From assembly GCA_012729095.1 (NCBI GenBank), contig JAAYDU010000061.1, positions 1 to 64,000 on the forward strand: a stretch of 64,000 nt of DNA, in the 5' to 3' direction. Positions within the stretch are counted from its first letter, which is position 1; every line of letters starts with the position of its first letter. Under the pieces are notes generated by a model. The model saw only the letters and a list, made by a program, of their open reading frames with translations. It searched no databases and was not told the DNA's origin. Shown here piece after piece: positions 1 through 64,000 of this stretch. The position numbers and the translations under genes were made by a program. Origin of the DNA: Methanobacteriota archaeon (GTDB taxonomy: Archaea; Thermoplasmatota; Thermoplasmata; Methanomassiliicoccales; UBA472).

Positions 1-82
1 CGGCGCCGGCCGCCGCAAGGGAGTGGGCCAGGTTGTACACGAACGAGTCGTAGTTGTCCACGACCAGGACCTTGGGGCTCAT
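1..82 (-). CDS. trpG: Anthranilate synthase component II / glutamine amidotransferase, N-terminal fragment truncated by the window edge
   Basis: Reverse complement reads MSPKVLVVDNYDSFVYNLAHSLAAAGA, the typical TrpG/PabA N-terminus; ATGA overlap with the trpE stop. Confidence 0.85.
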   Translation of the reverse strand, partial: MSPKVLVVDNYDSFVYNLAHSLAAAGA

Positions 83-1389
83 GCTCCCCCCTCGCACAGC
101 TGAAGGGAGCGGTGCATGGCGCCCAGCTTCCCCTGGCATTCCCGGAACTCCTTGTCAGGCCGCGAATCCGTCACTATGCCCGCCCCGGCCTGCAGGTAGA
201 TGCGGTCCCCGTTAACGAAGGCGGAGCGTATGGTTATGGCGGTGTCCATGTCCCCGCTGTCGGAGATGTAGCCGACCGCCCCGGCGTAGGGCCCCCTGCC
301 CCTGCCCTCCAGGGACTCGATCAGTTTCATGGCCCGGTGCTTGGGCGCCCCGCTGACCGTGCCCGCCGGGAACACCGCGCCCAGGGCGTCCAGGGAGTCA
401 ACGTCCCGGCGGAGCACGCCGCGCACCCGCGATACCATGTGCTGCACGTGGCTGTACTCCTCCACCCTCATCAGGTCCGCCACCTCCACAGTGCCGTACT
501 CGCAAACCTTGCCCAGGTCGTTCCTGGCCAGGTCCACCAGCATCATGTGCTCCGCCCTTTCCTTCCGGTCGGAGAGCATGGAGCTGCGGTTCGCCATCCT
601 TTCCCGGAGGTCCGAGCCGAGGGGGCAAGTGCCCGCTATGGGGTATGTTATGGCCTCCCTGCCGCGCACGGTGATCAGGGTCTCCGGGCTGGAACCAAGT
701 ACGGCGCGCTCCCCGAAATCCAGGTAGAACATGTAGGGGGAGGGGTTGACCTCGCGGAGGCGGAGGTAGAACTGGAACGGGTCCCCTTCGAAGCGATGTT
801 CCTGGTGGCCGGAAAGGACGACCTGAAAGGCCTCTCCCCCGGAAATACGGTCCCTCAGGTCCGTCACCCCCCTCTCGTAATCGTCCCTCGGCGTTCTGGA
901 CACCATCTCCTTCAGAAGGAACGGTCGATGCTCCCCTTCGTTCTCCAGCAGGGGCCGTAGCCCGTCCTCCCCTCGAGGGTGGAAGTGATAGGCCTTGAAG
1001 GCCGAGTGGTCGAACACCAGGCCGCTGTCGTACATACCCAGCTCATAGGCCGGGAATCCCCCGTCCCTGACCGCCAGCCCGCTCTCCAAAGAGTTCACCA
1101 GGTGATACGAGAAGTATCCTACCAGCCCGCCCATGAAAGGGAAGGGGGAGCGGAGCTTATCGCGTCCTTCCATGGCCTTCCGCACGTCCCGCAGGCCGCT
1201 GCCGCTGGAACCGCGGACCACCTCCCGGGGCATCGCCCCCAGGAACGAGTAGGCCACGGTCCTGGAGCATCCCTCCGCGCTCTCCAGCAGGAAGGAGGGC
1301 CTCCCGGCGCCTCTTATGCGCGAGTACGCCTCAGCAGGGCCCATTCCCAGGGGCATCTCCTCGAACACTATGTCCGGTGATCCGTTCAT
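79..1389 (-). CDS. trpE: Anthranilate synthase component I
   Basis: 436 aa with chorismate-binding motifs (YPIAGTCPLG, DLARNDLGKVCEYGTVEV, FPAGTVSGAPKHRAMKLI); paired with trpG. Confidence 0.93.
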   Translation of the reverse strand: MNGSPDIVFEEMPLGMGPAEAYSRIRGAGRPSFLLESAEGCSRTVAYSFLGAMPREVVRGSSGSGLRDVRKAMEGRDKLRSPFPFMGGLVGYFSYHLVNSLESGLAVRDGGFPAYELGMYDSGLVFDHSAFKAYHFHPRGEDGLRPLLENEGEHRPFLLKEMVSRTPRDDYERGVTDLRDRISGGEAFQVVLSGHQEHRFEGDPFQFYLRLREVNPSPYMFYLDFGERAVLGSSPETLITVRGREAITYPIAGTCPLGSDLRERMANRSSMLSDRKERAEHMMLVDLARNDLGKVCEYGTVEVADLMRVEEYSHVQHMVSRVRGVLRRDVDSLDALGAVFPAGTVSGAPKHRAMKLIESLEGRGRGPYAGAVGYISDSGDMDTAITIRSAFVNGDRIYLQAGAGIVTDSRPDKEFRECQGKLGAMHRSLQLCEGGA

Positions 1390-1516
1390 GATATTTCATG
1401 CACAATAATGACCATATAAAAGCATTATTGAATTTTATAATACAATATATTATTTACAAGTGCGCGCACAGGGGTATCGGCAAGGCTTCAAAACGCGCCG
1501 ATCAGGGCGTTAGACG

Positions 1517-2131
1517 TTACAGCGTGAGCAGTATCTGCACGCCCAGCAGTACCACTATGGCGTTGCCCACCAGGACGGTGATGCCCATGAAGCGCGGCGT
1601 CAGGCGGGAACGGGCCACGGCGCCAATGGCCGCCAGCAGGGTCTGCCAGGACACGGAGGCGATGGCCACTCCGGTGACGAAGAGCAGGCAGTCGGCGGTT
1701 GTGAAGGACCATGTCGGCCCCTTTCCGATTATCAGCGCCGCGAAGTAGGCCACGGTGAAAGGGTTCAGCAAGGTGATGGCTATGAACTTGGCGTAGACCT
1801 TCAGCGCCTCCATCCTGCCGTCCTCCTCAATGTCCTTACCAGGCCTGACCTTGCGGAAGTGCAGCAGTCCAAAGGCGCCCATGGCCACCAGGACAAGGCC
1901 GCTGGCCACCTGCAGTTCCAGGGAATAGGGGGAGATGAGCTCGGCGATCGCCGCCCCGGTGAAGACGGCCAGGGCGGCGCAGGAGCAGTCCACGGTGGCC
2001 GCGCCCACCCCGGCCACGAAACCCAGCCCGAAACCCTTCTCCAGGGCAAGGTTTACCAATAATATTGATACGGCCCCCAGGGGGATGGCTATGCCGAAAC
2101 CGGCTATCATTCCTTCCAACAGCGCGCTCAT
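1517..2131 (-). CDS. LysE/RhtB family amino-acid exporter-like membrane protein
   Basis: MSALLEGMIAGFGIAIPLGAVSILLVN...; LysE-type N-terminus and multiple TM segments; start moved downstream from the ORF-track start. Confidence 0.75.
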   Translation of the reverse strand: MSALLEGMIAGFGIAIPLGAVSILLVNLALEKGFGLGFVAGVGAATVDCSCAALAVFTGAAIAELISPYSLELQVASGLVLVAMGAFGLLHFRKVRPGKDIEEDGRMEALKVYAKFIAITLLNPFTVAYFAALIIGKGPTWSFTTADCLLFVTGVAIASVSWQTLLAAIGAVARSRLTPRFMGITVLVGNAIVVLLGVQILLTL

Positions 2132-2245
2132 GCCCGGAACATGCCTGGAACGCGGGTATGATAGAAGAACATTGGCGCTCACCTTCGCGGCATCCATGAA
2201 AAACGATAATACCGGCCTTGGCGTTCGGTGACCCGGGACTAGGAC

Positions 2246-2818
2246 ATGAAGGTCATTGCTTTCAACGGAAGCCCGAGGGTGGGCGGGAACACCCATCACG
2301 CATTGCAGGTCGTACTGGACGAGCTGAAGAAGGAAGGGTTCCAGACCGAGCTGGTCGACATCTGCAGGGAGGAACTTAGGCCCTGCCGGGCCTGCGGCAG
2401 CTGCGGCAGGAACAAGGACGAAAGGTGCGTGTTGGCCGAGGACCGTCTCAACGAGTACGTGCAGAGGATGAAGGACGCGGACGGCATGATAATCGGCTCC
2501 CCGACGTACTTCGGCAACATGACCGCCCAGACCAAGGCCTTCGTGGACCGGGCCTTCTACGTGGCCAGGTCCAACGGGGACATGTTCCGGCGCAAGGTGG
2601 GGGCAGCCGTGGCCGTCAACCGCCGGGCCGGCGCTCTGGACACCTTCGACGAGATCAACAAGCTCTTCCTGATCAGCCAGATGATAGTTCCGGGCAGCAG
2701 CTACTGGAACACCGTGACCGCCCTCAAGCCCGGCGAGGCCTCCCTGGACGAGGAGGGAATGAGGACGCTCAGGACGCTGGGAAGGAACATGTCATGGCTG
2801 CTCAAGAAGCTGGGATGA
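2246..2818 (+). CDS. Flavodoxin family / NADPH-dependent FMN reductase-like protein with Cys cluster
   Basis: MKVIAFNGSPRVGGNTHHAL (FMN-binding loop) and CRACGSCGRNKDERC. Confidence 0.88.
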   Translation: MKVIAFNGSPRVGGNTHHALQVVLDELKKEGFQTELVDICREELRPCRACGSCGRNKDERCVLAEDRLNEYVQRMKDADGMIIGSPTYFGNMTAQTKAFVDRAFYVARSNGDMFRRKVGAAVAVNRRAGALDTFDEINKLFLISQMIVPGSSYWNTVTALKPGEASLDEEGMRTLRTLGRNMSWLLKKLG

Positions 2819-2819
2819 G

Positions 2820-3341
2820 ATGGAGGGCGAGATAGGCCTGCTCCACGTCTACACCGGCGATGGAAAGGGAAAGACGACGGCGGCCCTGGGCATGTGCGCC
2901 AGGGCCGTGGGGCACGGGTACCGGGCGCTAGTGGTCCAGTTCATGAAGACCGGCGGGACCTACGGGGAGAACTTCCTCCGCCTGCCGGGTCTGGAGGTGG
3001 TCCCCTCCGGCCACGACTGCCTCGTGTTCTCGGACAAGGTCACCCAGGCAGACCTGGACAAGGCGGCGGAAGGGTTGCGCCTGGCCGGGGAGGCCATGCG
3101 CTCGGGTAAGTACCGGATGGTCGTTCTTGACGAGGTGAGCGTGGCCATCAAGTTCAGGCTGCTGGACGTCAATGACGTGGTCAGCGCCGTTAACGGGAGG
3201 GCCGAAGGCGTGGAGGCGGTGATCACCGGAAGGTACGCCCCGCCCGAGCTGCTGGAGATGGCCGATTACATAAGCGAGGTCAAAGCAGTCAGGCATCCTT
3301 ACGAGAAAGGGCTGACATCAAGGAAGGGCGTCGACCGCTGA
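2820..3341 (+). CDS. cobO: Cob(I)yrinic acid a,c-diamide adenosyltransferase (CobO/CobA/BtuR family)
   Basis: LLHVYTGDGKGKTTAALGMCARAVGHGYRALVVQFMKTG P-loop and family-typical sequence. Confidence 0.92.
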   Translation: MEGEIGLLHVYTGDGKGKTTAALGMCARAVGHGYRALVVQFMKTGGTYGENFLRLPGLEVVPSGHDCLVFSDKVTQADLDKAAEGLRLAGEAMRSGKYRMVVLDEVSVAIKFRLLDVNDVVSAVNGRAEGVEAVITGRYAPPELLEMADYISEVKAVRHPYEKGLTSRKGVDR

Positions 3342-3386
3342 TCCCACGCGCACGATCGGGAAGCAGCCCCATGTGAAATGTTCTAT

Positions 3387-3473
3387 GACCGGTGATCGAC
3401 CACGCGCTGCAGGCGCTCCATTGGAACCGCGGCGCGCGTGACCGCGGGCGCCAAGACCTGCGCATCACCGGTC
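3387..3473. other. Highly structured inverted-repeat element in a convergent intergenic region
   Basis: Perfect 10-bp outer arms GACCGGTGAT (3387-3396) / ATCACCGGTC (3464-3473) enclosing further GC-rich inverted repeats (CCGCGG...CCGCGG; GCAGG/CCTGC). Confidence 0.5.
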
Positions 3474-3495
3474 CTGCGGTCGGCCTGGCCTTTAC

Positions 3496-3762
3496 TTAGA
3501 ATAGCTCGTCCAGCTCCTTCATTGTCAAGCGCAGCTGTATCACGTCGCCCACCACGGCCACCAGGTCGGTGGACACGTTGATGATCAACGGCTTGAAAAG
3601 CTTCTTCTTCATGTGCAGTTCCTTAGCGGCGTCCTTGCTCACGTTCACAAGTATGTGCAGCACCGTCCACTTCTCGGTGTCGATGGTGCTGCCATGAAGG
3701 ACGCCAAGCTCCCGACCGTCCTTGCTTATGACCCTCTTCCTGTCCACGCTACTGAGTTCCAT
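3496..3762 (-). CDS. PRC-barrel domain protein
   Basis: 88 aa; VISKDGRELGVLHGSTIDTEKWTVLHILVNV resembles PRC-barrel. Confidence 0.7.
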   Translation of the reverse strand: MELSSVDRKRVISKDGRELGVLHGSTIDTEKWTVLHILVNVSKDAAKELHMKKKLFKPLIINVSTDLVAVVGDVIQLRLTMKELDELF

Positions 3763-3810
3763 AGCCGATAACCCCGTCCAACATGATTATGTGCGGAGAT
3801 AAGGATTTCC

Positions 3811-4014
3811 TCATTTGACGATGGCCATGATAACGGCTACCGTGAGGAAGGCCAGCCCGGCCAGAAGCCAACTTCCGGTGAACATGAGCACGAATATGGC
3901 CGCCATGATGGCCGGGAAGAACCTTATCAGGCTTCCGACCAGCACCACCAGGACCACGATGCCGATGATCACCAGCAGAAGGGGAATGGCCATAACGAGC
4001 AGTTCAATGATCAT
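3811..4014 (-). CDS. Small hydrophobic membrane protein, unknown function
   Basis: 67 aa, two predicted TM stretches. Confidence 0.55.
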   Translation of the reverse strand: MIIELLVMAIPLLLVIIGIVVLVVLVGSLIRFFPAIMAAIFVLMFTGSWLLAGLAFLTVAVIMAIVK

Positions 4015-4101
4015 CCCGCTTCCATGCCGCTCTCCTGTGAAGTATTTTGCGCCCTTCCCGCATTCCCGCGCAGAAGCCTTTAATGAGGCGATTGTCGATT
4101 A

Positions 4102-5970
4102 GTGAACCCGATGGGAAGTGATTGGGAACAGGAGTACCGGTCCAAGGTACTGACCGCCGAGGAGGCGGTGCTGAAGATAGGTCCGGGGCGGACGGTGTTC
4201 GTTGGCACGGCCTGCGGGGAGCCGCAGGCTCTGGTGAAGGCGCTGCTGTCCAAATCCTACGCCATGATCGACAGCGAGGTGATCCAGACGCTCTCCCTGG
4301 GCCTCACTTTCTACGCCGAGGACCAGTTCCGGGACCAGTTCCGCCTGAACGCCTTCTTCATCGGTCCCAACGTCCGGGGGGCGGTGAACGAGGGGAAGGC
4401 CGATTACACGCCGGTCAACCTTTCGGACATCGAGAAGCTCTTCTCCAGCGGGCTGAAGCCGGTGGACGTGGCGCTGATACAGGTGTCCCCGCCGGATGAC
4501 GAGGGGTACTGCAACCTGGGGGTGTCTGTGGACATAACCATGTCCGCGGCCATGCATGCGGATGTGGTCATAGCGGAGGTCAACCCCAACATGCCCCGCC
4601 TGGGCGGGGACAGCCGGCTGCACATCAGGGAGATAGACCACGTGGTGGAGAACGACCAGCCCATACTGGAGTTCATCGGGGACGAGGAGGCGTCCCGGGT
4701 CGCCCCGCGCATAGGGAAGAACGTTGCCGAACTGATCCCAGACGGGGCGACGATACAGATAGGATACGGCAGCGTGCCGGACGCCATCCTTACGTATCTG
4801 GACGAGAAGAAGGACCTCGGCATCCACACCGAGATGTTCTCCGACGGTATCATAGACCTGGTCGAAAAAGGGGTGATCACCGGCAAGAGGAAGGGCTTTC
4901 ACGATGGAAAGATAGTCTCATCCTTCTGCATGGGCAGCAAGCGCCTCTTCGATTTCATCGATGGCAACGAGATGTTCGAGATGTACCCGTCCTCGTACAC
5001 GAACGATCCGTGCAACATCTCCCGCAACCGCAACATGATCGCCATCAATTCGGCCCTGGAGGTCGATCTCACCGGCCAGGTGTGCACGGACCAGATAGGC
5101 CACCGCTTCTACTCGGGCATCGGAGGGCAGGCCGATTTCATGAGGGGCGCTGCCAGGTCCCCCGGCGGCAAGGGGGTCATCGCCATGCCCGCCACCGCCC
5201 AGCATTACACGGTGTCGCGCATCGTCCCCACGCTGTCCTCGGGCGGCGGGGTGACCACCACCCGCGGCGACGTGCAGTTCGTGGTCACCGAGTTCGGGGT
5301 GGCCGACCTGCGGGGGAAGAGCATAATGGAGCGGGCGCTGGCGCTCATCGGCATATCCCATCCCCGCTTCCGCGCCGAGCTGCTCATGCACGCCAAGTCC
5401 CTGCATTACGTCTACCAGGACCAGATGGAGGTCGGGTACGTGGGCATATATCCCGAGCAGTACGAGACCGTGCGCGTCGTGGCCGACCACGAAATGTACT
5501 TCCGGCCCGCGAAGCCCACTGACGAGCCATTGCTCAAGGACATGTTCTACTCCCTGTCCAAGGACACCGTCTACAACCGTTTCATGGGCCTCAAGCGCAG
5601 CATGCCCCACCGCGAGCTGCAGCGCATCGTGAACATAGATTACGACACGCGCATGACGCTATGCGGCTTCGTGCACGAGGACGGCATATGGGAGATGACG
5701 TCCTTCGCCATGTACGACATGGACAAGGCGTCCAACACCGCCGAGATATCCTTTGCCGTCAGCGACCGATGGCAGAACAAGCGCATCGGCACCATGCTGA
5801 TGGACATGATGACCGAGATCGCCCGGGACCGCAAGATAAAGGCGTTCACCGCCGAGCTGCTGGGGGAGAACATGCGCATGCTGGACCTCTTCTACCGCAC
5901 CGGGCTGAAGGTGGAGACCCGATTGACGGAGGACACCTACCTGGTCACCATTGACCTATGGGACAAGTGA
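4102..5970 (+). CDS. Acetyl-CoA hydrolase/CoA-transferase family protein fused to a C-terminal GNAT acetyltransferase domain
   Basis: 622 aa; AcCoA hydrolase motifs (IQIGYGSVPDAI, GGQADFMRGAARSPGGKGVIAMPATA) followed by a GNAT-like domain (AEISFAVSDRWQNKRIGTMLMDMMTEIAR). Confidence 0.88.
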   Translation: MNPMGSDWEQEYRSKVLTAEEAVLKIGPGRTVFVGTACGEPQALVKALLSKSYAMIDSEVIQTLSLGLTFYAEDQFRDQFRLNAFFIGPNVRGAVNEGKADYTPVNLSDIEKLFSSGLKPVDVALIQVSPPDDEGYCNLGVSVDITMSAAMHADVVIAEVNPNMPRLGGDSRLHIREIDHVVENDQPILEFIGDEEASRVAPRIGKNVAELIPDGATIQIGYGSVPDAILTYLDEKKDLGIHTEMFSDGIIDLVEKGVITGKRKGFHDGKIVSSFCMGSKRLFDFIDGNEMFEMYPSSYTNDPCNISRNRNMIAINSALEVDLTGQVCTDQIGHRFYSGIGGQADFMRGAARSPGGKGVIAMPATAQHYTVSRIVPTLSSGGGVTTTRGDVQFVVTEFGVADLRGKSIMERALALIGISHPRFRAELLMHAKSLHYVYQDQMEVGYVGIYPEQYETVRVVADHEMYFRPAKPTDEPLLKDMFYSLSKDTVYNRFMGLKRSMPHRELQRIVNIDYDTRMTLCGFVHEDGIWEMTSFAMYDMDKASNTAEISFAVSDRWQNKRIGTMLMDMMTEIARDRKIKAFTAELLGENMRMLDLFYRTGLKVETRLTEDTYLVTIDLWDK

Positions 5971-6681
5971 GCCGCATTCGGTGCAGGCGGGGTTCCTTGC
6001 GAACAGCACCTCGTCGGCCTGGCCGCTGATAAGGTCCAGGAACAGGGCGCGCCCGTTCGGCCTTTCCCCTATGCCGGTCAGCAGCTTGATCGCCTCCGCC
6101 GCCTGCAGGGAGCCGATGACCCCTGCCGCGGCCCCCAGCACCGGCACGCCGTTCCAGTGATTGGGCAGCGAGGGGAAGGCGCATCTGAGGCAAGGCCCGC
6201 CGGGAACTATGCTGAACACATGGCCGGAGAACCCCTCCACCGCCCCGTGGACGAACGGTATCTTCCTTTTCAGGCAGATGCGGTTCAGGAGATACCTTCC
6301 CTTGGGGTTGTCCATGCAGTCCACGGCCAGGTCGGCGTTCTCCAGTATGAAGGGCGTCTCCTCCTCCAGCCTCATTGGCAGGGCCTCCACGTCCACGTCA
6401 GAGTTGAGGGACTCCAGCTTCATTCGCGCCGATTCCACCTTGTACCTTGGAAGCAGCGCGTCCTCCTCGAAGTGAATGACCTGGCGGTTGAGATTGGACG
6501 GCTCGGCCTTCTGGTCGTCTATCAATATCAGTTTTCCGACCCCGGCCGCAGCAAGGTACTGGCATACCGGGGAGCCCAGTCCGCCTATGCCCACCACAGC
6601 CACGCAGGACCTGGCGAGCTTCCTCTGGGCCTCCGGTCCGAATTCGGGAATGGACAGCTGCCGGGAGTAACGGTCCTTCAT
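5956..6681 (-). CDS. ThiF/MoeB/HesA family adenylyltransferase (E1-like)
   Basis: RYSRQLSIPEFGPEAQRKLARSCVAVVGIGGLGSPVCQYLAAAGVGKLILID; start chosen at 6681, not at the much longer ORF start. Confidence 0.9.
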   Translation of the reverse strand: MKDRYSRQLSIPEFGPEAQRKLARSCVAVVGIGGLGSPVCQYLAAAGVGKLILIDDQKAEPSNLNRQVIHFEEDALLPRYKVESARMKLESLNSDVDVEALPMRLEEETPFILENADLAVDCMDNPKGRYLLNRICLKRKIPFVHGAVEGFSGHVFSIVPGGPCLRCAFPSLPNHWNGVPVLGAAAGVIGSLQAAEAIKLLTGIGERPNGRALFLDLISGQADEVLFARNPACTECGSLVP

Positions 6682-6801
6682 CAGGACGGGAAAAGGCCGT
6701 GCGCGGATATAACAGGTGCTCCCCCGCGTCCATGTTCGCGCGCAGGCGCCCGGTGGCAATTTATATAAGCGAAAATTTCCTGCCTCCTCAGGGGGAGAAC
6801 G

Positions 6802-7719
6802 TTGGAGACGGTGATCGAGGTCAGGAACCTCGTCAAGAGGTACGGCGACCTGATGGCTGTGAACGGCATCGACCTGGACGTTCAAGCTGGGGAGGTCTAT
6901 TCCATCCTGGGGCCGAACGGGGCCGGAAAGACCACGTCCGTGGAGATAATGGAGTGCCTGAGGAGAAAGACCTCCGGGGAGGTGCGCGTACTCGGGCACG
7001 ATATCGAAAGGGGGCAGAAGGAGATCAAGAAGCGCATCGGCGTTCTGCCCCAGTCCTTCAACGCCTTCGACTATCTGACGGTGAAGGAGAACATCGAGTA
7101 CTTCGGAGGGCTGTTCGACAAGCGGATCCCCACCGACGAGCTGATCGACGCGGTGCAACTGCAGGACAAGCGTGACGTCTGGTTCATCAACCTGTCCGGC
7201 GGTCTCAAGCAGAGGGTGGGGGTGGCCATAGCCATGGTCAACGACCCCGACCTGGTATTTCTGGACGAGCCGACCACCGGTCTTGACCCCAAGGCCCGCC
7301 GGGAGGTGTGGGAGGTCATTCGGAACCTCAAGTCCCGGAACAAGACGGTCATCCTGACCACACATTACATGGAGGAGGCCGAGGTGCTCTCGGACCACGT
7401 GGCCATAATGGACGAGGGCAGGTTCATCGCCATGGGGACCACAAGGCAGATCATAGACCAGCACGGCTCGGGAAGCACCTGCATCGTGAAAGGGGCGAAC
7501 GATGCGGCGGTGGCCGCGTTGCGCTCCGCCGGCATGATCTGCGAGGCGAACGACGGCGACCTGTTGGTAAGGATAGAGGACAAGGGCTCCCTGCCCAAGA
7601 TCGTCGGGTTCCTGTCCTCGCCCGAGGTCACCTACGACGAGGTGCTCATCAAGGGCAGCAGCCTGGAGGACGTGTTCCTCAAGCTCACGGGAAGGAAGCT
7701 GGCGGAGGCGGAGCAATGA
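6802..7719 (+). CDS. ABC transporter ATP-binding protein
   Basis: Walker A GPNGAGKTT, signature LSGGLKQR, Walker B LVFLDEPTTGLD; TTG start. Confidence 0.93.
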   Translation: METVIEVRNLVKRYGDLMAVNGIDLDVQAGEVYSILGPNGAGKTTSVEIMECLRRKTSGEVRVLGHDIERGQKEIKKRIGVLPQSFNAFDYLTVKENIEYFGGLFDKRIPTDELIDAVQLQDKRDVWFINLSGGLKQRVGVAIAMVNDPDLVFLDEPTTGLDPKARREVWEVIRNLKSRNKTVILTTHYMEEAEVLSDHVAIMDEGRFIAMGTTRQIIDQHGSGSTCIVKGANDAAVAALRSAGMICEANDGDLLVRIEDKGSLPKIVGFLSSPEVTYDEVLIKGSSLEDVFLKLTGRKLAEAEQ

Positions 7720-8807
7720 GGCCGAAGCATGTCCTGGTGGACCTGAAAGGGCAAGCGAGGTCGTTCTTCCGCATAAAGAGCAACATTTTCTGGGTATTCG
7801 CCTTCCCTTTGCTTCTCATAGTCATATTCGGGGCCATATTCTCGAACATGGGATCGGAGATGGTCACGCTCAACGTGCAGGACCTGGACGAGGGTCCGGG
7901 CTCGCAGCAGCTGCTGGCCGCCATCAACGGGACGGGCATGGTCAAGATCAGGTTCATCTCCCCGTTGGCGGACCTGGAGCAGCACATCAAGGACAACTCC
8001 CTGGCTCACGTAATGGTGGTCCCGGCTAATTACTCGGCCAACCTGGCAAGCAATATCACCGCTCCGGTGGAACTTCGCCTGGACGAGACGGTGTCCACCT
8101 CAGGAACGGTTTTCAACGCCGTCAACGGCGTGGTCAACGCGGTGAACCTGCAGATGGCTGGGGGAGAGCAGCGCGTCACCATTGAGGTAGGAAGCATAGT
8201 GCAGAAGCGCTTCACCTTCCTGGACTTCTTCGTGCCGGGCATAATAGGCCTAACCGTCATGACCACTTGCGTGTTCAACGTGCAGGGGACCATATCCCGC
8301 TTCCGGGCGAACGGGATATTCCGCAAGCTGGCCACAACTCCCATGACCCCTTTCGAGTGGCTGCTATCCCGCATACTGTGGCACCTGTTCATATCGTTCC
8401 TGACGCTGGCGGTGATAATGGGCTTCGGGGTGCTGCTGTACGGAATGAACATGAGCGTCAACCTGCCGGTCGTACTCATGATAGTGGCAGGCAGCGCCAT
8501 GTTCTCCGCACTGGGCATGATCGTCGCTCGTTTCGTGAAGAACGAGGAGACTGCCAGCATGGCCGCGAACGCCATCACCTTCCCGATGATGTTCCTGTCC
8601 GGGACTTTCTTCCAGCTGGAGATGATGCCGTCCTACCTGCAGCAGGTCGCGGCGGTCCTTCCACTAACCTACATGAGCCAGGGACTGAGGGACGCCATGG
8701 TGTACGACAACCTGGCAGGCGCCTACTTCAACCTGGCGGTGGTGGCCGCGATCGCCGTGGTATTCGTGATCGCCGCCGTGCTGATCACCAAGTGGGAGGA
8801 GGGGTGA
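7716..8807 (+). CDS. ABC-2 type transporter permease
   Basis: MRPKHVLVDLKGQARSFFRIKSNIFWVFAFPLLLIVIFG...; ABC-2 membrane topology, ATGA overlap with the ATPase gene. Confidence 0.88.
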   Translation: MRPKHVLVDLKGQARSFFRIKSNIFWVFAFPLLLIVIFGAIFSNMGSEMVTLNVQDLDEGPGSQQLLAAINGTGMVKIRFISPLADLEQHIKDNSLAHVMVVPANYSANLASNITAPVELRLDETVSTSGTVFNAVNGVVNAVNLQMAGGEQRVTIEVGSIVQKRFTFLDFFVPGIIGLTVMTTCVFNVQGTISRFRANGIFRKLATTPMTPFEWLLSRILWHLFISFLTLAVIMGFGVLLYGMNMSVNLPVVLMIVAGSAMFSALGMIVARFVKNEETASMAANAITFPMMFLSGTFFQLEMMPSYLQQVAAVLPLTYMSQGLRDAMVYDNLAGAYFNLAVVAAIAVVFVIAAVLITKWEEG

Positions 8808-8856
8808 ACCTCCTGCGCAGGGTTAAATACACTGGCGCGACTATCGAGGCGATCAC

Positions 8857-10347
8857 GTGCTAGGCAGACGATCCTTCCTATTGTTCCTTTCCAGGATACT
8901 GTCCTCGGGCCTGGCCTATATCGGGTTATTCTTTATCACCAGGTACCTTGGCACGGATATCTATGGAACGGTGACCTGGACCATGGCCTTCGTGGCCACC
9001 TTCAACGCCGTGTCCGATCTTGGGTTCAACAGCGCTCACATCAAGCGCATGTCTGAAGGATGTGATCCCAACCAATGCATCAGCACCTTTGCCTTTGTGA
9101 AGCTGATCCTGACCGGTTTTATGGTGGCGCTCACCCTCACCTCCGTCTACATTTGGACCTCGCTGATGGGCAACACCCTAACTGATACCAGCATCGAGAT
9201 CATAGGTTTGTTCATAGTCTTTCAGGTCCTGTTCGACCTGTCAAGCATAGCTACGGTCACCTTCCAAGCCCGGATGGAGATGGCCAAGATGCCTCTGGCC
9301 ACCTTGGCCGACCCCATGGTGCGAGTGCCGATAATCATCATCGTCTCCCTTAGCTACATGAGCGTACGGGAACTGTCCATGGCCTACGTCTTCGGAGCAG
9401 TGGCATTATTGCTTGTTTCCATGTTGCTTCTGCTCCGGGACAGGATCAAATGGACCCGACCGGTTCTGCTCCGTTCCTACTTCACCTTCGCTTTGCCATT
9501 GATGGTGATAACAATAATTAGCACGATCAGCGGGAACATGGACAAGCTGATCATCGGCTTCTTCTGGGAGTCATCGGATGTTGGGTTGTATTCCGCCCCG
9601 GCAGTTTTCCTGGGTGTGTTCGCCACCGTCAGCACCGCCGTTTCTGCACTGACCTTCCCATCCTTCTCTAAGTTGCACACAGAAGGTAATCTGGCGGAGA
9701 TAAGGGCTCTCTCCCGTCAGGCCGAGCGGTATATTGCGATGATAGGCATCCCCATCACCATTCTGATCATGATATTCCCATACGAGGTCTGCGAGGTACT
9801 TCTGGGTCCCAAATTCATAGATTCCGGGAGGGTCATTGGGATCATGGCAGTGACGAACTTCATAACCATGATAAATGCGGTACACAACTCCCAGATAGTC
9901 GCAGTGGGACGACCGGACATCTCCGCTCGCATAACAGTGCTAACAGTGAGCATCAACTTCGGTCTGATGATGCTTTTAATACCCGATACCGGGCTAGGTT
10001 TGTCCTATGTGGGGGCTGCCTTGGCGGTGATGACCGGAAACATAGTAGGTCTGATCGCCATCCGTTACGTGGTCTGGAGGCTGACCCGGACTGATATGAA
10101 CTATCGGCTGGCCCTGCAGATAGTCGCCGGTGTCGCTTCCGCAGTTGCCATGTACTTGCTGGGCCAGTTCCTGATCATCGATCGCTGGTACACCCTCGTG
10201 CTGTTCGGGGTAGTGGCATTCATCTCCTTCCTCGGCGTGCTCACATTGATGAAGGAGTTCACCAGGAAGGACATTGATTACTTCCTGGAGCTCGTCAACC
10301 TAAGGAAGATGCTGTCCTACATAAAAGGGGAGCTCAAGGGAAAGTAA
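8857..10347 (+). CDS. Oligosaccharide flippase family (polysaccharide biosynthesis) membrane protein
   Basis: 496 aa, many TM segments, LSRILSSGLAYIGLFFITRYLGTDIYGTVTWTMAFV typical of Wzx/RfbX. Confidence 0.85.
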   Translation: MLGRRSFLLFLSRILSSGLAYIGLFFITRYLGTDIYGTVTWTMAFVATFNAVSDLGFNSAHIKRMSEGCDPNQCISTFAFVKLILTGFMVALTLTSVYIWTSLMGNTLTDTSIEIIGLFIVFQVLFDLSSIATVTFQARMEMAKMPLATLADPMVRVPIIIIVSLSYMSVRELSMAYVFGAVALLLVSMLLLLRDRIKWTRPVLLRSYFTFALPLMVITIISTISGNMDKLIIGFFWESSDVGLYSAPAVFLGVFATVSTAVSALTFPSFSKLHTEGNLAEIRALSRQAERYIAMIGIPITILIMIFPYEVCEVLLGPKFIDSGRVIGIMAVTNFITMINAVHNSQIVAVGRPDISARITVLTVSINFGLMMLLIPDTGLGLSYVGAALAVMTGNIVGLIAIRYVVWRLTRTDMNYRLALQIVAGVASAVAMYLLGQFLIIDRWYTLVLFGVVAFISFLGVLTLMKEFTRKDIDYFLELVNLRKMLSYIKGELKGK

Positions 10348-10380
10348 GAAAAGGGAAAGGTTTGAGAAAGGGGTTTTTGC

Positions 10381-12363
10381 CTACTTCCTGTGCAGGGCCT
10401 TGCTTCCCTGTATCAGAACGTCCAGGATACCCGGGTCTGCCAGGGTGGAAGTGTCTCCGAGCTCCTCGGCGGTGCCGGTAGCGACCTTCCTCAGTATGCG
10501 GCGCATGATCTTTCCCGAGCGGGTCTTCGGCATTCCGGGGCAGAACTGTATGACCTCGGGGGTGGCAATAGGGCCCACCTCCCTGCGCACATGCGCCACC
10601 AGCTCCTTGCGCAGCTGGTCGTTCTCCTCCACCCCGGTCTTCAGGGTGACGAAGGCGTAGATGGCCTCTCCCTTGATGTTGTGCGGGACCGGAACGATGG
10701 CCGCCTCGGCCACGTTGTGATGCGAGACCAGGGCGGACTCGACCTCGGCCGCCCCGATGCGGTGGCCGGACACCTTGATTACATCGTCCACCCGACCCAT
10801 TATCCAGTGGTATCCCTCATCGTCACGGCGGGCGGAGTCGCCGGTGAAGTACTTCCCCGGGAAGCGCGTCCAGTATATCTCCTTGAACCGCTCGTGCTGC
10901 CCCCAGACGGTGCGCATTATGGATGGCCAGGGCTTGGTTATGCAGAGGTATCCGCCCTCGTTGACCCCGGCCACGGTGCCGTCGTCCTTCACGATCTCCG
11001 GGCACACGCCGAAGAACGGCAGGGTGGCCGAACCGGGCTTGGTGGTTATCGCCCCTGGGAGCGGGGTGATGAGTATCGAGCCGGTCTCCGTCTGCCACCA
11101 GGTGTCCATTATGGGGCAATTCTCGTTGCCGACGTACTTGTGATACCACATCCAGGCCTCGGGATTGATAGGCTCTCCGACGGAACCGAGAACGCGCAGC
11201 GAGCTCAGGTCCCGTCCCTGCGGCCACTTCTCGCCCTCCCTCATCAGGGAACGGATGGCCGTCGGCGCGGTGTAGAATATGTTCACCTTGAACTTCTCCA
11301 CCACGTTCCAGAAGCGGTCCACCTGCGGATAGGTCGGTATGCCCTCGAACATGAGGGTCGTGGCGCCGGCGCAAAGCGGGCCGTAGATGATGTAGCTGTG
11401 GCCGGTTATCCAGCCGATGTCCGCGGTGCACCAGTAGGTGTCGTCCTCATGGTAGTCGAATATGTACTTGAAGGTGATCGACGCGCCCAGCAGGTAGCCG
11501 GCGGTGCTGTGCACGACGCCTTTGGGCTTTCCCGTGGAACCGGAGGTGTAAAGGATGAACAGGGGGTCCTCCGCATCGCACCAGACCGCCTCGCAGGAGC
11601 GGTCGGCCTTGGCCATCTCCTCATGCCACCAGATATCCCGACCCGGCTCCATGGGGCATTCCGCCCCGGCCCGCTTGACCACGATGACCGTCTCGATCGA
11701 GGTTCCCTTCTCCAGCGCCACGTCGGCGTTGGCCTTGAGGGGAACGAACTTGCTGCCGCGGTGGTTCCCGTCCGCGGTGATCAGTATCTTCGACTCGCAA
11801 TCGGCGATGCGGTCCTTCAGCGACTCGGAGCTGAAGCCTCCGAACACGATACTGTGTATGGCGCCTATGCGGGTGCAGGCCAGCATGGCGATGGCCAGCT
11901 CGGGTATCATCGGCAGGTACAGTGAGACGCGGTCACCCTTCTGCACCCCGTGCGACTTGAGCACGTTGGCGAAGCGACACACCTCGGTGTGCAGCTGCTG
12001 GTAGGTGAACGTCCTCACATCCTCCTCGTTCTCGCCCTGCCATATGATGGCCGCCTTGTTCTTGCGGCCGTTCTCCACGTGGCGGTCCAGGCAGTTGTAG
12101 GAAACGTTCAACTTTCCGCCATCGAACCATTTGATGACGGCGTTCTCCTTGTCCCAGCTATGAAGGGTGTTCCACTTGGCGAACCAGTGCAGTTCCTCGG
12201 AGGCTATATTGCCCCAGAACTTCTCAGGGTCCTCCACGGACTCCCTGTACATTTTATGGTACTGCTCAAGGCTCTTTATGTGCGCCTGCTGGCTGAACTC
12301 CTTCGAGGGCGGAAAACGCCGCACCTCCTCCATTACGCTCTCGATGGTATTTCCGTCGCTCAT
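10381..12363 (-). CDS. acs: Acetate-CoA ligase (AMP-forming)
   Basis: 660 aa; [71 protein letters not shown]. Confidence 0.95.
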
Positions 12364-12526
12364 TGACCGCTTCCTCCCATGGCGGGAACCTGCCGAAAAA
12401 GGGCAAATCTCCGGGCCCTCTTCCGTAAGATGATTAATAAAGATTGTGGAAAACGCATAGCGTGGGCGGAATTAATTATAATTTCCCACCTATCCTACTG
12501 GAATTGTCGATATTCTTACGGTATTT

Positions 12527-12543
12527 GATTCCTTAATGGAATC
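12527..12543. promoter_or_regulatory. Perfect inverted repeat GATTCC-N5-GGAATC upstream of acs
   Basis: GATTCCTTAATGGAATC read directly; GATTCC/GGAATC half-sites recur upstream of the adjacent HTH gene near 12987-13004. Confidence 0.4.
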
Positions 12544-12588
12544 TTAGAATTCCGAGCGGAATACGGGAACGGCAGGGGGGCACGCCGA

Positions 12589-12954
12589 TCAGGCATGGGT
12601 CTCCTTGAACATCATGCCCAGGTCTATGTCCAGGCAATCGTCGGTACTGCTGCCGTCCACCATATCGATGCGGGCACGTATCCTGTTCCGCTCGAAGGTG
12701 ATGTTGGCGTTGCGTACCATGGACTTGTACATGCTCATGCGCTTCCCCGACTGGGTGAGCCGTCTCTCGCTGCAGCGTATCAGGCCAGCCTCCTCCAGGA
12801 CCCGGATCTTCCGGTAGCAGGCGGCTATGGGAATGCCCAGGGCATCGCTCAGCTCGAAGGCGCTCTTGGCCCGTCCCATGGTGGCCATCAGGATCTTGGC
12901 GGTGTACTCCTCGGTGAGCAGTCTAGACGTCTCTAGCACGTGCATCTTGCCCAT
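12589..12954 (-). CDS. ArsR-like winged-helix transcriptional regulator
   Basis: TAKILMATMGRAKSAFELSDALGIPIAACYRKIRVLEEAGLIRC helix-turn-helix. Confidence 0.75.
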   Translation of the reverse strand: MGKMHVLETSRLLTEEYTAKILMATMGRAKSAFELSDALGIPIAACYRKIRVLEEAGLIRCSERRLTQSGKRMSMYKSMVRNANITFERNRIRARIDMVDGSSTDDCLDIDLGMMFKETHA

Positions 12955-13220
12955 GAAAAGGCCTAGGGCTCCGCACGGTATATAAATGGAATCTTCACAG
13001 AATCACTATTGATTTTTGATAATCGGTTGCAGCCAGCTAGTGTTCTCGTCGTGATCATGATGCAAGGTTTATCAGACCAGGTAATCACGGGACCCGATGG
13101 AGGGGGATGGAGCGCGTTCCCCCCAGGCTTGGCGCGACATTAATTCTATTGGCAAGATAACATTAATATAAGCGCCTCGGCGATCCCTCATGTGTGGGTC
13201 TCCCCCATAGGAGGTCGAGC

Positions 13221-13280
13221 ATGTCCTGCGCAAAGTGCGGCGCCAAGGGTGAGAAGAAGAAGGAAGGCAAGAAGAAGTAA
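13221..13280 (+). CDS. 19-aa Cys/Lys-rich microprotein MSCAKCGAKGEKKKEGKKK
   Basis: ATG preceded by GGAGGTCGAGC (SD-like) and by the AT-rich TATA-like stretch CATTAATATAAG; CxxC motif; TAA stop. Confidence 0.5.
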   Translation: MSCAKCGAKGEKKKEGKKK

Positions 13281-13355
13281 TACTCTTGCCCGTTCCGGAA
13301 CCCAAACCCTTTGAACCTATTCCATTCCGAGGGGCTTTGCTCTCCTCAACGCTTC

Positions 13356-14243
13356 TCATTCCGATCTGGCCATGAGCAGGATGGCCGCGAATATCATGAC
13401 CGCTCCGGTGACCACGTAGGCGTCTATCATCTCCCCCAGGAAGATCCAGCTCAGGAAAACTGCGAAGGCCGATTCTACCATGAGGACGGTGGCCGAGGTG
13501 ACCACGCTGATGTGCTTGAGGGCCGAGGTCCACAGCACCGTGGGCACGGTGGTACACGCGATCCCGATGAACAGGGCCGCCGGAAGGTTCGTCGGTGATA
13601 GCCCCCCGTCCATCGGCACCAGGAAGAAAAGCGCCAGGAGCGCTGGCGGAAGGAGCAGGTGCAGGCCGAGGCTCCACTGCTCGGGCCTCATGCTTCGCAA
13701 GGCTATGCGAGAGGTGACCACCGACACTCCTATGCAGACCGCGGAGACCAGCACCAGAAGGTTGCCTATCATCTGCGAGCCTTCCAGCAGTGAAAGGTCC
13801 CAGCGGGTGGTCAGGGTGATCAGTCCCAGCAGGGCCAGGACCAGTCCGAACGAGCGCCGCTTGCCCAAGCGCTCACCGAACAGGATGCGGCTGAACAGCG
13901 CCACGAACACCACGTTGGTCCCGATTATGAGCCCGGCGGCGGAGGCGGTGGTCATGGTCAGTCCCACGTAGGAAGGGGCCACCACGCCCGTGTTGATCAG
14001 CGGCGCCGCCCAGAACTCCCACCTTTTCAGCATTCCCTGGTCGATCATGCCCCTCAGGACCATGTAGGCCAGAAGCAGCGCTGAGCCGACGGCCATGGTC
14101 GCCGCTCCCAGCAGGAAGGGGTTCACCGAACCGACGGTCATCTTGACCGCCACGTACGATGTTCCAAGCATCAGGCTGGAGAGCAGGGTGGTGAGTATAG
14201 CACCGGTCTTTTGGTCGGCGATTCTGTCCATGGATGCGGTCAT
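13356..14243 (-). CDS. EamA/DMT family transporter
   Basis: 295 aa, ten-TM pattern with two EamA repeats. Confidence 0.88.
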   Translation of the reverse strand: MTASMDRIADQKTGAILTTLLSSLMLGTSYVAVKMTVGSVNPFLLGAATMAVGSALLLAYMVLRGMIDQGMLKRWEFWAAPLINTGVVAPSYVGLTMTTASAAGLIIGTNVVFVALFSRILFGERLGKRRSFGLVLALLGLITLTTRWDLSLLEGSQMIGNLLVLVSAVCIGVSVVTSRIALRSMRPEQWSLGLHLLLPPALLALFFLVPMDGGLSPTNLPAALFIGIACTTVPTVLWTSALKHISVVTSATVLMVESAFAVFLSWIFLGEMIDAYVVTGAVMIFAAILLMARSE

Positions 14244-14380
14244 TCCGGGCGTTCCAGTGTTGCGGTGAACAGGTACCCGGACATCAAGGTTGCGGAAAGG
14301 TCCCTGAAATTGTCGCCGTTAGCCCCGATGGAACCGAACAAAGCCTAATATCCTAGTCCTCAGGTTATAGGGGCGCTCCC

Positions 14381-15205
14381 ATGTTCAAGAAGCTCTTGGT
14401 CCCGGTGGACCTTTCCCCTCAGTCCATGATGATGGTAGAGATCGCCACCTGCATGGAAAAGTACGGCGTCAAGGAGGTCATGCTGTACTCCGCCCTTGAC
14501 CACGTCTCCAAGCGGGACCCGCTGCTCAAGGCTTTGGACGAGAGGGTCAGCAAGGCCGGCCTCGGGCACGAACTGGTCACCGAGGTGCGCAAGGAAGCGG
14601 CGCCGGCCATACTGAAGGCCGCCGAGTCGCACGGAGCGACCATGATCGCCATGGCCGCCTCGGGAAAGGGAAGGGTTAGGGAGTTCATAGTGGGCAGCAC
14701 ATCGCTGGAGCTGCTGCGCCGCACCAAGGTGCCCGTGCTCCTGGACAAGTTCCCTCTGGAGGCCAGCGACGACCCGCAGGCGTATTGTGACAAGGCAGCC
14801 CCGATCCTGGACCGGGTGCTGGTGTCCATCGACCTCAGCAAGGTCTCCCGGACCATGCTGCCCTTCGTCCAGCAGATCATCGATGCCGGGGCGAGGGAGA
14901 TGACGCTTTTGCACGTCGTCCGATCGTCCAAGTACAGCATGATCGACGACAAGCGCTTTCATGAGGTCAAGCACAGGATGGAGGTGTACCTCGGCAAGCT
15001 GGACGCCAAGGATTGCGATGTGGGCATACACCTTCACTTCGGAACCGCGGCCTACAACATCCTGGAGGCAGCCCGGGAGATAGACGCCACCCTCATAGTG
15101 ATGGGCACTACCGGAAAAGGCTATTTGCGGGGGATGACCCTGGGATCCACATCGGAAGAGGTGATAAAGGGCTCCACCCGCCCCCTTCTTCTCATCCCCT
15201 CCTGA
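14381..15205 (+). CDS. Universal stress protein with two Usp domains
   Basis: MFKKLLVPVDLSPQSMMMVEIA...; IVMGTTGKGYLRGMTLGSTSEEVIKGSTRPLLLIP. Confidence 0.9.
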   Translation: MFKKLLVPVDLSPQSMMMVEIATCMEKYGVKEVMLYSALDHVSKRDPLLKALDERVSKAGLGHELVTEVRKEAAPAILKAAESHGATMIAMAASGKGRVREFIVGSTSLELLRRTKVPVLLDKFPLEASDDPQAYCDKAAPILDRVLVSIDLSKVSRTMLPFVQQIIDAGAREMTLLHVVRSSKYSMIDDKRFHEVKHRMEVYLGKLDAKDCDVGIHLHFGTAAYNILEAAREIDATLIVMGTTGKGYLRGMTLGSTSEEVIKGSTRPLLLIPS

Positions 15206-16087
15206 TCAGAACAGGTGCTCCCGGTCGTTCAGCTCCCTGACGTGCTGCCTCAGCCGCTCCCCGTACACGGGATGCTTGAGGGCCAGCTCGAACTGGGAGT
15301 TGAGCCATCCCGGTATGTCGCCAATATCGTAACGCTTGCCTTCGAACTCCCAGGCCAGCATCCCCTCCTTTCTCTGCAGCAGGCGCAGGGCGTCGGTGAG
15401 CTGCACCTCGCCGTTGTATCCTGGCGAGGTCTCCTCGATGCACTCGAATATGCCCGGCGTCAGAACGTACGTTCCGGCTATGCACAGGTCGGAGGGGGCC
15501 TCCTCGGGGCTGGGCTTCTCCACCAGGTCCCTTATCTCGTACAGCCGGTCCTCCAGCCTCACCGCGTCGAGGACGCCGTAGTCCTTGACCTTGTCGCCTG
15601 CCACTCGCTCCGCGGCGATGACCGACCTTCCCGTGCGGGCGTGAACGTCCATGAGCTGCTTGACCACCGGCACCTCGGAGACGTGAATGGTGTCGCCAAG
15701 CATGACCGCGAACGGCTCGTCCCCCACGTGATGCCTTGCATGGTACACGGCGTCGCCGAGGCCGCGCTGCTCGTGCTGCCGCACGTAATGCAGGTCGGCC
15801 AGATCGTGAAGGCCGTTGATGCTGTCTAGCAGAGCCTTGCGGTTCCCGTTCTTCAGTATGCTCTCCAGCTCGAAGGAGCGGTCGAAATGGTCCTCGATGG
15901 TCCGCTTGTGCCGGCCAGTGACTATGATGATGTCCTTGATGCCAGCATTGACGGCCTCCTCCACCACGTATTGGATCACCGGCTTGTCTATCACAGGGAG
16001 CATCTCCTTGGGCTGCTCCTTGGTGAGGGGCAGGAAGCGCACCCCCCAACCGGCTGCCGGAATGACCGCCTTCATGTCTACCAACAT
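15206..16087 (-). CDS. galU: UTP-glucose-1-phosphate uridylyltransferase
   Basis: MKAVIPAAGWGVRFLPLTKEQPKEMLPVIDKPVIQYVVEEAVNAGI. Confidence 0.93.
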   Translation of the reverse strand: MLVDMKAVIPAAGWGVRFLPLTKEQPKEMLPVIDKPVIQYVVEEAVNAGIKDIIIVTGRHKRTIEDHFDRSFELESILKNGNRKALLDSINGLHDLADLHYVRQHEQRGLGDAVYHARHHVGDEPFAVMLGDTIHVSEVPVVKQLMDVHARTGRSVIAAERVAGDKVKDYGVLDAVRLEDRLYEIRDLVEKPSPEEAPSDLCIAGTYVLTPGIFECIEETSPGYNGEVQLTDALRLLQRKEGMLAWEFEGKRYDIGDIPGWLNSQFELALKHPVYGERLRQHVRELNDREHLF

Positions 16088-17337
16088 ATCCCTTCGTAGT
16101 TATTGGTTTTTACCACGCCACGGCCATCGACCACCAGCATGCTGCCGTAGAGCGAGGGGTCGGAGAACTCCTGCCATTCCGTCAGGACCAGTGCCGAGTC
16201 GGCCCCCTTGAGGCATTCCTTTGCCGAGCCGCAGTAGGTGACCTGCGGGAACTCCCTCCGGAAGTTGTCCATGGCCTGCGGGTCGTACGCCCGGACGCGG
16301 GCGCCCTTGCGCAAAAGCTCCTCCACTACCGTCAGCGAGCTGGCTTCCCGTATGTCGTCCGTGCCCGGCTTGAAGGCGAGGCCTAGCACGGCCACCGTGC
16401 TTCCGTATACCTCGCCCCGCTTCTCCAGCAGCTCGATGACCCGCCGAGGCTGCCTTTCGTTCACTGAGAGCGTGGCGTCGAGCATGTCGGTGCGAACGCC
16501 GAGCGAGCGCGCCTGCGCCCTGATCGACCGGACGTCCTTGGGGAAGCAGGAGCCGCCGAAGCCGCAGCCGGCCTTCAGGAACAAAGGTCCCACGCGGGGG
16601 TCCATGCCCACTCCCTCGGCCACCTTGCGGAAGTCCATTCCCAGGGACTTGCATATGTTCCCCAGTTCGTTGACCAGTGATATCCGGGCGGCCAGGAAGG
16701 CATTGGAGGCCATCTTGATCATCTCCGCCGTGGAGATGTCGGTGCGCAGCACGGGCGCTTGCAGCCCCTTGTAAAGGGAGGCGACCTCCCCGTACGTCCT
16801 GTCGTCCGATGCCCCTATGACCACACGGTCCGGGTTCAGGAAGTCGTACACGGCCATGCCCTCCTTCAGGAACTCGGGGTTCATGGCAAGCCCCATGTCC
16901 TCCGCCCCCTTTCCGGACGTTCTCATCAGCAGCGGCCCCACGACGTCCCGGGTCGTGTTCGGGGGTACGGTGCTCTTCACCACCACCGTGTGCCTCCCCC
17001 TCTTCCCGGCAAGCGCCTTCCCCAGGTCCTCTGACGCCTGCAAGAGGTACTTCAGGTCCAGAGACCCGTCCTCGCGGGATGGCGTTCCCACGCAGAGGAA
17101 GGTCATGTCCGTACCCACCACCTTCGAATGGTCACTGGTGGCCTTGAACGACCCGGACGAGAGATGGCTGCGCATCATATCCTCCAGCCCCTCCTCGAAT
17201 ATAGGGGCGACGCCGTCGTTTATGCTGCGCACCTTTTCTTTGACGGTGTCCACGCAGACCACCTGGTGTCCCAGCTCGGCGAAACAGACCCCGGAGACGA
17301 GCCCGACATACCCAGTGCCGATTATGGATACTCTCAT
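16078..17337 (-). CDS. UDP-glucose 6-dehydrogenase
   Basis: MRVSIIGTGYVGLVSGVCFAELGHQVVCVD; GCGFGGSCFPKDVRSI; LGLAFKPGTDDIREASSL. Confidence 0.93.
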   Translation of the reverse strand: MRVSIIGTGYVGLVSGVCFAELGHQVVCVDTVKEKVRSINDGVAPIFEEGLEDMMRSHLSSGSFKATSDHSKVVGTDMTFLCVGTPSREDGSLDLKYLLQASEDLGKALAGKRGRHTVVVKSTVPPNTTRDVVGPLLMRTSGKGAEDMGLAMNPEFLKEGMAVYDFLNPDRVVIGASDDRTYGEVASLYKGLQAPVLRTDISTAEMIKMASNAFLAARISLVNELGNICKSLGMDFRKVAEGVGMDPRVGPLFLKAGCGFGGSCFPKDVRSIRAQARSLGVRTDMLDATLSVNERQPRRVIELLEKRGEVYGSTVAVLGLAFKPGTDDIREASSLTVVEELLRKGARVRAYDPQAMDNFRREFPQVTYCGSAKECLKGADSALVLTEWQEFSDPSLYGSMLVVDGRGVVKTNNYEGICW

Positions 17338-17458
17338 TTTGAAGACCTTTCACAACAATGGGATGGGATTATTTAACCTCTCATCACCCCCCGCCTTTTC
17401 GGGAACAAGGAAAAACATTACCTAATGGCATGGGGATTGCCCTACGACTGGTGTTCCG

Positions 17459-18664
17459 TTGCCATCCACTCCCCGGCCCTATCGCGTCCTGGTGATAACC
17501 CCGGACTATCCACCCCGCTATACCGGCGGCTGCGCGTTCAGTTGCCAGCTGTTGGTGGAAGGGCTGCGGTCCCGCGGCGTGCGCACCGACGTGTGGGCCT
17601 TCAACGGCGATCGTTCTCCCGGCGTAGGGAGCGAGATGGGCGATACCCTGTTCTTCAGAACGTCCCCCACCCTCGGCGGGCTGAACAGGACGGCCTACCG
17701 GGAGCTGCGGAGAAGGGCGCCCGACTGCGACATCATTCACGTGTACAACACCCAGCAGATACCCGCCGCGGTGAGGTACGGCAAGAGGCACGGCAAGAAG
17801 GTAACGGCCACCCTGAACAACCTGGCGCCGGTGTGCACCAATCCCAGCATGTACGTGGAGGGGAAGTGCGCCAACTGCCGTCCCTTGGATTCGCTGTCCT
17901 GCGCCCTGCGCCGCCCCGGCCCTCTACGCATGCGGGCATTCATGCCCTATCACTGGATGCAGTTCATATGGCTGCACCGCCTGTCCCGGAGGGCGGACGG
18001 GTACATAGCACTGTCCGAAGCGACCAGGCAATGCTATCTGGACGCCGGTTACGATCGGTCCCTGATAAGACTGATACCTAACATGTACGACCCCGGGCAG
18101 ATGACCGTGTCCTCTCCGAGGCCCGCTTCCAAGTGGAAAAAGGTCATACTCTACGTGGGAAGGCTGGAGGCTGAGAAGGGGTTGCAGGTCCTTATCAAGG
18201 CGTTCACCGACCTGGGCGAGGGAAACGTGCTGTATATAGTTGGGAAGGGCAACTACGAGCCACAGCTCAAGAGGCTGACCAACGAGCTGGGGCTGGAGGG
18301 CAGGGTCATATTCACCGGTTTCATGGAAAAGGAGGAGATAGGCCGTTACTACGACATGGCCGACGTGTTCGTCCATCCCGCCCTTTGGCCGGAACCTTTC
18401 CCCCGGACCATATTGGAGGCGCTGTCCCACAGGTTGCCCATGCTGGTGTCCGACAGCGGGTCCTCGGCGGCCATACTGGGCAAGGCGGCACTTTCATTCT
18501 CGAACGGAGACGATAAGGACCTGGCCCTTAAGCTGCAACTTTTACTTGATGACGATGACCTGCGGCATCTCACCGTGAAGGCCGGGGAGGAGGTACTGCA
18601 CCGTTTCCATCCGGAAACCGTCATGGCGCAGGTATTGGATTTCTACGATTCCCTCTTTTCCTGA
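17459..18664 (+). CDS. Glycosyltransferase family 4/group 1
   Basis: YRVLVITPDYPPRYTGG; KKVILYVGRLEAEKGLQVLIKAF; HPALWPEPFPRTILEALSHRLPMLVSD; TTG start. Confidence 0.88.
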   Translation: MPSTPRPYRVLVITPDYPPRYTGGCAFSCQLLVEGLRSRGVRTDVWAFNGDRSPGVGSEMGDTLFFRTSPTLGGLNRTAYRELRRRAPDCDIIHVYNTQQIPAAVRYGKRHGKKVTATLNNLAPVCTNPSMYVEGKCANCRPLDSLSCALRRPGPLRMRAFMPYHWMQFIWLHRLSRRADGYIALSEATRQCYLDAGYDRSLIRLIPNMYDPGQMTVSSPRPASKWKKVILYVGRLEAEKGLQVLIKAFTDLGEGNVLYIVGKGNYEPQLKRLTNELGLEGRVIFTGFMEKEEIGRYYDMADVFVHPALWPEPFPRTILEALSHRLPMLVSDSGSSAAILGKAALSFSNGDDKDLALKLQLLLDDDDLRHLTVKAGEEVLHRFHPETVMAQVLDFYDSLFS

Positions 18665-19941
18665 GGGGGCGGCTCGGGGTTGTCCGGAGCGCTCGTTGCT
18701 TCCGCCGCTTCCCCGGTGTCGCTCTCTGCTTCCGCAACAGCTCCCTCGGTCCTATCGCCCTCTGGAACGCTCTTTTCTTCCGCCGCTTCCCCGGCATCGC
18801 TATCGGGGGTCACCGCGCTCTCCGGCCCGGCCGTCCCGCCATCGCCGGAACCCTCCTCCGGCATCACGCCTTGGACGGCGCTCCCGTCCCCGCCCTTGCG
18901 CTTCTTCCGGGGGGACCTCTTAAGCAGGTCCCTCTGGAACCCGCCCTCCTTCCATTCCGGGCGGTGGAGCAGTAGCTCCAGCACGTAGTACACGATCCAC
19001 AGCGCCATTCCTGCCATGATCAGCAGGAGAAGCCCGGTGTAGTCCAGCCCTATGTCGATCTCCTCGATGGCATCGAAAACGAACTTCCCTTCCAGCCCCA
19101 GCGTCCATATCCAGTACAGCGTGATCAGTACCATGACCAACGCCGGTATCAACCGGGACAGAGATCCGCGGGGATAGAAGCCCTTGAAGAAGGACAGGGC
19201 GGTAAGGGGAATGCCTATCATCAGCATGTGGGGCCCCAGCTCCTCTATGTTCTCAAGCATCGGCCCCATCTCCTCCAGGTCCAGGGAGGAGAACCCCGCC
19301 ACCAGCACGAATATTATGGCCAGGGGAAGCACCACGAAGCTTATCAGGGTGCTTCTGGTCAGCTTCAAACCCTTGAACAGGGAACCGTAGCGGGGCCGGA
19401 GGTCATGGTAGAAGCGATGGTCCTCCGGCCTCTCCAGCTCCTTTGCCGGGATCCTCCCGCCCCCCTCCATCCAGATGCGGCGATGGTCGTACATCTCGGC
19501 GAACTGCATCAGCACCGCCAGTATCGCAGTGAAGAAATAGAGGACGAATAGCAGGTCCAGGTCCAGCTCGAAGGCCTCCCTGGAGATTACATTCTCGGCG
19601 CGGCCGCCCAGCAACATCGAGTAGACGTATACGATCACCAGCACCGCAGCTGTCGTTGCGAAGGCAAATCGCGAGTAGCTCCCCATGGGGTACATGCCCT
19701 TGAGGAACCCGAGCGCCGCGAGGACCACGCCGAAGACCAGGACCAGCATTCTGATCTCGGCCAGAACGTCGACCACCCTCTGCGGCCCGTCCATCTCGGC
19801 GAGCATCATGGTCAGCACGGTGATGAGCACCAGCGGCAGCACCAGGTACTTTACGGCATGCACCGCGGCGGTCACGGCCCCCTTGCCCGGCGAGATGTAA
19901 GCCTTGCCGAACTCTCCAAGGTTCAAAGCCCCGCCCCCCAC
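18643..19941 (-). CDS. Polytopic membrane protein with internal duplication and acidic/low-complexity C-terminal tail, unknown function
   Basis: 432 aa; repeated LGFLKGMYPMGSYSRF / LSFFKGFYPRGSLSRL and DHRRIWMEGG / HRPEWKEGG. Confidence 0.7.
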   Translation of the reverse strand: MGGGALNLGEFGKAYISPGKGAVTAAVHAVKYLVLPLVLITVLTMMLAEMDGPQRVVDVLAEIRMLVLVFGVVLAALGFLKGMYPMGSYSRFAFATTAAVLVIVYVYSMLLGGRAENVISREAFELDLDLLFVLYFFTAILAVLMQFAEMYDHRRIWMEGGGRIPAKELERPEDHRFYHDLRPRYGSLFKGLKLTRSTLISFVVLPLAIIFVLVAGFSSLDLEEMGPMLENIEELGPHMLMIGIPLTALSFFKGFYPRGSLSRLIPALVMVLITLYWIWTLGLEGKFVFDAIEEIDIGLDYTGLLLLIMAGMALWIVYYVLELLLHRPEWKEGGFQRDLLKRSPRKKRKGGDGSAVQGVMPEEGSGDGGTAGPESAVTPDSDAGEAAEEKSVPEGDRTEGAVAEAESDTGEAAEATSAPDNPEPPPQEKRES

Positions 19942-21107
19942 TGCTCGTTCTGCTGCTGCTCGTCGAACCAGGACCAGATGTCATAGTGCAGGGTGACCCT
20001 GGCATTGACCAGGTGGTCACCGTTGTTAAGAAGGTCGTACGTCTCCGGGGTCAGCATTATCCAGGCCTCTTCCCAGACCATGTCCCACATGTCCACAGAA
20101 TAAGATGTCGAACCGTAGAAACCGGTGGAGTCCCAGTACTCTATGGATACACTGGCCTGCTGTCCCATGTATGCCGGGTCGGTCTGGAAGCTGTAGGGTA
20201 TGACCACGTAGTACGAACCGCCCGTTTCCATCAGATACGAGCCGGGCATCATCAGCTGAAGGTTCGTGATCGGCTCTCCCGGCCCTCCGCCGCCTCCCAC
20301 GCTCACGTCCCCCTCGGCATGGTTGGAGCAGTCCAGGAAGAACAGGGTGGTGCGCACGGTGGCGTTGGCGGTGCCGTTCGCCAGGCGGTCGTAGGCCTCC
20401 TGGGAAAGGGGTATCGAGGCCTCTTCGTTCACCTGCTGCGTCAGCTCCACGGTCTGGGTGGCGTTGCTGGTGTAGCCGTACTCGTCACTGTACTCGGTAA
20501 CGGTCACCGCCTGCCGTCCATCCAGGAAGTCGTCGGCGTGGAAGGAGTACGGGACCATGACGAACCTCTCGCCCCCCTCCTCGCGGAGCTGGGCGTTCCA
20601 TGATTCCACCTGCAGGTCGCTGATGAAGGCGTCCCACTCCATGTCGGTCATGACCTTCACCTCCATGCTGACCAGGTCCATCGCGTACTTGGCCGAGACC
20701 TGCAGGTCGAGGGCCATCTCCGTACCGTTGAAAATGATGTCGGAACGGTCCTGGCGGTCCATGTCCATGAGGTCCAGCTCCATCCCTATGGGGACCTCGG
20801 TGTCCCCGCCGGCCTTTATGTCCACCGGGTCGCTGGAACTTACCGCGATCACGTCCCCGTTGGCCTCCTTGAAGGTGAACACCACCGTCATGTCGTTTAT
20901 GTCGAAGAAACCGTCATTGGTGACCAGCAGGGGAACGGACATGGTCAGGGTGGTACCGGTGAACTCCCAGGAGCCTTCCTCCCCGGTGTCCATGTCCACT
21001 CCCAGGTCGCCTGTGATGAGGGGGAGCACGCTGAGGACGACTATCGCCGCCACGATCACTTTGAAGGCTATTATGCCCAACCTGGTGGCCAACAGGGGCA
21101 GCTTCAT
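19923..21107 (-). CDS. Membrane-anchored extracytoplasmic protein with internal duplication, unknown function
   Basis: 394 aa, N-terminal TM; repeated RFVMVPYSFHADDFLDGRQAVTVTEY / YYVVIPYSFQTDPAYMGQQASVSIEY. Confidence 0.7.
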   Translation of the reverse strand: MKLPLLATRLGIIAFKVIVAAIVVLSVLPLITGDLGVDMDTGEEGSWEFTGTTLTMSVPLLVTNDGFFDINDMTVVFTFKEANGDVIAVSSSDPVDIKAGGDTEVPIGMELDLMDMDRQDRSDIIFNGTEMALDLQVSAKYAMDLVSMEVKVMTDMEWDAFISDLQVESWNAQLREEGGERFVMVPYSFHADDFLDGRQAVTVTEYSDEYGYTSNATQTVELTQQVNEEASIPLSQEAYDRLANGTANATVRTTLFFLDCSNHAEGDVSVGGGGGPGEPITNLQLMMPGSYLMETGGSYYVVIPYSFQTDPAYMGQQASVSIEYWDSTGFYGSTSYSVDMWDMVWEEAWIMLTPETYDLLNNGDHLVNARVTLHYDIWSWFDEQQQNEQWGAGL

Positions 21108-21211
21108 GCAGGAACAAAGGTGAGTGGTTCCTAATGAACCTATGCCGCTGCCAGTCGCCGGCCCGGAACCAGGGCGTAAAGTTAATTGGTATCGGGAGCA
21201 TAGGTCTGGGC

Positions 21212-21706
21212 GTGAGCGAGATCAGGGTAAGGAAGCGCAAGCGGCTTCGGGAGAAGGACCTGAAGGCCCTGTCGGATGGGCTGCTATCCGCCACTGGCGT
21301 GGAGGTCATAGGCCCCAAGGACACGGTGGACATCGCCGAGGGTCCGGACTGCGAGCTGATAATCATCAATAACGTGATCGAGGGAATGATCGTGGAGGGC
21401 CGCCCGTTCCCCACCATAAGGGGGCTTCTGAGGAACATTGCCATTAAGAGCTTCGTCACGGTGGACATGGGCGCCGTGCCCTACGTCACGAACGGCGCGG
21501 ACGTCATGGCCCCGGGCATAGTGGAGGTCGACCCCGATATCAAGGAGGGTGACATGGTATGGATAAGGGACGTTACCCACAAGCGCCCCCTCGCCGTGGG
21601 CAGGGCGCTGGTGCCGGCCGAGGTGATGGCGGTCAAGACGTCAGGGAAGGCCATCAAGAACCTCCATTACGTTGGCGACAAGATTTGGAAGTACGATGAA
21701 AGGTGA
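21212..21706 (+). CDS. PUA-domain RNA-binding protein
   Basis: C-terminal PUA-like VPYVTNGADVMAPGIVEVDPDIKEGDMVWIRDVTHKRPLAVGRALV; GTG start inferred. Confidence 0.75.
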   Translation: MSEIRVRKRKRLREKDLKALSDGLLSATGVEVIGPKDTVDIAEGPDCELIIINNVIEGMIVEGRPFPTIRGLLRNIAIKSFVTVDMGAVPYVTNGADVMAPGIVEVDPDIKEGDMVWIRDVTHKRPLAVGRALVPAEVMAVKTSGKAIKNLHYVGDKIWKYDER

Positions 21707-21785
21707 GCTCCCGGCCACCGCTGGGATGGTATTCAGATAGATTAATATTGATTAGATGCCATAACTCAGGCAACCGAGGGATGCA

Positions 21786-22163
21786 ATGCCGATTCTAAAG
21801 AAACCGCTGGGAAAGGGGAAGGAAGATGTCAAGAGCGTGGAGACCGACCAGTACATCGATCTTGGCGCCCTGTACTTCCAGGAGGAGAGCACCGTCTCCG
21901 CCGGGGGCATCAAGGTGGCCGAGATATACCGCTACGAGGACGTGGGTCCTATAACCCAGCCGGTGTATCAGGGCAACATACTCATGATCGACTATTCCCC
22001 GATAGCCAATGACCAGAATACCTTGAAGCGCATAACGAACGAGCTGAAGTCGGTGGCCAGGGATACCAACGGGGACGTGGCCGCCATTGGCAACAACTTC
22101 ATCGTGGTGGCGCCGAACGGCATCCGCATCGACCGGAAGAAGATAAAGGGCGGCTACCAGTAG
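21786..22163 (+). CDS. sepF: Archaeal cell division protein SepF
   Basis: 125 aa; KVAEIYRYEDVGPITQPVYQGNILMIDYSPIANDQNTLKRITNELKSVARDTNGDVAAIGNNFIVVAP. Confidence 0.85.
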   Translation: MPILKKPLGKGKEDVKSVETDQYIDLGALYFQEESTVSAGGIKVAEIYRYEDVGPITQPVYQGNILMIDYSPIANDQNTLKRITNELKSVARDTNGDVAAIGNNFIVVAPNGIRIDRKKIKGGYQ

Positions 22164-22203
22164 ACCCCAGGCCCCCTCCCGGGGCCCCAGCTCATTTTTT
22201 CCC

Positions 22204-23520
22204 ATGTCCGTGCAGAAGATAATACACGACAGCGTACATGGCAGCGTCAGGGTGGACGGCGCTTTCCTGGAGCTTTTGCACCGTCCGGAGATGCAGCGGC
22301 TGCACGGGGTGAAGCAGCTCGGCCTGGCACATCTCGTTTTCCCGGGCGCCAACCACACCCGGTTCGAGCACTCCCTGGGCACCTATCACGTGGCCGATCT
22401 CATGTGCTCCGCGCTAGAGCTCGACAGGGAGGACCGCGACCAGGCTCTGGCCTCGGCTCTGCTGCACGACCTGGGGCACGCCCCCTTCTCCCACACGCTC
22501 GAGGAAGTGCTTGAGAACCGGTTCTCCATGGACCACATGGAAATCGGGGCTTCCCTTGTCGACGGTCGAAGGAGCGTACTGCGGCCGGGGGAGGAGGACC
22601 TCATCGGTTGCAGGGAGACCATAGCCGAGCTGCTGGAGCGGCACGGCATTTCGGCCGAGGCGGTCTCCGACATAATCGTCTCGCCGGGACACAAGTCCCG
22701 CCGCGGGCAGCGCATGATAACCGAGACGAGCGGGCAATCGCACTTCAATTCCCACGATCACCTGAACCAGATGCTGCACGGTCCGGTGGACGCCGATCAG
22801 ATGGACTATCTTCTGCGCGACTCCCACTATACGGGCGTGGCCCACGGCACCATCGATATAGACCGCATCATACACACCATCGCGCTGCATCATGGCGACA
22901 TCGTCGTTAAAAAGAACGGCATGGTGGCCGCCGAGGGCCTGATGGTGGCCCGCGCCCTCATGTACACCTCAGTATACTTCCACAAGACCGTGCGCATAGC
23001 CGAGATGATGCTGTGCAAGGCGGTGGAGGCGGCGGACGATTCCATAGCCGACGGGCTGCAGATGGAGAACGACGCCTCGCTCATCGAAAGGCTGGTGGCG
23101 CAGGGCGGCCGTCCCCGTAGGATAGTCACCCTGCTGCGATATCGCCACCTTTACAAGCGCGCCTTCTCCGTTTACGTTCCGGACATGGGCGATGAGGACG
23201 CCGAAAGGCTGCTGCCCATCACCGAGTACCGCCGCCGAAAGTCCGCCGAGGCCATGATCGCCGACCGGGCGGGGGTGGACACATCCGAGGTGATCCTTGA
23301 CGTCCCATCCAAGCAGCTCATCACCGGGGAGATGCGCCTGGGCAAGACGGAGGTGCCCATACTGAACGGGGAAAAGGTGAGGCCCCTGACCCGGCTCAGC
23401 CCGGTCAGCAAGGCCCTGCAGTCCCGGGGGGTGCACGACTGGGCGGTCATGGTGTCCTGTCCCGAACGACACGTGGAAAGGGTGGAGAAGGCCGCCATAA
23501 GGACCTTGGGCGACCTCTAG
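22204..23520 (+). CDS. HD domain phosphohydrolase
   Basis: HTRFEHSLGTYHVADLM ... LLHDLGHAPFSHTLE ... DADQMDYLLRDSHYTG. Confidence 0.9.
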   Translation: MSVQKIIHDSVHGSVRVDGAFLELLHRPEMQRLHGVKQLGLAHLVFPGANHTRFEHSLGTYHVADLMCSALELDREDRDQALASALLHDLGHAPFSHTLEEVLENRFSMDHMEIGASLVDGRRSVLRPGEEDLIGCRETIAELLERHGISAEAVSDIIVSPGHKSRRGQRMITETSGQSHFNSHDHLNQMLHGPVDADQMDYLLRDSHYTGVAHGTIDIDRIIHTIALHHGDIVVKKNGMVAAEGLMVARALMYTSVYFHKTVRIAEMMLCKAVEAADDSIADGLQMENDASLIERLVAQGGRPRRIVTLLRYRHLYKRAFSVYVPDMGDEDAERLLPITEYRRRKSAEAMIADRAGVDTSEVILDVPSKQLITGEMRLGKTEVPILNGEKVRPLTRLSPVSKALQSRGVHDWAVMVSCPERHVERVEKAAIRTLGDL

Positions 23521-24971
23521 CCCTTCATGACCCCGATGGGCGTGAGCTTGGCCACAGGCCGGGAGAGCCCTGCGCCGACCACTACCCTGATCACGTCGTC
23601 TATGTCCTTGTAGGCACCCGGAGCCTCCTCTTGAATGCCGTCCCTGGTGCTTCCCTTGAGGTATATCCCCTTGGATTCCATCTCGCTCGTTATGGACCTG
23701 ACGGAATAGGTGCGTATGGCCGCCTCCCTCGACATGGTCCGGCCGGCGCCGTGGCAGGTGGACCCGAACGACTCCTGCATGGCGCGCTCCGTGCCGACCA
23801 GTACGTACGAGCCTGTACCCATGTCCCCCGGTATCAGCACCGGCTGCCCCACCGGACGGTATATGGACGGAACGTCCGGGTGCCCGGCCGGGAATGCCCT
23901 TGTCGCGCCCTTCCGATGCACGTACACCTTGCGGCGCCTACCCTCGTAGCTATGCTCCTCGACCTTGGCGATGTTGTGCGCAACGTCGTAGACCAGGTCC
24001 ATACCCATGTCCTCGGCGCTGCGGCCGAACACTTTCTCGAAGGACTGGCGGACCCGATGCATTATCATCTGCCGGTTGGCCCAAGCGTAGTTGGCCCCGC
24101 AGGCCATGGCCGCGTGATAGTCCTGCCCCTCCTTGGAGTTCACCGGGGCGCAGGCAAGTTGCCGGTCCGGCAAGCGGATGTTGCGGTCCTTGACCGACCT
24201 CTCCATTACCTGCAGGTAATCCGTGGCGATCTGATGCCCGCAGCCGCGGGAGCCGCAATGTATGGACACGGTGACCTGTCCCTCCTCCACCATCCCGAAG
24301 GCCTTGGCGGCCACGGGATCGAATATCCTCTCCACCCTGTCCACCTCAAGGAAGTGGTTGCCGGAACCCAGTGAACCGACCTGGGGCACGCCGCGCTGCT
24401 TCGCTTTGGCGGAAACCTTGGAGGCGTCGGCGTTCTTCATGCGGCCGTTCTCCTCTGTGCGAACGAGGTCCTCCTCCCAGCCGAAACCCTCGGACACCGC
24501 CCATTCCGCGCCCTCTTCCAGGATACGGTCAATATGGTTCGCCGCCACACCGGTCACGCCTTTGGAGCCCACCCCGGCCGGCACGTTCTTGAAGAGCGTG
24601 TCTATGAGGTCCTTGATCCTCGGCCTCACATCATGGTCGCGCAGGCCAGTGGTGATAAGCCTCACCCCGCAGTTGATGTCGAAACCGATACCTCCGGGGG
24701 AGATCACCCCCTCCTCGGCGTCCATTGCCGCCACGCCGCCGATGGGGAAACCGTATCCCCAGTGTATGTCGGGCATGGCCATGGAGCTTCCGACGATCCC
24801 GGGCAGGCAGGCCACGTTGGCGGCCTGTTCCGGCGAGTTGTCGGAGATGATCGCCTTTATCATCCTCTCGTCCGCGAATATGATCGCGTCCCCCTTCATG
24901 CACTCCTTGTAGGAGCGGGGGATCCTCCAGCGAAAATCGTCAACCTTTTCCAGCGGACCGTTCCAGCTCAT
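23517..24971 (-). CDS. rtcB: RNA-splicing ligase RtcB
   Basis: GGIGFDINCGVRLI, GSLGSGNHFLEVDRVE, HCGSRGCGHQIATDY, FGSTCHGAGRTMSR; start set at MSWNGPLEKV. Confidence 0.95.
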   Translation of the reverse strand: MSWNGPLEKVDDFRWRIPRSYKECMKGDAIIFADERMIKAIISDNSPEQAANVACLPGIVGSSMAMPDIHWGYGFPIGGVAAMDAEEGVISPGGIGFDINCGVRLITTGLRDHDVRPRIKDLIDTLFKNVPAGVGSKGVTGVAANHIDRILEEGAEWAVSEGFGWEEDLVRTEENGRMKNADASKVSAKAKQRGVPQVGSLGSGNHFLEVDRVERIFDPVAAKAFGMVEEGQVTVSIHCGSRGCGHQIATDYLQVMERSVKDRNIRLPDRQLACAPVNSKEGQDYHAAMACGANYAWANRQMIMHRVRQSFEKVFGRSAEDMGMDLVYDVAHNIAKVEEHSYEGRRRKVYVHRKGATRAFPAGHPDVPSIYRPVGQPVLIPGDMGTGSYVLVGTERAMQESFGSTCHGAGRTMSREAAIRTYSVRSITSEMESKGIYLKGSTRDGIQEEAPGAYKDIDDVIRVVVGAGLSRPVAKLTPIGVMKG

Positions 24972-25097
24972 TTCTTCAACCTCGGACAAAAACCCATGCA
25001 GCTTCCCTGATTTATAGGAAACCCCCAGGTTCGTTCCTTCAGGTGATAACCGGCGAACACCATTAATAGCCGTTCCTAGCATAGATGCAAAAAGTCC

Positions 25098-26261
25098 ATG
25101 GTCGAGCTAAGCCCACTGGCGCCCGCCTTCATTGTTCTGGCCCTGTCCAAGGTCACCCTCGGGTCCTACGTGCTCATGAAGGGGCGACTATCGCCGGTCA
25201 ACCGCTACTTCTTCCTGCTCACCCTTCTGGCGGGTGCGGGCAGCGTGCTGGACCTGATGGTGGCCAGCCTCGGTTCCGAAAGGCAGGCCGCCCTGGCCTT
25301 CCGGGTGCTGGTGTTCATGCTCATCATCGAGATGGGCGTGGCCTATCGCCTGAGCACCATGGTGCCCCACACCGTGGCCATGCCCCTGTTCGGCAGCAAA
25401 CGGTGGGCTTACGAGGCAAGCGTCACGTCAGTGGCCCTGGCCATGTCGCTGTCCGTAGGGGGCATGGTGAGCGACCAGTATGGATGGGTGCCGGATAGCG
25501 AACTGCCCTTCGCCGCGTTGACCGTTCTTCTCATCGCATACCTGGCGCTGCTGCTCACCACCCTGCATCGCAGATGGGGCGGTCTGAAGGGTCTCTTGAA
25601 GCGGCAGGCGGTACTGTTCACCTGCGCCCTGGCCGTTCCGGCCGTGGTGATGATCGGAACCATGGCCCTTTCCACGGCCGGTTTCCCCCGCATCCACGGT
25701 CTCGGAGAGCTGGTCTCCGTGGCGGCGGTGGCCTACGGCATCGTCCGTTACCAGCTGTTCATCCCTCCCCGCGTGAACGAAGAGGTCGTCCTTCACCGTC
25801 CGGTCCCCTCTCTCGCAAAGGGCAGGGCATACCTCTTCGAGATGGAGACCCCCGACCGCATGTTCGAATCGGCGGTGCACGAGATGAACGGGGGTATGTC
25901 CGCTTTCTTCATCGCCAGGACGCACCCCGATCAGCTGCGGGCGAGGTATCGGCTGACGCACACGCCCATAATATGGCTGGCCACCACGCCCGGTCCTGAC
26001 CGGGTGAACCCCTCCAACGTGCAGATGCTCATGCACATGACCACCGAGTTCGTGCGCAGGGCCCCCTCCGTCATCGCATTGGAGGGCCTGGAATACCTGA
26101 TGGTGAACAATGACCTGAACCGGGTGCTCAAGTTCCTAGGCCAGCTCCGCGACGAGGTCATCGTGGAAGGCTCGATACTGCTGGTGGCCGTGGACGCTCG
26201 GACGCTCACGGACAGGCAGAGGGCGATACTGGAGCGGGAGCTGGAAGTGATCAAGGAATGA
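25098..26261 (+). CDS. Membrane protein with C-terminal DUF835-like domain
   Basis: N-terminal TM region; soluble domain GRAYLFEMETPDRMFESAVHEM...PSVIALEGLEYLMVNNDLNRVLKFLGQLRDEVIVEGSILLVAVDARTL. Confidence 0.75.
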   Translation: MVELSPLAPAFIVLALSKVTLGSYVLMKGRLSPVNRYFFLLTLLAGAGSVLDLMVASLGSERQAALAFRVLVFMLIIEMGVAYRLSTMVPHTVAMPLFGSKRWAYEASVTSVALAMSLSVGGMVSDQYGWVPDSELPFAALTVLLIAYLALLLTTLHRRWGGLKGLLKRQAVLFTCALAVPAVVMIGTMALSTAGFPRIHGLGELVSVAAVAYGIVRYQLFIPPRVNEEVVLHRPVPSLAKGRAYLFEMETPDRMFESAVHEMNGGMSAFFIARTHPDQLRARYRLTHTPIIWLATTPGPDRVNPSNVQMLMHMTTEFVRRAPSVIALEGLEYLMVNNDLNRVLKFLGQLRDEVIVEGSILLVAVDARTLTDRQRAILERELEVIKE

Positions 26262-26267
26262 AAAAGG

Positions 26268-26342
26268 GGCCGAGACCGCGATTTGAACGCGAGTCCGGGG
26301 ATCCACAATCCCCAAGGATAACCAGGCTACCCCATCCCGGCC
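26268..26342 (-). tRNA. tRNA-His (anticodon GTG)
   Basis: Reverse complement G-GCCGGGA...GGGGATTGTGGATCCCC...GTTCAAATC...TCTCGGC-C: 7-bp acceptor stem, anticodon loop TTGTGGA, T-loop GTTCAAATC, and the G-1 position typical of tRNA-His; CCA not encoded. Confidence 0.93.
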
Positions 26343-26389
26343 ATGTTGAAGCTTCAGCAATGCATCAAGCTTAATAAATATTCGCCCGC

Positions 26390-26962
26390 TCACTCGAAGG
26401 GGAACACCGAGTACAGGATGGCGAACTTCGGCCCCCCATCATCGGCGTGCTTGTCCGCGAGCTCCTTGAGACGGTCATCCAGTTCGGATATCAGCGCCTC
26501 CGCTTCCTGGGCGGAGGATTCGTTGACAGGCAGGACGACGTAGTTGGCCCCGAACGGATAGTTGGGGCGGTCGGAGACGTTCACGAAGTACTCCTTCCTC
26601 TCGTCCATGGTCCTTATGCCGCGGTTCAGTATGCCCTTGATGGCTCCCAGGGCGGCGAACACTATGTTCAATCGCTCGGCTATGTCCACAGAGCTGACCC
26701 CCGCGGCGTCCCCCATTATGCCCGGCTCGAACGCCGAGCGGTAGTACTTCTCCACCAGGTTCCCCACCAGCTCGGTGCGCGTCGGGACTATCAGATCCGC
26801 CTCCAGAAGCTTCTTCAGATGGTACTGGGCGTTCTGCACGCTCAATCCAAGTATGTCCGATATGGCGGTGGTGGTCATCTCTCTTATGGCTAGCAAGGAC
26901 AGTATGGCCAGACGGTTCGGGTCCGACAGCACCTTGATCTGTTCAACACCTATCTCGGTCAT
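26390..26962 (-). CDS. Winged-helix (ArsR-like) transcriptional regulator
   Basis: IKVLSDPNRLAILSLLAIREMTTTAISDILGLSVQNAQYHLKKLLEADLIVPTRTE. Confidence 0.82.
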   Translation of the reverse strand: MTEIGVEQIKVLSDPNRLAILSLLAIREMTTTAISDILGLSVQNAQYHLKKLLEADLIVPTRTELVGNLVEKYYRSAFEPGIMGDAAGVSSVDIAERLNIVFAALGAIKGILNRGIRTMDERKEYFVNVSDRPNYPFGANYVVLPVNESSAQEAEALISELDDRLKELADKHADDGGPKFAILYSVFPFE

Positions 26963-27053
26963 TTGGCACCACTAAAATCATTTTTTAACGTTTCAGTAGC
27001 AAGATAATGATTAAATATTATTTCAATCATCGTTCAAATGCGATTATACCGAT

Positions 27054-27149
27054 ATGAATTGGTTAAAAGAGGTGATGCAAGTGAAGAAGTACCAAGTCCA
27101 GCCTAGCTTTGTGATAGTCAACGGGAACATATTTTTCCTCCGGGCGTAA
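27054..27149 (+). CDS. Possible 31-aa small protein MNWLKEVMQVKKYQVQPSFVIVNGNIFFLRA
   Basis: Intact short ORF in an AT-rich intergenic region; internal GTG start with GAGGTGATG upstream possible. Confidence 0.25.
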   Translation: MNWLKEVMQVKKYQVQPSFVIVNGNIFFLRA

Positions 27150-27240
27150 GTCCCGCTGCCGCTGACCAACTGTCCTTTTTCCTATTCTTTGCAAATCTCC
27201 AGGCGATAGTAATTAATGGTCCGCCCTCAATCAAGGGCGG

Positions 27241-28041
27241 ATGCGGGAAAAGGCCGGGCTGCTGCTTCCGATATTCATCATAGCCGTAGCCGAGGCGTTC
27301 TATTTCGACGGATGGACCGAATCCTGCCTTGCCCTGCACGCCCTGAACATATTCATCTGCATACTCCTGCCGATATGGGCGGAGAAGCGAATGCTCATCT
27401 ACCAATCCTTCGCACTGGTCTCCCTTCTGCGCACGCTCAACATCGGAATGCCGGTGTTCTTCACCGAGACCCTGCTGTGGATGCCCTTCGTGTACGCCCC
27501 AATCATCGTGGCCGGTTACATCATCTGGAGGCAGACGGTGGTGGATGCCGGCAAGCTCCACTGGCGCAACATAATCCGCTTCCTCAACGGACACGGGCTG
27601 CGCCCCATCGTGCAATGGAAATGGGAGTACCTGCTCATCGCCATAATATTCGGGTACCTGGCCTCCAACCTGGAATACCTGGTACTGGACAACGACGCGC
27701 TGGTCAAGGACCTGGGCCCACTGGACCTGTCGAAACTGTTCCTGGTCATGGTGGTGTTCATCGGTTTAGGGGAGGAACTGGTGTTCCGCGGGCTGCTGCA
27801 GAGCTCGGTGGGATCGCATCACGGCAAGTACGTGGCCGTCGCGGTCTCCGCTCTCTTGTTCTCCATGATGCACTCGGGATACCAGAGCGTTCCCTACTTG
27901 CTATTCGTTTTCGGCGTGGGGCTGGTGCTGGCGTGCACGTACGAAAGGACGGGCAGCCTGGGCCTCGTCGCCCTGATGCACGGCATGCTGAACTTCTTCC
28001 TGTTCTCCTTCCTGCCGTTCGGATATGGTATGATCCCCTGA
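27241..28041 (+). CDS. CPBP family intramembrane metalloprotease
   Basis: GLGEELVFRGLLQSSV (EExxxR) and SMMHSGYQ / ALMHGMLNFF motifs. Confidence 0.88.
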   Translation: MREKAGLLLPIFIIAVAEAFYFDGWTESCLALHALNIFICILLPIWAEKRMLIYQSFALVSLLRTLNIGMPVFFTETLLWMPFVYAPIIVAGYIIWRQTVVDAGKLHWRNIIRFLNGHGLRPIVQWKWEYLLIAIIFGYLASNLEYLVLDNDALVKDLGPLDLSKLFLVMVVFIGLGEELVFRGLLQSSVGSHHGKYVAVAVSALLFSMMHSGYQSVPYLLFVFGVGLVLACTYERTGSLGLVALMHGMLNFFLFSFLPFGYGMIP

Positions 28042-28248
28042 GGTCGCACTTGATATCGATGCCGAGGCGCAACGCCATGCTGGCGCTTGATATATCGCCA
28101 GAGTAAGGGATGACAAGACCGGCAGGGGACAATAATCCCCGGCTTTGTTGAATTCGAATCATTCAATTTATCATCGAGGTCGGAATCCTACAGAACCCCG
28201 GCGATAGCAATAACTTCGCCAGGGTCTATATTGAAGAAGGTGCGATTT

Positions 28249-29160
28249 ATGAAACGGGACCTCACTACCATGCTGGACATCCAGGATGACATACTGGACA
28301 TATTGGAGACGGCCGAGGAGATGAAGAGGAAGAGGGACATGGACTTCCAGCCTCTCAAGGGACAGGTCCTGGCCATGATATTCGAGAAATCGTCCACCCG
28401 CACCAGGGTCTCCTTCGAGGTCGGCATGATCGAGCTGGGGGGTTTCGCGGTGACGCTGAACACCAAGGACCTGCAGATGGGTCGCGGGGAGACGGTGGCG
28501 GACACCGCCCGCGTACTCTCGCGTTACGTCGACGGGATCATGTACCGTGCGTACGAGCACGACATGGTAATGGAGCTCGCGAAGCACGCCACCGTCCCGG
28601 TCATAAACGGCCTGGATAACTTCGAGCATCCCTGCCAGATCATGGCAGACCTGCTCACGGTGAAGGAGCGCTTCGGCAAGTTGAAGGGCATCAAGATGGC
28701 ATACGTGGGGGACGGCAACAACGTCTGCAACTCCCTGATGCTCGGTTGCGCCATGGTGGGAATGGACCTGGCCTGCGGCTGCCCCGCCGGATACGAGCCG
28801 GACCCCGGGGTGACCAAGACCGCCAAGGCCATAGCCAAGAGGAACTGCTGCAAGCTCTCCATCGTGGAATCGCCCAAGGAAGCGGCCAAGGACGCTGACG
28901 TCGTTTACACGGACGTATGGGTGTCAATGGGTCAGGAGGAGGAGCAGAAGCTGAGGCAGAATGTCTTCAAGCCCTACCAGGTCAACGCCGGCCTGATGTC
29001 CGTGGCGCACGAGAACGCCATAGTGATGCACTGCCTCCCGGCGCATCGGGGCATGGAGATAACGGACGAGGTGATCGACAGCGAGGCGTCGGTAGTGCTG
29101 GACCAGGCGGAGAACCGCCTGCACGCGCAGAAGGCCATCATGGTCGCTCTGATGGGGTGA
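28249..29160 (+). CDS. argF: Ornithine carbamoyltransferase
   Basis: FEKSSTRTRVSFEVGMIELGG; MYRAYEHDMVMELAKHATVPVINGLDNFEHPCQIMADLLT; MHCLPAHRGMEITDEV. Confidence 0.95.
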   Translation: MKRDLTTMLDIQDDILDILETAEEMKRKRDMDFQPLKGQVLAMIFEKSSTRTRVSFEVGMIELGGFAVTLNTKDLQMGRGETVADTARVLSRYVDGIMYRAYEHDMVMELAKHATVPVINGLDNFEHPCQIMADLLTVKERFGKLKGIKMAYVGDGNNVCNSLMLGCAMVGMDLACGCPAGYEPDPGVTKTAKAIAKRNCCKLSIVESPKEAAKDADVVYTDVWVSMGQEEEQKLRQNVFKPYQVNAGLMSVAHENAIVMHCLPAHRGMEITDEVIDSEASVVLDQAENRLHAQKAIMVALMG

Positions 29161-30808
29161 ACCGCTCCTTCTGAGCCCCGATCTCCGCATCCAAGGCATC
29201 CAGGAACGCCTTTATCTTCCTCTTTGGGATGGTGGCGCCGGCGGCGACGTTGTGACCCCCGCCCACTCCTTTCACTTTCAGGGAGGCCTGGTTCATCGCC
29301 TCCCCCAGGTGTATCCCCTTATCCACCAGTTCCCGCTTCATTCGCCCGGACACCTTCACGCGTTCTCCGGAAGATCCCTTGTTATCCTGTGCGAGGTCAT
29401 CATCTTCCACGGAGTACGGGGACACGTCGGTCAGGGCGATCAGGGGCATATCTTCGCGAACGGAGAAGCGGGCATCGTCGACCTTCTGCCTCTGGTCCAG
29501 GGCCATTCCAACGATTATGCCAAGTATGGTGTCCTCGGCGGTGAGGGTATACTTGAACCTGTTCTTGTTCTCCTTGCTCTCGATGCGGCCTCTGATGTAT
29601 TGGACGTGCTTCAGGGCGACTATGGAATGGATCTCTTCCATCCCCTTCTTCAAATTCTCACGATGATTTCCGAGCCTCGACATCGCGGCGGTGGAGAACG
29701 ACACCGGGTCCAGGCAGGCCTTGATTATCAGCTCCCCCTGGAAGCCCTCGCTACTATCATTATCGGCCGATCGCTGCTCGCCGTTCTGCTCCTCAGGCGC
29801 GGCTTCGCTCTTGCTGTGAAGGTACCGTCCGGAGGCGTTCAGCATGGTGGCGAACTCTTTGGCCTCCCTGCTGGCCGAGCCTAGTGGGTACGAAGGGAAC
29901 AGGTAGACATCCCCCAGCATCCCGTCCAGGATGGCGGGGTCCTTTACCTTGTCATGGAGCATTATCTTGAGCGCGTTGATGATATCGCTGTGGTTCTCAA
30001 CGGTAAGCTCGGACCAGCTGTAGAACTTGCTAAGGTTCTCGTCCTTTATGGACGGGTCGCGTCGACCGCGGTAGGTGGGCACTCCCTGATCTTTGAACAA
30101 CTTGCTCACGTCGCTGAACGTGCACTCGCATCCGATGGCCTTCAGATCGTTGGAGAAGGCGATCATGGCCACCGCCGTCCGGGTGACCCAACCGAAGAAA
30201 GGCAGGTCCCTCTCGACCACCTGAAGGACCCCGGTGCCCTTCGCGTCCTCTATCACGGAGGCGTGAAGGGGCCCCCTCAATCCATTTCGCCTCCTGTCCT
30301 GGAGGTCCCCGACAGCGCCCACGATCGCCAGGTAGGCCAGGTCTACGTTCGACGGGTCCAATTCCCTGGCCACGAAATAGGTGCATCCCGCCCCGCTAAA
30401 ATGCGTAGAGCCCTCAAAACCGAACTCCACGGGGTTGAGCATGTTGTCCATCTCCCCGAAGAACTCCAAAAAGGACTGGCCGCTCCCGAATATATGGTGG
30501 TGATCGGTTATGATGCAGCGGGACCGGTCGATCGATCTGTACGATCCCGCCCCCAGATCGCAGATCCACACCAGGTCCTCCTTGCAGGAGTTTATAAGAT
30601 CGACGTCCCTCTGGCCAAGGGATCTCAGGAAATGGACCTTGGGGGCCAGTCCAAGCCTTTCCACTGCGCGGTAGGCGATAGCCGCGGAAGAGACGCCATC
30701 CGCATCGATATGCGAGAAAATCGCTACTGACCCGGCCTTCCTGACGCGGGCGGCAAGTGTCTTCGCCCTTTCCACGAAGGCCTCATAGTCCCCGGTCATC
30801 TGACGCAC
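29138..30808 (-). CDS. DHH family phosphoesterase (archaeal RecJ-like)
   Basis: VAIFSHIDADGVSSAAIA, ITDHHH, GAVGDLQDRR, GVGGGHNVAAGATIP. Confidence 0.9.
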   Translation of the reverse strand: MRQMTGDYEAFVERAKTLAARVRKAGSVAIFSHIDADGVSSAAIAYRAVERLGLAPKVHFLRSLGQRDVDLINSCKEDLVWICDLGAGSYRSIDRSRCIITDHHHIFGSGQSFLEFFGEMDNMLNPVEFGFEGSTHFSGAGCTYFVARELDPSNVDLAYLAIVGAVGDLQDRRRNGLRGPLHASVIEDAKGTGVLQVVERDLPFFGWVTRTAVAMIAFSNDLKAIGCECTFSDVSKLFKDQGVPTYRGRRDPSIKDENLSKFYSWSELTVENHSDIINALKIMLHDKVKDPAILDGMLGDVYLFPSYPLGSASREAKEFATMLNASGRYLHSKSEAAPEEQNGEQRSADNDSSEGFQGELIIKACLDPVSFSTAAMSRLGNHRENLKKGMEEIHSIVALKHVQYIRGRIESKENKNRFKYTLTAEDTILGIIVGMALDQRQKVDDARFSVREDMPLIALTDVSPYSVEDDDLAQDNKGSSGERVKVSGRMKRELVDKGIHLGEAMNQASLKVKGVGGGHNVAAGATIPKRKIKAFLDALDAEIGAQKERFTPSERP

Positions 30809-31635
30809 CCCGCGAGGGACCTTTCCTCAAGCCTCCTATAAACGACCTCCGCCAGCGGCTCGAGGTTCCTGGTGTCCTCCTGGTTGTAGCGGCGCAACAG
30901 GTTCAGAGCGTTCTCGCTGCCCTTCTTCAGCCACAGGTGCCAGAGGTACACCGCCTCCTCCCCGGTAACGTACTCCACCTCCTGAGGGCGACGGTGACCT
31001 ATGAGCACCTCCACTTGCTTCAGCCCGCCGCGCAGCCCGACCTTTGGGCAGGCGTGCCGGAGGTCGTAATGCGGGACCTTGGGGACGGCGAAGGGAAACT
31101 CCTTCTCTATCATCGGCAGGTCGAAGGAGCTGCCATTGAAGGTGACCAGCATCTTCGTTCCGGACAGCGCCTTGCCAAGGCCTTCGGCGTTCAGGTCTAT
31201 CCCCCTCGTAAGCGTGGTCATGCCTCCCGGACGGTAAACGGATACCATGGTGATGACCGTCCCCGGCCCCAGTCCGTCGGTCTCTATGTCCAGGTAGGCG
31301 GTGTCCTCCTTGAGGCGGCGGTACATGCGCCAATGCTGACCGCTGGGCAGAAGCCGGGTGAAGTACTCGGTGCGCCCCCGGTCCCAGAGGTCCTTGGCCG
31401 TCCCCAGCTCTCGGTCGAGCGCGTCCTTCCTCCTCTCGGATATGCCGTCAAGGCGCCTTCTCTCCATGAACTCCTCCCAGGAGAGCACCCCAGTGTCCCA
31501 CAGCCTGCGCTCCTTCACTTGCCCTATGCCTGGCAGAAGCAGGAAGGTGCGCCTTATCATGCCCCTTCCAGAGGGGCGTCCGTATAATATCCTATCGCCC
31601 CCAGCTTCGAAAATGTGCAAGGGATTGATATCCAT
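30796..31635 (-). CDS. RNase H-like 3'-5' exonuclease domain protein
   Basis: TAYLDIETDGLGPGTVITMVSVYRPGG ... LVTFNGSSFDLPMIEKEF ... YNQEDTRNLEPLAEVVYR (DEDD-type). Confidence 0.8.
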   Translation of the reverse strand: MDINPLHIFEAGGDRILYGRPSGRGMIRRTFLLLPGIGQVKERRLWDTGVLSWEEFMERRRLDGISERRKDALDRELGTAKDLWDRGRTEYFTRLLPSGQHWRMYRRLKEDTAYLDIETDGLGPGTVITMVSVYRPGGMTTLTRGIDLNAEGLGKALSGTKMLVTFNGSSFDLPMIEKEFPFAVPKVPHYDLRHACPKVGLRGGLKQVEVLIGHRRPQEVEYVTGEEAVYLWHLWLKKGSENALNLLRRYNQEDTRNLEPLAEVVYRRLEERSLAGCVR

Positions 31636-31655
31636 CCTGCGGCCTTCATGGATGC

Positions 31656-32387
31656 ATGCAGCACATCGATGTCTCACCCAACCTGCGGGTCCTCAACGGG
31701 CGGTGCGCCATGGTCCTTCCCTCCCGGACGCTGGTGCTGGGCGACATGCACCTGGGCATCGAGGCCAGCCTGGAGCTGGACGGCATGCAGCTTCCCCGCG
31801 CCCAGTCCAGGGAGATGGGGCGCAGGGTCGACGAGGTCGTGAAGGCCCACCCCCCGGAAAGGATAGTCGTGCTGGGGGACCTCAAGCACGAGTTCTCCCG
31901 CAACCTGGACCAGGAGTGGTCGCAGGTGCGGTCAATGCTGGAGCATCTCGGTTCCATCGCCGATGTCACCGTCGTGCGTGGCAACCATGACAACTATTTG
32001 GCAACCATCACCTCCAGGCTCGGTCTCGATCTGGTCGACGAGGCGGTGGTGGACGGCGTGCACCTGTCGCACGGCCACCTACCGCATCCCGGCCGGCCAT
32101 TGGTGCAGGGGCACGAGCACCCCTCGGTGCGCCTTTTCGACGGCGTGGGGGGCTTCGTCAAGCTTCCGGCGTTCCTATACCACAGACAGGCGGAGGTCCT
32201 TGTAATACCGGCCTTCAGCCCCCTGGCCGCCGGGAACGACGTGAGCGCCCTGCTCTCCGGGGACGTGCTCTCGCCTGGCCTCCGGGACCTGGACATGGGA
32301 GAGGCCGAGGCGTTCGGCTGCAGCGACATAGGGATGATAAGGCTGGGCAAGGTCAGGGACCTGGAAAAACAGCGGCGCCGGGCATAG
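31656..32387 (+). CDS. Metallophosphoesterase
   Basis: TLVLGDMHLGIEASLE ... VVLGDLKHEF ... VVRGNHDN ... LSHGHLPHP ... QGHEHPSV. Confidence 0.92.
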   Translation: MQHIDVSPNLRVLNGRCAMVLPSRTLVLGDMHLGIEASLELDGMQLPRAQSREMGRRVDEVVKAHPPERIVVLGDLKHEFSRNLDQEWSQVRSMLEHLGSIADVTVVRGNHDNYLATITSRLGLDLVDEAVVDGVHLSHGHLPHPGRPLVQGHEHPSVRLFDGVGGFVKLPAFLYHRQAEVLVIPAFSPLAAGNDVSALLSGDVLSPGLRDLDMGEAEAFGCSDIGMIRLGKVRDLEKQRRRA

Positions 32388-32425
32388 GTTCAATAGATTC
32401 CAGGAACTTCCGGGTCTTGTTTGAA

Positions 32426-33367
32426 ATGCGTACCATAAGCGGAAAGAAGGTGCTCGTCACCGGCGGCGCCGGTTTCATAGGCTCCAACATCGCCCATGAG
32501 CTGTGCGGTGACAATGAGGTGCTGGTTCTGGACGACCTGTCATCGGGAAAGAAGGAGAACCTTGACGGGCTGGACGTAGAGCTCATCACCGCCAGCATCA
32601 GGGACGCCGACAGGGTCCGCGAGGCCATGGAAGGTGTGGATTACGTATTCCATCACGCGGCGATCGCCTCCGTCCCGCGAAGCGTGGACGACCCTGTCTC
32701 CAGCAACCAGGTGAACGTCTGCGGGACCCTCAGGGTGCTAGTGGAGGCCAGGGACGCCAAGGTGCGCAAGGTGGTCTTCGCCTCCTCCTCCGCGATTTAC
32801 GGCGATACCCCCTCCGAGATGAAGCGGGAAGGGGACCTCCCCGCTCCCATATCTCCCTACGCCGTCACCAAGATGACCGGCGAGATGTACTGCCGCAACT
32901 TCTGGCTGAACTATGGACTGCCTACATGCAGCCTCCGCTACTTCAACGTGTACGGTCCCCGCCAGGACCCCTCTTCCGATTACGCGGCGGTGATACCGCG
33001 CTTCATCTCCGCGGCCCTGGACGGAAGGCCGCTGACCATATACGGTGACGGAGGGCAGACAAGGGACTTCATCTTCGTCCAGGACGTGGTGCGGGCGAAC
33101 ATATTGGCCGCCACGGACGAGAGGCATCACGGGGAGGTCTTCAACGTGGCCAATCAGAAGAAGGTCTCGGTCAAAGAGCTGGCGTCACAGGTGCTGAAGG
33201 CCCTGGGACGGGCGGAGAAGGGGAACATAGTACACCTGGAGGAGAGAAAGGGGGATATCAGGCATTCCCTGGCCGACATCGGGAAGGCCCGCCGCATGCT
33301 GGACCTCTCACCCGGATATGACCTGGAGAAAGGGCTGGCCATCACGGTGGCGAGCATGAATAGATAG
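32426..33367 (+). CDS. NAD-dependent epimerase/dehydratase (UDP-glucose 4-epimerase-like)
   Basis: KKVLVTGGAGFIGSNIAHELCG; YAVTKMTGEMYCRNF; LRYFNVYGPRQDP. Confidence 0.93.
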   Translation: MRTISGKKVLVTGGAGFIGSNIAHELCGDNEVLVLDDLSSGKKENLDGLDVELITASIRDADRVREAMEGVDYVFHHAAIASVPRSVDDPVSSNQVNVCGTLRVLVEARDAKVRKVVFASSSAIYGDTPSEMKREGDLPAPISPYAVTKMTGEMYCRNFWLNYGLPTCSLRYFNVYGPRQDPSSDYAAVIPRFISAALDGRPLTIYGDGGQTRDFIFVQDVVRANILAATDERHHGEVFNVANQKKVSVKELASQVLKALGRAEKGNIVHLEERKGDIRHSLADIGKARRMLDLSPGYDLEKGLAITVASMNR

Positions 33368-33455
33368 ATCGCCGGAGGCATATCACCTCTTCTTTTTATG
33401 ATTCGGACCGAAAATTAATTACTGTCATGACCCCTATGCATTTCAGAGGGTTGGT

Positions 33456-33551
33456 TTGACGGAGTGCATCGTCTGCGGTTGTATATTGAAGAAGAACCAG
33501 GACAAATGCCCTGTTTGTGGCGCCTCCCAGAACGAGGACGACGATTATTGA
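33456..33551 (+). CDS. 31-aa zinc-ribbon microprotein MTECIVCGCILKKNQDKCPVCGASQNEDDDY
   Basis: TTG-start ORF with two CxxC knuckles (CIVC, CPVC), acidic tail, TGA stop; absent from the supplied ORF track because of its size. Confidence 0.6.
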   Translation: MTECIVCGCILKKNQDKCPVCGASQNEDDDY

Positions 33552-33938
33552 TAGGCGATCGTAGGTCAGGGCAAGGCGGTTCTAAGGGCTATCCAGATGG
33601 GACCAACCTATTTCATTCGTGCTTCATTCCACCAAGCTCAGGGGCTCACCTGCAGGAGGTCGTTACATCGCAAGTTCATGAACGCTCCTTGACCATGCGG
33701 AAGGCGGTCAACAAGCGTCACGCTTCTATCGCGGAGATGCTGAGTAAAGGAGCGTGCAGGGCCTTTCCGGACGGCATGCTCTAAAGGCAGGGTTTCCTGT
33801 CACAGACCACAGGTACGCCAATGAACTAGTGATCGTTACATGCGGGGACTTTGCTCCGCCTTCATGATATTTATCTTTGGCTTATTATGGATGTAAGGCG
33901 TTTAAACACCATTAACAATAGCTCATGACATTACCATG

Positions 33939-33957
33939 TGGATGTATAATCCATCCA
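33939..33957. promoter_or_regulatory. Putative operator copy 1: TGGATG-TATAATC-CATCCA
   Basis: Read directly; same 6-7-6 inverted repeat as at 33970, 53461 and 62119. Confidence 0.65.
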
Positions 33958-33969
33958 ATGAAAACGGTA

Positions 33970-33988
33970 TGGATGTCACATCCATCCA
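33970..33988. promoter_or_regulatory. Putative operator copy 2: TGGATG-TCACATC-CATCCA, about 8 nt upstream of TATA-like TTTATTA (33997-34003)
   Basis: Read directly; centre 31 nt from copy 1 (about three helical turns). Confidence 0.65.
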
Positions 33989-34052
33989 TCAAAGAGTTTA
34001 TTACTCTCGATTGAAATTTGGACGCAGAAAACTTCTTTGGAGGAAAATAGAA

Positions 34053-34688
34053 ATGGCAAATATGGACGCATTGATTGAGATTGTCGTTAAGGGAAGGATC
34101 AAGGAGTCGAAGGGAGCAACCCAGGCCCTCCTCGATGCCGGAGTCACCGCAAGGGAGATCATCTTTGATGGGCTGAGCAAGGCCATGGAGATCGTCGGTG
34201 AGAAGTACGAGAAGAAGGAGTACTTCCTGCCCCAGGTTCTTCTGTCCGCCCAGACCCTGTACCAGGGATTGAACCTGGCCCTGCCGAAGTTGGACACCGC
34301 TTCCGCCGATGCTGCCGGAAAGATAGTCATCTGCGTGGTCGAGGGAGATGTCCACGACATCGGCAAGAACATCTGCAAGGCCCTGCTGACCGGCGCTGGC
34401 AACACCATGTTTGACATGGGTCGCGACGTGCCTCTGAAGGACATCATACAGAAGGCCAAGGACGAGAACGTCAACATCATCGCCACCTCTACCCTCATGA
34501 CCCCCACCCTGGCGGGCATGAAGGAGATCGAGAAGATGCTGGCCGAGGGCGGCCTGAAGGGCAAGATAAAGACCATGGTCGGCGGCGGTGCCACCTCCCA
34601 GGACTTTGCCAAGAGCATCGGTGCGGATGGCTGGGGCTACGACGCGAACGAGGCCGTTCGTGTTGCCGTCCAGCTCCTGAAACACTAA
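34053..34688 (+). CDS. Corrinoid (B12-binding) methyl-carrier protein of the MtaC/MtmC/MtbC/MttC superfamily
   Basis: VVEGDVHDIGKNICKALLTGAGNTMFDMGRDVP (DxHxxG cobalamin motif), MVGGGATSQDFAKSIGADGWGYDANEAV; SD GGAGG upstream of ATG 34053; ORF-track start at 33936 is too early. Confidence 0.92.
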   Translation: MANMDALIEIVVKGRIKESKGATQALLDAGVTAREIIFDGLSKAMEIVGEKYEKKEYFLPQVLLSAQTLYQGLNLALPKLDTASADAAGKIVICVVEGDVHDIGKNICKALLTGAGNTMFDMGRDVPLKDIIQKAKDENVNIIATSTLMTPTLAGMKEIEKMLAEGGLKGKIKTMVGGGATSQDFAKSIGADGWGYDANEAVRVAVQLLKH

Positions 34689-34689
34689 A

Positions 34690-34720
34690 GGGGCATCGCC
34701 CCAAATTCCTTTTTTTTATT
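34690..34720 (+). terminator. Hairpin plus T-tract terminator after the corrinoid protein gene
   Basis: GGGGCATCGCCCC (34690-34702) followed by an 8-nt T run. Confidence 0.6.
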
Positions 34721-34790
34721 TAATCTTATAATAATAAGATAGCTATAATAAAAATAACAGTGCAAAATTTTATACTTGCAGGTCATCATA

Positions 34791-35615
34791 ATGTACAGGT
34801 TGAAAATGTCCTCCAATGAGATCGCTGTAGAAAAGGAGATCGCGCATATCAAGCGAAAGGTGGAGGAGATGGGGCTCGAACTTCGGTACATAAGCGCCAT
34901 GTTGCAGAGCTCTCAGGGGCCGGATTTCCGACGACCTGAGATGTTCGACATGCTGAGGGACGAGGCGCGGCAGAAGGCGGAAGGCCGTCTGGACGCGGGA
35001 ATGGCCAAGAGATGCGAGATGCGTCCGGAATGCCGCCAAAGGTTCATGGAGCTCCTGGACGAGAACCTCCGGCTTCTGGACCGCCCGCGGATCGCCGAGG
35101 AGGACATTGAGCGTCAATCGGAAAAGCTGGCATCCCTGCGCTCGATGGCCGCCTCGGGAGGGTGCGAGGAGTGCTTCCGCGAGGTTGGCTCGATCTTCCA
35201 AGACCAGACCGAGCTGATGCATCAGCTGCAGCTTTACCGCAGCAGGGACGAGGTCCGGGACAGCATAGAGGTGATGCCGGAAGCGACGGTGGTGCGCGAC
35301 ATACTGGAGCCGCTTTCCAACCCCCAGAGGATGTTGATAATGAAGGCGCTTAGCCGTTCCCAAAGGTCGTTCACCGAACTTTCCTCGATAACCAACCTTC
35401 GCGGGGGGAACCTGCTGTTCCACCTGCAGAGGCTGACAGGTACCGGCATGGTGTTCCAGAGAGGAGGGCATGGCGAATACGCCCTCACTCAAAAGGGCCA
35501 GAGGTCTCTGGAGGCGGTGAGCGACCTTTACATCAGAACGTCCGTCGCGGAGCAGCAGGGAACGGCCGTCATCAACGATCACGAACGGGCGCCCATGTCC
35601 GCCAGGACCGAATGA
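34791..35615 (+). CDS. ArsR-like winged-helix regulator with Cys-containing N-terminal region
   Basis: LEPLSNPQRMLIMKALSRSQRSFTELSSITNLRGGNLLFHLQRLTGTGMVFQRGGHGEYALTQKG. Confidence 0.75.
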   Translation: MYRLKMSSNEIAVEKEIAHIKRKVEEMGLELRYISAMLQSSQGPDFRRPEMFDMLRDEARQKAEGRLDAGMAKRCEMRPECRQRFMELLDENLRLLDRPRIAEEDIERQSEKLASLRSMAASGGCEECFREVGSIFQDQTELMHQLQLYRSRDEVRDSIEVMPEATVVRDILEPLSNPQRMLIMKALSRSQRSFTELSSITNLRGGNLLFHLQRLTGTGMVFQRGGHGEYALTQKGQRSLEAVSDLYIRTSVAEQQGTAVINDHERAPMSARTE

Positions 35616-35635
35616 TGGCGCAACTTGTATAATCA

Positions 35636-37033
35636 ATGAGATTGGTATCTAAAAAACCGGGGGAGTGGATGAAGGGTATATCTAGCCGCACGTTGCCGGG
35701 TACGATACTGGGCTGGGTCCTCGCCTTCGAAGGTTTCTTCGCCCTGAGCATATCCGGTAGTGCCCACATAGATGGCATAGGTACCATTACCGCCAGCACG
35801 TTCAACCTGGCGGCGGCGCAGCTGGTCGCCCTGGGGATATTCATCTCCGCCATATGGGCCTTCAAGATCGCGTTCCCCCTTATGGAAAGGCCCGCGCTGG
35901 TCAAACTTTTCAACATCCTCGCCTACCTGGCGATGGCTATCGTCGCCCTGGAAGGGCTGGCCATAACTTTGATGGCTGGCGATGTGAGCATCAGCGGTCT
36001 CGGAGGCGTGGGGAAGAGATGGATAGCGCTGACAGGCGCGCAGCTCTTCGCCATAGGGCTGATGTCCCTGCGCCTGTGGCGCCTGAGGAACTCCATCCCG
36101 GCCAACTGGCTTGCGGACCTGCTCGGTTCCATGGCCGCTGTACTGCTGGCCGCCGAGGGCCTCACGGCCATGGGTATCGCCGGCAATGCCACCATACAAG
36201 GGTTCGGCGGCATACTGGAACGAACGGTGTTCTACGGGGGGGCCGGTCTTCTCGCCCTTGGTCTGGCGATGTTCGCCATGTGGTCCCTTCTCAACGACCC
36301 CTGGGCGGGAAAGCGCCTCGGCAAGCTGCTCAAGGCACGATGGTCCCTGGTCATCCTGACCGCCCTGGGCGCTGTAATCATGGGAGCGGCGATAGCCGCC
36401 TCCACCGTTGCCGGAACGGTCACCGTGGAGGGTTCCTCCGGAGCCTCCAAGATATACGTGGTTGCGGGCATAGCCCAGCTGTTCGGGCTCGGGCTGATCT
36501 CCCCCATACTGTGGAAGTTAAGCCTGGACCCCCTGGACCGTTCTGGTCTGTACCACCTCATATCCTCCGCCTCCCTGGCCGTGCTGGCCATCGAGGGGGT
36601 GTTCGCCATGGGTTTGGCCGCGAACACAAACATCGAGGGGCTGGGCGGCATACTGGAACAGACGTTCCGAATGGCGGGCGCGCAGCTTCTGGTCCTTTCA
36701 GGCATAGGCATACTTGCCTGGCTGGTGAAGGACAGCCCGCTGCTTTCCGAATGGCCGAAGCGCGTGGTCTCCTCGGCGTTCCTGATCTCCTCGGCTATCA
36801 TCGCCTTGGAGGGGATCGCGGTCATCGTCATGGCGGTCAACATTCGCATAGACGGGTTCAGCGGCGTCGGGGAAAGGTACGTGCTCCTGGGCGGGGTGCA
36901 GATGCTTCTCCTGGCGTCCTTGGCGCTTCTGTGCTGGTCCCGGACCAGCGGCACGACAGCCAATTTCAGAACGGCGGGCACCGCCGCGGCGGCCTTCCTG
37001 GTGCTCATGATGCCCTTTGCCCTGCTGCTCTGA
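35636..37033 (+). CDS. Multi-pass membrane protein built of about six tandem repeats, unknown function
   Basis: Recurrent units such as IVALEGLAITLMAGDVSISGLGGVGKRWIALTGAQLFAIGLM, LLAAEGLTAMGIAGNATIQGFGGILERTVFYGGAGLLALGLA and VLAIEGVFAMGLAANTNIEGLGGILEQTFRMAGAQLLVLSGI. Confidence 0.7.
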   Translation: MRLVSKKPGEWMKGISSRTLPGTILGWVLAFEGFFALSISGSAHIDGIGTITASTFNLAAAQLVALGIFISAIWAFKIAFPLMERPALVKLFNILAYLAMAIVALEGLAITLMAGDVSISGLGGVGKRWIALTGAQLFAIGLMSLRLWRLRNSIPANWLADLLGSMAAVLLAAEGLTAMGIAGNATIQGFGGILERTVFYGGAGLLALGLAMFAMWSLLNDPWAGKRLGKLLKARWSLVILTALGAVIMGAAIAASTVAGTVTVEGSSGASKIYVVAGIAQLFGLGLISPILWKLSLDPLDRSGLYHLISSASLAVLAIEGVFAMGLAANTNIEGLGGILEQTFRMAGAQLLVLSGIGILAWLVKDSPLLSEWPKRVVSSAFLISSAIIALEGIAVIVMAVNIRIDGFSGVGERYVLLGGVQMLLLASLALLCWSRTSGTTANFRTAGTAAAAFLVLMMPFALLL

Positions 37034-37084
37034 CCCAGTTAATTTCTTATATATCGGCCTTCGTAGATGCGGAGAGAGATCAAC

Positions 37085-39055
37085 ATGGCTGCTAGAAGAT
37101 TGGGATTGGGACTGGACACTGGCGGTACCTACACCGACGCCGCGATCGTTGACATGGACACATTGGAGGTGTTGGCCAAGGGCAAGTCCCAGACCACCTA
37201 TCAGGACCTTTCCATCGGAATGCTCGGTGCGATAGACGAGGCATTGCATAGCGACGCTTACGATCGGGCGGACATAAATTTCGTGGGGCTGTCCACCACC
37301 CTGGCCACCAACTCCATACTCACCGGAAAAGGGGGAAAGGTCGGCCACATAGGCATCGGCTGGACGCCCATGCCCGGTTACAGGTCCGGCGCAGACATGG
37401 ACGCCTACGTGCAAGGTGGCCACGGGGTATGGGCGCAGCAGCAGGCCCCCCTGGACACAAAGGCTTTGGACGAAGCGATCGGGTCCATGAGGGACGAGGT
37501 GGACTCCTTCGTGGTCTCTAGCCATTTCAGCGTTTACAACCCCTCCCACGAGCTGGAGGCGGCCCGCAGGATCAAGGAGCTCACCGGGTTGCCGGTGGTG
37601 CTGGGTCATCATCTGACATCTCAGCTGGGAGTGCCCGAGAGGAGCGTGACGGCCGTATTGAACGCCCGGCTGCTTCCGATAATCTCTGATTTCCTGGACG
37701 GAGTGGAGAGGTCCCTGATGGAAAGGGGGGTAGATGCCACCATACTGGTGTTCAAGGGCGACGGCACCCTGATGAACATCGAGAAGGCCAGGGAAAGGCC
37801 GGTGGAGACCATACTGTCCGGACCGGCGGCCAGCCTGATGGGCGGCAAGCTGCTGTGCAAGAAGGACAACTTCATGGTGGTGGACATCGGGGGAACCTCC
37901 ACGGACATAGCGTATCTGGACGACGGGTTCCCTCGCATATCCAAGGAGGGGGCCACCGTCGGTCACTGGCGGACCAGGGTACGGGCCATAGACATATGGA
38001 CGGTGGGGCTGGGAGGCGATTCCCACGTCATCTCCGACCAGCGCGGCCGTTTCAAGATAGGTCCGGAAAGGGTGGTCCCCCTGTCCGTGGCCTCATCCTC
38101 CTATCCCAACATCAAGGACAAGATGAACTCCACCAGCGAGACCAATTACTACCTTCACGTGGAAAGGAACACCTCCAAGCTGTCCGAGAAGGAGAGGGCG
38201 CTCTATCAGTTCGTCAAGGCCAACCCGATATGCACCCTGGAGGAGATACGCCTTGGCGTTCCGGAGGTGTACACCTACCGGGACCTGGTCAAGCGGCTCA
38301 AGGACCGCGGCTTCCTGCAGATGACCGGGCTCACCGCCACGGACTTCATGCACGTGCAGGGGCACTTCGACCGTTTCGATACGGAAGCAGCCACGTTAGG
38401 GGTACAATTCATGGCCAACTGGGGGCACAAGCCCTTCGACGAGTACGTCGGATCGTTCCAGAGGGAGTTCGTCACCCGGGTGGGCGAGGAGGTCATGCGC
38501 AAGGTGGTCTTGGACGAATCGGGGGACATGCCCGAGAGCCCCGGTTTCAACTACGTGCTGAGATCCATGGTCAACGGGAACTCGGGGAGCAGCATAGGCG
38601 CCCATACCGCTCTGGACCGGCCATTGGTGGGCATAGGGGCTCCCACGCACATTTACATGCCGCCGCTGGAGGAAAGGATGGACGTCGAGGTGATCATGCC
38701 CAGGGACCACGATGTCGGGAACGCAGTGGGAGCGGTGTGCAGCCAGATATCCGAGACGGTGACCGCGCAGGTCTTCCCGAACATGGACAACGTGTTCTTC
38801 GTGCTCGGGCCGTTCGGCTCTCCGATGACCTATTCCCACGTGGAGCAGGCCATCAGCTCCGCCCGCCGGCATGCTGAGGAGTACGTGAGGCAGAGGGTGT
38901 ACGAGGCGGGGGCGGAGAACATCCGCGTGCGCAGCGACACATACGAGAACAAGTTCTTCGGCGGTGACAACGTGGAAGGGGAGCAGGTGGCATGGGTGGA
39001 CATCGTGGCCAGGGCGACCGGGGACCCCGTCTCCAAGGATAAGAAGGCTCTCTGA
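37085..39055 (+). CDS. Hydantoinase/oxoprolinase family (HyuA-like ASKHA) protein
   Basis: LGLGLDTGGTYTDAAIVDMDTLEVLAKGKSQTT; TLATNSIL; SGPAASLMGG; VVDIGGTSTDIAYL. Confidence 0.88.
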   Translation: MAARRLGLGLDTGGTYTDAAIVDMDTLEVLAKGKSQTTYQDLSIGMLGAIDEALHSDAYDRADINFVGLSTTLATNSILTGKGGKVGHIGIGWTPMPGYRSGADMDAYVQGGHGVWAQQQAPLDTKALDEAIGSMRDEVDSFVVSSHFSVYNPSHELEAARRIKELTGLPVVLGHHLTSQLGVPERSVTAVLNARLLPIISDFLDGVERSLMERGVDATILVFKGDGTLMNIEKARERPVETILSGPAASLMGGKLLCKKDNFMVVDIGGTSTDIAYLDDGFPRISKEGATVGHWRTRVRAIDIWTVGLGGDSHVISDQRGRFKIGPERVVPLSVASSSYPNIKDKMNSTSETNYYLHVERNTSKLSEKERALYQFVKANPICTLEEIRLGVPEVYTYRDLVKRLKDRGFLQMTGLTATDFMHVQGHFDRFDTEAATLGVQFMANWGHKPFDEYVGSFQREFVTRVGEEVMRKVVLDESGDMPESPGFNYVLRSMVNGNSGSSIGAHTALDRPLVGIGAPTHIYMPPLEERMDVEVIMPRDHDVGNAVGAVCSQISETVTAQVFPNMDNVFFVLGPFGSPMTYSHVEQAISSARRHAEEYVRQRVYEAGAENIRVRSDTYENKFFGGDNVEGEQVAWVDIVARATGDPVSKDKKAL

Positions 39056-39245
39056 CATCAACAACCGGACCTACACAGGTCCTACGCTACCGCGGGACGG
39101 GATCGCCAACCGGGGGCGATCGGAATGGCGAGCGCCCGGTCAATGAGCTTTCGCCCGAAGCGTGCTATGGACGAATGTCAAAGAACAGTCCCAAAAAACA
39201 ATTCTCAATGAAAAAAATGAAAAAAGAAAGGATTTGAGGGCCTTT

Positions 39246-40271
39246 TTAGCCCTTTATGGCCTTGACGATGGCAGCCAGGTTCTCGTCGGCTATGAGCGCG
39301 GACAGCCCGCATCCCGGAGATATGACATCGAAACCGGCAGCCGCACAGCGCTTGGCATGTGCCGCGCAGTCCGCAGGGGTTCCCTGCAGCAGCGGGTTCA
39401 CAACGCCGATGTTCCCGATGAGCGCGGCGCGCTTGTTGACGATCTTGACGCCCTCTTCAGGAACGACCTTCTCCTCGATGGACAGGGCCTTGACGCCGAC
39501 ATTGATCATGTTGTTCAGGATGTCGGTGGTGTTGCCGCATATGTGCAGGACACCGGTGGCGCCCTTCACGCTAGCGAGGGAGTCTCCCATGTAGTATCCA
39601 GCATACTCGTCGAACATGTCCGGGGACAGCAGGTCGGTGCTGGCGGACGGCTCGGACATCTGGACCACATCGGCCCCGGCATCCGACAGCGCCTGGGTGT
39701 ATCCCTTGCATATCACGTTGGCGGCGGCGACCCACTTCTTGACGAGGTCCGGGTCGACCATGATGTACAGCACGAGGTTCTCGGTGCTGACGCAGTGGCC
39801 AGCCAAGGTGAACGGTCCGGTGTTGCCGGCGATGATCGGGTACTCGGCCCCGAACTCCGCCTTCATCTTCGTTATGGCCTCCTGGCAGATGGCCGCGCGG
39901 CCGCTCTTCAGGAAATCGTCGACGCCCATCAGGTTAGGCTCGTCCTCGAGTGCGAAGGGGTGTCCCTTCACCATCGGGGTCCTGTCCTTGCGGCCCTGGT
40001 CGACGGTGGTCACTTTAAGGCTGTCTATCTCAACGGTCAAGCAGAACGGGGCGCGAACGGCCTCGAACCCGAATACCTTGGCCTGTCCAGATCCCAGCTT
40101 GACCATCTTGTCGACGTCGTAGTGGGCCTCAGGCCATGATACTCCCAGCTTGTCCATCTGTCCCATGGTTGCGCTCTGCGTGAAAACGGCGACCGGCGGC
40201 CGGTCGTGCTGCTTTCCCGCCAACGCGTCCAACACTCTGTCCCTTGGAGTCAATTTTTCAGACAAATTCAT
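39246..40271 (-). CDS. MtaA/CmuA (uroporphyrinogen decarboxylase-like) methylcobamide:CoM methyltransferase
   Basis: LTPRDRVLDALAGKQHDRPPVAVFTQSATMGQMD; Zn-type HICGN motif and terminal PGCGL; start set at 40271 with GGGGGA upstream. Confidence 0.88.
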   Translation of the reverse strand: MNLSEKLTPRDRVLDALAGKQHDRPPVAVFTQSATMGQMDKLGVSWPEAHYDVDKMVKLGSGQAKVFGFEAVRAPFCLTVEIDSLKVTTVDQGRKDRTPMVKGHPFALEDEPNLMGVDDFLKSGRAAICQEAITKMKAEFGAEYPIIAGNTGPFTLAGHCVSTENLVLYIMVDPDLVKKWVAAANVICKGYTQALSDAGADVVQMSEPSASTDLLSPDMFDEYAGYYMGDSLASVKGATGVLHICGNTTDILNNMINVGVKALSIEEKVVPEEGVKIVNKRAALIGNIGVVNPLLQGTPADCAAHAKRCAAAGFDVISPGCGLSALIADENLAAIVKAIKG

Positions 40272-40447
40272 TCCCCCTATAATCCAGTAGGATTCTGACC
40301 TGTTTCGAGTATCATATTTTCCGTACATTAATCTATCGGGTATGATTGTGAGCATTACATCCTTTAACGTGGTTAAACCCGTGATATCTGGCATGGTAGA
40401 GGCCCTATGAAACGATTGTAAAAAACATTAACAAACGTTCAACCAAC

Positions 40448-41488
40448 CTAGGGGGAAGGCAACCGTCCTGCTACCGCCTCGCGAAGGGCGGCAATGTTCT
40501 CCAACGGGGTCTTGAAGGCCATCTCGCATCCCGGGGCCATCATGTAACCCGGTCCTTCTCCCCAGTCGGACATCATAGCCCTCGCCTCGAGGGCCACCTC
40601 CTCCGGGGAGCCCCTGAACATCAGGAACATCTGGTCAATGCCCCCGACCACCGTTGTCCTGGAGCGGAACATGTCGTAAACGTCCTTGCGGTCCTCGGCC
40701 TTGGGGGTGACGTGCAGGGCGTCAACCTTCATTTCCAGGTATCCATCGAGGTAAGGGTTCGCGGCGCAGTTGTGCACTATGGACCTCAGGCCTTTCGAGC
40801 TGAACGAGGAGAGCACATCGGAAAGGAAGCCGAGGTCGAACCTCCGCAACCCCTCCACGGAGTTCACGTCGGCGCTGCAGGTGCCATCCTCTATGAAGAC
40901 ATGGTACACGCCCATTCTCGCCAGGTGCTCTCCGTACATGGCCGAGGACATGACCAGCTTCTTCATCAGCTCCTCGACAGGCCCAGGTTCCGACCAGGTG
41001 GCGATCAGAAGGTCCTCGTACCCCATGACCTCCCCGCACATCATCATCGGCCCGTTTATGCACCCGACCACGGCCACCTCCTTTCCGCAGGTCTCATGAA
41101 GCGTTCCCGCCGCCCTGAGCGGAACGGACCAGAACTCGTCCTTCATGGGATCGACGGGTTGCACCTTATCGATGTCAGCAAGTGAGGATATGGCGTAAAC
41201 GTCGGAGCGGGGGTAATAGTCCTTCTCCGGCCACTTCCAGGAGGTCCCGTGCGCGTGCGCCTCCACCAGAATGTCTCCCCATCCGGCCATGACGTTGTCG
41301 AAACCGGTGACCCTCTGGGCGGCCATGCATATCCTGGCGAACCTCTCCGGGTCGTGATAGCCCTCCCGCATGGTCAGCCCGGCGGCCTTCAGGACGGACC
41401 TGGCCGCTCCGAGGTGCTGGTACATTATCGGTGGCCGATCCACCGGCGACCTCTCGATGGCCGCCTCGAACCTCTCCCGCGGGAACAT
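40448..41488 (-). CDS. Uroporphyrinogen decarboxylase (MtaA-like) family protein, putative methyltransferase
   Basis: MFPRERFEAAIERSPVDRPPIMYQHLGAARSVLKAAG; HNCAANPYLD; MAPGCEMAFKTPLENI. Confidence 0.82.
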   Translation of the reverse strand: MFPRERFEAAIERSPVDRPPIMYQHLGAARSVLKAAGLTMREGYHDPERFARICMAAQRVTGFDNVMAGWGDILVEAHAHGTSWKWPEKDYYPRSDVYAISSLADIDKVQPVDPMKDEFWSVPLRAAGTLHETCGKEVAVVGCINGPMMMCGEVMGYEDLLIATWSEPGPVEELMKKLVMSSAMYGEHLARMGVYHVFIEDGTCSADVNSVEGLRRFDLGFLSDVLSSFSSKGLRSIVHNCAANPYLDGYLEMKVDALHVTPKAEDRKDVYDMFRSRTTVVGGIDQMFLMFRGSPEEVALEARAMMSDWGEGPGYMMAPGCEMAFKTPLENIAALREAVAGRLPSP

Positions 41489-41527
41489 GTCACTCGAAGT
41501 GCCTGCCCTTTAGATATCCTTTACCGC

Positions 41528-41980
41528 TCACTCCTTGACGCGCTTCTCCTTCTCGTAGAAGTCGTTGATGACCTCGTAATCCATGGAGCGCTCGGCCATG
41601 AACCCATTGGTGAACTCCAAGGAGGTCTCCCTCACCTGGGGGTCCCACATGCCGTGCACGATCACGTGGACGATCAGCTCGCCCCGCTTCATGTTCGCGG
41701 AGCCGAAGCGGTTCTGAACCGTCGGTGGAATGTCCATGTCTATGAGGCTGACGGAGATGGTGGGGCCTCCCTCGGCGGTCAGGAAGGCCTTCACATGGCC
41801 GATCATGTCCGCCCCCCGGGCGAAGCATTCCCCGGTTATCCCGTTCATAAGGTCAAGCACCATTCTCTCCGAGCGTTCACCGTCCAAAGGGTCCTCCGCG
41901 TAAAGCCGTAGCCACATGGAGAACTTACCCAGCTCGTCCGAGGCCCGGTGCGTGAGCAGCTGTCTTTCCTTCAGGTCCAT
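41528..41980 (-). CDS. Conserved hypothetical protein inside the CobW/UroD-like operon
   Basis: 150 aa ORF tightly spaced between CobW-like GTPase and UroD-like gene. Confidence 0.65.
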   Translation of the reverse strand: MDLKERQLLTHRASDELGKFSMWLRLYAEDPLDGERSERMVLDLMNGITGECFARGADMIGHVKAFLTAEGGPTISVSLIDMDIPPTVQNRFGSANMKRGELIVHVIVHGMWDPQVRETSLEFTNGFMAERSMDYEVINDFYEKEKRVKE

Positions 41981-41984
41981 CCGT

Positions 41985-42650
41985 TCACTCCCCGTACCTC
42001 TTGTCGAAGCGGTCCTCCGCCTCCGTCAGGTCGTACACCACCGCCTCTCCGTGCACCATTAGGTCGGCCACCTCCTTGATGCCCTGCCCGGTGCGCGATG
42101 AGCCGTAGTAAAGCCGGACATCGGGGTTGAGCCCCCTGACCATCTCCGTGACCGTTCGCAGCCTCTCCTCCCCGACCGCGTCCACCTTGTTTATCAGCAC
42201 GGCATCCGCCTCCACGATCTGGGTCTCTACCAGCCTGCGCACGTTGTTCATGAGCTTGTCGATGCGCAACGCGTCAACGAAGGTCACTATCGGGGACTGT
42301 TCCAGCATCTTCGGCATCTTCTTCACCGTCTCCGCCGCGGCCTGGCGCAGGCCAAGGGGTATTGCCACTCCGGTAGGCTCCACCAGTATTATGTCCGGGC
42401 GATAGCTCATGTAAATGCCAGTGACGGTGGTGGTCAGGGTGCCCTGCACCTCGCAGCATATGCACCCGCCGGATATCTCCCGGGTGTTGATGCCGTGCAC
42501 CTCCATGCACTTGCGGTCAACATTGATATGGCCAACGTCGTTCACTATGGTGGCCACCTTGAGCCCGCGCGTGTTGAGCTCCTTGGCCACCTCGATCAAG
42601 AATGTCGTCTTGCCGCTTCCCAAGAAACCTGTGACCTGGGCTATCCTCAT
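41985..42650 (-). CDS. CobW/HypB/UreG (G3E) family GTPase
   Basis: MRIAQVTGFLGSGKTTFLIEVAKEL; EISGGCICCEVQGTL metal-binding CxCC; LVEPTGVA; LINKVDAVG. Confidence 0.9.
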   Translation of the reverse strand: MRIAQVTGFLGSGKTTFLIEVAKELNTRGLKVATIVNDVGHINVDRKCMEVHGINTREISGGCICCEVQGTLTTTVTGIYMSYRPDIILVEPTGVAIPLGLRQAAAETVKKMPKMLEQSPIVTFVDALRIDKLMNNVRRLVETQIVEADAVLINKVDAVGEERLRTVTEMVRGLNPDVRLYYGSSRTGQGIKEVADLMVHGEAVVYDLTEAEDRFDKRYGE

Positions 42651-42816
42651 GGTATCATTCCATCGCCGTTAAGGTCCTTACGGGTATAATTCCGTTGCCT
42701 CGCAGCGTGCATGGAGGGTCGCAAGGAACATGGGAAGCTGGATACCTCCGCAAAGTCCGAACCTCCGGGAACAGTATTATAAATCCGACGAAAGCTTTCT
42801 CCCCACGAGGTTATCC

Positions 42817-44463
42817 ATGGCATTGGGAGTCGCGCTCGATTTGGGCACTAGCGGTTACCGGGGACACCTGGTAGATCTGGACAAGAAAGGTAAGATCCTG
42901 GCTACGGCCATTACCATGAGGCACCCGCTACCTGGGGCCAACATCATGGACCATTTGCACTTCTGGATGGAGAACGGTCCTGAGGTAGGCCATCGTATAG
43001 TCATCGAGACCGTGGACAAGCTGATCGGTACCTTGGGGGCCAAGCCAGAGGAGATCGAGAGGGTGTCCGTGTGCGGCAACCCCGCGCAGATGTCCATGTT
43101 CGAGAAGATCGAGGTACGTGATCTGGCGTACGCCGGGCAATCCATACTCAAGAGGCTGAACGTCAAGATCCCCGAACGCAAGGCGCACTCCATCAAGGCC
43201 GAGGAGCTGGGAATGAACTCGGTGAGGCGCACCGCCGAGGTCAGGATACCTCCATCGATCCGCCACGAGATAGGAGCTGACGCTCTTGCCATGATCATGA
43301 AGACCGGGCTGATGGACAAGAAGGAGACCTGCCTGGTCACCGATTACGGCACCAACGCCGAGATGGGCCTGTTCTACAAGGGTGAACTGTACACTGGCTC
43401 CGCCGCTGCCGGGCCGGCCATGGAGGGGCAGTCCATCGACTTTGGGATGCTGGCCGCGCCCCAGGCCATTTCCGATATCACACTGGGCGAGAACGGCAAA
43501 TGGTACAACATAGTACTCAACGACAAGCTGCACCCGACAAAATCCTCATTGGTCGATCCACGCACCGGGGAAGAGCAGCGCCTTGACGGGGTAATAGCCC
43601 GCGGCATAACCGGAACAGGGACCGTGGCCGCCATGGCCGTAGGGTTGGAGACCGGCATCATCAAGCTGCCGTACGTGGACACTCCGGACCACAAGATACA
43701 TCTCACCAACGGCATACACTTCTGCGAGGAGGACGTCCGGGAGGCCGGCAAGGCCACCGGGGCCATACGCGCCGGGCACCGCACCCTCATAGAGGAGGTG
43801 GGAGTGGATGAGCGCGATATCAAGACCATGTACATGGCCGGGGCCTCCGGTACCTACGTCGATCCTATCAAGGCGCAGACCGTAGGGCTCATCCCCAGGA
43901 TCCTGGAGAAGACCGTGCAGGCCGGGAACACCTCCCTCATGATGTCCTACGACATACTGGTGGACGATGACGGCCTGGACAAGATGCAGGACGTGGCCAA
44001 CGCCATTTCCAGCAAGCACATCATGTTCGCCACCAGCAAGGTTTTCGAGGACATATACGTCAACGAGATAGCCTACTGGACCGAGGGCATGTCCATGGAG
44101 ATGTACAACGAGATGATCAAGCATGCCGGGCTTCGGCCGCTGCCTGACATCGTCCGTCCCAAGGAGACCATACGCCTGGTGTTGTCCGACATACCGGTGA
44201 TCGGCGCTCGCGGACTGAAGACCTTGGACGATGTGGGCGTCTACCTCATGGGGTCCTTCGAGGGATGCATAGGCTGCAAGAAGTGCCAGAAGGAATGCCC
44301 CGAGTGCGCCCTGCAGGTATCGACCGTCGGCGAGAAGAAGTACCAGATCAGGATAAACACCGAGCACTGCTTGGGAACGGCCTGCAAGAACTGCCAGTCC
44401 GTCTGTCCGGAAGGGGTCTTCGACTTCTCCGGTCTCAAGATAGTCAAGAAGGGAGAAGCTTAG
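42817..44463 (+). CDS. RamA-like corrinoid protein reductive activase (ASKHA domain plus C-terminal ferredoxin domain)
   Basis: ALGVALDLGTSGYRGHLVDLDKKGKILATAITMRHPLPGANIMDHL; TDYGTNAEMG; C-terminal CIGCKKCQKECPECALQ and CKNCQSVCPEG. Confidence 0.92.
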   Translation: MALGVALDLGTSGYRGHLVDLDKKGKILATAITMRHPLPGANIMDHLHFWMENGPEVGHRIVIETVDKLIGTLGAKPEEIERVSVCGNPAQMSMFEKIEVRDLAYAGQSILKRLNVKIPERKAHSIKAEELGMNSVRRTAEVRIPPSIRHEIGADALAMIMKTGLMDKKETCLVTDYGTNAEMGLFYKGELYTGSAAAGPAMEGQSIDFGMLAAPQAISDITLGENGKWYNIVLNDKLHPTKSSLVDPRTGEEQRLDGVIARGITGTGTVAAMAVGLETGIIKLPYVDTPDHKIHLTNGIHFCEEDVREAGKATGAIRAGHRTLIEEVGVDERDIKTMYMAGASGTYVDPIKAQTVGLIPRILEKTVQAGNTSLMMSYDILVDDDGLDKMQDVANAISSKHIMFATSKVFEDIYVNEIAYWTEGMSMEMYNEMIKHAGLRPLPDIVRPKETIRLVLSDIPVIGARGLKTLDDVGVYLMGSFEGCIGCKKCQKECPECALQVSTVGEKKYQIRINTEHCLGTACKNCQSVCPEGVFDFSGLKIVKKGEA

Positions 44464-45309
44464 TTGAGGCTCACCTGCCTGGTAGAGGATAGCTCGGGCA
44501 CCGCGAACCCCGGCATGTCCATTTCCAAGGCCGCCGGCAACTTCCTCGCCGAGCACGGCCTGTCCATACTGGTGGAGACCGACAGGGGCAAGAAGGTGCT
44601 GCTCGACACCGGTACCTCGGAAAGGGCGTTCCTGAACAACATCGGCCTGATCGGCCTTAGACCGAAGGACATAGACCTGGTGTTCATCTCTCACGGACAC
44701 TACGATCACCTGGGCGCTTTGCCTCTGCTTCTGAGGGAAGGGGTACCGGTGCACACCCACCCCCTGACCTTCCATGGCCGGCGCTTCTTCGGGACGCCCA
44801 GCTCGAAAAGGGACATAGGGCCTTCCGCGGAGCTCATAGCGCTACTGAAGGAGAACCCCCCGGTATGCGACGACCGGCCCAGGGAGCTGGTGACGGGGGT
44901 GAGCACCACCGGGGAGATCGCCAGGAGCACCGACTTCGAAGTTCCCGCCAACTTCCTCATCGAGAGGGGCGGCGTGATCTCCCAGGACCTCATCCAAGAG
45001 GAGCAGGCGATATGCATATCCACCCGTAGGGGCCCCCTGGTGCTCACTGGCTGCGGACATCCCGGGGTCGTGAACATATTGACCCAGGTCCGCTCCCGCA
45101 GCGATGGCGAGATCTTCATGCTGGCCGGCGGGTTCCACCTGTGGAAGGCCGGTCCGGACGTACTTCAGCGCACCGTGGAGGGGGTCAAGGGCGTCGGCGT
45201 GGAAAAGGTGGCACCGATGCACTGCACCGGGTTCGAGGCGACCAAGATGTTCTCGGACCGTTTCCCCGGCTTCGTCCTCATGGGCACTGGCTGTTCCATG
45301 GAGATCTAG
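44464..45309 (+). CDS. MBL-fold metallohydrolase
   Basis: LVFISHGHYDHLGALPLLLREGVPVHTHPLTF; VLTGCGHPGVVNIL; AGGFHLWKAG; MHCTGFEAT. Confidence 0.85.
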   Translation: MRLTCLVEDSSGTANPGMSISKAAGNFLAEHGLSILVETDRGKKVLLDTGTSERAFLNNIGLIGLRPKDIDLVFISHGHYDHLGALPLLLREGVPVHTHPLTFHGRRFFGTPSSKRDIGPSAELIALLKENPPVCDDRPRELVTGVSTTGEIARSTDFEVPANFLIERGGVISQDLIQEEQAICISTRRGPLVLTGCGHPGVVNILTQVRSRSDGEIFMLAGGFHLWKAGPDVLQRTVEGVKGVGVEKVAPMHCTGFEATKMFSDRFPGFVLMGTGCSMEI

Positions 45310-46190
45310 AGGTCCCTGGTCGCCTGCTCCATCATCATGTCGGCGAAGGTGGCCACGGGCAGGGCGCGCTTGGCGTATTCCAGTGGTCCGTAGACGACGT
45401 GATCGGCCCCGGCAGCTATGGTGATGGCCACCGCCGAGCTGTCAACGCTTCGCCTGGCCTCCTTGGGGTCCTTCATTCCTTCCAGGTTCAGGCACTCCAC
45501 CGCGTTGTGCAGCGCGCAGCCCGTGGGCAGCCCCCACTTGGCCTTGGCCACCAGAATGGAACGGAGGGCGGAACCGGCACTGAGGTCCGGGGAGGTGACC
45601 GCGGTGTCCACCAGGACCTTCTCGATCCCCAGGTCCTCCGCCGTCTGTACCAGCCCCTGCGGTATCAGATCGTCCCCGTTCTCCAGCATGTATATCCTCC
45701 CCTTAACGTCGTCCCCGCGCGGGTTGAAGGCCAGCACGACCGCGTTGACCGGCGGGCAGGCGCGCAGGGCTTCCATCTCCTCGCCAGAGAGGCCGGCATT
45801 GATGGTGTTGTACACCACCCTGTCCAATATCCCCATCTCCCGCGCGCTCTTCAGGAAAGACAGGCGCACCTCGGAGCTGCCTGAATCGGCGAACAGCGGT
45901 CCCGGCACCGCGTCGCACACCGCCTCCAAGTAGGATCGGGCCGCCTCCTTGCTCTCGGCGTAGAGCATAAGGCCGGAGGGGCATTCGCAGCTCTTCACCA
46001 GATCGAGATGGTCGTTGAGCCGGTCCTTCAGCTTGACAAGGTCCAATGTGCCCTGTCGTGGGTCCAGGACCACCGAGTGCCGGGGATAGAAAAGCGAACC
46101 GACCATCATCGTCCTCCTCCTTCCAGGCTGCCCGCCGACCTTGACCCCCCCTATGACGTGCTCCCTTTGCGCGGTCTGGAACTTGTACAT
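45306..46190 (-). CDS. MtrH-like tetrahydromethanopterin S-methyltransferase subunit H homolog
   Basis: VIGGVKVGGQPGRRRTMMVGSLFYPRHSVV; FADSGSSEVRLSFLKSAREMGILDRVVYNTINAGLSGEEMEAL; VVLAFNPRG..GRIYMLENG; GIEKVLVDTAVT; LRSILVAKAKWGLPTGCALHNAVE. Confidence 0.93.
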   Translation of the reverse strand: MYKFQTAQREHVIGGVKVGGQPGRRRTMMVGSLFYPRHSVVLDPRQGTLDLVKLKDRLNDHLDLVKSCECPSGLMLYAESKEAARSYLEAVCDAVPGPLFADSGSSEVRLSFLKSAREMGILDRVVYNTINAGLSGEEMEALRACPPVNAVVLAFNPRGDDVKGRIYMLENGDDLIPQGLVQTAEDLGIEKVLVDTAVTSPDLSAGSALRSILVAKAKWGLPTGCALHNAVECLNLEGMKDPKEARRSVDSSAVAITIAAGADHVVYGPLEYAKRALPVATFADMMMEQATRDL

Positions 46191-46191
46191 G

Positions 46192-46959
46192 TCAGACCCC
46201 CATAAGATAGGAGCGCATTCTCAGGGCCAGTTCCACCGAGGGCACGGTGATCATCCTTCCCTGCAGGGGCTCCAGAAGCACCCCGAACTCCTGGGAGACC
46301 ACTATCATGCCCATGTCCGTGTTCAGTCCCTCGGAGGGGAGGCGCAGCATGGGGCTAATGAAGTCGTCCGAGGCCAGGTGCATCTGGCGGGCGATGCTCC
46401 CCCCATCTCCCGTCAGACCATTTGAACCAACGAGCAACCCTTCGCCGGGGTACGGTTCGTAGCTCCGCTCCGCCAGTGACCGAAGAGTTCGCTCCAGCCG
46501 GTCCCTGCTCTCCGGCTCGAACTCGTATATTGGATCGTAAGCGGCTATCTCCTGGGGCGTGGTATCGTCCATGATGTCCACTAGCTCCACCTGCTCGCGG
46601 AAACGCTCTATGGCCTGCAGGGAAAGGTCGCATAGGAATGGGATGGCGGACCTGGTGTTCCGGATCCGCCGGTGCTCGTCCACGCCGTTCTCCATCAGAG
46701 CGTGCAAGGCCGCTCCCGGAAAGTGCCCGAACTCCTCCTTGCCGCAAAGCACCAGCACCCTCAACCGGGGGTTGGACACGACGTTCATGATCACCTTCTC
46801 CAGACCGATGTTCTCAGTTTTCAGTATCCCCTTTATTCGGTAGAGTTCCGGCGGCACCTCCACCGCACCCCTGCCGACTATCAGCACCGCGACATACGAA
46901 CTCTCTTTGCCCAACACGTAATCGCCGCTGGCCACGGGCCATTCGTCCTTTCCCGCCAT
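46192..46959 (-). CDS. Soluble MtrA-like corrinoid protein (homolog of Mtr subunit A without membrane anchor)
   Basis: EWPVASGDYVLGKESSYVAVLIVGRG; KTENIGLEKVIMNVVSNPRLRVLVLCGKEEFGHFPGAALHALMENGVDEHRRIRNTRSAIPFL; GH motif retained; 1-nt gap to MtrH-like gene. Confidence 0.9.
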   Translation of the reverse strand: MAGKDEWPVASGDYVLGKESSYVAVLIVGRGAVEVPPELYRIKGILKTENIGLEKVIMNVVSNPRLRVLVLCGKEEFGHFPGAALHALMENGVDEHRRIRNTRSAIPFLCDLSLQAIERFREQVELVDIMDDTTPQEIAAYDPIYEFEPESRDRLERTLRSLAERSYEPYPGEGLLVGSNGLTGDGGSIARQMHLASDDFISPMLRLPSEGLNTDMGMIVVSQEFGVLLEPLQGRMITVPSVELALRMRSYLMGV

Positions 46960-47118
46960 TACCGTTCCCCTGGCGAATTGAATTTGAACGATATATTAAA
47001 CAATGTGTGGCCAGCTATCACCCGTTAACCCGTTCCTGCATAAGAAGGCCGGATCCGATGGTCCGAGGATAACCGTTTTATACCGCCATTTTTGTAATAC
47101 GCGACAGGAAGGGATGAA

Positions 47119-47844
47119 ATGGGAGTATCAATAGCCATTTGCGAGACAGACAGCGACAGTGCCTTGTGCAAGGTCGGGAAGACAACGCTGCTGAAGGTGA
47201 ACCTGAAGGACGTAGCGGGCTTCGAGGACATCGCCGAGTTCGACCTGGTGGTGCCAGCAAGCCAGGCCAAGCTGGTGCTGGGCGCTGAATGGGAGGCGTT
47301 CCTGAAGCGGAACCGCCTGGACCCCGAGCTGGGATCGCTGTACCTGGAGAAGGTGAAGAACGAGGCGGACCGAGCCCTGCTCACCGCCGAGAGCCAGAAG
47401 CTCTATACCGGATGGATATCCCTGGACAAGGTCCCGGCCGAGCGCATGTCCGACCTGATGGACAGGGCCGGCAAGGACGACCGGCTGACCGGTTGGGACA
47501 TGCTGTCCTTCGATGAGATGTCCGACACCTGCAAGAGGTGCCCACTGTCTTGGGACGAGGGAAGGGGTTGCATGGGCACGTTCGGCCCGGAGAGCAGCGC
47601 CCTGCCCGGCATAGCTCAGAAGTATGGATGTGCCATAGTTGCCAGCGTCCCTTCCTCCGTGGAAAGCAGGAAGGCGTTCTCCGTGGAGGACGCCGGCAAG
47701 CTCCTGGAGGAGGTCAAAGTGCTGAGGGAGAAGCTGCCGGACGAGGGCAAGGTCATGGTTCGCCGCTACTCCGGGGTTCTGGACCGGTTGGAGAAGATGG
47801 GGAACACGTGCATCACGTACAAGACCCGGTTCTACTTCCTCTAG
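47119..47844 (+). CDS. Conserved hypothetical protein with Cys motif CKRCPLSWDEGRGC, divergent from the mtrA-like gene
   Basis: 241 aa intact ORF; TATA-like TTTTATACC just upstream. Confidence 0.65.
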   Translation: MGVSIAICETDSDSALCKVGKTTLLKVNLKDVAGFEDIAEFDLVVPASQAKLVLGAEWEAFLKRNRLDPELGSLYLEKVKNEADRALLTAESQKLYTGWISLDKVPAERMSDLMDRAGKDDRLTGWDMLSFDEMSDTCKRCPLSWDEGRGCMGTFGPESSALPGIAQKYGCAIVASVPSSVESRKAFSVEDAGKLLEEVKVLREKLPDEGKVMVRRYSGVLDRLEKMGNTCITYKTRFYFL

Positions 47845-47890
47845 ACCGAAACCCTTTTTTTCACATTTTTCCATTGTTTTCCGAACCGAG

Positions 47891-48172
47891 ATGAGCGACG
47901 AACCACCACGAACGAACTGTTTAGGATGCAGCACCGGCCTCTCGATCAGCGAGGGGGAGATGATACTGGTGAACGGTCAGCTAACGGAGATCAAAGGTCT
48001 GGACGAGATCATGGAAGAGGTACGCAAGCTCAAGCTCCAGAAACGGAAGGATATCGCCGATGGGCTGCTGGAAAGAACGCAAGCGCGCAACCCTGTTCCA
48101 GAGGGATCGGAGCGGCAGTACCGCGACGCGCTGATGGACGAGTACGACCGGCGCTATCTCACCGTGATGTGA
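47891..48172 (+). CDS. Small conserved hypothetical protein with CLGC motif
   Basis: 93 aa; TNCLGCSTGLSISEGEMILVNGQLTEIKGLDEIMEEVRKL. Confidence 0.6.
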   Translation: MSDEPPRTNCLGCSTGLSISEGEMILVNGQLTEIKGLDEIMEEVRKLKLQKRKDIADGLLERTQARNPVPEGSERQYRDALMDEYDRRYLTVM

Positions 48173-49165
48173 TCACGCCGTCACGCGCAGGTTGAGGTTC
48201 AGGCTCTGCACCTCGTTCTCCACCGCACCCAATATCCTTTCCTCGGCGGAGGTGCCCGTGAAATCGAGCATCGGCAGCGGGGCGTAGGGGAGGGATGGAA
48301 CGCCGTCCGCGTAGAGGAGGAACCACAGCTTGTAGTTGCCCTCCAAGCTCACATTGAAATCGTAGGGTACCTCCCATTGCGCCTCCCACTCTCCCTCCAG
48401 GTCAACGTCGGTGTGCTCCAGGGTCACGTTGAACGAATCAAAGTAGTACATAGCGTGGACCTGCGTCACGTTTTCCACGAAGCTCATGTTCACCAGCCAC
48501 AACTCCACGGTGTAGTCCACGGTCCGGTGCTCGTGGTTGGCGATGCCGATGATTATGGACGCGTCCTCCCCCACGGTCAGGTTCCTGGGGTACCCGGTGG
48601 CATTGCCACCCGGTCCAAGAACGTAGAACTCCGTGAAGCTCTCGCCCTGCCGAGGGACGGCCACCACGTAAACCAGTGCGATGACGGACGACAGTATGGA
48701 TATCACCAGGACCACGGTCAGCAGCTTGTCCACGCCCTTCTCCGCCCTGAACTGCGCGGAGTATCTCTTCCACACGGCGGCGGGATCGAACGGGAGGTAT
48801 GGCTTTTTGGCCATGTCCCTTCGGAACAGCCCCCCGGCGCTTAGGGCCACGTTCAACGCGGCCAACGAGAACAGTATCGGGGCTAGCCGGATCCCGAAAG
48901 GCGTGTAGTTCAGGCCGAAACCGACCAGCGGGGATATGGCGATGCTGAGGCCGAAAGACAGTGCCACCCTCTCTATGATCTCCAGGTCCTTGCCCTCCGG
49001 GAACAGCACAGAGAGCGCCGCGTAGCCTGGGAAGAACAGTATGAACGGGAGCCCGATGACGATGCGCAGCGCGCTGTCCGGCAACGCGTATATCACCAAT
49101 ATGAGTATCAGGGACAGGATGCCGATGGACCAAAGGTCCCAGTCCCTCCTGGGCTGCGCTCTCAT
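48173..49165 (-). CDS. DUF1616-like membrane protein
   Basis: MRAQPRRDWDLWSIGILSLILILVIYALPDSALRIVIGLPFILFFPGYAALSVLFPEGKDLEIIERVALSFGLS; FYVLGPGG; start shortened from the ORF track. Confidence 0.82.
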   Translation of the reverse strand: MRAQPRRDWDLWSIGILSLILILVIYALPDSALRIVIGLPFILFFPGYAALSVLFPEGKDLEIIERVALSFGLSIAISPLVGFGLNYTPFGIRLAPILFSLAALNVALSAGGLFRRDMAKKPYLPFDPAAVWKRYSAQFRAEKGVDKLLTVVLVISILSSVIALVYVVAVPRQGESFTEFYVLGPGGNATGYPRNLTVGEDASIIIGIANHEHRTVDYTVELWLVNMSFVENVTQVHAMYYFDSFNVTLEHTDVDLEGEWEAQWEVPYDFNVSLEGNYKLWFLLYADGVPSLPYAPLPMLDFTGTSAEERILGAVENEVQSLNLNLRVTA

Positions 49166-49240
49166 CCCTATCGGGGAGTGAGTGAGCGTATTTATCCATT
49201 TGCGACCCTTTCTCATCGATTGACCAGTTATTAATAATCC

Positions 49241-50086
49241 GTGCGGCATTCCAGCCTTGCCATGTCCATCTGCGAGCTCTTCGACCTTGAGGAAATTAGG
49301 ATGATCGAGATGAACTTCCAGGACGTGTCCAACGAGGCCCTGCTGGTCCACATGCTGCGCGGGGGCAGCGAGGCGCGCCTGCTGATCAGCCAGGACGAGG
49401 TCCCCCTGGCGATGGCCAGGGAGGACGATGGCTGGAAGGTCGTTAGCTTCCTCTGGAAGGAACCGTCCGAGGAACTGATCGAATCGCTCCCGGAACTGGA
49501 CATAAAGGTGTATACCTGCGACACCGAGACCTACCGGGAAGCCGTGTACGACCATTTCTCCCGTATGATGCTTCAGGAGTTGGAACCGGCCATGGAGGAC
49601 GTGCCCCATGACCGGACCAAGAAGGTGTCCGATCTGGTCTGGAAGGAGTGGAACTTCAAGCCAGGTGACCTCTGCTACGATTGCTGCTGCGGTTCCGGAG
49701 TGGGCAGCCTGGCATTGTCCAAGGTGGGTATGAGGGCCTTCTCCTTCGACATAGACGGGTCCCTTCTCTGCCGGGGCCTCAAGCAGGGAAGGCTGCAGAC
49801 CTACAGCACCGTGCAGATGGACGCCACCAAGGCCTCTCAATACCTGGAACGGGCGCATTTCGCCCTCATGCTGATGGCCGGCGACATCGGACCGGGGACG
49901 TCATGGGTGTGGCAGGCGATATTCGAGCAGGTTTTGCAGCTGGCGGACCACGTCATGGTCACGGTCGGCACCAAGGAGGAGGCGGAGCAGCTCAGGGCCT
50001 GGTCGGAGGCCAAGGGAAGGAGCTCCCGCGTCTTCGAGAACCCCCGGGACAAGTTCTACGACCGTTGGGTGCTAGTGGCGGATTAA
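49241..50086 (+). CDS. Putative class I SAM-dependent methyltransferase-like protein
   Basis: DLCYDCCCGSGVGSLALSKVGMRAFSFDID glycine-rich motif I-like. Confidence 0.55.
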   Translation: MRHSSLAMSICELFDLEEIRMIEMNFQDVSNEALLVHMLRGGSEARLLISQDEVPLAMAREDDGWKVVSFLWKEPSEELIESLPELDIKVYTCDTETYREAVYDHFSRMMLQELEPAMEDVPHDRTKKVSDLVWKEWNFKPGDLCYDCCCGSGVGSLALSKVGMRAFSFDIDGSLLCRGLKQGRLQTYSTVQMDATKASQYLERAHFALMLMAGDIGPGTSWVWQAIFEQVLQLADHVMVTVGTKEEAEQLRAWSEAKGRSSRVFENPRDKFYDRWVLVAD

Positions 50087-50142
50087 GGCCGGCCTACAAA
50101 CCTTTTATCTATTCCTTTGGGCCTTTTCTATCAGGTGTTAAT

Positions 50143-50850
50143 TTGACCGACTACGCGAAATGCTCCCAGGTCATCAAGGACGTGCTGGGAATAGATAACG
50201 AGCCGGTGGCGGTCACCCTGGTAAAGAAGGGTCAGACCCTTCCCGAGGGCTACAAGGTCCCGGAGAAGAACATCCGCCACTGCCAATCGATCATGAGGGC
50301 CAGGAGAGGGGAGAAGTTGCTTTTGACCGGCGACAAGCACGCCTGTCACGTGGGCGCCTCGGCCCTTGGCCTGGTGCCAATACCCGACAAGGTCAAGACG
50401 GGGGAGTTCCATTATAACATCGGTCTCTTCGACTCCCCCGCGGCGGCCAAGAAGATGATAGAGGAACGCCCTGAGCTGGAATGCGGGAGCGTGGTGGCCA
50501 CGGCCATCTCTCCTCTGAGCAAGACCGAGATACCTCCCGATGTGGTCATCGTTACGGGCATGCCAGAGCAGATATACTGGCTGCTGCCGGTCGCCGCTAA
50601 GTTCAAGGAGGGCGGGGAGGTAACGGTGAAGCTGGAACCTTTCCAGGCCAGCTGCGCCTATTCTACCGTGTACCCATACAAGAGCAACAGCCTGAGCATG
50701 TCCATTGGATGCTACGGGTGCCGTCGCTCCACGGACCTGGAACCCTCCGAGATGCTGGTAGGCATTCCCGCCACCAAGCTGGAGGAAGTGGTGGAGATAC
50801 TGGACAAGATAAGGGCTCAAAGAGAGAAGGGCAAGGTCAAGACCGGTTGA
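50143..50850 (+). CDS. DUF169 family protein
   Basis: NEPVAVTLVKKGQTLPEGYKVPEKNIRHCQSIMRARRGEKLLLTGDKHACHVGASALGL; TTG start. Confidence 0.8.
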   Translation: MTDYAKCSQVIKDVLGIDNEPVAVTLVKKGQTLPEGYKVPEKNIRHCQSIMRARRGEKLLLTGDKHACHVGASALGLVPIPDKVKTGEFHYNIGLFDSPAAAKKMIEERPELECGSVVATAISPLSKTEIPPDVVIVTGMPEQIYWLLPVAAKFKEGGEVTVKLEPFQASCAYSTVYPYKSNSLSMSIGCYGCRRSTDLEPSEMLVGIPATKLEEVVEILDKIRAQREKGKVKTG

Positions 50851-50958
50851 ACAAAACGATTTTCTAAACATTTTTTTATTTTTCGCATATAATTGGAACA
50901 AAGGTCCAAATATGACCGAAATCCATAGACTTTTTGCAAATAATTTGCAGGAACCATC

Positions 50959-51438
50959 ATGGACGTTATAGACCTCAAGATATTGAGGATGCTTAGGAAG
51001 AACGCCCGGGAGAATCTGGGGACCATCGGTGATGAGATGGGCGTTTCCAAGGCCACGGTCAGCAGGCGCATATCCCGTCTTGAGGAGGAGGGCTATGTCA
51101 ACGCCTACACCATGCAGGTGAACACGGGCAAGATGGGGTTGATGAGGGCGCTGATCGGGCTGCAGGTGGTGGGGTCGCCACTGAGCTCGGTCATCGACGA
51201 GCTGAAGAAGTTTCCTGGGGTGCAGTACGTCCACAAGGTGTTCGGAGACCATTCCCTCATTTGCGAGGTGTACTCGACCAGCGTCGACAGTCTGTACGAC
51301 CTCATACAGGACAAGATCGTGAGCATTCCAAGCGTTCAGAGGGTGGAGGTCGACATACTCATCGAGAGGATACCAATAAACGAGGATGCCATGTTCGATC
51401 TGGCCTTGCCGATCACTGAGAGCTCGTCCCGGGACTGA
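50959..51438 (+). CDS. Lrp/AsnC family transcriptional regulator
   Basis: MDVIDLKILRMLRKNARENLGTIGDEMGVSKATVSRRISRLEEEGYVNAY. Confidence 0.9.
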   Translation: MDVIDLKILRMLRKNARENLGTIGDEMGVSKATVSRRISRLEEEGYVNAYTMQVNTGKMGLMRALIGLQVVGSPLSSVIDELKKFPGVQYVHKVFGDHSLICEVYSTSVDSLYDLIQDKIVSIPSVQRVEVDILIERIPINEDAMFDLALPITESSSRD

Positions 51439-51480
51439 GCACGCGTAACCTTTTAGACAGCTTGCACGATTTCCCCTTCC

Positions 51481-52677
51481 ATGGAACTGCACCCCGCTCC
51501 CAAGACATACACCAAGGACGGCCATAGGGCCATAAGTCCCGCGGCCACATTAAAGCGGATAGAACCGCTCATGCCCCGGGCGGGCATCACCAGGGTGGCG
51601 GACATAACCGAACTGGACCGCATCGGTGTGCCGGTTTTCTCCAGCATACGGCCAGGGGCCAAGGAGGGTGCGATATCCATTTACAACGGCAAGGGGGCCA
51701 GCAAGGAGCAGGCCAAGGTCTCCGCTATAATGGAGGCCATGGAGCGCTGCTCAGCAGAGCCCAGGGCCGATGACAGGTACCGCCGGGACATGATGGACAA
51801 CATGCTGTCGTCCGAGAACGCCCTGGACCCCCGAACCCTCATACTGCCTCCATTGATGAACATGCACGTCCTTCAGCAGCCCATAGCCTGGGTGAAGGGC
51901 TTCGACCTGATGGAGGGTGAGGAAATATGGGTACCGGCATGCGCAGTGTACCATCCATACGTGGCCGTGAACGACCTGCAGCTGTTCCGATCGAACACCA
52001 ACGGGCTGGCATCCGGGAACAACATGGAGGAGGCGGTGCTGCACGCCATGTGCGAGGTGGTGGAGAGGGACGCCTGGTCCATCTGCGAGGCCCGGCGCAA
52101 GCCCCGGCAGGACATCTTGGTTGGCGATGACTGTCCTGTTGTCTCCGAACTATTGGAAAAGTTCAGCAGCCAAGGCGTGGAGGTCCATCTGAAGGACCTG
52201 ACCAGCGATGTGGGCATACCCACCATAGCCGCGGCGGCCGATGACGTGCGCATGAAGGACCCGGCACTTTTGAACCTGGGTGTCGGGACGCATCTCAGCG
52301 CAAGGGTAGCGGCGATAAGAGCGCTCACCGAGGTGGCGCAGAGCAGGTGCACGCAGATACACGGCGCCCGGGAGGACACCACCAAGGCCGACCTGAACCG
52401 AACCGTTGGATACGAGAAGATGAAGAAGCTCAACTCCATGTACTTCTCTTCGTCGGAAGGGACCGGCATCGCGGACTTTCCCGAGCAGGACACCAAGGAC
52501 CTGCTGGAGGACATCGAGCTTGTTCTCGCACGCCTGGACTCCATCGGCGCTGACAAGGTCATCGCCGTTGATCTCACCCGTCCCGACCTGAACGTTCCAG
52601 TGGTGCGCATGATCGTACCGGGCATGGAAATATACGCCATGGACATGGACCGCTTGGGTCCGAGGCTGCTCGAATGA
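51481..52677 (+). CDS. ycaO: YcaO-related McrA-glycine thioamidation protein (methanogenesis marker 1)
   Basis: YcaO fold sequence (EQAKVSAIMEAMERCSAEP, ASGNNMEEAVLHAMCEVVERDAWS); adjacent to tfuA and mcr operon. Confidence 0.92.
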   Translation: MELHPAPKTYTKDGHRAISPAATLKRIEPLMPRAGITRVADITELDRIGVPVFSSIRPGAKEGAISIYNGKGASKEQAKVSAIMEAMERCSAEPRADDRYRRDMMDNMLSSENALDPRTLILPPLMNMHVLQQPIAWVKGFDLMEGEEIWVPACAVYHPYVAVNDLQLFRSNTNGLASGNNMEEAVLHAMCEVVERDAWSICEARRKPRQDILVGDDCPVVSELLEKFSSQGVEVHLKDLTSDVGIPTIAAAADDVRMKDPALLNLGVGTHLSARVAAIRALTEVAQSRCTQIHGAREDTTKADLNRTVGYEKMKKLNSMYFSSSEGTGIADFPEQDTKDLLEDIELVLARLDSIGADKVIAVDLTRPDLNVPVVRMIVPGMEIYAMDMDRLGPRLLE

Positions 52678-53309
52678 GCCGCCCGGTCGTGTATCTCGGT
52701 CCCAGCCTGCCCGTCGAGGAGGCCAGGGCCCTGCTGGACGCCGAATACCGGCCACCGGTGAAAAGAGGCGACCTGTCCGCCCTCGGCCCCGCCGAGGTCG
52801 TAGGGATAATCGACGGTGCGTTCCTGCAGAACTGCTCGGTCGGACACCGGGAGATACTCTCCCTGCTATCGAGAGGGGTAAAGGTGATCGGCGGGGGAAG
52901 CATGGGAGCCCTGCGGGCCGCAGAGATGCAGGCGTACGGGATGATCGGCGTGGGAAGGATATTCCAGATGTACGCCGACGGTGTCATCGAGGGAGATGAC
53001 GAGGTGGCCCTGGTGTTCGACCCAGCTTCTATGGAACCCCTGTCCGAGCCCATGGTCAACCTGCGTTTTTTGATGGATAAGATGCTAAAGGAGGGAAAGG
53101 TCTCCGCCGGGGAACATCACGGCATTCTGTCTTCCTATCGTTCGATCTACTATCCAAGACGCACCATAGCCGCCTTCCTCGATACTTCGGAAAAGTTCCT
53201 AGGGGAGGAGAGGGGCCGCGTTTTCCGTCAGGATTTCCCAATTCTCTATCAGGATGTGAAAAGGGAGGATGCTATTTCCGTCATTAAACGCATTGGAGAA
53301 CTGGTGTAA
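52674..53309 (+). CDS. tfuA: TfuA-related McrA-glycine thioamidation protein
   Basis: PVVYLGPSLPVEEARALLDAEYRPPVKRGDLSAL; GGGSMGALRAAEMQAYGMIGVGRIF; ATGA overlap with ycaO. Confidence 0.92.
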   Translation: MSRPVVYLGPSLPVEEARALLDAEYRPPVKRGDLSALGPAEVVGIIDGAFLQNCSVGHREILSLLSRGVKVIGGGSMGALRAAEMQAYGMIGVGRIFQMYADGVIEGDDEVALVFDPASMEPLSEPMVNLRFLMDKMLKEGKVSAGEHHGILSSYRSIYYPRRTIAAFLDTSEKFLGEERGRVFRQDFPILYQDVKREDAISVIKRIGELV

Positions 53310-53398
53310 AGGGCGCATTCCTTAATATAGTGCCTCCATAAAAAAATTAAAACGAGCCTCTAATATAATATTAAATATTTTCAATATAAAAAATTTTT

Positions 53399-53436
53399 AC
53401 ACCGTTAAAGTAACACCGTTCATGCCTGGACGGTGT
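53399..53436. promoter_or_regulatory. Repeat element ACACCGT x2 (53399-53405, 53413-53419) with inverted copy ACGGTGT (53430-53436) upstream of mcrB
   Basis: Read directly. Confidence 0.4.
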
Positions 53437-53460
53437 GGAAAATTAAGCTATTGTTTAACA

Positions 53461-53479
53461 TGGATGGATTGTCCATCCA
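53461..53479. promoter_or_regulatory. Putative operator copy 3: TGGATG-GATTGTC-CATCCA, about 9 nt upstream of TATA-like TTATATT (53489-53495)
   Basis: Same 6-7-6 inverted repeat as the corrinoid-protein and atwA promoter regions; same distance to TATA as copy 2. Confidence 0.65.
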
Positions 53480-53592
53480 TCATCAAGCTTATATTCTAAC
53501 TTAACATTCACAAGTCCGCAAGGGGTACCGGTTTTCTCATGAATGATGCAAATCTGATCGAGGAGACCGAGTAAATGAACAGGAGGTAAAAA

Positions 53593-54924
53593 ATGGCAAA
53601 GTACAAGGACAAGGTGGACTTGTATGACGACAGAGGCAAACTGATCGAGAAAGACGTGTCTCTGGACGCTATAAGTCCTTTAAACAACGCCGCCATTAAG
53701 CGAACCATATCTCTGACGAAGAGAACTATCGCCGTCAACCTTGAGGGTATTGAGAAGGGTCTCAAGACCGGAGCGGTTGGAGGATTGAACGTTCCCGGCA
53801 GGGTCTTGGACATCGCTGTAGTGGCGAACGCTGACAAGCTGGCCAAGAAGATCAAGGACACTCTGAAGGTCGCCAAGGACGATGACACTGAGATCAAGAT
53901 GATGGCGGGCGGAAAGAGAATGGCCGTGACCTGCCCCAGTAGCAGGATAGACACTGGAGCCGAGTACACCACGGGATACACCGCGGTGGCCGCCGCTGTC
54001 ACCGAGGCAATCATCGAACAGTTCGATGTGAACATGTTCGAGGCCTCGATGGTCAAGGCAGCTGTCTGGGGAAGGTACCCGCAGACCATCAACATGGTCG
54101 GGTCCAACCTGAAGAGCATCCTCGACGTCCCGCAGCTGAACGAAGGTACCGGCTACGCCCTCAGGAACATCATGGCTAACCACATAGTCATGCTGACCGG
54201 CAGGAACGCCATGAACGCCGCCGCGCTGTCTTCTATATATGAGACCGTGGCCGCCTACGAGATGGGCGATGCGATCGGCAACTTCGAGAGGCAGCACCTG
54301 CTGTCCCTGGCCTATCAGGGACTGAACGCCAACAACCTGGTCTACAGCTGGGTAAAGGAGAACGGCAAGACCGGCACCGTCGGTGATGTCGTAGCTTCCA
54401 TGGTTGGCCGCGCTCTTGATGACAAGGTCATCAAGAAGGGAAAGAAGTTCCCCTCCGGATTCGTTGAGTACACAACCAACGACTTCCCGCTGTGGAACGC
54501 CTATGTTTCCGCTGGTCTGCTGGCTGCGATCTGCGTGAACATCGGTGCCGCTAGGGCTGCGCAGGGTATCCCATCCACCATTCTGTACTACAACGACCTG
54601 GTGGAGCACGAGACCAGCCTGCCCGGAACTGACTACGGTAGGGCCATGGGTACTTCCGTCGGTATGTCCTTCTTCAGCCACTCTATCTATGGTGGCGGCG
54701 GTCCTGGACTGTTCCACGGAAACCACGTGGTTACCAGGCACGCCAAGGGAACCGTCATACCCGTTATCGCCGCTGGATGCTCTCTCGATGCTGGTACTCA
54801 GTACTTCAGCGCAGAGAACACCTCTCTGATGATGGGGGAAGTGTTCGGTGAGATCGACGTGTTCAAGGGCCCGTTGAAGATGGTCGGCAAGGAGGCCAAG
54901 AAGCTGAAGGAGCAGGGTGCTTAA
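53593..54924 (+). CDS. mcrB: Methyl-coenzyme M reductase subunit beta
   Basis: 443 aa; [64 protein letters not shown]; strong SD AGGAGG. Confidence 0.98.
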
Positions 54925-54926
54925 AC

Positions 54927-55349
54927 ATGAGTCAGCCTACCTCCGAGGAGGTACCCCTTCCTGAGATCATGGTATTTCCGGAGCGTATGCTCTTGGCCGA
55001 TACCACCGAAACGCTGCTGAACAAGCTGCATGAGGTGAAGAACGTCAAGAGGATCACCGTGCAGGGCGAGGACCTGCCGGCGATCATGAAGGCAGGCCCC
55101 GGTACCGGCGGTCCGGTGGATCATCCAGAACGCCGCGTCATCAAGGTCGCAGGCAAAGATATGGAACTGAAGGTATTGGTCGGTAGGATACTCGTAGAGA
55201 TATCCGACATGGACTTCGTACCTCAGGCCATGAAGGATATTAAAGAGGTATGCGAAAGCGTGTTCCCCTTTAATTTCACTCTAGAGGTAGGCAGATACTC
55301 AAAGTTCAAGCCAACTGTATCCGACTACAAAAAAGGATTGGTGAAATAA
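54927..55349 (+). CDS. mcrD: Methyl-coenzyme M reductase operon protein D
   Basis: 140 aa; [41 protein letters not shown]; located between mcrB and mcrG. Confidence 0.95.
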
Positions 55350-55350
55350 C

Positions 55351-56133
55351 ATGGCTAAATCAAAGTATAAGGCACAATTCTATCCTGGCAACACCCTGCC
55401 CGCCAAGAACCGGAGACGCTTCTTGGACCCCAGCGAGAAGCTGGAGAAACTCCGCGACGTTCCGATGGACGACGTGGTCAAGATCCTGGGTCACAGGACC
55501 CCTGGTTCCGACTACGCTACCATCCACCCGCCGCTGGAGGAGGGTAACGAGCCCGACTGCCCTATCAGGGCGCTGGTCGAGCCCATCGAGGGTGCGAAGA
55601 AGGGAGACAGAATCAGGTACGTTCAGTTCACTGACTCCGTGTACTATGCCCCTATCATTCCGTATGTTAGAGCTCAGATGTACATGTGGAGATTCAGGGG
55701 AATCGATACCGGTACCCTGTCTGGAAGGCAGATCATCGAGATGAGGGAGAGGGACGTCGAAAAGGTGGCCAAGGAACTCATCGACAACGAGACCTTCGAT
55801 ACCGCTAGGACCGGTATCAGGGGAGCGACCGTGCACGGCCACGCCGTTAGGCTGGACGAGAACGGGCTGATGTTCGATGCCTGGCAGAGGTTCCGGTGGA
55901 ACGCGAAGAAGGGCGAGGTCGAGTATGTGAAGGACCAGGTCGGTGTCCCGTTGGACAAGCCTGTTCCGGTCGGAAAGCCCATGCCCGAGAAGTGGTTGAA
56001 GGACCACACTACCATGTTCCGCGCCGACGGCGTAGACATGAGGGACGACGAGGAGGTCATGAGGCAGAACCTCAGAATACACACCCTCAGGACCAAGTGT
56101 GGCTTCCAATCCTTCAATGTTAAGGAGGACTAA
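55351..56133 (+). CDS. mcrG: Methyl-coenzyme M reductase subunit gamma
   Basis: 260 aa; [60 protein letters not shown]. Confidence 0.98.
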
Positions 56134-56135
56134 AT

Positions 56136-57800
56136 ATGGCGAAGGAAAAGGAAAAGATGTTCATCGCCGCCATGCACAAGAAGTTCAAGGAGGAACCCAC
56201 CGAGGTCCGCTCCAAGCACTATTCCTACGGAGGCTGGAGACAGTCGAAGAGGAAGCGGGAGTGGGTTGAGCAGTCCAACAAGATTGCCAAGGCCCGTGGA
56301 ATCCCCATGATGAACCAGGATGTTGGTGTGGCTCTCGGCCAGCGTGTCTTGATGCCCTACCAGTTGTCCCACACGGACATCTATGGCGAGGCCGATGACC
56401 TTCACTGGGTCAACAACGCTGCTATGCAGCAGTGCTGGGACGACATACGCAGGACCGTCATCGTCGGTCTGGATGTGGCCCACAACGTTATCGAGAAGAG
56501 GCTGTCAAAGGAGGTCACCCCTGAGACCATCAACCGCTACCTGGAGGCTGTTAACCACACCATGCCGGGCGGCGCAGTGGTACAGGAGCACATGGCCGAA
56601 CTTTGCCCTGAACTCGTGAAGGACTCCTATGTCAAGGTGTTCTCTGGTGACGACGAGCTTATCGACGAGATCGACAAGTGCTACGTCATCGACATAAACA
56701 AGGAGTTCCCCGCGAAGCAGGCCAAGGAGCTGAAGGCCGCTGTCGGCAAGAAGCTGTGGCAGGTCGTTCGTGTCCCGTCCATCGTTGGACGTGTGTGCGA
56801 TGGTGGTACCATATCCAGGCACTCTGCTATGCAGATATCCATGGCCTTCATCACCGCGTACAGACTGGCTGCCGGTGAAGCGGCTATCGCCGACTTCGCC
56901 TTCGCCGCCAAGCACGCCGCGATGGTCGAGATGGGTACCATGATGCCCGCCAGGAGGGCTAGGGGTAACAACGAGCCCGGTGGAATTCCGTTCGGTGTAC
57001 TGGCCGACTGCGTCCAGAGCACCAGGACCCACCCTGACGACCCCTGCAGGTCTTCCCTGGAGGCTGTCGCTCTCGGTTCCGTCATCTACGACCAGATATA
57101 CCTCGGATCGTACATGTCCGGCGGTGTCGGGTTCACTCAGTACGCAACCGCCTCCTACACCGACAACATTCTGGAGGACTACACCTACTGGGCGTACGAC
57201 CTGCTGAAGGACAAGTACGGCGGTCTCTGCGCAAGCGAGCCGAGCACCGAGCTGATGGAGAAGCTGGGTTCCGAGATCAACTCGTACTCCCTCGAGATGT
57301 ACGAGCGCTACCCGGCCGCCATGGAAGCCCACTTCGGTGGGTCCCAGAGGGCCTTCGTGGCCGCTGCCGCCACTGGTATCGGCTGTGCATTTGCCACCGG
57401 CAACGCCAACTTCGGTGTGAACGGATGGTATCTGTCTCAGTACCAGCACAGGGAGAGGCTCGGAAGGCTCGGGTTCTACGGATACGATCTGCAGGACATG
57501 TGCGGTGCATCCAACTCGTTCTCTTACAGGAGCGACGAGGGTCTGCCCCACGAGCTGAGAGGACCGAACTTCCCGAACTACGCCATGAACGTGGGCCACC
57601 TCGGTGGTTACTGCGGTATATCCATGGCCCCGCACGCTGCTCGCGGCGACGCGTTCGTGTGCAACCCGCTGGTCAAGATCGCCTTCTCGGACAAGAACCT
57701 GCCCTTCGACTTCGGCAACATCACCCGGGACTTCGGGCGCGGTTGCCTCAGGGAGTTCATGCCTGTGGGTGAGAGGACCGCGATCATACCCGCTAAGTGA
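56136..57800 (+). CDS. mcrA: Methyl-coenzyme M reductase subunit alpha
   Basis: 554 aa; [106 protein letters not shown]. Confidence 0.99.
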
Positions 57801-57808
57801 GGTGTCCG

Positions 57809-58078
57809 ATGGAAGTAGGAGATTACGCGAAGTACAGAGTCACCGGGACGGTGGGAAAGATACTGGAAGTGCAAGAGCGCGACGGGGTGGAATGGGCACT
57901 GCTCGACACCTACGAACTCTGGTACGTCTCCAGTCTGCTGGACCCTGCCCAGGCGAGCGAGTACAAGCGTACCTCCTACAAGGAGCGGACCCACACGGTG
58001 ACTCTGGGGGAGCTGCAAGGCCTGGACGAAGAGATCGAGGCCGACATATCCTCCATGACACCCAGCGGGGCTGGTTGA
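57809..58078 (+). CDS. DUF2098-like protein at the end of the mcr operon
   Basis: MEVGDYAKYRVTGTVGKILEVQERDGVEWALLDTYELWYVSSLL; 8 nt after the mcrA stop. Confidence 0.75.
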   Translation: MEVGDYAKYRVTGTVGKILEVQERDGVEWALLDTYELWYVSSLLDPAQASEYKRTSYKERTHTVTLGELQGLDEEIEADISSMTPSGAG

Positions 58079-58094
58079 AGCAAGAAACAAACCC

Positions 58095-58120
58095 TTTCCT
58101 TTTATCCCTTTTTTTAAAAT
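58095..58120 (+). terminator. T-rich terminator after the mcr operon
   Basis: CCTTTCCTTTTATCCCTTTTTTT. Confidence 0.45.
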
Positions 58121-58166
58121 TGAAACATCGGAACAGTGTCCGATGGTCTGAGTTTTTTTGAACGGA

Positions 58167-58709
58167 CTATTGAAGGTCGAAACCCACCAATATGCTGGCC
58201 AGCTTCGGATCGTCCTCAAGGTCGTAATAGTTCTTTATTATCAAATCCCCTAGCGGGGAGGGGCTGCAGGAGACGATGTTGGTGGCTCCCGGGACCTGCT
58301 CCAGCTCCGGAAAGGACACCGGGGGCATCAGGAAGTACTCCTTGGTCTTGGGCACCCTGTCAGTGAAGACAACGAAATCCTCACCAAGCCAGCATATGTT
58401 ATCCATCTCCTTAAAATGAGAGTGCTGCCCGGGAAGTATCTCCATGCCGATCACCAAGTCGGAATCTCCCATCATGAGCACCGTCGGCTCCGGGGGAGGT
58501 CTGAAACGGGTGTCTTTGATGACGCATATGATATGCTTCCTTCTCAAACACTGGTTCACTCCCTCGTTGATAACGTCAAGACCGATCTGGGACTTGATGT
58601 TGTCCTCGATCTTCTGAATTGCAGCGATGACATCTTGGCTCAGCAGGAAGGCTTTGCAAGTGCCGGTCATTCCCTTGATTATCTCGACAGCTCTCTCCTC
58701 TGGTTGCAC
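58167..58709 (-). CDS. Conserved hypothetical protein
   Basis: 180 aa intact ORF convergent with the mcr operon; TAG stop. Confidence 0.55.
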   Translation of the reverse strand: MQPEERAVEIIKGMTGTCKAFLLSQDVIAAIQKIEDNIKSQIGLDVINEGVNQCLRRKHIICVIKDTRFRPPPEPTVLMMGDSDLVIGMEILPGQHSHFKEMDNICWLGEDFVVFTDRVPKTKEYFLMPPVSFPELEQVPGATNIVSCSPSPLGDLIIKNYYDLEDDPKLASILVGFDLQ

Positions 58710-58841
58710 GCCGTCGATAACGCCATGGTGTTAGAAATAGATTGTTTTAGTTCGGAAGGATGAGGTGCCGGGGATGGCTGCCCTCCTTGAGATCGGACCT
58801 GAGGCCATCGCTAACGGGCACCTCACCGCCCTGACGCCCGA

Positions 58842-59183
58842 TCAGGGAACGAACTCCACGAATACCGGTTTTTTGAGGGCCATGTCGGTGGCGACCTCCG
58901 CGGCCTTGATCATGGCCATAGGCACCGGGCAGGAGGAGTGCTTCAGCACTTCACCGCACAGCTGGTAGACGGTGTTGTCCGAGAAGGGCATTCTCATGAC
59001 GTCCCACACCTCCATGCGCTTCAGGACCTTGTTCAGGTTGCGTACCTGCGGGCAATCGCTTTGCAGGACCTCGAACTCCACCAGCATCCCGTCGCTGCGG
59101 GCCTGGATGGTGCTGTGCAATCGGCAAACGCCAGGGTCCACCTTTACCGTGGCCTGAAGAGGGAGCTCTACATCATCGGACAT
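58842..59183 (-). CDS. Conserved hypothetical protein, Cys-containing
   Basis: 113 aa; LHSTIQARSDGMLVEFEVLQSDCPQVRNLNKVLKRMEVWDVMRMPFSDNTVYQLCGEVLKHSSCPVPMAMIKAAEVA. Confidence 0.65.
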   Translation of the reverse strand: MSDDVELPLQATVKVDPGVCRLHSTIQARSDGMLVEFEVLQSDCPQVRNLNKVLKRMEVWDVMRMPFSDNTVYQLCGEVLKHSSCPVPMAMIKAAEVATDMALKKPVFVEFVP

Positions 59184-59316
59184 TCGACCTCCATTGTCAT
59201 GATGCCAGATAATCGTATGCCCTCGGGACGGGGGAAACGATAAGTAAGATGGGCCTCTATTGAAGAACGTCGCCCTTCGAGACTACCTCTTTTACGGTTA
59301 GGTCAGGGCGACGAAG

Positions 59317-61152
59317 GTGAGAATTATGCAAAACATTAGGGCCTCAGCCGAGGCTTCCCCCGGAACGGATCTGAAGAGCGACAGCCCCTGCCAGAACCTG
59401 CTGCGCGCGGGCGATCCACAGGTGTTCGCCGTATTGATGTCGTCGGAGGACGTCGTATCCGCCAGTGCGGCCCTCAAGGGATTGTTGGCCGAGAGGGAGG
59501 CCGCTCTCCACTCGTGGGATTGTCACGTTCATCCCCTGGAACGGTCCAATGCCCTTCACTGCATCCGGGTGATGCACAACTTCCTTTCGCCTAGGAACGA
59601 AAGGGTGAGCGGCATCTCGGTGATAACGCATCTCTTCAACGTTTCGCACGGCTCGGACGAGGGCGTTCACCCGGCCTTCGTCAGTGACGTGCTGCACATA
59701 CTGAGGGGTACCACCGGCGAACCGGTCCTGGACCTTCAGGAGGCCCCTGACTTCGCCACGCTCGACGGGCATGAAGGGGGCATCGTGCGCTCCGATTACC
59801 TTGACGGGATGGCCGAGGCTATGGAGGGCTGGACGCGCAGATACCCCAGCGGGCTGTTGCCGAACGTCATTGCCAGGCGCAAGGAGAACCGTGCCCGGAT
59901 ATTGGAATACCTGAGCGCCGACCTGGACGATTGGAACGATTATGCCTGGCAGATGAGAAACGTCATGCTGAGCCAGGAGGTCATAGGCGACCTTATCGAG
60001 CTGACAGCGGAGGAACGCGAATCCATATCGCTTTGCATGGAGCGCCGCATCCCCTTCGGCATCACTCCCTATTACCTCTCCTTGATGGACCGCGAACCCT
60101 CTCGGAAATGGGACCACGCGGTGCGCGCCCAGGTCATCCCGCCCCTGAGCTATGTGAAAGAGGTGTTGAGGTCTCGTTCGGACCCGTCCTCCAGCCTGGA
60201 CTTCATGATGGAAGGGCAGACCTCCCCGGTGGACCTGGTGACCAGGCGGTATCCCGTGATAGCGATATTCAAGCCTTACAACACCTGCGCCCAGATATGC
60301 GTCTACTGTCAGAGGAACTGGGAGATCGAAGGCGTTCTCTCCGAGGATGCCATGGCCCCCCCGGAAAAGATAGATGCGGCCCTGGATTGGTTCGAGGGGC
60401 ATCCCGCGGTGACCGAGGTCCTGGTGACCGGGGGGGACCCCGCCATACTCGCCAACGGACAACTGCGCTCGATGCTCGGTCGGCTGGGCAGCATGCCGCA
60501 CATCAAAAGGATGCGCTTCGGCACGAGGGTGCCTGTTGTCATGCCTATGAGGATCGATGAAGGGTTCCTGGGGCTGCTGGCTGAACTGCATGACCCCCCC
60601 AGGCGGGAGTTCGCGCTGGTCACCCATTTCGAGCATCCCTACGAGGTGACCCCCGAATCGGCCGCGGCGATCAGATCGATGCGCTCACTGGGCATTCCCG
60701 CCTATAATCAGCAGGTGTTCACCATGGAGAACTGCCGGCGCTTCGAGACCGTGGCGCTCCGTTCCGCCCTGAAGGAGATCGGGGTGGACCCATATTACAC
60801 GTTCAACGCCAAAGGCAAGGAGGAGACGTCCGAGTACCGGGTTCCCATATCCCGGCTGCTGCAGGAACGCAAGGAGGAGGCCAGGCTTCTTCCCGGGTTG
60901 AGCAGGACCGATGAACCGGTGTTCAACATTCCCGCGCTGGGCAAGAACCATCTGCGGGCCTGGCAGCATCACGACCTGATCTCCCTTACTCCCAGAGGGG
61001 AAAGGGTGTACGAGTTCCATCCGTGGGAGAAGAACATCGCCATGGCACCTACCTACGTGCACCGGGACGTGCCCATAGCGGACTTCCTGGACAATTTGGC
61101 GGAAAGAGGCGAGGACCCTGAACTGTACCGCAGCATCTGGTACTACTTCTAG
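59317..61152 (+). CDS. KamA family (lysine 2,3-aminomutase-like) radical SAM protein with long N-terminal extension
   Basis: CAQICVYCQRNW (CxxxCxxC), EVLVTGGDPAILANGQLRSMLGRLGSMPHIKRMRFGTRVPVVMPMRI, IPAYNQQVFTMEN. Confidence 0.88.
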   Translation: MRIMQNIRASAEASPGTDLKSDSPCQNLLRAGDPQVFAVLMSSEDVVSASAALKGLLAEREAALHSWDCHVHPLERSNALHCIRVMHNFLSPRNERVSGISVITHLFNVSHGSDEGVHPAFVSDVLHILRGTTGEPVLDLQEAPDFATLDGHEGGIVRSDYLDGMAEAMEGWTRRYPSGLLPNVIARRKENRARILEYLSADLDDWNDYAWQMRNVMLSQEVIGDLIELTAEERESISLCMERRIPFGITPYYLSLMDREPSRKWDHAVRAQVIPPLSYVKEVLRSRSDPSSSLDFMMEGQTSPVDLVTRRYPVIAIFKPYNTCAQICVYCQRNWEIEGVLSEDAMAPPEKIDAALDWFEGHPAVTEVLVTGGDPAILANGQLRSMLGRLGSMPHIKRMRFGTRVPVVMPMRIDEGFLGLLAELHDPPRREFALVTHFEHPYEVTPESAAAIRSMRSLGIPAYNQQVFTMENCRRFETVALRSALKEIGVDPYYTFNAKGKEETSEYRVPISRLLQERKEEARLLPGLSRTDEPVFNIPALGKNHLRAWQHHDLISLTPRGERVYEFHPWEKNIAMAPTYVHRDVPIADFLDNLAERGEDPELYRSIWYYF

Positions 61153-62111
61153 TACCGCTCGGCCAGCTTGGCGAGCAGGTCCGAATACGTACCTTTCCCC
61201 AAATCCATGGTCGCCATGCAGGCTATGGCCTCTCGCTTGCGCATGATCGGGACGGCAATGATTGGCAATCCCCGATAGGGGCCGCTGGTCGACAACCGGC
61301 GTACTATCGAACCCCTCTTCATGGATTCCTCCAGCATCGGTCCGGTGTAATGGGTGTCAATGACCTCCCCGTCCTCGCATCGAACACCGGGGCGGTTCCT
61401 GCTGCGCATGGTGACCGGCAATCGTCCCAGCAGCTCGTGTATGGCCAGGGCCAAGCATCTCAGTTCATCCGCCTCAGTATCGTGGCTAAGTATGCTCGTT
61501 CCCTCGCTCCAGCATCTCCTGGCCAAATTTCCCAAAGAAAGGGCGGCTGTGACGGCTCCCTTCTCCGCCGCGTCGTAGTTGAACGCTGAACCGATTATGA
61601 TCACGTCCCCATCGTCCATCCGGAAGTAGTTCTTCAGGGGCGCTACCAGGGATTGGTCTGGATACTCCTCGTCCCCTGGAAACACTATGCGGGATTCTTT
61701 GACGACCAAGGTGGTGGCGCCTACCGCCCCGGCCCTGACCGCCTCGTCCCTCTGCTCGCAGCCCATGTTGACCCTGTCGGATGCGCATTTTACCAGCACC
61801 GCGCAGTTGAACTTGCCTAAGGTTAGATCGGAAAGGTCGATCTGCCTCACCTCCACGCCGGAGTTGTCCAACTTCCGTTTTCCGCGGTCGGTTATCGTGA
61901 TGCCCAAGCGGGAGCTTTCGATGCACCCCTCCCTCATCATCTTGTCCAGGATCGTCCTGGTGCTTCCCTCCCCTATCTGCAGTACGCCGGCCAAGGCCTT
62001 CCTGCCTATAGGTCCTTCCTTGGCCACCACCTGATGCGCTTTCCATATATGATAGGCGTTGAACTTTGGCGTTGGACCCCCTGCAAAGTAGGAATTGAAG
62101 GACATTGGCAT
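61149..62111 (-). CDS. Winged-helix (DUF4443-like) protein with C-terminal DUF2111-like domain, candidate transcriptional regulator
   Basis: N-terminal HTH (HQVVAKEGPIGRKALAGVLQIGEGSTRTILDKMMREGCIESSRLGITITDRGKRKL), NrpR/sensor-like middle region, C-terminal SGPYRGLPIIAVPIMRKREAIACMATMDLGKGTYSDLLAKL; true start 62111 or 62105. Confidence 0.72.
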   Translation of the reverse strand: MPMSFNSYFAGGPTPKFNAYHIWKAHQVVAKEGPIGRKALAGVLQIGEGSTRTILDKMMREGCIESSRLGITITDRGKRKLDNSGVEVRQIDLSDLTLGKFNCAVLVKCASDRVNMGCEQRDEAVRAGAVGATTLVVKESRIVFPGDEEYPDQSLVAPLKNYFRMDDGDVIIIGSAFNYDAAEKGAVTAALSLGNLARRCWSEGTSILSHDTEADELRCLALAIHELLGRLPVTMRSRNRPGVRCEDGEVIDTHYTGPMLEESMKRGSIVRRLSTSGPYRGLPIIAVPIMRKREAIACMATMDLGKGTYSDLLAKLAERY

Positions 62112-62118
62112 TATGGGA

Positions 62119-62137
62119 TGGATATATAATCCATCCA
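62119..62137. promoter_or_regulatory. Putative operator copy 4: TGGATA-TATAATC-CATCCA in the divergent regulator/atwA intergenic region
   Basis: 18 of 19 nt identical to copy 1 (33939-33957); sits inside the larger inverted repeat GGATGGAT-ATATA-ATCCATCC (62116-62136). Confidence 0.65.
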
Positions 62138-62223
62138 TAAATATGTTACATCATCCAATTGTTAAAGCCAGGAGATTTGAACGGGGTAAGTATTATATCT
62201 GCAATAATCGTTGGCAAACAGGT

Positions 62224-63846
62224 ATGCCCGAGGGTTCAGAGGTTCTAATAATATTGGACAAGGTCTCCAAGAGCTTCAATGGAAACCAAGTTCTGAAGGA
62301 CATAACGACTACCGTCCGCACCGGCGAGGTCCTCGGGCTTATCGGCAAGAGCGGTAGCGGAAAGTCCGTCCTTATCAACGCCATGCGCGGGAACGAGGAG
62401 TACAGGCCTGACTCCGGACGCATCATCTATCGCGTGAACCATTGCGAATCATGCGGATGGATCGACCTGCCCGCAGCTGGCGTAAAATGCCCAATGTGCG
62501 GAAAGGCGACCAAGATCATCGAGGTCGATTTCTGGGCCTTGAACGAAAGAGACCCCGTGCGCATGGCCATGCGCGGCCGCATCGCCATCATGCTGCAGAG
62601 GACCTTCGCCCTGTACGGTGACCTCAGCGTCATAGAGAACGTGTTCGAGGCCATGAAGGAGAAGTCCGACGAGAAGAAAGTGGAGAAGGCCATTAAATTG
62701 CTGGAGATGGTCAATATGACCCATCGTACCATGCACATCGCTCGCGACCTCTCCGGAGGCGAGAAGCAGAGGACCGTGCTCGCCAGACAACTTGCCCGCA
62801 AACCTCTGCTGTTCCTGGCCGACGAACCAACTGGTACCCTGGACCCGGAGACAGCGGACATCGTGCACAAAGCGCTGATAAACGCGGTCAAGGACAGCGG
62901 CATGGCAATGGTGGTCACCTCGCACTGGCCAAAGGCCATAGAACTTCTTTCGGACCGGGCCATCTGGCTCGAGGAAGGGATGATCAAGGAGGAGGGAGAA
63001 CCGAGCGAGATCACCAAGGCCTTCGACGTCAAGTTCGTCAAGACCAAGGAGATGGAGGTCAAGGTCGGTCTGCCGGTCATCCGCGTGGATGGCGCAAAGA
63101 AATACTTCTATTCCATCGTCCGGGGCGTGGTCAAGGCCGTGGACGACGTAACATTGGAGGTCGGGGAAAAGGAGATATTCGGTCTGATCGGTCTAAGCGG
63201 GGCCGGGAAGACCACCCTGTCCCGCATGATATCCGGGATCACCCCTGCCACGCACGGCGAGGTGCTGGTGCGTATCGGGGACGACTGGGTGAACATGTCC
63301 GATCTGGGCGAGGAGGGCAGAGGCCGCGCCACCCAGTACATCGGCATTATGCATCAAGAGAACGCACTTTATCCGTTCAACACCGTCCTGCAGAACCTCA
63401 CGGTCTGCCTGGGCATGAAGCTGCCGCAGGAGCTCGCCAAGATGAAGGCCATTCAGGTGCTTCGCGGCGTGGGCTTCACGGCCAAGGAGGTAGAGCGCAT
63501 ACTTTACGCCTACCCGGACTCCCTCAGCGTGGGAGAGAAACAGCGCATAGCCTTGGCGCGCACCATGATCATCGAGCCCCGCTTCGTGGTCCTTGACGAA
63601 CCTACCGGCACAATGGACCCCATTACCCGTCAGGCGGTGGCCAAGTCCGTGCTGCACGCCCGCAAGGAACTGAACGAGACATTCCTCATAGTCAGTCACG
63701 ACATGGACTTCGTTCTAGCATGCTGCGACCGCGTCGCTCTGATGAGGGGCGGCAAGATGGTCGCCCTGGGGACCCCTCAGGAAGTGCTCAGGGACATGAC
63801 CCAGGAAGATCTGGAAGGCGACGAGTCTGAGGTCTGCGAGGTCTAA
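62224..63846 (+). CDS. atwA: Methyl-coenzyme M reductase system component A2 (tandem ABC ATPase)
   Basis: Two ABC domains (GKSGSGKS, LSGGEKQRTVLARQLARKPLLFLADEPTGTLDPET; GLSGAGKTT, LSVGEKQRIALARTMIIEPRFVVLDEPTGTMDP) with CESCGWIDLPAAGVKCPMCG zinc-finger-like insert. Confidence 0.92.
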   Translation: MPEGSEVLIILDKVSKSFNGNQVLKDITTTVRTGEVLGLIGKSGSGKSVLINAMRGNEEYRPDSGRIIYRVNHCESCGWIDLPAAGVKCPMCGKATKIIEVDFWALNERDPVRMAMRGRIAIMLQRTFALYGDLSVIENVFEAMKEKSDEKKVEKAIKLLEMVNMTHRTMHIARDLSGGEKQRTVLARQLARKPLLFLADEPTGTLDPETADIVHKALINAVKDSGMAMVVTSHWPKAIELLSDRAIWLEEGMIKEEGEPSEITKAFDVKFVKTKEMEVKVGLPVIRVDGAKKYFYSIVRGVVKAVDDVTLEVGEKEIFGLIGLSGAGKTTLSRMISGITPATHGEVLVRIGDDWVNMSDLGEEGRGRATQYIGIMHQENALYPFNTVLQNLTVCLGMKLPQELAKMKAIQVLRGVGFTAKEVERILYAYPDSLSVGEKQRIALARTMIIEPRFVVLDEPTGTMDPITRQAVAKSVLHARKELNETFLIVSHDMDFVLACCDRVALMRGGKMVALGTPQEVLRDMTQEDLEGDESEVCEV

Positions 63847-63848
63847 GC

Positions 63849-64000
63849 TTGAAAGATTCCATAGGCCGTAAGACGCGCTTCGTGGAATGCCGCGAGGCCC
63901 GGGGCATGGGCGTGGGCGGAAGCCTGGCCCAGAGGGCTACCATATCCGACAGCGGGCGCGACGTGGTCGCGGTGGCCATGGGTCCCGGCAAGAGGCACAT
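63849..64000 (+). CDS. mcrC: McrC (methyl-coenzyme M reductase operon protein C), N-terminal fragment truncated by the window edge
   Basis: TTG start; translates MKDSIGRKTRFVECREARGMGVGGSLAQRATISDSGRDVVAVAMGPGKRH, matching the McrC N-terminal pattern. Confidence 0.85.
   Translation, partial: MKDSIGRKTRFVECREARGMGVGGSLAQRATISDSGRDVVAVAMGPGKRH

Follow-up and report, generated by a model that had tools for sequence, protein, structure and literature searches.

A soluble MtrA-MtrH pair in a conserved gene cluster beside mcr in Methanomassiliicoccales: a candidate methyl-folate entry to methanogenesis

The methanogens of the order Methanomassiliicoccales count as H2-dependent methyl reducers. In one member of this order, an mtrA-like and an mtrH-like gene adjoin each other. 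The window, by which we mean the whole 64,000-nucleotide stretch analyzed here, carries this pair in a cluster close to an mcr operon (Table 1). The pair itself is already known. Excerpts of Speth and Orphan 2018 (PMC6147122) describe mtrAH without mtrB-G, with a C-terminal extension of MtrA, in the 'Lake Pavin cluster' of Methanomassiliicoccales (MALP), and put forward a methyl-THF:CoM methyltransferase hypothesis for it; excerpts of a 2024 survey (PMC10804542) report that most of the environmental clade possesses mtrA and mtrH, speculate on H2/CO2 methanogenesis and describe the environmental clades as largely methanol-specific. Our analysis favors, with a probability that we would put at roughly one half, a soluble methyl-THF:corrinoid:CoM methyltransferase system that pumps no ions, is encoded beside mcr and has mtrAH as its pterin side.

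Both open reading frames are intact, in the order mtrA-mtrH, and the one-nucleotide spacing given in an earlier note on this DNA was confirmed (base 46191). Since both products score below the NCBIfam equivalog cut-offs (117 bits against 249 for mtrA, 213 against 271 for mtrH), they are homologues and not typical Mtr subunits; their Pfam matches are to PF04208 (2e-38, confined to residues 4-140) and PF02007 (6e-64, residues 11-293), respectively. In the structure of Methanothermus fervidus MtrA with cobalamin, the cofactor is contacted by Asp17, Tyr18, Lys52, Thr53, Asn55, Gly57, Val61, Asn64 and His84, the last being the cobalt ligand in the M. fervidus and M. marburgensis proteins (PMC4915002). 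Alignment places this ligand, which the earlier note read as kept, at His79 of the window MtrA, where it is invariant in 41/41 homologues; the remaining contacts are identical (D13, Y14, K47, T48, N50, G52, V56 and N59), and G52, like H79, is invariant across the 41 sequences. A hydropathy scan of the window MtrA detected no transmembrane helix, the best 19-residue value past residue 130 being 0.97 versus 1.7-2.6 in canonical MtrA tails, which agrees with the earlier reading of a protein without C-terminal membrane anchor. The AlphaFold2 model (mean pLDDT 82) adopts the MtrA fold over residues 1 to about 165, with 5laa as the closest PDB structure (TM 0.82 on the target), followed by a conserved C-terminal extension of about 90 residues that is modeled with lower confidence and has no PDB match. 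Thorarchaeota MtrA appeared from coverage to carry the extension and were rejected as carriers, as those matches stop at about 230 aa.

The source genome, 99.4% complete in 72 contigs, was included in a survey of 147 genomes of Methanomassiliicoccales. MtrE, the membrane subunit that was searched, is missing from all 147, with positive controls that worked, and none of MtrB, C, D, F and G was seen adjoining the mtrAH pair; the view that the pair stands without an Mtr complex thus holds. Because both subunits are clearly homologous to Mtr, one could suppose that they belong to an authentic Mtr complex, intact or degraded, which uses methyl-H4MPT and whose other subunits were lost from the assembly. 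We consider this very improbable: besides the order-wide absence of MtrE and the missing anchor, the H4MPT-tail patch is absent from MtrH (see below), two genes of the H4MPT branch, ftr and mch, are described as missing from the order (PMC10804542), and the MtrA sequences sampled from the order group in a single clade of our tree (100/100), to the exclusion of those of canonical Mtr, of Thorarchaeota and of other Thermoplasmatota. A canonical or degraded Mtr was rejected on the first three points, and the joint absence of MtrE, anchor and basic tail patch also means that ion pumping is not expected. The likeness to the Mtx-type homologs of Methanosarcina drawn in the earlier note did not hold up either. 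The mtxXAH genes are defined by mtxX within the same transcription unit (PMC3087415), and mtxX had no match among the scanned neighbors of mtrAH, two flanking genes being without family; the Mtx reading of the pair was rejected.

Several other arrangements of these genes were encountered. Family f6 contains a second MtrA subtype without mtrH beside it (L062, L064, L067, L068), in which the cobalt loop is one residue shorter, directly ahead of its Gly-His, and R-S stands in place of K-T in the cobalamin pocket. In two f5 genomes (L058:2744-4305, L066:6645-8224), the MtrA gene is convergent to that of MtrH, with no shared operon, and this MtrH is much more divergent (28-36% identity). Other Thermoplasmatota (L121, L130, L136, L142, L147, L148) encode an MtrA of 185-202 aa directly followed by MtrH, in a separate clade, and Thorarchaeota/Asgard loci (L093-L095, L098, L101 and others) exhibit MtrH-MtrA-MtrH triads with two different MtrH copies per MtrA.

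We compared the pterin site of the window MtrH with those of characterized enzymes. For M. mazei MtrH and for MtgA, four pterin-binding residues have been identified (PMC12774963); in M. marburgensis MtrH they are Asp102, Asn128, Asp195 and Asn229 (PMC10998594). All four are kept in the window MtrH (D102, N128, D195, N229) and are near-invariant, in 30-31 of 31 homologues. The pterin- or folate-corrinoid methyl transfer that the earlier note listed among the possible activities stands as the likely chemistry of the pair. A basic patch at the cavity exit of MtrH (R239, K242, K243) has been proposed to hold the tail of H4MPT or H4SPT (PMC12774963, PMC10998594). The K242/K243 columns are deleted in 31/31 homologues of the window MtrH and the R239 column is variable; K242/K243 likewise fall in a deletion in MtgA, a methyl-THF user. 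This shared loss points modestly to folate rather than H4MPT as the probable substrate. The pocket is not identical to those of the reference enzymes, position 75 being Met in all 31 homologues and Gln or Asp in MtrH/MtgA, and the window MtrH scores below the MtgA equivalog NF047990 (NCBIfam; 151 bits against a cut-off of 550).

Table 1. Features of the mtrAH cluster and of the neighboring mcr operon in the window.
Feature	Coordinates	Strand	Evidence
MtaC/MtgC-type corrinoid protein ('MtxC', unrelated to mtxX)	34050..34688	+	PF02607/PF02310; conserved in cluster
Hydantoinase/oxoprolinase-type ASKHA ATPase-like protein (HydA)	37067..39055	+	PF01968 5e-37, PF05378 6e-25
MtaA-like methylcobamide:CoM methyltransferase	39246..40394	-	TIGR01463 276 bits, PRK06252 292 bits, both above cut-off
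UroD2, second URO-D-family methyltransferase	40448..41488	-	PF01208 5e-51
p150, 150-aa protein adjoining CobW-type gene	41528..41980	-	AlphaFold2 pLDDT 89
Short COG0523/CobW-type G3E GTPase without C-terminal domain	41985..42650	-	PF02492 1e-38
RamA-type ATP-dependent reductive activase of corrinoid proteins	42730..44463	+	TIGR04270 709 bits
Metallo-beta-lactamase-fold (MBL) protein, conserved in cluster	44464..45309	+	PF00753 2e-14
MtrH-like pterin:corrinoid methyltransferase, 294 aa	45306..46190	-	PF02007, pterin residues
MtrA-like corrinoid protein, 255 aa, soluble	46192..46959	-	PF04208, His79, AlphaFold2 fold
mcrBDGA operon, conserved neighbor of mtrAH cluster	53593..57800	+	Names from ORF reading and tblastn

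The pair belongs to a cluster whose core order, corrinoid protein-HydA-MtaA-like-RamA-MBL-MtrH-MtrA, recurs across loci in three families of the order, the hydantoinase-like gene being a core member consistently located between the genes for the corrinoid protein and the MtaA-like enzyme. The cluster usually lies near YcaO, TfuA and mcr genes, and mcr was found beside mtrAH in at least 15 loci. The corrinoid protein, the one B12-binding_2 corrinoid protein found in the source genome, is closest to the methylamine-type (TIGR02370, 180 bits) and MtgC (164 bits) models, under their cut-offs. The MtaA-like protein passes the cut-off of 235 bits of the MtaA/CmuA family model TIGR01463 and reaches 306 of the 400 bits set for the MtaA equivalog; it matches MtaA 4ay7 at 4e-62 and keeps the H-x-C...C zinc motif as HIC and PGCG. 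Aligned with the same M. mazei MtaA structure, UroD2 keeps this motif as HNC and APGC. The RamA-type activase is a conserved cluster member well above its cut-off (500 bits). The MBL protein has TM1679 and 2p4z as nearest solved relatives, and its gene adjoins ramA in genomes of families f1, f2 and f3.

To this core, the window's genus has added UroD2, p150 and the CobW-type GTPase, while clusters of f3 (L174, L175; e.g. G005) and f2 (L178; e.g. G001) keep the core without these three genes, and CobW, p150, mtrA and mtrH are adjacent in several genomes of family f6 (L059, L061, L070). The best solved relative of the GTPase is YjiA. No family match was found for p150 in Pfam; as Foldseek linked it to YjiA weakly (prob 0.99, E 9e-3), the idea that p150 is possibly the split-off C-terminal domain of the CobW-type GTPase is tentative. 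In two relatives, HydA-, p150- and CobW-like genes form a second cluster with those of UroD and a corrinoid protein, with no mtrAH (L179:3371-9790 in G138, L182:3666-9977 in G144), which suggests a general role of such accessory genes in UroD-type corrinoid systems. A YcaO-TfuA pair, known for the thioglycine of McrA, lies at 51481-53309 of the window, directly before mcr. A conserved gene for a DUF169 protein (50140-50850) separates, in most loci, the mtrAH cluster from the mcr region, and an ArsR-type protein encoded at 34776-35615, flanked by the genes of the corrinoid protein and of a membrane protein, is a candidate regulator of the cluster.

Neither MtaB nor an MTTB-family protein (MttB) was detected in the source genome, and PylS gave no match above cut-off (best 38 bits against 178); judged by these three proteins, the genome does not classify as that of a methanol or methylamine methylotroph. 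Across the order, mtrA occurs in 41/147 genomes, always with mtrH (41/41), which is found in one further genome. Genomes with mtrA more rarely contain mtaB (14/41 vs 90/106), mttB (3/41 vs 61/106) and pylS (9/41 vs 82/106). Twenty-eight genomes lack all three genes; mtrA is present in 25 of these, and the three exceptions are each less than 90% complete. When only genomes at least 90% complete are considered, mtrA is found in 11/11 of those without mtaB, mttB and pylS, which span five families, and mcr genes lie beside the cluster in eight of the eleven (the window, G004, G005, G133, G137, G138, G142 and G145). In genomes devoid of methanol and methylamine methyltransferases, the mtrAH route may be the main methyl entry to methanogenesis; some relatives have both mtrAH and mtaB, so that mtrAH is not always the sole entry. 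The presence of metF is also associated with mtrA (33/41 vs 15/106, p 4e-14 over the 147 genomes), significantly overall and within f6 but not outside f6 (27/34 vs 9/11, p 1), and all these co-occurrence p-values are optimistic because the genomes are related and not phylogenetically independent.

Contig C39 of the source genome encodes FolD, Fhs (formate-THF ligase), an HdrA-like protein, FlpD, MetV, MetF, an AcsE-type methyltransferase and an AcsV-type activator, and the bacterial-type methyl-THF branch (Fhs, FolD, MetV, MetF) is complete. FolD, Fhs, MetV, MetF and AcsE were found together in 4/5 relatives examined; in the fifth (L161), represented by a shorter stretch, FolD was not seen. 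At L157:6020-9307, MetF and MetV adjoin an HdrA-like ferredoxin protein and FlpD; HdrA-like and FlpD proteins are likely the electron input for methylene-THF reduction. The source genome also encodes CdhD/CdhE-type proteins, and together with a complete folate branch these would allow methyl-THF to be obtained, in principle, from formate or acetyl-CoA. The same proteins lend some support to a role of the pair in feeding methyl groups to CODH/ACS for carbon fixation, unconnected to CoM. We find such a role improbable, given that the separate AcsE-type methyl-THF:CFeSP methyltransferase and AcsV encoded with MetFV leave no need for MtrAH at this step, and that mtrAH adjoins mcr, the MtaA-like gene and ramA instead.

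In the soluble methyl-THF:corrinoid:CoM system that we favor, the substrate, the order of partners and the direction of methyl transfer are predictions drawn from the observed absences, synteny, gene content and conserved active-site residues. MtrH would transfer the methyl group of 5-methyl-tetrahydrofolate to the MtrA corrinoid in its Co(I) state, and might also methylate the MtaC/MtgC-type corrinoid protein. The MtaA-like zinc enzyme would then pass the methyl group from one or the other corrinoid protein to coenzyme M, a step that we infer from synteny, with RamA repairing inactivated Co(II), and methyl-CoM would be delivered to Mcr. The methyl-THF could originate from formate or CO2 via Fhs-FolD-MetFV, or from acetyl-CoA via AcsE. 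Methyl transfer from methyl-H4MPT to CoM is associated with about -30 kJ/mol (PMC4915002); assuming a similar energy for methyl-THF, no pump should be needed for its methyl group to pass downhill to CoM.

UroD2 and the corrinoid protein could, as a counterpoint to this model, serve an unknown methylated substrate. In an oxidative or assimilatory version of this idea, that substrate would methylate the corrinoid protein via UroD2, the MtaA-like enzyme would send most methyl groups to CoM, and MtrH/MtrA would move some to THF, from which they could be oxidized to formate or enter acetyl-CoA synthesis or C1 biosynthesis, in the manner of MtoA/MtgA in methoxydotrophs and betaine users. It is consistent with the direction in which MtoA and MtgA, both of the MtrH family, move methyl groups, from corrinoid proteins to H4MPT or H4F (PMC8630106; NCBIfam MtgA model), with UroD2, CobW and p150 lying in the same cluster, with the related UroD'-corrinoid pairs accompanied by HydA', CobW' and p150' at the two loci without mtrAH described above, and with the methanol disproportionation through mtrAH proposed in excerpts of Speth and Orphan (PMC6147122). 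We nevertheless regard it, as the main rival of our model, as the less likely of the two. The f3 and f2 genomes keep the core without UroD2, CobW and p150, so a substrate-specific methyltransferase is not obvious there, the source genome has no MttB, and, with no pump, moving the methyl group from methyl-CoM onto THF would presumably run uphill.

If the proposed methyl-THF:CoM transfer is extended to whole metabolism, the lineage might produce methane from formate, from H2+CO2 or from acetate by way of bacterial-type THF enzymes and a soluble methyl-THF:CoM methyltransferase, bypassing H4MPT and the Na+-pumping Mtr, a scenario that we advance tentatively. Should several lineages lack methanol and methylamine enzymes and supply Mcr with methyl groups from methyl-folate instead, methanogenesis would have a route along the folate C1 pathway that dispenses with the Mtr ion pump, predictions of the substrates used by environmental members would change, and the question of how such lineages conserve energy would arise. 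The cluster provides a defined gene set for testing. Three elements appear new relative to the excerpts of PMC6147122 and PMC10804542, in which we did not find them: the placement of mtrAH within a conserved cluster beside mcr, the complementary absence of MtaB, MttB and PylS, and the comparison of the pterin and tail-patch residues of MtrH. The completeness of the methyl-THF branch in the source genome is a further addition of the present analysis.

Compared with known systems, the window pair shares with the Na+-pumping methyl-H4MPT:CoM complex MtrA-H the cobalamin domain and cobalt histidine of MtrA and the fold and four pterin residues of MtrH, but differs by the lack of MtrE, anchor and tail patch and by the extra C-terminal extension. 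As in the MtxXAH systems of other methanogens, mtrA and mtrH homologues occur together outside an Mtr operon, although in a different neighborhood in which mtxX has no match among the scanned genes. The resemblance to MtgA/MtoA resides in the MtrH family, the pterin residues and the nearby MtaC/MtgC-type corrinoid protein and RamA-type activase and, as compared for MtgA, in the short loop without tail patch; those enzymes, however, pair with demethylases of the MttB or MtoB type and work in the direction of the pterin, whereas in the window system MtrH is accompanied by MtrA and by an MtaA-like CoM methyltransferase. That enzyme is of the same family as MtaA (PDB 4ay7), with the zinc motif kept, yet lies under the MtaA equivalog cut-off in a genome without MtaB. 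Finally, while methanol genes are reported for MALP in excerpts of PMC6147122, unlike the MtaB-free source genome, the mtrAH genes described there are similar to those of the window in combining a soluble MtrA with MtrH in the absence of mtrB-G, a C-terminal extension of MtrA and a divergent MtrH.

Follow-up and report, generated by a model that had tools for sequence, protein, structure and literature searches.

A winged-helix protein with DUF4443 and DUF2111 domains as the probable reader of a 19-base palindrome at methyl-coenzyme M reductase and corrinoid promoters of Methanomassiliicoccales

A 320-aa protein combining a winged helix with the domains DUF4443 and DUF2111 very probably reads a 19-base palindrome (TGGATG-N7-CATCCA) located before the methyl-coenzyme M reductase operon (mcr), before methyl-carrier genes and before its own gene; binding was inferred, no binding data being available. 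The best model, which we consider likely, is a one-component factor which activates mcr and the corrinoid genes and represses itself. The motif, its positions, its conservation, its co-loss with the regulator and its linkage to the protein family were observed; binding, dimerisation, activation as opposed to repression, and the ligand were inferred. The relevant features of the window (the whole stretch of DNA analysed, 64,000 nucleotides from a member of Methanomassiliicoccales) were as follows:

33939..33957, plus strand: operator copy 1, distal site of a double operator, TGGATGTATAATCCATCCA (exact 19-mer)
33970..33988, plus strand: operator copy 2, proximal site, TGGATGTCACATCCATCCA (exact 19-mer)
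33997..34003, plus strand: TATA box TTTATTA of the corrinoid-protein gene, starting 8 bp past copy 2
34053..34688, plus strand: gene for a corrinoid (B12-binding) methyl-carrier protein, 211 aa, putative target (Pfam)
53461..53479, plus strand: operator copy 3 in the mcr promoter, TGGATGGATTGTCCATCCA (exact 19-mer)
53488..53495, plus strand: mcr TATA box CTTATATT, starting 8 bp past copy 3
53593..57800, plus strand: mcr operon, mcrB to mcrA, putative target (mcrB TIGR03257, mcrA TIGR03256)
61149..62111, minus strand: regulator gene, 320 aa (ORF listing and Pfam)
about residues 33-78 of the regulator: PH0730-like winged helix (Pfam)
residues 98-193 of the regulator: DUF4443, after the winged helix (Pfam)
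residues 224-303 of the regulator: DUF2111 (Pfam)
62119..62137, minus strand: operator copy 4, in the promoter of the regulator gene itself, TGGATGGATTATATATCCA (11 of 12 consensus letters)
62138..62143, minus strand: TATA-like TATTTA of the regulator, immediately 5' of copy 4 (sequence)
62224..63846, plus strand: atwA, methyl-CoM reductase component A2 (NCBIfam TIGR03269, 754 bits)

The ORF of the regulator extended over 61149-62138 on the minus strand, with 62111 as the best start and 62105 as the alternative; the end at 62137 given in the initial annotation was one base out of frame. The gene was otherwise confirmed as real by its ORF and by three Pfam domains above their cut-offs, in the proposed arrangement of an N-terminal winged helix followed by DUF4443 and DUF2111: PH0730-like_N (PF22167; E=9.5e-12, 45.3 bits vs. 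a cut-off of 30.2), DUF4443 (PF14544; E=2.8e-28, 98.3 bits vs. 27) and DUF2111 (PF09884; E=5e-27, 94.2 bits vs. 27). CggR_N scored 29.6 bits, slightly below its cut-off of 30, and no SorC effector domain was reported by Pfam, so that the protein did not qualify as a member of the CggR/SorC family. The TrmB domain (PF01978) was absent from the regulator's Pfam list and reached at best 15.5 bits among its orthologues (cut-off 25.6). AlphaFold2 applied to the single sequence gave a mean pLDDT of 30. Residues 31-190 were matched by phmmer to PDB entry 2P8T (E=1.6e-13), by sequence the only relative with a solved structure. The divergence from atwA claimed at the outset was upheld by the TIGR03269 match (754 bits), and the divergent pair was kept in the examined loci of all six families (f1-f6) of the order. 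About 85 bp separate atwA from operator copy 4, too far from the atwA TATA box for the geometry of the targets, and direct control of atwA through this copy is for this reason uncertain.

Across the whole source genome, the exact 19-mer occurred three times, always in the promoters listed above, while the reversed control gave no match. The alternative register ATGGAT-N5-ATCCAT had four exact matches (three in these promoters; reversed control 0), the fourth of which (G000:C23:38138) was the anticodon arm of tRNA-Ser(GCT) and not a promoter site. This register held within the genus only, and TGGATG-N7-CATCCA was preferred because it was common to all families. Operator copies 1 and 2 were 31 bp apart (three helical turns), a spacing seen again in six sister genomes, and the protein encoded downstream matched B12-binding (E=8.1e-21) and B12-binding_2 (E=6.3e-18). 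Copy 4 sat within a perfect 8+8 palindrome (GGATGGAT-N5-ATCCATCC, 62116-62136), a few nucleotides ahead of the ATG at 62111 and directly 3' of the TATA-like TATTTA, both as initially described.

Two further observations were made around these promoters. A second element, ATTGTTAA/TTAACAAT, was conserved at many target promoters (53449-53460 and 33910-33921 in the window), where it preceded the operator by about 5-30 bp, often with CTGGC further upstream. Directly after the corrinoid-protein gene there was an ArsR-type HTH gene (HTH_5, DUF7347; window positions 34776-35615), which may encode a local methyltransferase regulator.

The distance between the site and the TATA box was constrained in 38 of 48 mcr and corrinoid target promoters, the TATA box starting past the site by 8 bp in 27 promoters, by 9 bp in 10 and by 7 bp in one. 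As far as sequence geometry alone can tell, the same operator was located upstream of the TATA box at the targets and downstream at the regulator's own gene, that is, on opposite sides. The autorepression layout proposed in the initial annotation stood at the regulator's own promoter. An operator in the sense of a repressor site does not fit the mcr and corrinoid promoters, where the site borders BRE/TATA on the upstream flank, which is the position of archaeal activators. TrmBL1 activates from upstream of the promoter and represses from downstream (PMC4706686). Following this precedent, and because of the position of the site with respect to the TATA box, activation of the targets together with self-repression was proposed: the protein would be an activator at the mcr and methyltransferase promoters and an autorepressor of its own gene, an inference made without expression data in which activation is deduced from geometry only.

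The same regulator and operator might instead work by repression everywhere, the site beside the BRE hindering TFB/TBP at mcr and corrinoid promoters until a ligand released the protein in the presence of methyl substrates. The self-site has indeed the layout of a repressor site, and the target sites abut the BRE; however, in 38 of 48 targets the site ended 7-9 bp short of the TATA box, leaving the BRE free and overlapping neither BRE, TATA box nor start site, and TrmBL1, the precedent, activates from its upstream sites (PMC4706686). General repression was judged unlikely, and activation of the targets with self-repression was retained.

The order-wide sample consisted of 148 genomes of Methanomassiliicoccales from the six families, and 145 of them carried an orthologue or relative of the regulator (a few of these matches were to a short paralogue only). 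The exact operator was strongly over-represented with respect to the reversed control: the regulator's own family gave about 67 matches vs. 0, families f2-f5 about 50 vs. 0 and family f6 about 113 vs. 13. The possibility that the repeats are chance or non-regulatory structure (tRNA-like arms, repetitive DNA), true for the tRNA-Ser(GCT) arm matched by the N5 form, was already refuted for the promoter sites by the enrichment over reversed controls, the fixed promoter geometry and the conservation across families, and has practically no chance of being correct.

The self-site was sought at 56 non-identical regulator loci from the six families (up to 2 mismatches, positions -27 to +4 of the start). 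Of the 56 orthologous loci, 46 had it at the start of the regulator gene, with a TATA-like sequence directly 5' in most of them, and it beat dinucleotide shuffles (p<=0.05) in 47 of 56. The expectation that orthologues would always neighbour the motif was fulfilled at those 46 starts and not in the remaining 10; the self-site was absent from second long-regulator copies in some f1/f4 genomes (L059, L041) and missing in several f6 lineages.

The mcr operator was kept in families f1-f5 and in one f6 genus, and was absent from most of the f6 mcr promoters examined (L083-L102). Most f6 genomes retained the regulator and its self-site despite this loss, which argues for a rewired regulon in f6. The remaining sites of the order were mostly located before corrinoid genes, UroD-type methyltransferase genes and a few other promoters, with single cases before a CbiX-like gene and before a NifH/NifD-like fusion resembling F430-biosynthesis proteins. 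Two f5 genomes (L129 3771, L244 3026) also had an operator in the gap separating a DUF169 gene from an ORF that diverges from it, which may extend the regulon.

A survey of DUF2111 in a sample of the class Thermoplasmata plus 14 control genomes found the domain in 7 of 7 Methanomassiliicoccales and in none of the 53 other Thermoplasmata sampled; two controls, M. jannaschii and M. acetivorans, had it as well and the other 12 did not. The distribution of DUF2111 was tied to methanogens.

One f5 genus combined genomes with and without the full-length regulator. It was present in G019, G021 and G024; G020 and G022, 99% complete and with mcr present, had only the short paralogue in profile searches. 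The mcr promoters of G020 and G022 (AAAAATACATCCAACTA) aligned with those of their congeners (G019, GGTTGGATTATCCATCCAG; G024, GGTTGGTGTATCCAACCAG) around CATGTTTATATG, with the left half of the operator gone and the right half altered. The mcr operator was lost together with the full-length regulator in these two genomes, in one event within one genus, and no convincing operator was found elsewhere in them. Two candidates there were discarded: one exact match in G020 (TGGATGACATTGTCATCCA) lacked promoter hallmarks, and a near match on a 1.5-kb contig (G020:C2:101, L211) had the context of a corrinoid promoter like those of genus g1 and was probably binning contamination. The second conserved element was apparently lost in G020 and G022 along with the mcr operator.

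The short paralogue consisted of HTH and DUF4443 only (194 aa; contig C48 of the source genome, L002 1495-2079) and was encoded directly downstream of a gene resembling S-adenosylmethionine synthetase; related short proteins recurred in the order. Reading of the operator by this paralogue, and not by the DUF2111-bearing protein, is conceivable, since its recognition helix is near-identical (GEGSMRTI vs. GEGSTRTI) and in other classes the operator occurs together with short proteins of the HTH-DUF4443 type. It is nevertheless very improbable: G020 and G022 retained the paralogue and lost the operator, on which ground it was rejected as the binder, no exact 19-mer was found near the paralogue in the source genome, and the self-site belongs to the long gene. 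The paralogue was also present in the congeners and alone does not maintain the motif.

When about 85,000 genomes were scanned without bias for operator plus TATA box, 46 stretches were returned. Of these, 15 were from Methanomassiliicoccales, and wherever the gene that followed could be read it was a corrinoid or mcr (mcrB) gene. Another 3, from Methanofastidiosia, preceded corrinoid genes, 2 from Methanomethylicota preceded BtuF-like genes, and the rest were mostly within ORFs. Sites in Methanofastidiosia were also located before genes for UroD-corrinoid fusion methyltransferases, CbiM, CbiQ/CbiO and BtuF-like proteins. DUF2111 was absent from the Methanofastidiosia and Methanomethylicota that had the operator; a short relative of roughly 205 aa, with winged helix and DUF4443, was found in these lineages. 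In all 7 Methanofastidiosia with a detected copy, its gene shared a contig with an operator, at a distance of 0.6-6 kb (in G203 it ended an operator-headed gene series, opposite CbiQ/CbiO and an ECF transporter component); it was not detected in two more Methanofastidiosia with sites and was not near the operator in Methanomethylicota. Genomes keeping the motif without the gene family, which would have refuted the initial proposal, exist as regards DUF2111 but not as regards the HTH-DUF4443 family. As the operator recurred with HTH-DUF4443 relatives in the absence of DUF2111, DNA specificity was, on the simplest reading, assigned to the HTH-DUF4443 part, which is probably responsible for recognition, no binding data being available.

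One genome from the Methanofastidiosia search, G229, had a short HTH-DUF4443 protein and a stand-alone 128-aa ORF (G229:C94:14847-15167) matching the DUF2111 part of the profile only, possibly an unfused ancestor of the long regulator. G223 and G231, genomes of about 3 Mb from the class of Methanofastidiosia, had exact operators lying close together in clusters (e.g. G223:C4:70265, 76139, 76368).

Tentatively, and at slightly less than even chances, HTH-DUF4443 can be seen as a conserved regulator of corrinoid- and H2-dependent methylotrophic methanogenesis, using the same 19-mer in the deep archaeal lineages Methanomassiliicoccales, Methanofastidiosia and Methanomethylicota; cobalt/corrinoid or methyl supply would have been sensed first, DUF2111 and mcr being gained in Methanomassiliicoccales.

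The link between regulator and targets had been drawn from synteny, which by itself cannot exclude that an unrelated factor binds the 19-mer, the site in the gap serving atwA and the regulator gene being a bystander. The second conserved element upstream of many sites also speaks for this possibility, and another factor probably does act at the target promoters because of it. Against a bystander role, the site hugged the start of the regulator, and not the atwA promoter, across families with differing intergenic distances, the operator was co-lost with the regulator, and HTH-DUF4443 was linked to the operator in the different gene context of Methanofastidiosia; little credence is given to an unrelated factor. 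The synteny-based link with the long regulator is now supported by the self-site conserved in six families with its TATA box directly 5' (46 of 56 loci), by the loss of the mcr operator in two near-complete genomes without the full-length gene, by the shorter HTH-DUF4443 member close to the operator in 7 of 7 genomes of another class in which it was detected, and by the lack of DUF2111 in every sampled non-methanogen of the class.

The regulator is predicted to be a one-component transcription factor that probably acts as a homodimer and would bind TGGATG-N7-CATCCA through its N-terminal winged helix. Positioned 7-9 bp upstream of BRE/TATA of mcrBDGA and of the corrinoid/methyltransferase operons, it would most likely recruit the transcription machinery and activate; the corrinoid operon would have two dimers on one DNA face, spaced by 31 bp (three helical turns). 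At its own gene, directly downstream of the TATA box and over the presumed start site, it would block transcription and hence repress itself. The signal sensed by DUF4443, and in the order also by DUF2111, would probably be linked to the supply of corrinoids or methyl groups, the ligand having been guessed from the regulon. Against this model, most f6 genomes lack the mcr operator, several f6 lineages lack the self-site, the co-loss was a single event, the site near atwA does not match the geometry of the targets, and the relative in Methanomethylicota is not close to an operator.

Methyl-coenzyme M reductase is the enzyme making biological methane, Methanomassiliicoccales live in human and ruminant guts, and to our knowledge the transcriptional control of this enzyme is poorly understood. 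With a protein and a defined 19-bp operator now in hand, the question of mcr control becomes directly testable. If the model is true, Methanomassiliicoccales would have in this regulator a first candidate for a master switch of methanogenesis, DUF4443 and DUF2111 would receive a first function, and mcr would be linked with corrinoid methyltransferases and cobalt/B12 uptake in three lineages of H2-dependent methylotrophic methanogens.

Literature searches found no described mcr regulator in Methanomassiliicoccales, and neither DUF2111 nor DUF4443 in use as a name. PH0730 of Pyrococcus horikoshii (PDB 2P8T), for which we know of no function, shares the N-terminal winged helix and DUF4443 with the regulator but lacks DUF2111; no operator copies were found in most of the genomes sampled of the class holding Methanofastidiosia, a sample probably including Thermococci. 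The 16-kb mcr/atwA marker cluster of Methanomassiliicoccales was described by Borrel et al. 2014 (PMC4153887), and the portion of that paper available to us discussed no regulator for it.

HdrR of Methanosarcina barkeri is a winged-helix protein encoded beside a core methanogenesis operon, which it activates via a palindromic promoter element (PMC11218639). It resembles the regulator in its winged helix, its methanogenesis neighbours and its palindromic element (homology was not tested), but controls hdrBCA, and its paper names no DUF (PMC11218639). TFB-RF1 of Pyrococcus furiosus, according to the accessible part of its description, is an activator recruiting TFB at promoters with a weak BRE (PMC5937170); to that extent its mechanism is the one proposed for the regulator's targets, with a different regulon and homology untested. 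TrmBL1 of P. furiosus, an archaeal one-component regulator, recognises an interrupted palindrome, TGM (TATCAC-N5-GTGATA), whose position relative to the promoter decides between activation and repression (PMC4706686); the regulator is proposed to act likewise. It differs in its sugar regulon and effector domains, the regulator having no TrmB domain above the cut-off, and the position effect inferred here would be TrmBL1-like in an unrelated family.
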